From assembly GCA_017521605.1 (NCBI GenBank), contig JAFXCD010000064.1, forward strand, positions 1 through 32,592: a stretch of DNA of 32,592 nt, written 5' to 3'. The notes beneath the pieces are model-generated. The model ran no database searches. It saw nothing but the letters and a program-made list of their open reading frames with translations, and was not told the origin of the DNA. Positions 1 through 32,592 of this stretch are shown one piece after another. Every line of letters starts with the position of its first letter. The stretch's first letter is position 1. This DNA is from Lachnospiraceae bacterium. GTDB taxonomy: Bacteria > Bacillota > Clostridia > Lachnospirales > Lachnospiraceae. The position numbers and the translations under genes were made by a program.

Positions 1-50
1 ACAACCTCATTATAGCGGAAAGGTGATTTTTTTGTATAACAGATTGCTAC

Positions 51-74
51 ACCACCCGCATAGCAGGTGGTTTT
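51..74 (+). terminator. Weak plus-strand terminator-like hairpin at the left edge
   Basis: Six-base arms ACCACC and GGTGGT flank a 9-base loop and are followed by a short T-rich stretch. It could end a gene lying left of the window. A second hairpin (GTTTCTC/GAGAAAC, 92-109) follows. I see no credible gene in 1-188; the long open frame there mostly overlaps rubrerythrin antisense. Confidence 0.3.
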
Positions 75-137
75 GTGTTTCGCACACCTTCGTTTCTCTG
101 TTGAGAAACTACGGCGCACTCAACAGGCTTAAGCCGC

Positions 138-179
138 ATAAAAATAAGGGACGCCCATACAGAAAACGGGGCGTCCCTT
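138..179 (-). terminator. Rho-independent terminator of rubrerythrin
   Basis: A perfect 11-base inverted repeat (AAGGGACGCCC at 146-156 against 169-179) is followed on the minus strand by a U-rich tract (138-145). It lies 10 bases past the rbr stop codon. Confidence 0.9.
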
Positions 180-188
180 CAATCTCTT

Positions 189-728
189 TTAGTAGTTTTC
201 TTTTCTCACTTCAAAATAAGCCTGCGGATGATTACATACAGGGCAAACCTCCGGTGCTGCCACACCCACTACGATATGACCACAGTTACGGCATTCCCAA
301 ACTTGTACACCACTCTTTTCAAATACCTGCTTGGTCTCCACATTATTTAATAATGCTCGATATCTTTCTTCATGACTCTTTTCAATTGCTGCCACACCAC
401 GGAATTTAGCTGCCAATTCAGTAAAGCCTTCTTCCTCTGCTTCCTGTGCCATTCTGTCATACATATCGGTCCACTCAAAGTTTTCACCTTCTGCAGCACT
501 TTGTAAATTGGCAGCAGTATCTCCCAATCCTCCAAGCTCCTTAAACCAAAGCTTTGCATGCTCTTTCTCATTTTCTGCGGTCTTTAAAAACAACTCTGCA
601 ATCTGCTCATATCCTGCTTTCTTTGCTACAGAAGCAAAATAGGTATACTTATTTCTGGCTTGTGACTCGCCTGAAAAAGCTTCTCTTAAGTTCTTTTCGG
701 TTTTTGTACCGGCATACTTATTTGCCAT
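189..728 (-). CDS. rbr: Rubrerythrin
   Basis: Non-haem di-iron peroxidase of anaerobes that reduces hydrogen peroxide in the cytoplasm. The 179-residue length is typical. An N-terminal ferritin-like four-helix domain carries the iron ligands (E21, E54-x-x-H57, and the later EEEGF and EKSHEERY segments). A C-terminal rubredoxin-like domain has the two CxxC knuckles C146/C149 and C162/C165 that bind the electron-transfer iron. The start codon follows an AGGAGG ribosome site at good spacing. It is monocistronic: it has its own promoter and a strong terminator, and is divergent from the GNAT gene. An inverted repeat overlapping the promoter suggests peroxide- or metal-responsive repression. Confidence 0.97.
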
Positions 729-776
729 ATCTTGTCCCTCCTAAATTTACATAGCTGAGCCCATAAGGCTGATTTT

Positions 777-806
777 ATTATACTATTGTTTATAGTATTT
801 CCGCAA
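777..806 (-). promoter_or_regulatory. rbr promoter with embedded inverted repeat
   Basis: Minus-strand -35 TTGCGG (801-806) and perfect -10 TATAAT (777-782) are separated by 18 bases. A perfect inverted repeat ATACTAT-N5-ATAGTAT (780-798) fills the spacer and enters the -10, where a repressor would block polymerase. AT-rich repeats here suit a Fur/PerR-type regulator, but the 5-base centre differs from the standard PerR box, so the regulator is inferred. Confidence 0.7.
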
Positions 807-825
807 GTTAAATTCCTATAAACAT

Positions 826-854
826 TTGACGTATTTTCTGGTGCAATGTAAAAT
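826..854 (+). promoter_or_regulatory. Promoter of the GNAT gene
   Basis: -35 TTGACG (826-831), 17-base spacer, -10 TAAAAT (849-854), about 30 bases upstream of the start codon and preceded by no competing gene. It is divergent from the rbr promoter. Confidence 0.75.
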
Positions 855-884
855 AAAAATACTAAAACAAAAGGAATTAATACC

Positions 885-1415
885 ATGAAAGCTCACAAAC
901 CTAAAACACTTATTCAATGGCTCCAAATATACATCCTTTATCACAAATCCTTCCCTGTTAATGAGAAAAAGCCTTTTTCCATGATTCTTTCCACCTATAG
1001 GAAAGGCAATACAGATGTCTGGTATTTATCCTATAAGGGGCACTTTGCAGGACTTGCTATTACAATCAATAGTGCAGATACCATCTTGCTGGATTATTAT
1101 GCTATTTCGCCACATATGCGCGGACGTGGCATCGGCTCTCTGATACTTCGCAACATGCAAAAGCACTATGCCCCCAAAGGATTACTTATTGAAATTGAAA
1201 GCTGTACTCCTGATGCCCCTAACCTGAAAGAACGCGCCCGCCGCAAAGATTTTTATCTGCGTAACCATATGGTGCCACTGAATATTGATATCACACTGTT
1301 TGGCGTGGAAATGGAGCTTCTTGGCCATAACTGCCGTATTGACTTCCCTAAATACAAAAGCATTTACCGGAACAATTATGGCAAACTCCTTGCAAAAAAT
1401 GTAAAAAGAAGATAG
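885..1415 (+). CDS. GNAT-family N-acetyltransferase
   Basis: Predicted acetyl-CoA dependent acyltransferase of 176 residues. The family's acetyl-CoA binding loop (motif A, R/Q-x-x-G-x-G/A) is visible at residues 79-84 (RGRGIG), preceded by the usual beta-strand LLDYYAISP. The basic C-terminus is common in this family. An AGGA ribosome site precedes the ATG. It stands alone between the divergent rbr and the convergent aspS, with no terminator hairpin seen in the 48 bases to aspS. The substrate cannot be told from sequence. Confidence 0.88.
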   Translation: MKAHKPKTLIQWLQIYILYHKSFPVNEKKPFSMILSTYRKGNTDVWYLSYKGHFAGLAITINSADTILLDYYAISPHMRGRGIGSLILRNMQKHYAPKGLLIEIESCTPDAPNLKERARRKDFYLRNHMVPLNIDITLFGVEMELLGHNCRIDFPKYKSIYRNNYGKLLAKNVKRR

Positions 1416-1463
1416 ACATGTACTCTCACAATTTTCTATTATTAGAATCTTTCATATCTTCCC

Positions 1464-2792
1464 CTATGGTGTCAGTCGGTTCACATCTCTTGGAAACAGG
1501 GTAGCATATCTGACATTTTCAAAACCAAGAAGCTTTGCTGTAAGTCGCTCCAGTCCCAGCCCCATACCACCATGTGGTGGCATGCCATACTTATGCATCA
1601 TCAGATAGCTTTCAAACAGCTCCACTGTCATACCCAAACGCTCCAGCTTCTGCACCTGCTCTTCATAATTATGGATACGCTGACCACCTGTGGTTACCTC
1701 CATGCCACGGAACAATAGGTCAAAGCTTAAAGTCTCTTCCTGATTCTCCTGAGACTCCATAGCATAGAATGGTCTCTTTTTGCTGGGATAATGAGTTACA
1801 AAGACAAACTCACTACCGGTGCGTTTCTTAATAAGCTCACTTAACAGCTTCTCCTCCTGAGGTTCAAAGTCTTCAAAATCCTTAATCTCTCTTCCATATG
1901 CTTTTGCCACCATTTCCTTGGCTTCCACGAAACGTACTCTTGGTATGTTTTGAATCACGGGTAATTGCACCTTTAACAATTCTAATTCCCGGCTGTAGTG
2001 CTCTTGTAGATAAGAAATCATACTCTTAAGCATCTTCTCTTCCATGTCCATAATTTCCTCAAAGCTGTTAATATAGCCCATCTCAAAATCCACACTGGTG
2101 TATTCATTAAGGTGTCTGGAGGTATCATGCTTCTCTGCCCGAAATACAGGGGCGATTTCAAATACTCTCTCAAACACACCTACCATCATCTGCTTGTAAA
2201 ACTGAGGGCTCTGTGCCAGATAAGCTTCTTTTCCGAAATATTCCAGTTTGAAAATATTGGCACCACCTTCTGCACCTGTGGCCACAATCTTGGGTGTATG
2301 CACTTCTGTAAAATTCTCTCGGTATAAAAATTCACGAAAGGCTCTACCTATTCCTTCCTGTAATTTAAAAATTGCTCTTTCCTTTTCATTACGAAGGGTA
2401 ATGGGACGGTAATTCAGCAGATTCTCTATGGAAGTATCCACCTTCTTTTGATTGATTACGATGGGTGATATTTCTGAAGGTACAGACAATATTTCTACCT
2501 TCAGAAGCTGTAGCTCATATCCCACCTTAGAGCGTTCCTCTTCTACTACCCTTGCCGTAAAAATCACGGAGCTTTCTTCCACCAGGCTTTCCAAAGAAAA
2601 TTCACTATATTCCACACTGTAAACACCTTGCACCACACTACGCTTAGTACGTAACAGCACAAAAGCAAAATCACTCATCCTACGAATCTTATAGATACTA
2701 CCATGAATTCTTACCACTTCTCCTATGTGACTCGCCAACCCTTCTGCTTCTACCTGTAATATTTCTTTCTCTAACATATTTCTGTTTTCCAT
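1464..2792 (-). CDS. aspS: Archaeal/eukaryal-type aspartyl-tRNA synthetase
   Basis: Class II synthetase that charges tRNA-Asp, and possibly tRNA-Asn if non-discriminating. The first ~100 residues form the OB-fold anticodon domain. The catalytic core shows motif 2 (FRAEKHDTSRHLNE) and motif 3 with the usual end (GLGLERLTAKLLG to FPRDVNRLTP). At 442 residues it lacks the large GAD insertion of bacterial AspRS (about 590 residues), so it belongs to the AspRS2 group. The start is the ATG at 2792, set by AAAAGGAGA seven to eight bases upstream; the longer TTG-initiated frame would run through that ribosome site. AsnRS-like AspRS paralogs are the alternative, but the motif 2 pattern fits AspRS better. 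Confidence 0.85.
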   Translation of the reverse strand: MENRNMLEKEILQVEAEGLASHIGEVVRIHGSIYKIRRMSDFAFVLLRTKRSVVQGVYSVEYSEFSLESLVEESSVIFTARVVEEERSKVGYELQLLKVEILSVPSEISPIVINQKKVDTSIENLLNYRPITLRNEKERAIFKLQEGIGRAFREFLYRENFTEVHTPKIVATGAEGGANIFKLEYFGKEAYLAQSPQFYKQMMVGVFERVFEIAPVFRAEKHDTSRHLNEYTSVDFEMGYINSFEEIMDMEEKMLKSMISYLQEHYSRELELLKVQLPVIQNIPRVRFVEAKEMVAKAYGREIKDFEDFEPQEEKLLSELIKKRTGSEFVFVTHYPSKKRPFYAMESQENQEETLSFDLLFRGMEVTTGGQRIHNYEEQVQKLERLGMTVELFESYLMMHKYGMPPHGGMGLGLERLTAKLLGFENVRYATLFPRDVNRLTP

Positions 2793-2910
2793 AATCACTT
2801 TCTCCTTTTCTATTCTCTTATTCAACTATCCTCATTATCTTCTTATCCATCTGGACATCATCTTTATGTCCCATACGATCACAACCTTTCTTATCATTAC
2901 TGTATCATAC

Positions 2911-2994
2911 CCCCTCGCAACCGACGTTGCTCGGTGTCGCGGCTTTCGCTTCTTGCCCCTCGCAACCAACGTTGCTCGGTGTCGCGGCTTTCGC
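2911..2994. repeat. Tandem 39-base GC-rich repeat, two copies
   Basis: Copies at 2911-2949 and 2956-2994 differ at one base (G2923/A2968) and are separated by 6 bases. Each starts CCCCTCGCAACC, ends GGTGTCGCGGCTTTCGC and can fold back on itself (GCAAC/GTTGC and CGC/GCG arms). A GCGACACC stretch at about 3081 looks like a degenerate inverted relative. The spacer is far too short for CRISPR. Confidence 0.85.
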
Positions 2995-2995
2995 C

Positions 2996-3078
2996 AAATG
3001 CAGAGTAATCACTCTGCATTTACAAAAGGCATCCTAAGCAGAATCCTGCAAGCAGATTCTGCTCAGTCTTCCTTTTGT
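2996..3078. repeat. Two back-to-back perfect hairpins, REP-like
   Basis: Hairpin 1 has 10-base perfect arms (AAATGCAGAG 2996-3005 with 3012-3021). Hairpin 2 is nested: outer arms ACAAAAGG/CCTTTTGT (3022-3029, 3071-3078) and inner arms AGCAGAATC/GATTCTGCT (3037-3045, 3055-3063). With the tandem repeat beside it this resembles an extragenic palindromic element rather than a terminator, since no T-tract follows on either strand. Confidence 0.8.
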
Positions 3079-3116
3079 TTGCGACACCTATCTGCGCTTG
3101 GCTCATTGCAACGCGC

Positions 3117-3150
3117 AAAAGGACCACATGAGTACATACCCATGTGGTCC
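3117..3150 (-). terminator. Intrinsic terminator of the candidate RNA
   Basis: A perfect 10-base stem (GGACCACATG 3121-3130 with 3141-3150) and 10-base loop, followed on the minus strand by UUUU. It sits about 325 bases upstream of the aspS start and would end transcription from the promoter at 3347-3375. Confidence 0.75.
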
Positions 3151-3340
3151 TGCTTACCATTTCTATATAAGGCATTCCTGTTGCCCTTCTAAAAACTGTA
3201 ATTATCTCACACAGGTACAACACCAATAGCGCTTGTACCTGTGGAAGTTACTCCCAGCTACAAGCGCTGCCTATCATCGTCCCTATTCAGTTGAAAACAC
3301 TGAATACTATTCTGCATGATTACAGCCCCTTTTCTGATTT
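3117..3340 (-). ncRNA. Candidate structured non-coding RNA with pseudoknot
   Basis: A minus-strand transcript of about 220 bases, bounded by a good promoter and an intrinsic terminator, with no convincing gene. The core 3196-3325 is closed by CTGTAAT/ATTACAG (3319-3325 with 3196-3202). It holds a 7-base hairpin (3285-3291 with 3299-3305) and a perfect 10-base stem (3228-3237 with 3259-3268). A CACAGG in the loop of that stem can pair with CCTGTG just downstream (3210-3215), giving a pseudoknot; alternatively 3210-3220 and 3233-3243 form an 11-base hairpin excluding the 10-base stem. This could be a small RNA or a riboswitch-like leader of aspS. I looked for T-box and common riboswitch signatures and recognise none. 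Confidence 0.5.
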
Positions 3341-3346
3341 TTCATG

Positions 3347-3375
3347 AGTTTATCACAAAAAACTTCCTTTGTCAA
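3347..3375 (-). promoter_or_regulatory. Promoter of the candidate RNA
   Basis: Minus-strand -35 TTGACA (3370-3375, perfect), 17-base spacer, -10 TAAACT (3347-3352). The predicted start near 3340 lies just before the structured core. Confidence 0.7.
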
Positions 3376-3453
3376 ATCATTTATTTCTCTTTACCAGACT
3401 ATTGACAATCTATAGAAAAAAAGACTCCATATCTGCTTATTTACAACAAGCAA

Positions 3454-3705
3454 TCACACAATCTTCCTGATAGAATCTACAGACAAACCATACTCTTCTG
3501 CCAACTCATCCATAGTACTGCCTTCCCTGTACTTCCTTCGTATTTCTTCATTTCTCTGCTTATAATAGCTACGGGCACCGGAAGTTTCTCCCCAATTCTT
3601 TTTCACCTCCGTGCTGGGAATGTACAGGGTCTCTCCGGCAGCATATTTTTGCAATTCTTTGAGTAGCTTGTCCGGCAAGATATCCTGAGCATTCCTATAC
3701 TTCAT
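3454..3705 (-). CDS. CD3324-type small helix-turn-helix protein
   Basis: An 83-residue protein resembling the CD3324 family of Clostridia. The N-terminus reads as the conserved segment on assembling position (NAQDILPDKLLKELQKY, then YIPS). The C-terminal third is a predicted HTH (EEIRRKYREGSTMDELAEEY, then LSVDSIRKIV) like those of Mor/sigma-type regulators. It overlaps the upstream gene by 11 bases and its AGGAGG ribosome site lies inside that gene's 3' end, so the two are translationally coupled. The role is unknown; a DNA-binding regulator is inferred. Confidence 0.8.
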   Translation of the reverse strand: MKYRNAQDILPDKLLKELQKYAAGETLYIPSTEVKKNWGETSGARSYYKQRNEEIRRKYREGSTMDELAEEYGLSVDSIRKIV

Positions 3706-4723
3706 TTAAAAATTCCTCCTTCGTAGCATACTCATGAATCTTGCCGCCTCCGGCTTCAATAGCCTGACGTATCTTTTCTTCAATCAAATCCGCCTGCTTT
3801 ACAAAGTTCTCCAGTTTATCCGGCTCATAATAGTCCATCAGCTCTTGCTTCTCCAGTCCAAAATCCCCACAAACCTGTCTAAGTTCCTCTTGTAAATAAA
3901 TGCCCCACATATAAATCTTTATATAATCCTGCTTGGAAGCATAATGACGAATACGTAGCCATGTGTAAGAAAGTTCCCCGTACCAATCTGCTAAATCCTG
4001 GAAGTTCTTTTCTTTCACCTCTTCTCTTTCCTGCTGTTCTTCCAAGGCCTCTAAAAACTCCTGTACCTGACAAATCAACTGATAACACAGTGCTTTTTGT
4101 TCTTCCCCGTTTGTTTCTTTTATGACCTGTAGATATTTTTCTCCAAATCCTTCCGGCACTTTTTCCATGGTTCCCAGTTCTTCCAACTGATTTGTCTGAG
4201 ATTGTTTGAAATATCTGCAGTTACTAAATGCAATGGACCGTGCCAGGTAATCCAACACGTAACCGGCACCCAACTTCACTTCGCTTCCCTTTGTAAACAA
4301 CATCTGCAGATATATTTCCTTAGCTTGTGCATAAGCCTCTAAAGCACAGGCACGCATCTTCTTTCTATTCTGTAAATTCTCACCCAGTCTCTTTCTGAGT
4401 TCTTCAAAATATTCCTCGTCCTCTTTACTTCTTGCATATAACACCTTTGCTTCTGCCAAAACCGTGGTGTTATACTCTTCCAGTTCTGCAAATCTTTCCA
4501 GTCTTTCCCAGGGAATCCCCCATATATCAAAGCCTTCACCATTCAAAATAAAAGTCCTGCCAAACTCATATCCTCTTTGGGTAATAGGTACAAAAAAACT
4601 TACTGCATCCTCATCCGTATCTATCCTCAAAGTCGTATGAGAAACTACTAATGCTATATCATCCGCATAGTTTTTCTTCACTTGTTCAATAACCCAATTT
4701 GTCACAAATTCACCATTCTTCAT
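3695..4723 (-). CDS. Conserved hypothetical protein, first gene of the CD3324 operon
   Basis: 342 residues, acidic and largely helical, with long Glu/Lys-rich helices (about 75-150 and 205-340). Not confidently recognised. The N-terminal segment (IDTDEDAVSFFVPITQRGYEF to FDIWGIPWERLE) and the following helical bundle remind me of nucleotidyltransferase-like proteins with a HEPN-like helical domain. However, the catalytic GS-x-x-x-D-x-D pattern is not present, so any such relation would be to an inactive form. It has a TATAAT promoter and an AGGAGG site, and is co-transcribed with the small HTH protein. No signal peptide or membrane segment. Confidence 0.75.
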   Translation of the reverse strand: MKNGEFVTNWVIEQVKKNYADDIALVVSHTTLRIDTDEDAVSFFVPITQRGYEFGRTFILNGEGFDIWGIPWERLERFAELEEYNTTVLAEAKVLYARSKEDEEYFEELRKRLGENLQNRKKMRACALEAYAQAKEIYLQMLFTKGSEVKLGAGYVLDYLARSIAFSNCRYFKQSQTNQLEELGTMEKVPEGFGEKYLQVIKETNGEEQKALCYQLICQVQEFLEALEEQQEREEVKEKNFQDLADWYGELSYTWLRIRHYASKQDYIKIYMWGIYLQEELRQVCGDFGLEKQELMDYYEPDKLENFVKQADLIEEKIRQAIEAGGGKIHEYATKEEFLNEV

Positions 4724-4804
4724 TCCTGTTTCCTCCTATGGTATTTCAATCCTATCCAACATATTTTTCATACATTTTTTGTTTCTTTCGGTTAACCTGA
4801 CTTT

Positions 4805-4833
4805 ATTATATGGCATACCAACTCACTATTCAA
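4805..4833 (-). promoter_or_regulatory. Promoter of the CD3324 operon
   Basis: -35 TTGAAT (4828-4833), 17-base spacer, perfect -10 TATAAT (4805-4810) on the minus strand, about 80 bases before the start codon. Confidence 0.75.
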
Positions 4834-4869
4834 TGTAACAAACATTTCAGTATTATTCTTTCCACCAAA

Positions 4870-5349
4870 CTAATTCATTAAAGCAATTCCCAGATTTAAA
4901 TAACCTGCAAAGGTCACCCATAGCAAATAAGGTACCATAAGATATCCGGCGGGTATAGAAATCCTATAAAACCTTACAAGCGTTACCAGAATCATTATCC
5001 ATAATAGCAACAACCAGAAAAAGGCAAAAAGGTACCACTGTAAATTAAAAAACCAAGTAGACCACAAAAAGTTGACCAACAACTGATACAAATATACATT
5101 TATTGCTTTACTGATTTCTGCCTTAGGGGCATCCGATTGCAGCACAAAATAGGAAGCAATACCCATTAAGGTATAGAGAATCGTCCAAACCACCGGAAAC
5201 AACCATCCCGGAGGTGATAAAGGCGGTTTCCTCACACTATCAAAAAGCATCATACTCTCTCTTGTCAACGAAGCAGAAATCGCCCCTACCAATAAAGGCA
5301 ACGCAATGCATATGACCAATAATTTCTTATCTAACTTGCCCAAATCCAT
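4870..5349 (-). CDS. TspO/MBR family membrane protein
   Basis: Five-helix integral membrane protein that binds tetrapyrroles/porphyrins in characterised relatives. At 159 residues its length is typical. Family marks are visible: KPPLSPPGWLFPVVWTILYTLMG in the first loop and second helix (given here as its key parts: PPLSPPGWLFPVVW), WFFNLQW in the fourth, and W/Y-rich helices 3-5. The start is the ATG at 5349, preceded by AGAGGTG; the longer frame from 5388 would start in the promoter region and has no ribosome site. Monocistronic, with its own extended -10 promoter. Confidence 0.92.
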   Translation of the reverse strand: MDLGKLDKKLLVICIALPLLVGAISASLTRESMMLFDSVRKPPLSPPGWLFPVVWTILYTLMGIASYFVLQSDAPKAEISKAINVYLYQLLVNFLWSTWFFNLQWYLFAFFWLLLLWIMILVTLVRFYRISIPAGYLMVPYLLWVTFAGYLNLGIALMN

Positions 5350-5390
5350 ATAAAAACACCTCTGATACAATTTATGAAACACTGTCACAA

Positions 5391-5399
5391 ATTATACCA
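5391..5399 (-). promoter_or_regulatory. Extended -10 promoter of tspO
   Basis: Minus-strand TGG-TATAAT gives a TGn extended -10 (5391-5399). No good -35 is seen at 17 bases, as is usual for extended -10 promoters. It lies about 40 bases before the chosen start. Confidence 0.6.
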
Positions 5400-5417
5400 A
5401 AGGTGTTACAAATGGCT

Positions 5418-6797
5418 TTAGAATCGAATCTTCTTTTTCCAACCTCCACGCAGATATAAAATAGCTGTTACAATAGCTCCCATAAGCCATGCACAAAGAA
5501 GGGAAATAAAAATACACTCCTGACGACCATTAGGGAACTCTGCGCTTCTCGTTAACCAGGCTATACCATAAGCAATGGGAAGACGAACTACAATGGTTGT
5601 AAACAACGAAATCCACATAGGTGTCATAGTATCTCCCGCACCACGCATAACGCCTGATAAACTCTGAGTTACTGCCATAGCCACATATCCCAAAGCAATA
5701 ATACTCATCATATTTCTACTCAACTCTACCAATTCAGTAGTATCTGTAAAGATACCCATTAAAAACTTACCGAAGATTAAAATCAAACCGGTTAAAGTAG
5801 CTGAGGTAGCCACCGCCAATATAGTGCCTTGTTTTGCACCCTTGGTCACTCGTTCCATACTTCCGGCACCCACATTCTGTCCTGCGTAAGTAGTCATAGC
5901 TGTACCAAAAGAGAAGTTTGGCAACATTGCAAATCCATCCACACGCATAATAATCACATTGGCTGCAATAAACATTTCACCGAAACTATTAGTCAATGCC
6001 TGTACTACAATCATCGCCATGGAGAAAATAGCCTGAGTCAAACCGGAAGGTAAGCCCAATCGGATCACACCCATGGCAAACTTCTTTCTGAGTCCCATAA
6101 AGTGAAGTTTTAAATCAAAAATCTCTTTCAATCTTGCCAAACGTACAAAACAAATAACAGAAGAAACTGCCTGAGCTATTATGGTAGCCCATGCCACACC
6201 ACTGACACCCATATTGAACTCTGCCACAAACAAAATATCCAACACAATATTAATCACTGTAGATATCAATAATGCAATTAATGCCCAGAAAGCATCACCC
6301 AAACCTCGCAAAATACCACTCAAAATATTATAGAAAGCACTTCCGGCACATCCTAAGAACAAAATCATCAGATAATCTTCACACCAGTCTATAATACTGG
6401 GTGGTGTTTCTAACAGTTCTAAAAGGGGACGGGTTATCACAGGTGACACAGCCATGATAATCAGAGAAGCAATACCTGTTAATACAATACAATTACCTAT
6501 AGTATAGGAAAGCTCTTCACGCTGTTTTGCTCCAAAATATTGAGCAACCATGATACTGGCACCCATACTGATTCCAATAAACAATACCAACAGCAAATTC
6601 AAGATAGGACCTGCACTTCCTACCGCTGCCAATGCATTATCGCCTACATACTTACCTACCACAATACTGTCCACCGTACTATAAAGCTGTTGAGCAATAT
6701 TACCAATCAACATAGGCAATGTAAAAATCACAATTTTCTTCCAGGGTGTGCCCTCCGTCATATCAGTGGGCGCAAATAAACTTTTTAATGCTGTCAT
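5418..6797 (-). CDS. MATE family efflux transporter
   Basis: 459-residue polytopic membrane protein with about 12 helices in two homologous halves, typical of Na+ or H+ coupled MATE exporters (NorM/DinF superfamily). Visible family features: LPMLIGNIAQQLYSTVDSI in helix 1, AAVGSAG and the conserved G and Q residues, then the repeat half beginning LGLPSGLTQAIFSM with NVIIMRVDGF. The start is the ATG at 6797, served by AAGGTGG; the GTG at 6812 lies in that site. It is convergent with nothing and lies just past the terminator of the GGDEF gene, so it needs its own promoter, which I cannot place well. The substrate is unknown. Confidence 0.93.
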   Translation of the reverse strand: MTALKSLFAPTDMTEGTPWKKIVIFTLPMLIGNIAQQLYSTVDSIVVGKYVGDNALAAVGSAGPILNLLLVLFIGISMGASIMVAQYFGAKQREELSYTIGNCIVLTGIASLIIMAVSPVITRPLLELLETPPSIIDWCEDYLMILFLGCAGSAFYNILSGILRGLGDAFWALIALLISTVINIVLDILFVAEFNMGVSGVAWATIIAQAVSSVICFVRLARLKEIFDLKLHFMGLRKKFAMGVIRLGLPSGLTQAIFSMAMIVVQALTNSFGEMFIAANVIIMRVDGFAMLPNFSFGTAMTTYAGQNVGAGSMERVTKGAKQGTILAVATSATLTGLILIFGKFLMGIFTDTTELVELSRNMMSIIALGYVAMAVTQSLSGVMRGAGDTMTPMWISLFTTIVVRLPIAYGIAWLTRSAEFPNGRQECIFISLLCAWLMGAIVTAILYLRGGWKKKIRF

Positions 6798-6871
6798 ACG
6801 TAAATCTACCACCTTTTTCTTCTAAATCTTCTCACTTTTTGCATACCGTACTATTCTATTCCAATACAAAT

Positions 6872-6900
6872 AAAAAGGCAAGGGGTAACCTTGCCTTTTT
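6872..6900 (-). terminator. Terminator of the GGDEF gene
   Basis: 12-base arms (AAAAAGGCAAGG 6872-6883 with 6889-6900) and a 5-base loop, with A/T runs at both ends, so it could act in both directions. It lies 7 bases beyond the stop codon. Confidence 0.9.
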
Positions 6901-6907
6901 TACTAAT

Positions 6908-8821
6908 TTATTCCTGCCTTTGTTGCTTTTTTCTGTTTTTAGCAATATACATCTTCTTATCCGTTACTCGAATACAATCCTCCAAAAAGGTATTTACATC
7001 CATTTTGAACACATCATACCCATAACTCATGGACAACTCTGCCTGTTTTTTATGATGACTATTATACTTTTCAATTTCCTCATTTACATGTTGCCAATAA
7101 GTTTCCACTTCCTTTTCAGACTTGGTCATACCCATAACGACAAACTCATCGCCACCATAACGGATAACATAACTCTTCCCTGCCTTTTTTTGCAAAATAT
7201 TTGCAGCAGTTTTAATTATTAAGTCTCCTTCCTCATGACCGCATCTGTCATTAATCTTTTTCAGACCATCCACATCCACAAAGGATATCTGCATGGAAGA
7301 ATTTGTCATCAGGCATTTCTTCTTCAACTCCATGAAATATCTTTCCATTCCAAACCGGTTATAAACACCGGTCAATGAATCGCGGATATACATATCATCC
7401 AAACGTTTCATGGCATTACGCAACATACTCTGTTTACGAATGTTTTCTATAGCATTACCCATATTAATAAGCCAGCTCATATACAGCTGATTTCCAATGG
7501 TAAAGGTACTGTCCACAAACACAAAATAACCAAAATTACGTTCCAGATAGTGTAAAGGTGAAAAGATATATAACTTGCCACATTCCGTATCATGGAATAA
7601 ATCATCAAAAGCCTGCTGTGAAGCAAAAGAAGCATGATTCTTAAACATACCGTTTTGATACGCTAAAATAACATCTATGGTAGAAGAATAAGCCAATCGC
7701 TCCTCCGTACTCATATCCTCCTGCTCCATCATACCTCTTTCAAATATATCCTCTATAAAACCTTCATTGGCACATATATAAAACTCCGGTGGATTAATGG
7801 CACTGATAAACTCTTTAATACAGTTTCTCCATTCCTCGAAGGTACTACCTTCAATAAGATGTTTTTCCAGCATTATCATCTGGTGAAGCATCTTGCGCCT
7901 TTCGTTCTCAGTACCCACTGCTCCATTCCGATACTCCTGCTCTTTCAACAATATCTCATTCTTACAGCTACAGCTTTCATTTTTCACCAATTCATCCGGC
8001 AGATAAGTAACCTGCTCCACTACATTTCCTTCTATTTTACTTAACAAAACATTGCCGGCTGTTTCTCCTAATTCCCTGCAGCATGTACGTACAGACGCAA
8101 TCTTTGGATTATGAACCTGCCCTTCCAAACTGCAATCATATCCAGCAATTAAAATATCCTCCGGAATACGAATTCCTTTATCCATTAATATATCTGCTAT
8201 GGTAATAGCCATGATATCATTGGCACATACAATGGCTTCCGGAAAGGATAAAGAAGACTTCAGAATCTCCTTCGCGGCAGTGGCTGCACCGGTTATATAA
8301 AAGTCACCCTGACTAATACGCCCTGGAACAATAGGTATTTTATTCTCTGTTAATACATCGGTATATGCCTTATATCTTGCTTCTGCATCAGCATTTCCTT
8401 CAATCCCCTTTACAAAATGGATTTTTCTCTTTCCATGGTCCTTGATTATATGCTCCACTAATGCACGCATGCCACTATAACCATCAGTAAATACACTGGG
8501 GTAATCTTTTAAAGAAAATCCCAAACAAACAACCGGACATTCTACATTCTCTAAAATGTCCTCTATTTTCTTTCTATTTTCCTCCAAATGCATGGCATTT
8601 GCCACCACAATTACCCCATCAAACAAATTCAAATCAGGAAGATTCACAATATTAATCTCTCCCAGATTATGCTTTTCCTTTTCAAAAGCACCTGTAAACC
8701 ACAAAAAAACAGCCACATTACAGCCGTGAAATTTGGCGCTTTCTTCAATTCCTCTCAAAATATCTGACTGGTCATCCGTATCGATAGCGGTCATCAATAC
8801 TGCGATATTCTTGTGTTGCAT
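6908..8821 (-). CDS. Cytosolic LacI-type sugar-binding domain fused to a GGDEF diguanylate cyclase
   Basis: 637 residues. Residues 1-290 match the effector-binding domain of LacI/GalR regulators (KNIAVLMTAIDTDDQSDILRG, IVCANDIMAITIADILMDKG, DILIAGYDCS), but no HTH, signal peptide or membrane segment precedes it. A divergent GAF-like region fills roughly 300-450. The C-terminal GGDEF domain has the intact catalytic motif RYGGDEF (GGDEF at 556-560) and FVDVDGLKKIND, so cyclic-di-GMP synthesis is expected. No RxxD inhibitory site is seen just upstream of it. The ATG at 8821 fits the AGGAGG better than the GTG at 8824. It is divergent from the arabinofuranosidase gene, so a pentose or oligosaccharide ligand is a reasonable guess. 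Confidence 0.88.
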   Translation of the reverse strand: MQHKNIAVLMTAIDTDDQSDILRGIEESAKFHGCNVAVFLWFTGAFEKEKHNLGEINIVNLPDLNLFDGVIVVANAMHLEENRKKIEDILENVECPVVCLGFSLKDYPSVFTDGYSGMRALVEHIIKDHGKRKIHFVKGIEGNADAEARYKAYTDVLTENKIPIVPGRISQGDFYITGAATAAKEILKSSLSFPEAIVCANDIMAITIADILMDKGIRIPEDILIAGYDCSLEGQVHNPKIASVRTCCRELGETAGNVLLSKIEGNVVEQVTYLPDELVKNESCSCKNEILLKEQEYRNGAVGTENERRKMLHQMIMLEKHLIEGSTFEEWRNCIKEFISAINPPEFYICANEGFIEDIFERGMMEQEDMSTEERLAYSSTIDVILAYQNGMFKNHASFASQQAFDDLFHDTECGKLYIFSPLHYLERNFGYFVFVDSTFTIGNQLYMSWLINMGNAIENIRKQSMLRNAMKRLDDMYIRDSLTGVYNRFGMERYFMELKKKCLMTNSSMQISFVDVDGLKKINDRCGHEEGDLIIKTAANILQKKAGKSYVIRYGGDEFVVMGMTKSEKEVETYWQHVNEEIEKYNSHHKKQAELSMSYGYDVFKMDVNTFLEDCIRVTDKKMYIAKNRKKQQRQE

Positions 8822-8860
8822 CACATACCCTCCTTCTATTTCAAACAGGTCATGTTCCTA

Positions 8861-8895
8861 GTAATATATTACCACTTTTTGTACATTTCTTTCAA
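8861..8895 (-). promoter_or_regulatory. Promoter of the GGDEF gene with palindrome
   Basis: Minus-strand -35 TTGAAA (8890-8895), 18-base spacer, -10 TAATAT (8866-8871). The -10 lies inside a perfect 12-base palindrome GTAATATATTAC (8861-8872), a possible operator. Confidence 0.6.
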
Positions 8896-8942
8896 GTCCA
8901 ATCCTTGTTGGTTCACACTTTTCTATATTTTCAACGGAAATG

Positions 8943-8971
8943 TTGCACAATTTTTGTAAACTTGGTATAAT
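8943..8971 (+). promoter_or_regulatory. Promoter of the arabinofuranosidase gene
   Basis: -35 TTGCAC (8943-8948), exactly 17 bases, perfect -10 TATAAT (8966-8971). The leader is about 37 bases with an AGGAGG site. It is divergent from the GGDEF promoter, sharing about 50 bases of control region. Confidence 0.8.
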
Positions 8972-9014
8972 TTCTAATAAAGTAAAACGATTGACTAAAG
9001 GAGGAATTTTCAAA

Positions 9015-10622
9015 ATGCCTAAAAAAGCGAAAGTGACCGTTCATCCGGCCTATGAAATCGGGGAAATTTCACCCCGTATTTATTCTGCATTCTTGGAGCC
9101 TATCGGAAATATGGTGAATGGTAGTATGTTTAATCCCAAGCATCCCACTGCAGATGAAAAGGGACTTCGTCATGATTTTATCGATGCCATCAAGGCTACC
9201 GACCTGCCTGCAGTGCGTTTACCCGGTGGTAATTTCGTATCCGGCTGGGACTGGAAGGATTCCATCGGTCCAAAGGAACAGAGAAAAGCTCATCTGGATT
9301 TAGCCTGGCATCAGTACTACACTAATGAAGTGGGACATGATGAATATTTACAGTGGTCCGAAATGACCGAAACCGAGCCTATGTACACCATCAATCTGGG
9401 TACCGGCGATATTAACGATGCTGTCAAGATTATTGAATATACTAACCACGAAGGCGGTACATACTGGTCTGATTTGCGTAAGGAATATGGTCACGAAGAC
9501 CCTTACAACGTTAAAATCTGGTACTTGGGTAACGAAGTGGATGGCTACTGGCAGATTGGTTCTTATCAGAATGACCCCAGAGGCTACGGCTTGCTGGCCA
9601 ACGAAACCTCTAAGCTGATGAAGTGGGTGGACCCACATATTGAAACCGTTGCCTGTGTATCCTGCTCTCCCAATATGCTACACTATCCGGAGTGGGATTT
9701 AACCGCACTTACCGAGTGTTATCACAGTGTGGACTACATATCCATGCATCATTATCAGTCCGTACTTATGGATGATTTGCCTACCTATTTAGGTGCATCC
9801 CGTTATTTCGAAGATTATATCAATACTGAAATTGCTATCTGCGATTATGTGGCAGCCAAGTTGAAATCTCCCAAAAAGATGATGATTTCCTTTGATGAAT
9901 ATGCTACTATGATGCGTCCCGCAGGCGAACTTCACTATGGTCGTGGTGAATACTTACATTACAAAACTCACTACAATTTTGACCCCGACCGTGGTTATAC
10001 CCGTCATGATCCTGATAATATGCCGGAACGTGGTTTCCGTGGTGGTAGCGATATGTTACAGGCTATCGTAAATGCCTCCACCATTCTGACCTTTATCCGT
10101 CACGCCGACCGTGTAAAGATTGCCTGTATGACCGGTGGTTTACATGTACTGGCTTCCTGCAACAAGGAACATGTATGGAGTACTGCTTCTGCAATTCCTT
10201 ATACCCAGCTCATGCGTTATGGTCGTGGTACTGCATTACAGACCAGTGTGGATTGCGATACTTATGATATCCCCAGCTATATTGTGGATGATACCAACCA
10301 GTATTACGAGCAGGACAATGTAGCCTTTATCGATACTGCTGCTGCTTTTGACAAGGAATCCGGAGAATTATCCATCTTTGTTATTAATCGTAACTGGCAG
10401 GATGCCAACGATATCGAATTGGATGTTTCCGGCTTTGAAGGTGTTCAGTTTATTGAGCATCTGGAAATGCACACCGATGACTTAACCAAGGTAAATAATT
10501 ATGAAACTCCTGATGCCATCCAGTCTGTAGTCAATACCTCTGCCACCTTTGCTGGCGGCAAAGTAACAAGCAATGTGAAAGCTATTTCCTGGAATGTATT
10601 CCGTTTCAAAGTAGAAAAATAA
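9015..10622 (+). CDS. abfA: GH51 alpha-L-arabinofuranosidase, cytoplasmic
   Basis: Retaining glycosidase that removes terminal alpha-L-arabinofuranose from imported arabino- or arabinoxylo-oligosaccharides. 535 residues, no signal peptide. A (beta/alpha)8 barrel begins near SPRIYSAFLEPIG and is followed by a C-terminal beta domain from about residue 400. The acid/base Glu is E174 in YLGNEVDG, and the nucleophile is E295 in ISFDEYA. This D-E-Y context replaces the usual D-E-W-N of well-studied GH51 enzymes. The start is the ATG at 9015, behind AAGGAGG, not the upstream in-frame ATG near 8940, which precedes the promoter. GC and codon choice look like highly expressed chromosomal genes. Confidence 0.93.
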   Translation: MPKKAKVTVHPAYEIGEISPRIYSAFLEPIGNMVNGSMFNPKHPTADEKGLRHDFIDAIKATDLPAVRLPGGNFVSGWDWKDSIGPKEQRKAHLDLAWHQYYTNEVGHDEYLQWSEMTETEPMYTINLGTGDINDAVKIIEYTNHEGGTYWSDLRKEYGHEDPYNVKIWYLGNEVDGYWQIGSYQNDPRGYGLLANETSKLMKWVDPHIETVACVSCSPNMLHYPEWDLTALTECYHSVDYISMHHYQSVLMDDLPTYLGASRYFEDYINTEIAICDYVAAKLKSPKKMMISFDEYATMMRPAGELHYGRGEYLHYKTHYNFDPDRGYTRHDPDNMPERGFRGGSDMLQAIVNASTILTFIRHADRVKIACMTGGLHVLASCNKEHVWSTASAIPYTQLMRYGRGTALQTSVDCDTYDIPSYIVDDTNQYYEQDNVAFIDTAAAFDKESGELSIFVINRNWQDANDIELDVSGFEGVQFIEHLEMHTDDLTKVNNYETPDAIQSVVNTSATFAGGKVTSNVKAISWNVFRFKVEK

Positions 10623-10633
10623 CAGTGCAACTA

Positions 10634-10684
10634 AAGGACTATCTGCGTCACCGATTTTTCGGCTGACAGGCAGATAGCCTTTTT
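10634..10684 (+). terminator. Terminator of abfA
   Basis: Stem AAAGG-CTATCTGC against GCAGATAG-CCTTT (10634-10646 with 10670-10682, one bulged A) with an internal CCGA...TCGG hairpin and a T-run. It lies 12 bases after the stop codon. Confidence 0.85.
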
Positions 10685-10689
10685 GTTTA

Positions 10690-10918
10690 AATAGAGGTTG
10701 CTGCATTGGCAAAGTCAAGCATCTTCCATAAATCATTCTCCTTTAATTGTTCAAGTCCCTTCTCCAGTAAACCACTGGATTTCATTGTCTGAAATCTTCA
10801 GAATATCACAGTATTGCAAGCCGTAAGTCACTTGCTTCTTCGCATTTTCCAAATCGTCCTACAAGGACTCTCTTAAGTTAGGTTCAAAGGAAATCAAAAG
10901 ATTATGTTTCTTGGCCGA
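10690..10918 (-). pseudogene. Remnant of a PfkB-family sugar kinase (fructokinase-like)
   Basis: The minus strand encodes pieces of a PfkB/ribokinase-family kinase in two frames. Piece 1 reads AKKHNLLISFEPNLRESL, an in-frame TAG (where the family has Trp), then DDLENAKKQVTYGLQYCDIL and KISDNEIQWFTGE. A frameshift/deletion joins this to KGLEQLKEND and DLWKMLDFANAATSI, where it stops. The N-terminal two thirds and the catalytic GAGD segment are missing. Its start overlaps the last ~5 codons of the isomerase in another frame, showing that a deletion fused the two genes. In sugar operons this kinase commonly follows such an isomerase. Confidence 0.85.
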
Positions 10919-11615
10919 CACTATCCTCCTCTTTTGCCTTTGGGTACTCATTACAGAGTAAACGGTAGGGCTCTTCATCCTCTTCAATCTCCGGGAATCT
11001 TCCTATGGTTGGATTGAAACGATTATCAGTGTTATCATCATTGCACTGACTGACCTCACCTAAAAGTACAGATCCCGTTCCTTCTTCCACTTGAAAGTCA
11101 TGGTATAAAAACTGCTGTATATGAATACTTTCACCGGGGGTAAGGCGAATCAAGGTTCCTGCAGGTACGGTATAGGTTCGTCCGTCCGTATGTACTGTTA
11201 CATCCGATTCATAATCTATCTCTTCATTATCCAACGAATTGTATACACGAATCAGCACATTTCCGCCACCACGATTAATAATATCCTCTGTTTTATACCA
11301 ATGGAAATGATTGGGTGCATATTGCCCTTCCTTCAAATACAACAGCTTCTCCGCATACACCTTGGGGTACTTATCTTCCATGGCACGATTCCCATTCCTT
11401 ATGGTTACCAGGGAAAAGCCAAACTTATCAAAATCATTCCGACCGTAATCGGTAATATCCCATCCCAGCATACAATCCCGCACTTCATCATATTCATGTC
11501 CCTTTGTCTGCCACTCCTTGGGTGTAAAATGGCAAAAGGGTGGCAGATAACAATAGAACTTTGCACACATAGCTTCCAATTCCTTTAAGGCCTTATTTAT
11601 CTCTGAACGCTTCAT
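10902..11615 (-). CDS. D-lyxose/D-mannose-type ketol-isomerase (cupin)
   Basis: 237 residues, resembling the D-lyxose isomerase family, which interconverts D-lyxose/D-xylulose or D-mannose/D-fructose. The cupin metal site is visible in NHFHWYKTEDIINRGGG (two His and a Glu) and a later His in LTPGESIHIQQFLYHDF. Product sugar would feed a PfkB kinase, whose dead remnant is directly downstream. The natural C-terminus is probably near LLCNEYPKAK; the last ~10 residues (EEDSVGQET) are read from the deletion junction. An AGGAGG site precedes the ATG. No clear promoter in the short gap upstream; the preceding gene has a terminator. Confidence 0.85.
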   Translation of the reverse strand: MKRSEINKALKELEAMCAKFYCYLPPFCHFTPKEWQTKGHEYDEVRDCMLGWDITDYGRNDFDKFGFSLVTIRNGNRAMEDKYPKVYAEKLLYLKEGQYAPNHFHWYKTEDIINRGGGNVLIRVYNSLDNEEIDYESDVTVHTDGRTYTVPAGTLIRLTPGESIHIQQFLYHDFQVEEGTGSVLLGEVSQCNDDNTDNRFNPTIGRFPEIEEDEEPYRLLCNEYPKAKEEDSVGQET

Positions 11616-11635
11616 TCCATATACCTCCTATTGTA

Positions 11636-11668
11636 CAAAAGGCTTCCAGGGAATTCCCCTGGAAGCCT
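11636..11668 (-). terminator. Terminator of the IreB-like gene
   Basis: Perfect 12-base arms (AGGCTTCCAGGG 11640-11651 with 11657-11668), then UUUU on the minus strand. The inner ten bases of each arm are identical to the tuf-associated hairpin at 27241-27268. Confidence 0.9.
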
Positions 11669-11672
11669 AAGC

Positions 11673-12125
11673 TTAATACATCTCTCTTCTGGAACTGATA
11701 TATGCTCGAATCAACACATCACAGTACTCTTTCACCGTATGACTGCTTATTTCATTACGGGCTCCGTTCTTTACAGATACATAACTGGCATCATCTGTAA
11801 CCAGATATCCGATAATCTGTCGAACGGGGTCATATCCCGCACTTCGCATGGTTTGATATACAAAAATTAAACTTTTCGCTGCGCTATAGGACCTGCCGGA
11901 ATATTCATTCATAGGCTGGGTATCGAAAAAAATCTCCAACATTAATTCCAAAATCTCATCCCGTTCAAATTCCAACATTCTCATTCGCGCGTTATTTTTA
12001 CTTGTAATATAAGTAATATCACCTGTTATCAGATAACCCAGAAACTGGCTATAGGCATCATAACTATACTCTTTCATGGTTATGTAAGCGTTATCCAAGA
12101 CTTCAATCATACGTGCACTTATCAT
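11673..12125 (-). CDS. Tandem-duplicated IreB (UPF0297)-like protein
   Basis: 150 residues made of two copies of the IreB core. Copy 1 (about 18-68) reads YSYDAYSQFLGYLITGDITY, then ITSKNNARMRMLEFERDEI; copy 2 (about 92-143) reads GYDPVRQIIGYLVTDDASYV, then SVKNGARNEI. IreB is normally a single ~85-residue unit with YNPxxQIxGYLxSGDPxYITSHxNAR; in enterococci it is a phosphoprotein target of the IreK/IreP kinase-phosphatase pair and forms a dimer. This fused dimer is unusual. The ribosome site is weak (AGGGA). It has its own terminator, lies 111 bases past the aconitase X operon and may be read through from it. Copy 2 has lost the acidic RDE motif. Confidence 0.75.
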   Translation of the reverse strand: MISARMIEVLDNAYITMKEYSYDAYSQFLGYLITGDITYITSKNNARMRMLEFERDEILELMLEIFFDTQPMNEYSGRSYSAAKSLIFVYQTMRSAGYDPVRQIIGYLVTDDASYVSVKNGARNEISSHTVKEYCDVLIRAYISSRREMY

Positions 12126-12236
12126 AATACAAACTATCCCTATTCTTCATTTGAATGATACTAAAAGTTATTTTACCACAAGTAATTCAAAAATGATAGT
12201 CTATGTTTTATTTATTTTTAATTTTATATTTAAAGC

Positions 12237-12680
12237 TTACTCCACTACTACAGTACCGTCCTCCTTCACTGTAATGGTCATATCATCCTTAACATAGTTT
12301 AAGAACTCTTCACCAAGGCTGTCAATAACAGGCATGCTTACATCATCCAGCCACACATCCGCAAGTACTGCACCTGCTGCCGCCAAGGAATCGATAGGCT
12401 CGGAAAACAACATGCAGGCAGGCTGCCTCTTCATGGAGCAGGCACAGTAAAGCACCAGTCCGCCGGTAGTTGAACCGATGGTACGAGGCAGACATAATGC
12501 CTTTCCTGCCATCTGTTTGCCGTACAGGTCCGGATTGTTCTGGTCACCACAGGTAGCCTTTTTATCACCAAATTGCAATGCCTTCTGGAAAGAAGCCAAT
12601 GTATTTAATCCTCCATGGGAAACCACTGCAGGAGCGGATACTGTTCCGGGAGCTACAATTCTTCCTTTAAACTCTTTCAT
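12237..12680 (-). CDS. Aconitase X small subunit (swivel domain)
   Basis: 147 residues matching the swivel-domain subunit of aconitase X (DUF126 type). Starts KEFKGRIVAPGTVSAPAVVS; the catalytic-Ser region is LCLPRTIGSTTGGLVLY. It forms the dehydratase with the large subunit encoded immediately upstream; the two open frames overlap at TAATG, indicating translational coupling. Known aconitase X enzymes dehydrate cis-3-hydroxy-L-proline (bacteria) or mevalonate 5-phosphate (archaea); the substrate here is open. No proline or mevalonate gene is nearby. Confidence 0.88.
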   Translation of the reverse strand: MKEFKGRIVAPGTVSAPAVVSHGGLNTLASFQKALQFGDKKATCGDQNNPDLYGKQMAGKALCLPRTIGSTTGGLVLYCACSMKRQPACMLFSEPIDSLAAAGAVLADVWLDDVSMPVIDSLGEEFLNYVKDDMTITVKEDGTVVVE

Positions 12681-13957
12681 TACTTGCCACCTCCCTTAGT
12701 AATCTGCTCTAAGATTTCTGCGTCCGTATAATATCTGGCACTGGTATAAGTACGAAGCTTATTGCTGGAGGTAATTACCGGCATTTTCTCACTAAGCGGA
12801 TTATTCATATACATTAAAGGACAGATATAAGAAGTTATCACACCTGTTTCTTTAAGAATTGCCGCATAAGGAGTTTCCTCAAACTTACTTAAAACTGCAG
12901 GGGCTGCGGTAAATACAGTAGGAATACAAACCTTGGATTTTCCTTCTGCCTTTAGGGCCTCCTGAACCTTCTGTGTCCAGTCAATAAGCTGCTCCAAGCT
13001 CATATGCGGACAACCCATGAAACAAAGCTTAGGAGTGGCTTCTTTATTCTTCCAAATCACCGGATAGCTCTTGTATACTCTTTCCAGTTCTGCATCATCC
13101 ACTACGTATACCTGTGCACCTTCTGCAATCAAGCTCTCTCCCTGTTCTACTGCTTCCGGAGTGATGTTTTCCACGTGATATAATCCCACTGCACCATTAG
13201 ACGCAGTAGCTGCACCAAAATCCTTCAAATAGGTCTTGGCGGCATCATTCAATTCGCCACCCAGCCATTTATCCAGACCAACGATATAAGGTACATCCTC
13301 CATGACCTTCATACCGATAGCCGAACCCAAAAGCTGTGCCTCCGGTTTCTTGGTGGTTTCAATCTTTACTATCCATTTTGCCTTTCTGCCTTCATCCGTG
13401 AGTAATCCGAAATAAGGCACATAGCCCAGCACGGAACCCATCAAATCGATAATACCGGAGTTACGGTTACATCTGGCACCTAATACTGAGTTGGCATATA
13501 CCACTGCAGAAGATTCTGACCATGACAACACTTCCCCCATAGCCGGAGTGTTACCCACCTCGTCCATATAACAGGTACAGGTAAAGGCATCCTTACCCAT
13601 CAGTCCCAGTTGGTTTAACTGTCTCTCATAGTCATCCTGTCTGGAATACATAAAATTTTTAAAAATAAAGTTCTGCAAGAAATTACTTGGTACGTTAGGA
13701 TCCAATGGTCTTGGGTCTGCAGAAAATTTCTGGGTAGAAAGATTTCCTGCTTCAATCAGTTTGTCCATCAGTTCATAAACAGGCTTCAATGCCTTTAAGC
13801 CAAAGGACGTAACCAAATGATTATATTTGCCGGTAACGGGTACCATGGAATCTGCACCAAACAGTTCGCCATAACGCACCAGTGTTTTCATGATTCTGGC
13901 CAGGACATCTCCCTTTTCACCGTCCAATATGGCCTGTTGTTCTTTTGTTAAATTCAC
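12680..13957 (-). CDS. Aconitase X catalytic subunit
   Basis: 425 residues matching the aconitase X catalytic domain (DUF521 type). Family signatures: LTKEQQAILDGEKGDVLARI at the start, FTCTCYMDEVGNTPAMGE, SESSAVVYANSVLGARCNRN, and CFMGCPHMSLEQL. The cysteines in these segments are the likely Fe-S ligands; the Cys in GARCNR is often Thr in other branches, which may mark a subtype. It is followed without gap by the small subunit and preceded by the ene-reductase (12 bases apart), so a dehydration plus double-bond reduction is the obvious joint chemistry. That link is inference. Confidence 0.88.
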   Translation of the reverse strand: MNLTKEQQAILDGEKGDVLARIMKTLVRYGELFGADSMVPVTGKYNHLVTSFGLKALKPVYELMDKLIEAGNLSTQKFSADPRPLDPNVPSNFLQNFIFKNFMYSRQDDYERQLNQLGLMGKDAFTCTCYMDEVGNTPAMGEVLSWSESSAVVYANSVLGARCNRNSGIIDLMGSVLGYVPYFGLLTDEGRKAKWIVKIETTKKPEAQLLGSAIGMKVMEDVPYIVGLDKWLGGELNDAAKTYLKDFGAATASNGAVGLYHVENITPEAVEQGESLIAEGAQVYVVDDAELERVYKSYPVIWKNKEATPKLCFMGCPHMSLEQLIDWTQKVQEALKAEGKSKVCIPTVFTAAPAVLSKFEETPYAAILKETGVITSYICPLMYMNNPLSEKMPVITSSNKLRTYTSARYYTDAEILEQITKGGGK

Positions 13958-13969
13958 GGTTTTCGCCTC

Positions 13970-16024
13970 CTAAATCTTCATCGCCACTTCATAAGCACCC
14001 CAAATAACGGTTCTTAAGTTTCCGATATCCTTACAATCACCTACCATGTATACATTCTTGCCCCTCTTAGCCAAAGGATTAGAAACATATCCCGCAGAGC
14101 TGATAACACTGTCACAAGGAATCTCTACCATCTTACCTTCTTTATCCTTGCACACAACCTTACCGTCCTGCACTTCCTTAAGAGTAGTTTCCAGATATAC
14201 CGGCACTTTATGTAATGCAAACCATTCGCGTAAATAAGAGCTGTTTGCAAGGCAAACACCCTTCTGGCTCACCAAATCATCCTTCATCTCTACAATAATA
14301 GGCTTTTTACCCTGAAGCGCCAGTTCATAAGCAATTTCACAACCGGTGAGACCACCACCAATAACTGCCACTGTTTCTCCTACAGGAGTACCTGTCAGAT
14401 ATTCGCAAGCTTCCACCATCTTCTCATGACCGGGTACCTTTTTCAGTACTCTTGCCTTGGAACCGGTAGCCACAATAACCGGTCTGCCTGCAAACTCTGA
14501 TACATCCTTTACTTCTTTATTCAACCGGACTTCTATACCTAAATCCACCATCTGTTTCCTGTACCATGCCAGTAACTCACGAAGCTTACCTTTGTAGCTT
14601 TCTGCACCTGCTGCAATGAAGGCACCACCCAGCTCACCTGTCTTTTCACAGATAACCGGCTCATGACCGCGTAGTTTAAGTACTCTTGCTGCTTCCATAC
14701 CTCCGATACCTCCACCGATGATATATACCTTTCTGGGGTTGGTGGTGGGTACAATTTTATGCTTATTTGTCTGCATGGTTTCTGCATTGACCGCACAACG
14801 TGCAAGATGCAGGGAATCACTCAAATCCTGATCATTGGGAACGCCCTTGTAATGACACATATTAAAGCAACCATTGTGGCAAAGAATACAGGGACGGATG
14901 TCCTCCTCTCTGCCTTCCATGAGTTTGGTCACCCACTCCTGGTCAGCCAGGAATTGACGTGCAAAACCGGCACCATCAATACGACCTTCCTTAATCGCAT
15001 CTGCTGCCACGCGAGGGTCCATACGGCCTGCACATACTACCGGAATATCCACAAATTTACGGATATGTGCCACATCATCCAGATTACAGTTTTCCGGCAT
15101 ATAAATGGGGGGATGTGCCCAGTACCATGCATCATAGGTACCGTTGTCGCAATTTAGCATATCATAACCTGCATCCTGCAAATATTTTGCAGCCTTTTCA
15201 GATTCAGCCATATCACGTCCCACTTCCACATACTCTTCTCCGGGAAGAGCGCCCTCTCTAAAGCCTTTGGTCTTAGACTCTACACTGTAACGCAGGGAAA
15301 CCGGGAAATCCTCTCCACAAACCTTTTTAATCTCCTTTACGATTTCTACAGCAAAACGGTACCGGTTCTCCAGACTACCACCATAATCATCTGTACGTTT
15401 ATTTATATATTTCAGAGTAAATTGATCCAACAAATATCCTTCATGCACTGCATGAATTTCCACACCATCCACACCGGCATCCTGAAGCAGTTTAGCAGTG
15501 GCTCCGAAAGCCGTAATAAACTCTTTAATTTCCTCCACAGTCATTTCTCTGGAAGGTACCTTGTCGGACCAACGGTTGGGAGACTCACTGGGTGCTGCAG
15601 TAATCTTGTCTAAATTCATAATAGGCTTAGATACCACATTCAACACCTTATTGGTGTATAAGGTCTCCATCAAATGATCAATGGTAAAGGAACGTCCAAA
15701 ACCAGCAGTCAGCTGTACGAACAGCTTAGCGCCTGTTTCATGGAACTTAGGCATCCATTTTTTCAATTTCCTGTACATACTTTTCTTTTTATGTAACCAC
15801 TGTCCCAACATAGGATTGTACACCGGCTGACAGCCCGGCAGTACCAGACCACAATTGTTCTTTGCCACTTCGTAAATAAATTCAGCCCCCGCCTTATCAA
15901 AGTGGTTGATTTCCATCCAGCCCAATAGGTTTGTTCCACCCATGGAAGTCATAACCACACGGTTCTTGATTTCACAATTACCAATTTTCCAAGGTGTAAA
16001 TAAGGGCTCCAATCTTTGTTCCAT
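13970..16024 (-). CDS. Old-yellow-enzyme/2,4-dienoyl-CoA-reductase-type ene reductase
   Basis: 684 residues with the FadH/BaiH/enoate-reductase layout. Residues 1-370 form an FMN-binding OYE barrel (FTPWKIGNCEIKNRVVMTSM; DGVEIHAVHEGYLLDQF; RTDDYGGSLENRYRF). A 4Fe-4S site follows with C379, C382, C386 (and C390) plus a later Cys in HLARC. The C-terminal FAD/NAD(P)H Rossmann domains begin GGGIGGMEAARVL and GGGLTGCEIAYEL, with the closing VYMVGDCKD. It would reduce an alpha,beta-unsaturated acid or CoA ester with NAD(P)H. AAAGGAGG precedes the ATG. Directly upstream of the aconitase X pair in the same operon. Confidence 0.92.
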   Translation of the reverse strand: MEQRLEPLFTPWKIGNCEIKNRVVMTSMGGTNLLGWMEINHFDKAGAEFIYEVAKNNCGLVLPGCQPVYNPMLGQWLHKKKSMYRKLKKWMPKFHETGAKLFVQLTAGFGRSFTIDHLMETLYTNKVLNVVSKPIMNLDKITAAPSESPNRWSDKVPSREMTVEEIKEFITAFGATAKLLQDAGVDGVEIHAVHEGYLLDQFTLKYINKRTDDYGGSLENRYRFAVEIVKEIKKVCGEDFPVSLRYSVESKTKGFREGALPGEEYVEVGRDMAESEKAAKYLQDAGYDMLNCDNGTYDAWYWAHPPIYMPENCNLDDVAHIRKFVDIPVVCAGRMDPRVAADAIKEGRIDGAGFARQFLADQEWVTKLMEGREEDIRPCILCHNGCFNMCHYKGVPNDQDLSDSLHLARCAVNAETMQTNKHKIVPTTNPRKVYIIGGGIGGMEAARVLKLRGHEPVICEKTGELGGAFIAAGAESYKGKLRELLAWYRKQMVDLGIEVRLNKEVKDVSEFAGRPVIVATGSKARVLKKVPGHEKMVEACEYLTGTPVGETVAVIGGGLTGCEIAYELALQGKKPIIVEMKDDLVSQKGVCLANSSYLREWFALHKVPVYLETTLKEVQDGKVVCKDKEGKMVEIPCDSVISSAGYVSNPLAKRGKNVYMVGDCKDIGNLRTVIWGAYEVAMKI

Positions 16025-16045
16025 TGCAAATACCTCCTTTGTATT

Positions 16046-16414
16046 TTACCTTCTTAATTCAAATAACCCGTCCAACTTCTCCATCAAAGCCAAGACATCT
16101 ACAAGACCTGATTTATGTAAAAGATACAAAATCAGAGCGGTTAACAGGAAACCTATCTTTATTATACTATCCAATCTTCGGCTTTCCGCACTCTTCCACT
16201 CAGCATTATGAGATACCGGGTGTTCATCCATATCAAATCCCTTGATGGCCTGCATATCAGAATCTACTTTCCTCGGTTCATCCTCTATTCTCTCAATCAC
16301 ATCCCGGATATTATTTGCGGTACCACATTCCGGGCACATCATATCCGCTCCGGTTTCTCCTCTTTTTACTTTAAATTCCTATTCACAATTATAACACTTT
16401 ACTACGTATATCAT
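16046..16414 (-). pseudogene. Zinc-ribbon membrane protein paralog broken by an in-frame amber codon
   Basis: From the ATG at 16414 (behind AGGGGAG) it reads MIYVVKCYNCE, then TAG, then EFKVKRGETGADMMCPECG and on to a C-terminal membrane helix. The gene at 16440-16772 is clearly homologous throughout (MIYVVKCFYCEHEF...), so the TAG replaces the His codon next to the first CxxC knuckle. The rest is intact for 110 codons. A restart at the internal ATG (16342) would lose the first knuckle, and no ribosome site serves it. Probably a recent nonsense mutation. Confidence 0.8.
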
Positions 16415-16439
16415 ATTCTCCCCTCAATACCTTACTCTG

Positions 16440-16772
16440 TCAGAAGTTTACAACACCAATGGCATTCAAAAAACTCAAAATGGCTAATGCCACAAAAATC
16501 ACTGCTCCCCCAATTAGTTTCCCCCAAAATTCCTGCTCTCTTCTTCGCTTTTGTCTTTCCCAATAATCATCTACTACCGGGTTCATGGACATATCAAACC
16601 CCTTAATAGCCGCCAAATCCGAGTCCACTTTCTTTTTCTCCTCAATGCGTTCAATGACATCTCTTATACTATTGGCCTTGCCGCATTCCGGGCACATCAT
16701 ATCTGCTCCGGTTTCTCCACGTTTTACCCTAAATTCATGCTCACAATAAAAGCATTTTACTACGTATATCAT
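16440..16772 (-). CDS. Zinc-ribbon protein with C-terminal membrane anchor
   Basis: 110 residues. The N-terminal zinc ribbon has C7/C10 (KCFYCEHEF) and the second CxxC in MMCPECGKA. A charged linker containing AIKGFDMSMNPV follows, and a single hydrophobic C-terminal helix (GGAVIFVALAILSFLNAIGV). Function unknown; such tail-anchored zinc ribbons are common in Clostridia. It is tandem with a broken paralog, and both precede the ene-reductase/aconitase X genes with small gaps, so they may be co-transcribed. The ribosome site is GGGAGGGGAAG. Confidence 0.8.
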   Translation of the reverse strand: MIYVVKCFYCEHEFRVKRGETGADMMCPECGKANSIRDVIERIEEKKKVDSDLAAIKGFDMSMNPVVDDYWERQKRRREQEFWGKLIGGAVIFVALAILSFLNAIGVVNF

Positions 16773-16826
16773 CTTCCCCTCCCATGGCTTTTTACAGCCT
16801 TCTTCAAACGTTTTCCATCTGTTTCC

Positions 16827-16855
16827 ATTTTATACTAAAAAAGAGGAAAAAACAA
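16827..16855 (-). promoter_or_regulatory. Possible promoter of the zinc-ribbon/reductase/aconitase X operon
   Basis: Minus-strand -35 TTGTTT (16850-16855), 17 bases, -10 TAAAAT (16827-16832). It overlaps the vanW terminator, so it is less certain. Confidence 0.4.
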
Positions 16856-16877
16856 CTGATTTGTGCCTTTTCCTCTT
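16833..16877 (-). terminator. Terminator of vanW
   Basis: Perfect 10-base arms (AAGAGGAAAA 16841-16850 with 16868-16877), then a run of U on the minus strand, 10 bases after the vanW stop codon. Confidence 0.8.
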
Positions 16878-16886
16878 ATCCTATTC

Positions 16887-17735
16887 CTATGCTTCCTGCG
16901 GATTTTCTTCCAAAAAAGGGGCATACATCATAATAGCAGAATTCTTAACAATACATCTCTCCTCCAAAAGCTTTCCTGCCCCGTCATATTGTAGCTGATA
17001 CAGCTCATTATGGCGACTGTAACCGCCCCAGAATTCCCTACGCATTTCATGATTTCGTTCTTCTATTTCGTACCTGTACTGAGGCGGCCTTATAACTCTC
17101 CATTCCCCTTCCAAATACTCCTCTCCTACATGAACAAATAGTTGGTAGGTATCATTGGTATTATTTTTTATCATCAAGTCACCATGAGGATAAAAACAGG
17201 TGGCTCCACTTCCAAAAGGCTGGGTCCTGTTAGAATCCGGAAACACATCATACCCATGGCGATGACGCTCTACTACCGTTAGAGGGGTATGTACTGTCAT
17301 CCAAAATATCAAATTGGAGAGCTGACATAATCCACCACCCACTCCCGGTTCAAAACCACCATTTTTCAAAATCATCCCTTTCACATATCCCTTTCGGGCA
17401 GAAGGCTTTCCTATCAGCTTCCAATAACTGAAAACATCTCCGGGACGGAGGATAATACCATCTAATCGTTTGGTAGCAATCCGTAGATTTACTACCTTGT
17501 TTTCCTGTAACCACATGTCCACATCCTTCAACTGACGCATCAAAATGGTTTTGTGAGAATAATAACTATAGGGTAAGGGATCCTTCTGTTGTTTCTTTGC
17601 AAATAAGTGGTCCATCTTCCACCAAAGGAAACGACGTAACATGCCATAATAACACCTTCCCAAACAAATGCGTAAATTAGAACGTTTCTTGGGCCTCTCC
17701 ACCTTTGAATATAATTTCCATACCTTTTGCTTCAT
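16887..17735 (-). CDS. VanW family protein
   Basis: 282 residues. The VanW domain spans roughly residues 80-210: NLRIATKRLDGIILRPGDVF, then the diagnostic GVGGGLCQLSN and HGYDVFPDSNRTQPFG. No signal peptide is seen; the basic, Trp-rich N-terminus (RRFLWWKMDHLF) may associate with the membrane. The biochemical role of VanW is unknown; it is widespread in Firmicutes and does not by itself mean glycopeptide resistance. It has its own strong promoter with an upstream inverted repeat and its own terminator. GAGGAGG precedes the ATG. Confidence 0.92.
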   Translation of the reverse strand: MKQKVWKLYSKVERPKKRSNLRICLGRCYYGMLRRFLWWKMDHLFAKKQQKDPLPYSYYSHKTILMRQLKDVDMWLQENKVVNLRIATKRLDGIILRPGDVFSYWKLIGKPSARKGYVKGMILKNGGFEPGVGGGLCQLSNLIFWMTVHTPLTVVERHRHGYDVFPDSNRTQPFGSGATCFYPHGDLMIKNNTNDTYQLFVHVGEEYLEGEWRVIRPPQYRYEIEERNHEMRREFWGGYSRHNELYQLQYDGAGKLLEERCIVKNSAIMMYAPFLEENPQEA

Positions 17736-17817
17736 AAATATTCCTCCTCAGTTCCTTTGATATATACCCAGTCGCCATATACCTCTCTACGCCATGGGTT
17801 TACATTTGTATACCGCC

Positions 17818-17869
17818 ATAATATCACTTTAGGTTTACACATGTCAACCCCTTTTGTATTACAATACAA
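17818..17869 (-). promoter_or_regulatory. vanW promoter with upstream inverted repeat
   Basis: Minus-strand -35 TTGACA (17842-17847), 18 bases, -10 TATTAT (17818-17823). A perfect repeat TTGTATT-AC-AATACAA (17854-17869) lies 6 bases upstream of the -35, a position that suits an activator or a repressor. Confidence 0.7.
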
Positions 17870-17881
17870 GCCATATATACT

Positions 17882-17913
17882 CAAAAAAAGTGGGACAGTT
17901 TCCTGACCCACTT
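17882..17913 (-). terminator. Terminator of the chemoreceptor operon
   Basis: AAGTGGG/CCCACTT arms (17888-17894 with 17907-17913) plus inner CAG/CTG, followed on the minus strand by seven U. It lies 24 bases after the small partner gene. Confidence 0.85.
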
Positions 17914-17937
17914 CCTAAAACATTACTTTATTCCATT

Positions 17938-18165
17938 CTATCTGTTTTTCTCTTTCAGCTTTTTCAAATACTGCGCCTTCAACTCATTTTCTTCCTCCAG
18001 GCGTTTCACTTCATCCTTCAGATACTGTACGTATTCTCTGGTCAGCTTCACTCCGCCACGGACTGCCACATCCTGATGCTGTTCCATTTCCTCCAGCCAC
18101 TGAAAAAGAGACTTCTCTCGTATTTCATTATAGGTATTATCTACTGTACCGAATATGTTTTTCAT
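17938..18165 (-). CDS. Small coiled-coil protein downstream of a chemoreceptor
   Basis: 75 residues, not recognised. An N-terminal globular part (MKNIFGTVDNTYNEIREKSL) is followed by a heptad-rich Glu/Lys/Leu C-terminus (YLKDEVKRLEEENELKAQYL) that should form a coiled coil. It starts 7 bases after the MCP stop codon, with the ribosome site (AAGGA) inside the MCP 3' end, so it is translationally coupled. A role in receptor signalling is a guess from position only. Confidence 0.7.
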   Translation of the reverse strand: MKNIFGTVDNTYNEIREKSLFQWLEEMEQHQDVAVRGGVKLTREYVQYLKDEVKRLEEENELKAQYLKKLKEKNR

Positions 18166-18172
18166 GAATCTC

Positions 18173-19495
18173 TTATTCCTTCTCTAACACAAACTGTGCC
18201 ACCATCGATTCCAGATTTGTGGCCTGTGCAGAAAGCTCTTGGCTGACTGCTGAAGTTTCCTCTGCTGTTGCAGAGTTGTTATGTACTACTGACGTAATCT
18301 GCTCGATACCCACTTCTATCTGCTTCAGCATATCCACTTGTGTTTTAGACGCTTCTGCTGCACCGGACGCCATTTCTGCAAAGGTTTCCATATTGGTCAA
18401 AACGGTTCCAATGGATTCCATGGTATTTTCCACCATATGGTTACCATTCTCCACTTCATCCAAACATTTATTTATCAATTCCTTGGTACTGACAGCTGAC
18501 TGGGAACTATCCGCCGCAAGCTTACCAATCTGGTCTGCCACCACTGCAAAGCCTCTTCCGCTTTCTCCGGCACGTGCTGCCTCAATAGACGCATTCAAAG
18601 CCAACAAATTCGTCTGTGAGGCAATATCCTCAATGGCTGCAATAATATTTCCTATCTCTCTGGAAGTAGCAGTAATACGATCCATAGCCTCCGTAAGCTG
18701 ATTCATTTCTTCACGACTCTTTTGAGCGTCCTTAGCTGCCAGTGTAGCACTGCCGGCTGCTTTCACCGCATTGGCAGCACTTTCCTCTGAAATACCGGTT
18801 ACATTCTCCACTGTTGCGGAAAGCTCTTCTACTGCACCTGCCTGGTTCGCAGCACCTTCTGCCAGTTCCTGCGCACTACCTGCCAACTGTTCTGCACCTA
18901 CCATTACCTGCTCGGAAGAATTACGAATTTTACGTAACGTATCGTTCATCTCATATTTTAGCTTGTTCATGGCATCTATCAGGATTTTAAAATTTCCTAC
19001 ATAACTGTCTCTAATTTCGGTGGATACATTAAAATTGCCCTCTGACATTTCTCCAATCAAATATCCTGCATCCGAAATAACGGTTCTCATGTGGGCACAG
19101 GCATCATTCATGTCCGCAGCCAAATCGCCCAGTTCATCCTTACCGCTGTAAGTAATGTTGATATTAAAATCTCCCTTTTTTATCTTACCTACCGCTGAAC
19201 GAATTTCATCAATCGGCTCTACTAATGAAGTGCTAAGGCTCTTGCCTACCACTTTTAACATAATCAGATTCACTATAACCAGAAATACCAGCAATAATAC
19301 ACCAAATAAACGGTAAAATGGCCAAAACAAACTAATCCCGCCGGATTTTGCCAATATAAACATATTTAACAATGCAACCACCGCCACCACAATAAAGCCT
19401 ACGGTAACAGATGTAAATGCTATTGTAAATTTCTGCTCCATCTTTGCATTTAATAATCTTTTGTTCACTTTAGCAGTCTTTTGCTTCTTGTCCAT
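18173..19495 (-). CDS. Methyl-accepting chemotaxis protein without a large outer domain
   Basis: 440 residues. Two N-terminal membrane helices (about 24-50 and 60-85) are separated by only a dozen outer residues (GGISLFWPFYRLFG), so no periplasmic sensor exists. HAMP-type segments follow (about 85-190), then the MCP signalling domain with the highly conserved hairpin tip (DIASQTNLLALNASIEAARA, GESGRGFAVVADQIGKLA). It likely senses an internal or membrane-state signal, or couples through other receptors to CheA/CheW. No C-terminal NWETF-like tether. First gene of a two-gene operon. Confidence 0.93.
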   Translation of the reverse strand: MDKKQKTAKVNKRLLNAKMEQKFTIAFTSVTVGFIVVAVVALLNMFILAKSGGISLFWPFYRLFGVLLLVFLVIVNLIMLKVVGKSLSTSLVEPIDEIRSAVGKIKKGDFNINITYSGKDELGDLAADMNDACAHMRTVISDAGYLIGEMSEGNFNVSTEIRDSYVGNFKILIDAMNKLKYEMNDTLRKIRNSSEQVMVGAEQLAGSAQELAEGAANQAGAVEELSATVENVTGISEESAANAVKAAGSATLAAKDAQKSREEMNQLTEAMDRITATSREIGNIIAAIEDIASQTNLLALNASIEAARAGESGRGFAVVADQIGKLAADSSQSAVSTKELINKCLDEVENGNHMVENTMESIGTVLTNMETFAEMASGAAEASKTQVDMLKQIEVGIEQITSVVHNNSATAEETSAVSQELSAQATNLESMVAQFVLEKE

Positions 19496-19659
19496 ATGTA
19501 CTCCTCTGGTCTACAAATTATATTTCACATTTCCGGTCTTCCCCATCGAAAGCAATACCCTTTTTATGCATTTTATCACTTATTTTAATTGATTTAAATA
19601 TATTTTCATAAAATTTCACAACTCTTTAAAAGATAATTTACAATTTGTTCAATTTTATC

Positions 19660-19688
19660 TTGACAAGCTTTTATTTTATTGCTATTCT
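19660..19688 (+). promoter_or_regulatory. Promoter of the hisD leader
   Basis: Perfect -35 TTGACA (19660-19665), 17 bases, -10 TATTCT (19683-19688). The transcript would begin near 19695 and run straight into a hairpin (TTAGAC/GTCTGA, about 19699-19715) and a terminator. The rest of 19496-19659 is AT-rich and shows nothing clear beyond a possible MCP promoter. Confidence 0.65.
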
Positions 19689-19718
19689 ATGGTTGATATT
19701 AGACAAAAGGTCTGATCC

Positions 19719-19756
19719 ACGCTTGTTAGGGAAAATTTCCTAACAGGCGTTTTTTA
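19719..19756 (+). terminator. Leader terminator (possible attenuator) upstream of hisD
   Basis: A continuous stem of about 12 pairs (ACGC-T-TGTTAGG, 19719-19730, with CCTAACA-G-GCGT, 19739-19750) and a run of six T. It lies between the promoter and hisD, about 80 bases before the start codon, so either a ~60-base small RNA ends here or hisD is controlled by attenuation. Confidence 0.75.
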
Positions 19757-19777
19757 TTTTTGTCCCTCTGCATGCAT

Positions 19778-19789
19778 GGAAACGTTTCC
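19778..19789. promoter_or_regulatory. LacI-family-like operator palindrome
   Basis: A perfect 12-base palindrome GGAAACGTTTCC with central CG, partly like a catabolite-responsive (cre) site (three departures from consensus). It lies between the leader terminator and hisD. A short TGCATGCA palindrome adjoins it (19769-19776). Confidence 0.45.
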
Positions 19790-19838
19790 GGAACTCAAAT
19801 AAAACAGACTACTCACCAAAATAATGGAGGTAATAATT

Positions 19839-21125
19839 ATGATAAGCATTAGTAAATTCAGCTATGACAATCCCAGATATAAAAATCTGCTTGCTCGCCA
19901 AAGCAGTATCCCTGAAGAAGTAGAGAGTACCGTAAAAGAAGTCCTTAAGAATGTAAAAAAACGTGGCGACGAGGCTCTATACGAGTACATGAAGACCTTT
20001 GATAAGGTGGACATAAAGAAAATCGGTTTGTTTGTTACAGAAGAAGAATTTGCGCAAGCCCGGGACAAGGTATCCCCTGCCTTTAAAGAGGCTGTACAAA
20101 AGGCCTGCGCCAATCTGTTTCAGTTTCACAAAAGACAGCTGCCTAAGGGCTTTATGGAAACCTATGACAACGGTGCTGTGATGGAACGTAAATATACTGC
20201 CTTAAACAGTGTGGCAGTTACCGTTCCCGGCAATATGGCACCTTTGATTTCCACCCTTTGCATGAACCTGGTGCCTGCTCTGGTAGCCGGTGTACCCAAT
20301 ATTTACATCCTTACCAAGCCTCGTCAGGACGGCACAATTGACGAACGACTGCTTTATGTGGCAGATTATTTGGGTGTGAAAAATTTCTACAAAATCTGCG
20401 GTTCTCAGGGTCTGGCAGCAGTAGCTTACGGTACGGAAACCGTGAAGAAGGTGGATGCCGTCACCGGTCCCGGCAACAATTATACCCAGATGGCCAAGAA
20501 ATTGTTGTTTGGCGAGGTTAAAATCGACTCTATTGCAGGTCCTTCTGAAATCGCCATTATTGCTGATGAAAAAGCCAATCCCACCTTTATAGCTGCGGAT
20601 ATGATGTCCCAGGCAGAGCACGGTACCGGCTTTGAAGCCAGCACCACCTTCTGTACTTTATGGGAACAGGCTGAGGCAATCAAAGCAGAAGTGAATCGTT
20701 TGTGTGAAGAAAACGGACTTGCAGAAGCCACAGGCAAATCCTTTGCCAACTATGGAGATATCTTCGTGGTGGATACCTTGCAGGAAGCAGTAGAAGCGGT
20801 AAATAAGCTGGCTCCGGAACACACCGAGATTCTGGCAAAAAATGCGGAGTCTCTGCTTCCGGGACTAACCAATGCGGGTGCTGTATTTGTAGGAGCCTAT
20901 AGTACGGAACCGGTAGGGGATTATTTCTGTGGTACCAACCACATCCTCCCCACCTGTGGTACCGCCCGCTTCTCTTCCGGCATGTCCGTGCAGGAATTCC
21001 TGCGTGGTTATAGTATCATCCGTTATCCGGAAAATGCCTTAAAGGAAAATGCTAATGCTATCATTGAGCTGGCAGAGGCAGAAGGAATGCACGCTCACGC
21101 CTTGGCTGTAAAGGTAAGAAGATAA
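19839..21125 (+). CDS. hisD: Histidinol dehydrogenase
   Basis: Catalyses the last two steps of histidine synthesis, L-histidinol to L-histidine, using two NAD+ in the cytoplasm. 428 residues, the usual length. Family segments: TVPGNMAPLISTLCMNLVPA, VDAVTGPGNNYTQMAKKLLF, SIAGPSEIAIIAD, the zinc-site QAEHGTG, and the catalytic region LAPEHTEIL with HILPTCGTARF. The start is the ATG at 19839, since ATGGAGG at 19824 contains the ribosome site itself. No other his gene is adjacent in this window. Control by the upstream leader/palindrome is inferred. Confidence 0.95.
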   Translation: MISISKFSYDNPRYKNLLARQSSIPEEVESTVKEVLKNVKKRGDEALYEYMKTFDKVDIKKIGLFVTEEEFAQARDKVSPAFKEAVQKACANLFQFHKRQLPKGFMETYDNGAVMERKYTALNSVAVTVPGNMAPLISTLCMNLVPALVAGVPNIYILTKPRQDGTIDERLLYVADYLGVKNFYKICGSQGLAAVAYGTETVKKVDAVTGPGNNYTQMAKKLLFGEVKIDSIAGPSEIAIIADEKANPTFIAADMMSQAEHGTGFEASTTFCTLWEQAEAIKAEVNRLCEENGLAEATGKSFANYGDIFVVDTLQEAVEAVNKLAPEHTEILAKNAESLLPGLTNAGAVFVGAYSTEPVGDYFCGTNHILPTCGTARFSSGMSVQEFLRGYSIIRYPENALKENANAIIELAEAEGMHAHALAVKVRR

Positions 21126-21171
21126 GTACTAAAAAAGAACTTCTATTTCCCCATAGTTTCCTTCAAAAATG

Positions 21172-21226
21172 GTATAGCTTATAATCAAGCTATAAGCTAT
21201 ACAAACTATAAGTAGTATGCTATAAT
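21172..21226 (+). promoter_or_regulatory. TerD operon promoter overlapped by a 12-base inverted repeat
   Basis: -35 TATACA (21198-21203), 17 bases, perfect -10 TATAAT (21221-21226). A perfect repeat GTATAGCTTATA-N7-TATAAGCTATAC (21172-21202) covers the -35. Further CTATAAG-like half sites follow in the spacer. No T-run follows, so it is an operator rather than a terminator of hisD. Confidence 0.7.
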
Positions 21227-21280
21227 TTACAAAAAACCAAGTATAAGCAGGCATAAATTAAGAAAGAGGTGGTGATTTTT

Positions 21281-22450
21281 ATGGATTTTACCAGAGGCAT
21301 GCGTGATAAATTGAGTAAATACATTAACCCCAATAATGATATACAAATCGAAATGAACATTGCAGGTAATTCTACATACGATTTTTGTTGCTTTGGTGTG
21401 GATGGTACCGGCAAGTTATCAGATGATAGGTATATGATTTTTTATAACCAAACCAGCTCACCAAATAAAGAGATTACTATTGACCTTGGTAATAACAGTG
21501 CAAAATTCGTCCTAAATCTTTCAAAACTGCCTTCAACCATCAATAAATTAGTGTTTACTGTTAGTATTGATGGTAACGGTACCATGGGAAGCATTTTGAA
21601 GCATAGTTTCCTGTTATATCAAAACGGAGAACCTAAAATAGCTCTCAACCTGGTTGGTTCCGATTTCAATCAAGAAAAAGCGATTATCTCCGTTGAAATC
21701 TACCTGAAAGATGAATGGCGATTATCTGCTGTAGCTAATGGATTTAATGGTGGTTTATCCGCACTATTAGCCAATTATGGTGGTACCGAGATTTCGAACA
21801 CAACAACTGTTCCAACACCATCTCCCTCCACCCCTATTATAGAAGCCAAGAAACCAATGCCAACTATAGAAACACCTCCTGCTGAAAAGATTTCATTAAA
21901 AAAGGGACAAAAAGTAAGTCTGTCAAAAAACAATGGAGCCCCTATCGTAATAGAGAATGGTTGGACAGCTAAGGGAAAAGATTATGACTTAAAAGCACTT
22001 GTAAGATATCGAAACGGAAAGCTATTATATATAGGTGCAGCAAATAGTGATGAATTACTCTCTACACCTGACGGTGCTGTAAGGCATGGTGGTGATGTAA
22101 AAAATCCGGGTGATTTAGAACACATAGACATCACATGGCACAAAGATATTGCTTCTGTAGCTGTTAGTTCCTATTCTGCCATCGAAAACGGAACCGGTTC
22201 CTTCCACAGATACGGTGTTTATGTTAGAATTAAAAACGGAACCCAAATCATTGAAATACCTGCGGAAAATGCAAGTGCAGACGATAGAAGTTATACATTA
22301 TGCTTTGGAGAAATTATTTATGGCGATTCTCCCAATAGCTTTGATGTTTCTGCTTTAGAAATGTATAGCCGCCCTAATTCCGAACACAGAATTGGATATA
22401 AAGGAAATAAAGTCGTCATGGATATAGGACCAAAGGGTTGCCAAAAATAA
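21281..22450 (+). CDS. Two-domain TerD-family protein
   Basis: 389 residues with two TerD (calcium-binding, stress-response) domains. The first spans about 1-165, with the signature FGVDGTGKLSDDRYMIFYNQ followed by ITIDLGN; acidic side chains here bind Ca2+ in known relatives. A Thr/Pro-rich linker (TVPTPSPSTPIIEAKKPMP) follows. The second, divergent domain spans about 205-385 (DYDLKALVRYRNGKLLYIGA, HGGDVKNPGDLEHIDI). The start is the ATG at 21281 behind GAGGTGG. Cytoplasmic. It forms an operon with the VWA gene 19 bases downstream. Ter proteins are tied to tellurite, phage and membrane stress; which applies here is unknown. Confidence 0.88.
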   Translation: MDFTRGMRDKLSKYINPNNDIQIEMNIAGNSTYDFCCFGVDGTGKLSDDRYMIFYNQTSSPNKEITIDLGNNSAKFVLNLSKLPSTINKLVFTVSIDGNGTMGSILKHSFLLYQNGEPKIALNLVGSDFNQEKAIISVEIYLKDEWRLSAVANGFNGGLSALLANYGGTEISNTTTVPTPSPSTPIIEAKKPMPTIETPPAEKISLKKGQKVSLSKNNGAPIVIENGWTAKGKDYDLKALVRYRNGKLLYIGAANSDELLSTPDGAVRHGGDVKNPGDLEHIDITWHKDIASVAVSSYSAIENGTGSFHRYGVYVRIKNGTQIIEIPAENASADDRSYTLCFGEIIYGDSPNSFDVSALEMYSRPNSEHRIGYKGNKVVMDIGPKGCQK

Positions 22451-22469
22451 ATAAGGAGAAAGACTAAAT

Positions 22470-23261
22470 ATGGTACAGTTAAGAAAAAACGAAGAAGAAC
22501 TTGCCCAAGAAATGATGGGTAAAATTAGCATAACAAAGGATAAGGCTAATCTTGAAAAACATGTTGTCAGCTTATCAAAATGTGTAGTTGACCTAAGTAA
22601 AAAAAGTGGCGTAGATTTGGGTTCAACAAGTGCAAAAGTTGTTGTCGTTCTCGATTATAGCGGCTCTATGTCAAATCTCTATTCAAATGGAACTATTCAG
22701 AAAACCATCAATCGTCTTGTACCACTTGGTTTAACATTTGATGATAATGGCTCTATTGATGTTTTTTTGTTCCAAAATGATTATCGTAAGTTGCCGGATC
22801 TCAATCTTTCAAATTATGAAAACTATGTAAAAAATATTGTTAATACTGCCGGTTATTCTATGGGTGGTACATGCTACGCACCAGTTCTTAAGGCGATAAT
22901 CGAAGGCGCTTCTTACAAACAGGGTGGTTTCCTTGGTTTTGGTGGAAAAACTATCACAACAAAAGCTTTAGTAGATGATGGGGATCCTACATTCATCCTC
23001 TTCATAACAGATGGAGAAAACGCAGACAAACCTGCAGCAGATCAGATTATCAAGAAATCATCTAATATGAATGTATTTATTCAATTTATTGGTATTGGAA
23101 ATGAAAAATTTAAATATCTCATTTCTTTAGATGATATGCCCGGAAGAGCACGAGATAATACAGGATTCTCTAAAATGAAAGATTTAGCTAAAGCATCTGA
23201 TAATGAGCTTTATACCAATGTTCTTGACCAATTCTCAGGATGGCTCAAGGGCCTTCAATAA
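22470..23261 (+). CDS. VWA-domain protein, TerF/TerY-like
   Basis: 263 residues. A helical N-terminus (EEELAQEMMGKISITKDKAN) precedes a von Willebrand A domain with an intact metal site (MIDAS): D62-Y-S-G-S, the Thr in MGGTCYAP, and Asp in LFITDGEN. This arrangement is typical of the VWA protein accompanying TerD-type genes. Metal-dependent binding to partner proteins is the expected role. A strong terminator closes the operon. AGGAG precedes the ATG. Only two Ter genes are present here; no TerC-like membrane protein is seen. Confidence 0.88.
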   Translation: MVQLRKNEEELAQEMMGKISITKDKANLEKHVVSLSKCVVDLSKKSGVDLGSTSAKVVVVLDYSGSMSNLYSNGTIQKTINRLVPLGLTFDDNGSIDVFLFQNDYRKLPDLNLSNYENYVKNIVNTAGYSMGGTCYAPVLKAIIEGASYKQGGFLGFGGKTITTKALVDDGDPTFILFITDGENADKPAADQIIKKSSNMNVFIQFIGIGNEKFKYLISLDDMPGRARDNTGFSKMKDLAKASDNELYTNVLDQFSGWLKGLQ

Positions 23262-23267
23262 ACCCGA

Positions 23268-23310
23268 AAATAAGACGGAACAAATACTAACTATTTGCTC
23301 CGTCTTATTT
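23268..23310 (+). terminator. Terminator of the TerD-VWA operon
   Basis: Perfect 12-base arms (AAATAAGACGGA 23268-23279 with 23299-23310) extended by CAAA/TTTG, 6 bases past the stop codon. A/T-rich at both ends, so it could also serve the opposite strand. Confidence 0.9.
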
Positions 23311-23393
23311 CCTCAAAATATATTCTTCCTTATTCTACTCATTAACTCAATCAATCTATAAGATGTACTAAACCAATGATTGACTTACATATT

Positions 23394-23771
23394 TTACCCC
23401 CTGCTACATGTCTTGTTATCATCAGGATAATACTCCTTCCACTCACCATCTTCCAGTATTTCAAACTGTCCCCACTGAGGTTTTCCGCTCTCTCTTCCTT
23501 TTATCCTAATAGGCAAAAATGCATCATGCTGGCATTCCGGCAAAGGGTCTTCTATTTCTATCCAGCCCTGCTCGTCCAACTCATCTTCCCAATCCTCAAG
23601 TGCTTCATTCAAGTCTGTATAAAAATGATCAAAACTACAGAACATGGCATCCTTATGGGTATATAGATATACAGCCACACCTTGGCTCTTTATCTCATGA
23701 ATCATCACCTTATATACAGTATCTTTTTTATTGCACATATAAGGTTCCTTCAGAAATCCATACATTCTCAT
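23394..23771 (-). CDS. Small acidic hypothetical protein, possible immunity protein
   Basis: 125 residues, not assigned. Sequence marks: YGFLKEPYMCNKKDTVYKVM at the start, SFDHFYTDLNEALEDWEDEL and LPECQHDAFLPIRIKGRESG. I have seen similar proteins annotated only as hypothetical in Firmicutes, often in immunity-gene arrays. The start is the ATG at 23771, 9 bases after GGGGAG; the longer TTG frame begins before that site. No signal peptide or membrane segment. Last of six co-oriented small genes. Confidence 0.7.
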   Translation of the reverse strand: MRMYGFLKEPYMCNKKDTVYKVMIHEIKSQGVAVYLYTHKDAMFCSFDHFYTDLNEALEDWEDELDEQGWIEIEDPLPECQHDAFLPIRIKGRESGKPQWGQFEILEDGEWKEYYPDDNKTCSRG

Positions 23772-23908
23772 TACATTCTTCTCCCCGTACAAAATTTTAT
23801 GTCCATCTAAGTATTTATTGTAGATAAATAATAATCTAACATTTTCTCATATATCGTTTCGGAAATCAAATCCATCCCGCACAAATAGTGAATAGCGTAC
23901 AAAACCAT

Positions 23909-24283
23909 TTATAAGGTATGTAAATCTTCCAGCACGACCAAATACCCTTCCTCTTGTTTCAAAAAATCAATTTGAATAGTTAAATCATTGGAGGCTCCGT
24001 CTGTTGTCAAATCATAATCCATCCCATACCCACTACCATCATTATACCTGTAAATATCTACTCCTTGATTCTCTCTTTTTAGCTGTGCCGGATTATCAAC
24101 TTTTATTGCAGAACGCGATTCATCTAAATACTTAAGCGCCAATATTATGTCTTGTTCTGCCAATCGGCTACTATCAAATAATGTCAAAAAAGATGCATAG
24201 TTTTCTTCAGCTAATATGCTTAAAGCATGTTCTGCGAACGCTATAAATTGTTCTTGTTCTTTTCCTTTATCTACATATATCAT
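23909..24283 (-). CDS. Small hypothetical protein, possible immunity protein
   Basis: 124 residues, acidic. N-terminal helices (EQEQFIAFAEHALSILAEEN) are followed by a beta-rich C-terminus with GYGMDYDLTTDGASNDLTIQ and GYLVVLEDLHTL. I recall this C-terminal pattern from uncharacterised bacterial families (possibly DUF7668) but cannot confirm it. An AGGAG site precedes the ATG by 9-10 bases. Between other small genes of the cluster; no toxin partner seen. Confidence 0.65.
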   Translation of the reverse strand: MIYVDKGKEQEQFIAFAEHALSILAEENYASFLTLFDSSRLAEQDIILALKYLDESRSAIKVDNPAQLKRENQGVDIYRYNDGSGYGMDYDLTTDGASNDLTIQIDFLKQEEGYLVVLEDLHTL

Positions 24284-24322
24284 TGTATCGAGTCTCCTAC
24301 AGGTTCAACTAGCGTATTGTTT

Positions 24323-24649
24323 TTACCAATCTCGTTCTCCAAGGGCATCTTCTACATCTATACCAATATCAAACCACTGCAAAATATATTCTATCGTCTC
24401 AGCAATACTTTCTCTGGCAACTGTCTCTAATTCACTTTCGTTTTCTTCAAATTCAGCTTGCAAATCATTAATCGATAGCGCCATCTCATCAAACTTATTC
24501 TGTATTATTTCCAAATCTTTTTCTTCTGTTTCCAGAAAGGAAATAATATTTTGTACCAGTTCCTTAATTTTATCTACCAAAAAGTCAGGAAAATATCCAT
24601 CCCTATACATTGCAGCGAGCAATTCGTAATTCTCATCAAATTTTCTCAT
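24323..24649 (-). CDS. DUF5713-like protein
   Basis: 108 residues, helical and very acidic. The start (LLAAMYRDGYFPDFLVDKIK), middle (INDLQAEFEENESELETVAR) and end (EDALGERDW) match the pattern I know for DUF5713, an uncharacterised family found in immunity-like gene clusters. Cytoplasmic; no catalytic motif is apparent. Ribosome site AAGGAAG. Function unknown. Confidence 0.75.
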   Translation of the reverse strand: MRKFDENYELLAAMYRDGYFPDFLVDKIKELVQNIISFLETEEKDLEIIQNKFDEMALSINDLQAEFEENESELETVARESIAETIEYILQWFDIGIDVEDALGERDW

Positions 24650-24668
24650 ACATCAATTCTTCCTTTCT

Positions 24669-25028
24669 CTATAAGCTTCCGCAAGGAATACTTCCCTTTT
24701 CATAATAAGCAACCATTTTATCCAACCAGAAATCACTATATTCCAATAATCTCGCATCTGAAATTAAACCAAAATCATCCGATACATATCCAGCCAAATC
24801 ACTATCGTTCGTGAATTCATAAATCATTCGAAAAACTTGTTCTCTTAGTTTTGCATTATTCTCGCTTTCCATTTCCGAATAATTTGCCGCATTTTTCAAT
24901 GACTCAACTGCATTATAAACCCTGATCCATTCTGTATCAAACACCGCCAGCTCTCGATTATCCAGCAATTCATCAATATTCAAATTACTAAAATCTATTT
25001 GTTCTAAAACTTTAATTAATGTTTTCAT
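24669..25028 (-). CDS. Small acidic hypothetical protein
   Basis: 119 residues, helical, unassigned. Visible: LIKVLEQIDFSNLNIDELLD, TEWIRVYNAVESLKNAANYS, and EFTNDSDLAGYVSDDFGLIS. Size, charge and neighbours fit an immunity protein; no catalytic motif. Ribosome site AGAAGGG seven bases before the ATG. It is separated from the DUF5713-like gene by only 19 bases, so the two are probably co-transcribed. Confidence 0.65.
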   Translation of the reverse strand: MKTLIKVLEQIDFSNLNIDELLDNRELAVFDTEWIRVYNAVESLKNAANYSEMESENNAKLREQVFRMIYEFTNDSDLAGYVSDDFGLISDARLLEYSDFWLDKMVAYYEKGSIPCGSL

Positions 25029-25101
25029 TTTATACCCTTCTGTAATATACTAAACTCAATTTGGTACATGCGTATACATTCTTTATATTCCTGCGACTTA
25101 T

Positions 25102-25308
25102 CTAATCAAAATTTTCTATAGCATTATCTATATCTAAAAACTCTTTATATGATACCAAATAATTATACTTAAAATCTCTTTTATCATAATCTTTTTTTAC
25201 TATTTCTAAAATCCAATCCTTTTGTTCTTTTAACATATTCTCACCACAAGCTTTATAGGATGTATCCATCCTTTCATATCCAATATTATCCGGCCATATA
25301 TGTATCAT
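25102..25308 (-). CDS. Short hypothetical protein overlapping the DUF2262-like gene
   Basis: 68 residues at most. It overlaps the 3' end of the upstream gene by 23 bases. The start is uncertain: ATG at 25308 has only a poor ribosome site, and later ATGs (codons 14 and 25) are possible. The C-terminal half (EQKDWILEIVKKDYDKRDFK, SYKEFLDIDNAIENF) is acidic/helical like its neighbours. It may be an intact small immunity gene or a truncated remnant. Confidence 0.45.
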   Translation of the reverse strand: MIHIWPDNIGYERMDTSYKACGENMLKEQKDWILEIVKKDYDKRDFKYNYLVSYKEFLDIDNAIENFD

Positions 25309-26128
25309 CTATCCCTGTCTCAATATTTCCGCTGACAATAACCACATGTCCCCAGAACATATCATCATCGTCATAAAATATCTCGAAATTGCCATCCGTA
25401 CTCACACTAACCTCGCTGATACTCAATCGTTTAGCGAAACATTCTTGGGTAATCTCTTCAGCATTTTCATCTGCATCCAGGGCCCAATCATTAGCATTAT
25501 CCGTTAACTCCCCAGCCGCAAATTTCCTTGCCTTATCATCCCATACCTGACAATTAGCTATTAATTGTTTCCAAGTCTCTAATGCATCCTTTGCAGTTAC
25601 TGAACCTTCCTCATCCACATCCATATTTATGAGGCACGTTTCACCATTCCAATACCCTTCACCGGAAAACAAGCCTATAGATTTGTCCAACACCAACTTT
25701 TCACCGGTATCCAACTGAAGTAGCACCGGCTTACGAAACTCTGCAAGTATTTTTTCCAAACGCTCCTCACTACAATCACTTTCCAATACAGCTCTAACCC
25801 AAAGGGTATTACCACGAGGGATTTCCTCATTACCAAAAGCGAGAAATGGCAGAGACTCTTGTACGCGTAATCGATAAATGGTCTCACCCTGTAGATTAAA
25901 CACCTTATTATTTTTATTCTCCACGTCTGTCATTTGCCAGTTTAAGTTACACTTTTTTTCTGTCAGTTCACCTGTAGCCGTATCTACTACTGCCAAAACT
26001 GTTACAGATGCCTGCCAGAGCTTGTTCTCTCCCCAACGTGATGAACTGATACCTCCCTCTGTAAGCACCAGTACCTCTTTCTCTATCATATCGAATCTCT
26101 TTTCAAAATTTTCCCGCTCTTGACTCAT
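25286..26128 (-). CDS. DUF2262-domain protein
   Basis: 280 residues. N-terminal beta-rich half (about 20-135, WGENKLWQASVTVLAVVDTA and LPFLAFGNEEIPRGNTLWVR) and a C-terminal DUF2262-like half with CFAKRLSISEVSVSTDGNFE and FYDDDDMFWGHVVIVSGNI. The latter is the family's most conserved part. Such two-part proteins occur beside other immunity-like genes; the molecular role is unknown. The ribosome site is moderate (GAGGGCGG). First gene of the minus-strand cluster; I could not place a convincing promoter upstream. Confidence 0.75.
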   Translation of the reverse strand: MSQERENFEKRFDMIEKEVLVLTEGGISSSRWGENKLWQASVTVLAVVDTATGELTEKKCNLNWQMTDVENKNNKVFNLQGETIYRLRVQESLPFLAFGNEEIPRGNTLWVRAVLESDCSEERLEKILAEFRKPVLLQLDTGEKLVLDKSIGLFSGEGYWNGETCLINMDVDEEGSVTAKDALETWKQLIANCQVWDDKARKFAAGELTDNANDWALDADENAEEITQECFAKRLSISEVSVSTDGNFEIFYDDDDMFWGHVVIVSGNIETGIDDTYMAG

Positions 26129-26538
26129 TTGTATCCGCCCTCTTTTTCTTTCTGTTCAAATCATTAACCATTTTTCTTTTTCTTAAAAATGCGTCTACCG
26201 ACTTGATTATAGCCCAGTTTCTCAACCTTCTCCATTTTACCACACTCCCTCTACCAATTCCATAAAATCCTTTAAGCAATGCCCCTAAACATCCTATCTT
26301 CCTTTAATCCTAAAACAAACCGGCAAGCAGTGCATTCGTATATACATCATGCTTTTCTGCTTATTGGGGAGTATCCCTCATCCCCACAGAACGCTCAATT
26401 ACATTGATCGGCTACGAACTCATAATGTGAGTACTAAACAAAAAGCAGATTCCCTTAATTTGGAATGGTGCATATAATAATACCTTATCTGAACTTGTGT
26501 CGAAGAAAGTGGATGAGGAAGTATAGGAGGTATGCATA
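26129..26538. other. Gene-free stretch between the DUF2262-like gene and a gene remnant
   Basis: No complete gene. The minus strand holds a 23-codon frame (26164-26235, ends GYNQVGRRIFKKKKNG) that resembles the tail of a secreted toxin, but it has no upstream body. The plus strand has a TATAAT near 26488 before the next remnant, without a good -35. Otherwise nothing seen. Confidence 0.5.
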
Positions 26539-26788
26539 TGAACTTATCTATAAATGGGTTTAATGGTTTTTCAATATTCACGCAGAGGTTTGGAACTGCC
26601 GGGATGCTTAAAAGTACCCAGGAAAAAAAAGAGCGACAGCAAAAGGCACAAAGTCAGATTGAATTTTTTGAGAATCAAAAACGAATCTGAAAAATATGCA
26701 ATGCGATAGTATTGAAGATATTGCAAGAAAATTGGAGATGTTTCACTCCTATGAAGAACAGATTGCTGCTGTAAAGAAGCAATATAAT
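26539..26788 (+). pseudogene. 5' fragment of a Lachnospiraceae hypothetical gene, frameshifted and truncated
   Basis: Starts with a perfect AGGAGG and ATG and reads MNLSINGFNGFSIF to QIEFFENQKRI-stop (50 codons). One extra A in the A5 run at about 26683 would continue the frame as QKTNLKNMQCDSIEDIARKL, then EMFHSYEEQIAAVKKQYN. Coding sense then ends abruptly at about 26788, where the inverted remnant begins. I recall this as the N-terminus of a family common in Lachnospiraceae, of unknown function. Confidence 0.75.
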
Positions 26789-26797
26789 AATCTTTTT

Positions 26798-27115
26798 ATA
26801 TGTGCCACTTGTTCTTGCAGCCGCATTTGAAATACTGTTTGCTTTCATAGACACCTTATCAGCAAATGAATTATATCCGGTAAAGACTGACTTCAAAGTT
26901 TGGATATCAGCCTTTTTAAATGCTTCCTCATCAAGTTCTATTTCGTTGCCTTTTCCAACAGTAATTCCTATTTTAGAAAGAATGTTTTCATTTGCTTCTG
27001 TCATTCTCGTCAACCATACCGCATTTCATAATACATCCTTTGAATTAGTATCTCCTGCTTGTTTTATAACATCATTATAATCCTCAACAAATGACTTTAC
27101 TCTCTTATAAAACTT
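26798..27115 (-). pseudogene. 3' fragment of another hypothetical gene with an internal stop
   Basis: The minus strand reads FYKRVKSFVEDYNDVIKQAG, DTNSKDVL, TGA (27026-27028), NAVWLTRMTEANENILSKIG, ITVGKGNEIELDEEAFKKAD and on to ISNAAARTSGTY, where homology-like sense ends at the junction. The N-terminus is missing (stop at 27116-27118). The coiled, Ala/Ser-rich end recalls flagellin-like or FliD-like cap regions, but I only know such proteins as hypothetical. It abuts the preceding fragment tail to tail. Confidence 0.75.
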
Positions 27116-27148
27116 TCAAAAGTTTTGTGAACCACTTAACGAATTGCT

Positions 27149-27166
27149 ATTGTACTACTGTACAAT
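27149..27166. repeat. Short inverted repeat
   Basis: ATTGTAC-TACT-GTACAAT, perfect 7-base arms, in the gene-free gap between the gene remnant and the tuf terminator. Could be an operator left over from a lost gene. Confidence 0.4.
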
Positions 27167-27236
27167 TTATGGCCAAAACATATTTTTGAGGTCAAAATAG
27201 GGTCAGACCATAAAATATTCGCTATTCCTTTGCACG

Positions 27237-27268
27237 TAAAAAGGCTTCCAGATTTCTCTGGAAGCCTT
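27237..27268 (-). terminator. Terminator behind the tuf remnant
   Basis: Perfect 11-base arms (AAGGCTTCCAG 27241-27251 with 27258-27268), followed on the minus strand by U-rich sequence. It lies 23 bases after the tuf stop codon and shares 10-base arms with the terminator at 11640-11668. Confidence 0.85.
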
Positions 27269-27291
27269 ATAAATACTAGGTTATTTTTGTA

Positions 27292-27345
27292 TTACTCGAT
27301 GATAGTAGCAACACGGCCTGAACCTACAGTACGTCCACCTTCACG
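27292..27345 (-). pseudogene. tuf: 3' end of tuf (EF-Tu), last 17 codons only
   Basis: The minus strand encodes REGGRTVGSGRVATIIE followed by TAA, the near-universal C-terminus of bacterial EF-Tu. The codon before Arg should belong to FAI, but the sequence changes abruptly at 27345/27346 to unrelated AT-rich DNA. About 375 codons are absent from the window on this side. The terminator is preserved. This is either a recombination scar or the duplicated end left by site-specific integration into tuf. Confidence 0.88.
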
Positions 27346-27460
27346 GTCCGATTTTGCTTATTTAGAAACTTAATTGTTACGGTTTTTGCCGTTTTTTGAC
27401 GAGTATTTGCGGTATTTTACCTATTATTTAGCCTTTTTCCGGGGGAAATGTATCGGATTC

Positions 27461-27733
27461 GTATCACGGTTTGGAAGAAGCCCTACGTGTATCACGCCCC
27501 TTTTGTCCGTGCCCGAACGACACCGTTTTCGTCCACCTAGAGATATTGTAGCATGGGCGAACCGGAATGTAAAATGATTCTTTGAAAAATTCAATTAAAA
27601 TTCCCCAGATTTGTTCGTCCATCATTGATTAGCGGTAGAGGTGGTCGAACGAGGGATAATTTTTCTCGTGTATCACAGCTCGTTTGAAGGTAGGTGGTCG
27701 AACAGGAAATAACTGTGAAAGAGGGTGTGATAC
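27461..27733. repeat. Gene-free region with repeated short motifs in both orientations
   Basis: Motif A, GTATCAC, at 27461-27467, 27490-27495 region (within CGTGTATCACG 27486-27496), 27668-27676 (GTGTATCAC) and inverted at 27725-27733 (GTGTGATAC). Motif B, GGTGGTCGAAC, at 27640-27650 and 27693-27703, with inverted or degenerate relatives at about 27529-27538 (CGTCCACC) and 27613-27623 (GTTCGTCCATC). The two direct B copies are also followed by similar AGG-ATAA text. No gene spans 27346-27906. Such iteron-like layouts occur at origins, transfer origins and multi-site operators. Confidence 0.55.
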
Positions 27734-27738
27734 GGTTA

Positions 27739-27781
27739 AAGTAAAAATACACACAAGCTGTTCTCGTGTGTATCTTTACTT
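27739..27781. terminator. Strong hairpin with A/T flanks
   Basis: 16-base arms with one mismatch (27739-27754 with 27766-27781; core ATACACAC/GTGTGTAT). The A- and T-rich arm ends would let it terminate on either strand; on the minus strand it is a second stop behind the Abi gene and its RNA. Confidence 0.65.
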
Positions 27782-27787
27782 AAATCA

Positions 27788-27850
27788 TTAAAAAAGGAAG
27801 CCGGACGCATCCAACTCCCTTAGGCATAGTCCGCAGACGTCCGCCGCAAT
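27788..27850 (-). ncRNA. GC-rich structured element downstream of the Abi gene, candidate Abi-associated RNA
   Basis: Sixty GC-rich bases in an otherwise AT-rich stretch, 57 bases beyond the Abi stop codon. Minus-strand CGGACG (27838-27843) pairs with CGUCCG (27802-27807); a second CGGAC (27829-27833) could pair with the same arm, giving two alternative folds, and ACU/AGU close an inner loop. A U6 tract follows the 3' arm. It could simply be the gene's terminator, but it is long and has alternative pairings. Comparative surveys have, as I recall, described a conserved RNA beside abiF-type genes; I cannot check the match here. Confidence 0.45.
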
Positions 27851-27906
27851 TCTATAATATATTATGCCATATTGATAACTTTTATGCAATAGAACCTTTG
27901 CATTTT

Positions 27907-28881
27907 CTACAAATATTTTTTCAATAAATTTAACTTCGTTCTGGTATCTGTATATACTATAGTGTTAAAAATAGATGTAGAAACCTTTCCTCTAAGTTCT
28001 TCGCAATTCTTTTCAAACAAACGAATGAATGCCAAGATTTTCTTCTTTGGACACTCCAATAATTTCATCATAAAGCTTATAAGAATCACATAATCAACTA
28101 TAGATTCAAATGTGATGTTACTAATTCCGGTTTCTGCACTTATACATTTAGCAATTCTTAAATTAACCTTACCTGTTTTAAATCGAGTATCGAAAATCGT
28201 ATTATTATGTGCAACAGCATTTCTTAAATCTTTTAAAGCATATACTATCAATGGCAACAATTTTCCATCTCGATCATAGGCAACCTTTATTCCCACACTT
28301 TTAGAAACCTTTTTTCCGGTATTTTGGTCTAAGCAATCTACAAGTGTGCCAAATTCACCAAGGCTTATTAACTCAAATATTGCCCATATAGGCAGCGGTT
28401 GGTCCTTGTCATAGTAATGATTCACTATAAATCGCTTACCATAATCTCTGGAAATAAGACTATATACTTTATTTCTGAGATTCATTCTCTTATTAATTGC
28501 TTTTTTATATTCATTACTACCTATCGGATATGCTTTGTAATCCGTTAATAATTTAGCATAAATATCTGCAAATCTTTTGCTTTTAGACTCTTCCAAAATG
28601 ACTTCTAAAACATAGTTTTTAAATGTAGTTTCCAAAAACATAATTTCCGGATAAAACATTGTCTTAATCGCCATATCAAAATCATAGATTGCCTGCACTT
28701 CATCAAAGGAATTGAACGCATATGTATTCGCCGGGTTATTATGATAACGATATCCCTTATATCCATGGAAATATCCCATATATCTAAGTTTTTTCTTATC
28801 GCCACTTCCAGAAATATTCAATCCTTTTACATCTCGCATATATGCCATTAACGCATTAATACTTTTAGGTTTCTTTTGCAT
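27907..28881 (-). CDS. Abi_2 family (AbiD/AbiF-type) abortive infection HEPN protein
   Basis: 324 residues, the family's usual length. N-terminal KPKSINALMAYMRDVKGLNI, the tyrosine-rich YFHGYKGYRYHN, and FDEVQAIYDFDMAIKTMFYP are typical of Abi_2 proteins. The HEPN ribonuclease motif R-x4-H is intact at R220-NAVA-H225. Members block phage growth by RNA cleavage and host shutdown. It has its own promoter (TTGACA-18-TAGAAT) and an AGGAG site 10 bases before the ATG. A GC-rich structured element follows the stop. HEPN Abi proteins are proposed relatives of the Cas13 nuclease fold. Confidence 0.88.
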   Translation of the reverse strand: MQKKPKSINALMAYMRDVKGLNISGSGDKKKLRYMGYFHGYKGYRYHNNPANTYAFNSFDEVQAIYDFDMAIKTMFYPEIMFLETTFKNYVLEVILEESKSKRFADIYAKLLTDYKAYPIGSNEYKKAINKRMNLRNKVYSLISRDYGKRFIVNHYYDKDQPLPIWAIFELISLGEFGTLVDCLDQNTGKKVSKSVGIKVAYDRDGKLLPLIVYALKDLRNAVAHNNTIFDTRFKTGKVNLRIAKCISAETGISNITFESIVDYVILISFMMKLLECPKKKILAFIRLFEKNCEELRGKVSTSIFNTIVYTDTRTKLNLLKKYL

Positions 28882-28920
28882 TTACACCATACTCCTTTAA
28901 CAGTAACCTTTACAATAATA

Positions 28921-28950
28921 ATTCTAATGGCACTTTCCATTGAATGTCAA
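28921..28950 (-). promoter_or_regulatory. Promoter of the Abi gene
   Basis: Minus-strand -35 TTGACA (28945-28950), 18 bases, -10 TAGAAT (28921-28926), in the 85-base gap behind the MGTNYY gene. It makes the Abi gene a separate unit. Confidence 0.75.
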
Positions 28951-28966
28951 CAACATAATGTTCTAT

Positions 28967-29530
28967 CTACATAAACTCCCCTTCCGTCCAATCAAACAAA
29001 TAATCCGGATCATTCCAATACTTTATATCCCCATACTCCCGCTCATACACACCGAATTTCTGCCTTGCTTTCTGTAGCGTCTTTTCATACTCTATATGAT
29101 TAAAAGGACTATAAAGTTCCGCCTCTTCTTCACTGCATTCCACAGTACGCAGGTGCGGTTTCTTATCCGGAGACATAGGGTTCACTTCATACACCCACTT
29201 CACCGGTTTCGGATGACACCGGCTATGTGCGTAAACCGTCTCAAAATATTCCTTCCAGGAATACTGCCTCCCGTATTCATCATAAATCTCCAAATCCGCC
29301 TGATGCTCCCAGTAAAACGCCTCCAGCTTCTGAAAACTATCAAACGCCCCATGCTTCTGAAACAAGGGCCGCCATCCGCAACTTAATTTATTCAGGTGAC
29401 ACCGATAACCAAGATATGGCTCATCCACGATGGTATACTCCTCGCCAAGTACACCCCACTCCGACTTCTTGGCAAAACAAGTCTGCATCAGTTCCTTATT
29501 CCTGCTCATAAAATAATAATTGGTTCCCAT
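28967..29530 (-). CDS. MGTNYY-type hypothetical protein
   Basis: 187 residues. The N-terminus MGTNYYFMSRNKELMQTCF, followed by YLGYRCHLNKLSCGWRPLFQ, resembles a family of small phage and mobile-element proteins that begin MGTNYY and carry paired Cys and a conserved HxGK/SxGW stretch. The C-terminal 80 residues (WVYEVNPMSPDKKPHLRTVE) are unassigned. No membrane segment. A strong GGAGAGGAGG site precedes the ATG. Between the XRE terminator and the Abi promoter; whether it joins either system is unknown. Confidence 0.7.
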   Translation of the reverse strand: MGTNYYFMSRNKELMQTCFAKKSEWGVLGEEYTIVDEPYLGYRCHLNKLSCGWRPLFQKHGAFDSFQKLEAFYWEHQADLEIYDEYGRQYSWKEYFETVYAHSRCHPKPVKWVYEVNPMSPDKKPHLRTVECSEEEAELYSPFNHIEYEKTLQKARQKFGVYEREYGDIKYWNDPDYLFDWTEGEFM

Positions 29531-29550
29531 GACAATCCTCCTCTCCCAAA

Positions 29551-29601
29551 TAAAAATATCCTCTTACCGGAACCCATTCAAAGGTCCTGATAAAAGGATA
29601 T
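29551..29601 (-). terminator. Terminator of the Mrr-GHKL-XRE operon
   Basis: ATATCC/GGATAT arms (29556-29561 with 29596-29601), with an inner GG(A)CC/GGTTCC pairing and UUUUUA on the minus strand, 45 bases beyond the XRE stop codon. Confidence 0.55.
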
Positions 29602-29645
29602 CTCAAAGTCAAGTCTTTGTCATTGGACGGATAGTCCAAAAAAAC

Positions 29646-29957
29646 TTATGCTGCCCTCTGCAAGCGTTGGGCGTAGTATAAAAGGCGCTTGTCCTTCGGC
29701 TCCTGCGCCACCTTATACAAGCCTATATTCATAGGCTGCCCCTGCAAAACCAGAAGTTCTTCCATATGCACACCAAGAAGAATGCTTAAGGCATAAAGTT
29801 TTTCTACCGTTGGCAGATTCTGACCTTTAAACCAACGATAAATCGGTTGAGGACAGGAGAGGTTTAAATACTCTTGAATGTATTTTACATCAAAGCCTGC
29901 CATCTTGAACATGAGTTTTAGTTTTTGTCCGGTTCGTTGTTGGTCGATGGGGTGCAT
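29646..29957 (-). CDS. XRE-family helix-turn-helix regulator
   Basis: 103 residues. The HTH spans about 10-72: TGQKLKLMFKMAGFDVKYIQ, EYLNLSCPQPIYRWFKGQNL, PTVEKLYALSILLGVHMEEL, the last of these being the standard XRE end. A short basic tail follows. It begins 21 bases after the GHKL ATPase stop, with AAAGGAG before the ATG, so it is the third gene of that operon. It is the natural candidate to bind the palindrome at the operon promoter (32011-32024), which is inference. Clostridial XRE proteins of this shape also occur alone. Confidence 0.88.
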   Translation of the reverse strand: MHPIDQQRTGQKLKLMFKMAGFDVKYIQEYLNLSCPQPIYRWFKGQNLPTVEKLYALSILLGVHMEELLVLQGQPMNIGLYKVAQEPKDKRLLYYAQRLQRAA

Positions 29958-29978
29958 GGTGGGGCTCCTTTCGTTTAT

Positions 29979-30992
29979 TTAAAATAATCCTCTTGAAGAT
30001 TTTGACGCTGAATGGATTGTATAATCTTTACTTCTGGCCAATTCCTCACCTCTCTTTAAAATGTCTCTTCTCACTTGATCATAATTGACATTTTTTGAGG
30101 GGCGTATTCTAATTTGAATTGCCGTACCATCCATATGCGTATCATATTTTGTCTGCTTGATTTCACCATTTTCTTTTGCAATACGAATAGCAGAATCTCC
30201 ACTTGCAATTATAAAACTAGCTCCTAATTCAGCACACATTTGACTTACCATATATAATCCATATCCCGAATTTTGCCAATCTCCTGTACCGATACTTCTT
30301 CGAGTGCTCGAAAATGTTCCCGAAACACCGGGTTCCAATGCTAATTGCAATGCTTCATAATCATTCTTATACAACTTCCTAAATTCATAACTATCTGCAA
30401 GACTCTTTGAAATTCCAACTCCTTCATCTAGAATAGCAAGTTCCACCAAATCATAACTTGGCCAATATTGAGCACAATACCAAATAGTTCTAGATTGACT
30501 ATGTTCTGGTATATTGCGTAACAACTCTCTAATAACAAAAGTCATCCAATTCTGAAATTCTTTATCTTCTCTACATAAAACTTTTGACATTTCCTTTGAC
30601 TTTTTTTCTATCGTTTCTTGAATATAATCTAGATTTTCATGACTTTCAGTATATAAATCCTCGATACTTAATTTCGTAATGCAGCTATAATTAGCATTCC
30701 CTCGCGAATATTCAACATCTGCTCCCAGATTAATTCCACAAGCATTATAGAACTTCATATATTCAGCATATCTATTATTGCAATTACGTGCTATAAACTG
30801 CAAATTTCTATTTTTCTTTCGCATATTCCTTATTGCAGTTGATACCATCAACATCGGAAACGGATCACAATTTCCTACTCTGTTAAAATCAATTTCTATA
30901 ATTGTATCATTATCTCTTACCACATAACTATTGACCTTTTGGCAAAAATCCATAGCCGCACTGTAATTTAAATCCGGAACATGAAATACCAT
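29979..30992 (-). CDS. STAS-like/GHKL ATPase protein
   Basis: 337 residues, cytoplasmic. An N-terminal STAS-like or anti-sigma-antagonist-like fold (about 1-110; TIIEIDFNRVGNCDPFPMLM) is followed by a GHKL (HATPase_c) domain. ATP-site motifs: N box E156-L-L-R-N160, G1 box D189-E-G-V-G-I, and G2 box SGYGLYMVSQMCAELG near 245. The lid region (LEPGVSGTFSSTRRSIGTGD) looks intact. No histidine-kinase phosphoacceptor helix is present, so it is a stand-alone ATPase or switch kinase. AAGGAGG lies in the 18-base gap after the nuclease gene. ATP-dependent control of the nuclease is inferred from the pairing. Confidence 0.85.
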   Translation of the reverse strand: MVFHVPDLNYSAAMDFCQKVNSYVVRDNDTIIEIDFNRVGNCDPFPMLMVSTAIRNMRKKNRNLQFIARNCNNRYAEYMKFYNACGINLGADVEYSRGNANYSCITKLSIEDLYTESHENLDYIQETIEKKSKEMSKVLCREDKEFQNWMTFVIRELLRNIPEHSQSRTIWYCAQYWPSYDLVELAILDEGVGISKSLADSYEFRKLYKNDYEALQLALEPGVSGTFSSTRRSIGTGDWQNSGYGLYMVSQMCAELGASFIIASGDSAIRIAKENGEIKQTKYDTHMDGTAIQIRIRPSKNVNYDQVRRDILKRGEELARSKDYTIHSASKSSRGLF

Positions 30993-31010
30993 ATATCCTC
31001 CTTATTTTCT

Positions 31011-31991
31011 CTACTCCGCATCCTCTTTCGCCACTGGAATATATACCATCTTCAACGGGATCATTTTGCGATACTTTTCACTTAATTTGTCATAATATTT
31101 CAAAATCAGTTCTACCAGTTCAGTCCCATTGATACCACGGATAATCGGTGTATTTTCAAGATATTTCTGAGCATTTTTTGTATAGTTAGAAAGCGTCACA
31201 AACAAGCCATAATCACCCTCACGCATTGCACCCTTTAAGGATTGAATAGTAGATTCCTTAATATCACTATCCTGACTCTTTACCTGTACCATAATACGTG
31301 GCGGAAGCTCATCCTTATAAGCAACAATATCTATACCGCTATCTCCTCCATGTGCAGAAACAGTTGTGCGATAACCCATTGCCTGCAAAAGGTCAGCAAT
31401 AAAATCTTCCAAATCATATCCTTTCAGATTTTTGCTCAACTCTTTTAAAATAAAATCCTTGGTACTTTCAATGATTTCATCCGCAGTAGCTGCTACCGTT
31501 TCATCTTCCTCTACTGATTCTGTCACAAAATTCTTATCAATTGCAGCCAAGAATTCGTCTGCATAATTTTTAACTATAAAAAAAGATAATGCCGAACCGA
31601 CTTCATATAATGCACCTTGAGAAAAGACCATTCGTGGCAAATGCTTGAGCCACTTTACCTTTCGCTGTTGCACATATTCATCCGACGAAGGAACATACTC
31701 ATATTCTCCTTCAATAATTCCAATATTAATCTTACGGTCAATTTTAGAAGGAAACACAACATAATCTCCAATTTTTGCTTCATGCATAAAACGAAATAGC
31801 ATACCAGCACTAGTGGGAATACTTCCTTTCTTTGCGTCCGGATAACATTTCTCATAATGAGCCTTAAATGCTTCGCGCGTTGCATCCAACTCCGAAAGAT
31901 TACCAAATGTTTTCCAGCCAATAGCTATAACATTATTATTCAGAAACAAATTGTCATTCATTGTATGTATGCCCCATACTGTATTTGCCAT
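31011..31991 (-). CDS. Mrr-type restriction endonuclease with N-terminal PUA/EVE-like domain
   Basis: 326 residues. Residues 1-110 look like a PUA/EVE-type reader (TVWGIHTMNDNLF, VIAIGWKTFGNL, FRFMHEAKIGDYVVFPSKID, INIGIIEGEYEYV); such domains often read modified bases. Residues 185-300 form an Mrr_cat PD-(D/E)xK nuclease: GYDLEDFIADLLQAMGY, HGGDSGIDI with D217/D221, and Q236-V-K238. This architecture suggests modification-dependent (type IV-like) restriction. The start is the ATG at 31991, because AGGAGA sits between it and the upstream ATG at 32006. First gene of the operon, with a strong promoter and palindrome upstream. Confidence 0.88.
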   Translation of the reverse strand: MANTVWGIHTMNDNLFLNNNVIAIGWKTFGNLSELDATREAFKAHYEKCYPDAKKGSIPTSAGMLFRFMHEAKIGDYVVFPSKIDRKINIGIIEGEYEYVPSSDEYVQQRKVKWLKHLPRMVFSQGALYEVGSALSFFIVKNYADEFLAAIDKNFVTESVEEDETVAATADEIIESTKDFILKELSKNLKGYDLEDFIADLLQAMGYRTTVSAHGGDSGIDIVAYKDELPPRIMVQVKSQDSDIKESTIQSLKGAMREGDYGLFVTLSNYTKNAQKYLENTPIIRGINGTELVELILKYYDKLSEKYRKMIPLKMVYIPVAKEDAE

Positions 31992-32010
31992 AATATCTCT
32001 CCTCATAGTT

Positions 32011-32052
32011 TTTTGTTAACAAAATTATAAACTTTTAACATATATTTATCAA
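32011..32052 (-). promoter_or_regulatory. Promoter of the Mrr-GHKL-XRE operon with 14-base palindrome
   Basis: Minus-strand -35 TTGATA (32047-32052), 17 bases, perfect -10 TATAAT (32024-32029). A perfect palindrome TTTTGTTAACAAAA (32011-32024) covers the expected transcription start, the right place for a repressor such as the operon's own XRE protein. Confidence 0.75.
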
Positions 32053-32088
32053 TGCCAATATTACAATAAAAAACTCTGCCATTTGGAC

Positions 32089-32592
32089 TTACACCTTCAT
32101 CCTCTCAATCGTTTCCTCCACAGAAATACACTCCGCATATCTGCCTTTCCACATAAACTCATTGTAATACTTACAAGTCTGCTCCCCCGTCATAAAAGCA
32201 TTATCAAATGTAGAATTCGCATTCTCCGGTACAATCATTTTAAAACCATGCTCAAATCCGCACTTGATTGTTGCATCTATACAGTAATCCGTCTGCAGTC
32301 CCACAACCACTACTGTGTGGACATTCTTCTCCCTCAGGTATTCCAACAAGCCAGTCCCCTTAAAAGAACTATTTACAGTCTTATCAAAAATCTTCTCAGC
32401 CGGCTGCGGGCTAAAACCTTCATATATCTCAAAACCCGGTGTCCCTTTCGCCAATTCTGCTCCGACACCATCATCGTGTCTTACATAAATAACCTCAACA
32501 TTATTCTCTCTGGCAGCTGCAATTAATGTTTTAACAGCGTCTTCAAACGCATTAAAATCATATAAATCCGGCGTAGTTATTAATTTCTGTGT
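32089..32592 (-). CDS. Cysteine hydrolase (isochorismatase-like), 5' end beyond the window
   Basis: 168 codons visible, open to the right edge, so the N-terminus is missing. The frame reads TQKLITTPDLYDFNAFEDAV, then VIYVRHDDGVGAELAKGTPG, then FDKTVNSSFKGTGLLEYLRE with the catalytic Lys region, and VVVGLQTDYCIDATIKCGFE with the nucleophile Cys. The catalytic Asp should lie in the missing part. Members hydrolyse amides such as nicotinamide or ureido compounds; the substrate cannot be told. Its stop codon lies just upstream of the nuclease operon promoter. Confidence 0.88.
   Translation of the reverse strand, partial: TQKLITTPDLYDFNAFEDAVKTLIAAARENNVEVIYVRHDDGVGAELAKGTPGFEIYEGFSPQPAEKIFDKTVNSSFKGTGLLEYLREKNVHTVVVVGLQTDYCIDATIKCGFEHGFKMIVPENANSTFDNAFMTGEQTCKYYNEFMWKGRYAECISVEETIERMKV

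Follow-up and report, generated by a model that had tools for sequence, protein, structure and literature searches.

A solo STAS-GHKL kinase of the CapK/VapK superfamily beside an Mrr-type nuclease in a probable small defence island of a Lachnospiraceae bacterium

Kinases of the CapK/VapK kind come, according to Chambers et al. (EMBO J 2026, PMC13373217), together with a gene for their STAS substrate; CapK itself carries an N-terminal HTH domain, and capS follows its gene in 443 of the 443 cases published there. In the same paper, the single-stranded DNA (ssDNA) that triggers CapK is predicted to bind between the STAS and GHKL domains, and the aromatic residue that stacks on it is W68 in CapK and F54 in VapK (PMC13373217). 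Here we describe a locus in which a protein of this superfamily has no such substrate gene adjoining it and is encoded instead between a restriction nuclease and a small regulator.

The window, by which we mean the whole 32,592-nucleotide stretch of Lachnospiraceae DNA that was analysed, holds three neighbouring minus-strand ORFs at 31011-32006 (331 aa), 29979-30992 (337 aa) and 29646-29957 (103 aa). Their coordinates and spacing agree with the gaps of 18 and 21 bases from which the original prediction read a single three-gene unit, and the ribosome sites are good and purine-rich (AAGGAGG, AAGGAG), as it had also claimed. The single promoter stands in part: a strong sigma-70-like site, TTGATA-17-TATAAT (32024..32052, minus strand), is found upstream of the nuclease gene and agrees with the consensus at 11 of 12 positions, though this is a match to consensus only and promoter-like sites are just mildly more frequent than chance in this AT-rich stretch (18, against 11.2 +/- 4.0 in shuffled sequence). 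The terminator that was thought to close the unit was not recovered by our scan, which finds no intrinsic terminator directly downstream of the third gene and only two terminator-like sites, at 29337 and 29382, some 260 bases past that gene and within the next ORF (shuffled sequence gives 1.0 +/- 1.0). GC content is 0.37 in the nuclease gene, 0.33 in the kinase gene and 0.44 in the XRE gene. All three genes can be confirmed as real neighbours, probably with a common transcript; given the short gaps and the one promoter, co-regulation at this locus is likely.

The upstream gene (31011..31991, minus strand, in a longer ORF that begins at 32006) encodes an Mrr-type restriction nuclease with a predicted N-terminal EVE/YTH-like domain. 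We prefer the start at 31991, directly after GAGGAGAG, which gives a protein of 326 aa beginning MANTVWG. Numbered from this start, D221, Q236 and K238, the residues previously taken as a sign of activity, are invariant in all nine aligned sequences, the window's included. That the enzyme is an Mrr nuclease with a modification-reading domain is confirmed for the Mrr part and probable for the reader, which rests on a predicted model of medium confidence in which an EVE/YTH-like N-terminus is joined to an MspJI-like half; the nuclease is probably a modification-dependent, type IV-like enzyme. PADLOC matches it over its full length to the PDC-S02 model PDLC04819 (464 bits; residues 6-327 of 331, model positions 1-332 of 334). 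The trio had not been recognised as a named system; the nuclease by itself is already the PADLOC candidate PDC-S02. Its relatives keep varied company. Two same-genus nucleases with 94% protein identity have neighbours different from those in the window; one of them adjoins Wadjet JetD/JetC, and the DNA identity (88%) with this locus stops at 30993, the base preceding the kinase start codon. Eleven of the 18 other nuclease loci have BREX, type I, IIG or III restriction-modification (R-M), Wadjet, or Drt2 with AbiD as neighbours, directly or a few genes away, in a PADLOC scan that covered one neighbour each, without a match, at L029, L030 and L160 and left out L034 and L157-L159.

The middle gene (29979..30992, minus strand, 337 aa) encodes a STAS-GHKL protein with a STAS-like domain at about residues 1-96, a GHKL domain at about 97-296 and a C-terminal tail at about 297-337, the last with invariant G315, A319 and S330. 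All motifs of the SpoIIAB-like GHKL domain are intact (E...N box, DxGxG, GxG, GT), and N160 and D189, which had been put forward as catalytic, are invariant in all 18 aligned sequences, the window's included. Among structural matches the anti-sigma kinase SpoIIAB ranks first, and a domain scan finds no HTH domain in the window kinase. The STAS-like N-terminus of the original prediction is borne out via the relatives of the protein: Pfam STAS does not match the window kinase itself at 0.05; its family profile aligns at 99.9% over window residues 1-304 with DUF4325-paired kinases, two of which exceed the Pfam STAS cut-off, and the profile of the paired kinases matches solved STAS domains (TM1442, 0.0015). 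Against a group of kinases, among them that of a vapKSC-type operon, the window profile aligns at 99.9% over 270 columns; identity to the VapK-type kinase is only 17%. This operon lies on the Deinococcus gobiensis plasmid P5 (L147:2054-4406), and its STAS gene matches Escherichia VapS (9z7o, 3.8e-9); our comparison with VapK rests on its kinase and not on a published VapK sequence. The operon is preceded by a separate HTH gene. The protein called an ATPase before fits the description of a CapK/VapK-type kinase better than that of a MutL/MORC-like GHKL gate; it is a relative within the CapK/VapK superfamily and is neither CapK nor VapK, as no substrate gene adjoins it.

The lack of a partner extends to the relatives of the kinase. 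A DUF4325/STAS substrate gene is absent at the 20 other solo loci and in the window, where the best matches (0.086 and 0.51) fall in short chance ORFs, and Pfam DUF4325 finds nothing in the window's own genome, which is 93% complete. The partner-STAS profile is positive in six of six paired loci, five of which are in its training set and all of which were picked after their annotation had been seen. In a tree of 15 rows, nine solo proteins, the window's among them, separate from six DUF4325-linked kinases with a branch support of 99/98; it samples 9 of the 18 solo sequences, and the six linked kinases are long-branched and their order is unsure. A copy broken by an insertion sequence (L026) and one without the STAS part (L037) are outside both the tree and the 18 aligned proteins, and the weaker matches H10 and H14-H18 and the short match L006/L035 were left out of the relatives. 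The ATP-binding motifs are kept in all 18 aligned solo proteins, and R159, W177, P221, W239, G315, A319 and S330 are among the residues common to these 18 and found in none of five paired kinases. After the last motif the solo proteins continue for 46-59 residues, whereas one of the five paired kinases has 47 there and the other four 21-31. Other arrangements also occur. On a Nostoc plasmid (L025:1914-3155) DUF4325 is fused C-terminally to a STAS-GHKL kinase, one of the six linked kinases of the tree, so that a single chain holds the kinase together with its likely substrate, and CapK-like kinases paired with DUF4325-type genes occur in Bacteroides, Streptococcus and Marinitoga phages (L027:5587-6830, L146, L148, L149, L150), in several cases near an integrase or lysin gene.

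Read by motif, the Ser phosphorylated in CapS and VapS would have its counterpart in P44, which is invariant in the solo STAS domain and also Pro in three of the five paired kinases. Because this position is a proline, the solo STAS domain itself probably does not serve as substrate. The ssDNA-stacking Trp of CapK has no clear counterpart in the window kinase: in an alignment made with the Deinococcus kinase in place of published CapK/VapK sequences, the position is taken by Asn41, where the Deinococcus kinase has Trp53 and 7 of the 18 solo proteins have Phe or Trp; an invariant Phe, Phe45 of the window kinase, lies four residues beyond Asn41.

That the two genes are seldom adjacent in other genomes was the outcome that the original prediction itself had set against the trio, and it is the outcome obtained. 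None of the 18 other nuclease loci holds the kinase gene and none of the 20 other kinase loci holds the nuclease gene, counts that apply within the flanks, which are about 1.5 kb or less at L157-L159 and end near the gene on one side at some others. Among 138 genomes of the genus, the window's included, the nuclease occurs in six and the kinase in one; among 397 sampled genomes of the family, again with the window's, the figures are eight and one, plus one short kinase match (5.4e-4). The window XRE protein has no relative at E <= 1e-3 in the 20 kinase loci or the 18 nuclease loci. The linkage counts do not support the trio as one functional unit, nor is a nuclease gated by the ATPase supported. 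As a system the trio is not conserved, and its parts have separate histories.

The kinase itself is rare near home and scattered further away. We found no relative in the 137 other genomes of the genus, one short match (5.4e-4) in the 396 other family genomes, a shorter protein that lacks the STAS part among 145 other genomes of the order and, at 1e-20, none in 397 other genomes of the phylum. Wider collections placed relatives in Anabaena and in three Lachnospiraceae records, in phages and viral contigs, and on plasmids of Phaeobacter, Bradyrhizobium and Acinetobacter. At 5 of the 20 kinase loci the immediate neighbour is a defence gene that PADLOC scores above 240 bits: GajA followed by GajB of Gabija (L003); a short pAgo with its REase-PNTD partner, convergent with the kinase on a Bradyrhizobium plasmid (L022:6892-11721); SduA of Shedu, 92 bp before the broken copy (L026); a type II methyltransferase with its restriction enzyme (L038); and PDC-S36, at a contig end (L043). 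This figure comes from a small sample that contains the near-copies L039/L045 and L040/L041 and stands without a background rate. The 20 loci have 39 immediate neighbours (ORFs of at least 90 aa), 29 of which were scanned against PADLOC, with 5 strong, 6 weak generic and 18 absent matches. Co-directional, divergent and convergent arrangements with the defence neighbours all occur: divergent genes have a common intergenic region beside Gabija (213 bp) and type II R-M (265 bp), and convergent ones are placed beside pAgo and PDC-S36. At the remaining loci the gene sits among phage, plasmid or housekeeping genes, in most cases singly, on phages, plasmids or chromosomes.

Lone kinases in phages lie between terminase or replication genes. 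In related phages, in the slot between DNA polymerase and VRR-NUC genes (L058-L137, the best 80 out of 182 loci; both slot borders are present in 76), the kinase is found in 2 of the 76, a TIR gene in 19, the one tested being of the PDC-S35 type, and a PAPS-reductase/BrxP-like gene in 2. This slot is also variable, with many small ORFs of unknown kind. In the terminase-small-subunit slot, one of four other loci (L054, 94% identical subunit) has the two-gene PDC-M53AB instead of the kinase. Both settings resemble cargo slots.

The third gene (29646..29957, minus strand) does encode, as predicted, a small XRE-type regulator (PF01381 HTH_3, 24.6 bits), which is probably accessory and has three weaker relatives in the window's own genome. 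The kinase has XRE-type genes beside it at L002, L003 and L037 too, and at L044 one that we label CI-like; these are of other families, or in other orientations, than the window's. Outside the presumed operon, an Abi_2/AbiD-family abortive infection protein (27907..28881, minus strand; PF07751, 4.9e-28; PADLOC AbiD, 4.5e-26) agrees with the defence-like setting claimed before. Between the Abi_2 and XRE genes, 28967-29530 encodes 187 aa with no Pfam, NCBIfam or PADLOC match at 0.05. Further along, the minus strand at 23909-26128 encodes several small proteins in a row, with DUF7668, DUF5713 and DUF2262/DUF7021 domains, which are suggestive of immunity-type genes beside polymorphic toxins.

We propose, with a probability of roughly 0.6, that the locus represents a small defence island, with independently mobile modules stacked under one promoter. 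The absence of linkage, the differing GC content, the occurrence of the nucleases elsewhere in other settings, the defence neighbours of some kinase relatives and the other defence candidates in the phage slots lead us to read the trio in this way. One module would be a stand-alone type IV-like enzyme, whose EVE/YTH-type domain might read modified DNA and whose Mrr/MspJI-type domain would then cut it. The other would be a solo CapK/VapK-like STAS-GHKL kinase, in which the STAS domain perhaps serves as a regulatory platform and the SpoIIAB-like domain would bind ATP and phosphorylate a target. As no STAS/DUF4325 substrate gene adjoins it, unlike in CapK and VapK, this target might be encoded elsewhere or built into the protein. 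The kinase would most likely be an independent module responsive to infection or damage and not a subunit of the nuclease, and the XRE gene probably a local regulator. Several observations weigh against this proposal: co-regulation is likely here and capKS directly follows R-M genes in 88 of 443 published cases, so that coupling to the nuclease is possible; XRE-type or CI-like genes accompany the kinase at four other loci as well, though of other families or in other orientations; identity to the VapK-type kinase is low; the sample is small; and the defence role of the solo branch is something we infer, with 15 of the 20 loci showing no strong defence match among the scanned immediate neighbours. 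Tentatively, the solo proteins might each be a complete anti-phage defence in one protein, an infection-triggered kinase with its substrate built in or supplied by a host or phage protein. The trigger may be ssDNA or another ligand in the groove between STAS and GHKL; a built-in substrate would perhaps be the C-terminal tail, with the branch-invariant Ser330 replacing the serine of CapS and VapS, and phosphorylation of a host or phage protein may halt the infection.

We consider it rather unlikely that the kinase is instead a portable controller of whichever immune gene lies adjacent, sensing DNA damage or ssDNA in the manner of CapK and raising expression of the Mrr nuclease by acting on a DNA-binding regulator, perhaps the XRE protein. 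Its STAS-GHKL architecture is that of VapK, and of CapK minus the HTH domain; several of its neighbours are unrelated defence systems, two of which, Gabija and type II R-M, are divergent from it across a common intergenic region (213 and 265 bp), and a regulator gene follows it in the window. In the published cases, capKS lies directly downstream of R-M in 88 of 443 (PMC13373217). A controller would nevertheless have to act without an HTH domain and without a CapS/DUF4325 partner, which is missing at the 20 other loci, in the window and in its own genome; the window XRE gene is not conserved with the kinase, and neither the convergent placements beside pAgo and PDC-S36 nor the phage copies that stand alone between terminase or replication genes fit such a role.

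An even less probable account sees in the kinase a phage- or plasmid-borne regulator of host physiology, a modulator of sigma factors or stress like SpoIIAB/RsbW with no role in immunity, which mobile elements carried into islands. SpoIIAB as best structural match, the phages, viral contigs and small plasmids that carry the gene and the 15 of 20 loci that lack a strong defence match among scanned immediate neighbours all speak for it; the recurrence of defence neighbours does not, nor does the spread over Bacillota, Cyanobacteriota, Alphaproteobacteria and Acinetobacter, for which we know of no one sigma pathway of the SpoIIAB/RsbW sort in common. Lowest of all we place the dedicated three-part restriction system proposed earlier. 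The operon-like spacing and the intact catalytic residues of both enzymes are what it would lead one to expect, the SduA gene 92 bp before the broken kinase copy in L026 is suggestive, and VcSduA, in which a GHKL ATPase and a Shedu nuclease are fused, offers a precedent (PMC12137116); the linkage counts nevertheless disfavour it.

Returning to the stacked modules that we prefer, the nuclease is an already known PADLOC candidate, and the solo kinase branch is what is new: a previously unreported part of the superfamily, and probably a one-gene defence or sensor. This kinase branch lacks a substrate gene, and it occurs next to Gabija, short Argonaute, Shedu, type II R-M and Mrr genes as well as in phage cargo slots; what it phosphorylates, and whether the kinase is a controller or a defence by itself, are the questions that follow. 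If the one-protein reading were true, it would be the first single-gene member of the CapK/VapK kind, common to phages, plasmids and defence islands of several phyla. Operon-like stacks in defence islands also call for caution before new multi-gene systems are announced.

Among known enzymes, the nuclease resembles, by its model, the modification-dependent VcaM4I, MspJI and AspBHI in its YTH/EVE-like N-terminus and MspJI-like C-terminus; VcaM4I has another nuclease domain behind its reader, and MspJI has another reader. SpoIIAB lacks a fused STAS domain, and SpoIIAA, its STAS partner, is encoded by a separate gene; in this it differs from the window kinase, where the STAS domain is fused. VcSduA (PMC12137116) and the restriction ATPases of the MutL/MORC type link a GHKL domain with a PD-(D/E)xK-type nuclease; there the GHKL domain is fused to the nuclease, whereas the window GHKL protein is separate, has no fixed nuclease partner, is SpoIIAB-like and carries a STAS domain. 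CapK (PMC13373217) shares the order of STAS and SpoIIAB-like GHKL kinase domain and the placement beside diverse immune systems and behind R-M, and differs in having both an HTH domain and capS, where the window kinase has neither. VapK is a STAS-GHKL protein without HTH, like ours; in place of the VapS and VapC-like PIN genes of VapKSC, the other two members of the window trio are the Mrr nuclease and the XRE gene. Compared with the 300-aa Deinococcus kinase, the window kinase, at 337 aa, has a longer C-terminal tail and belongs to a separate branch.
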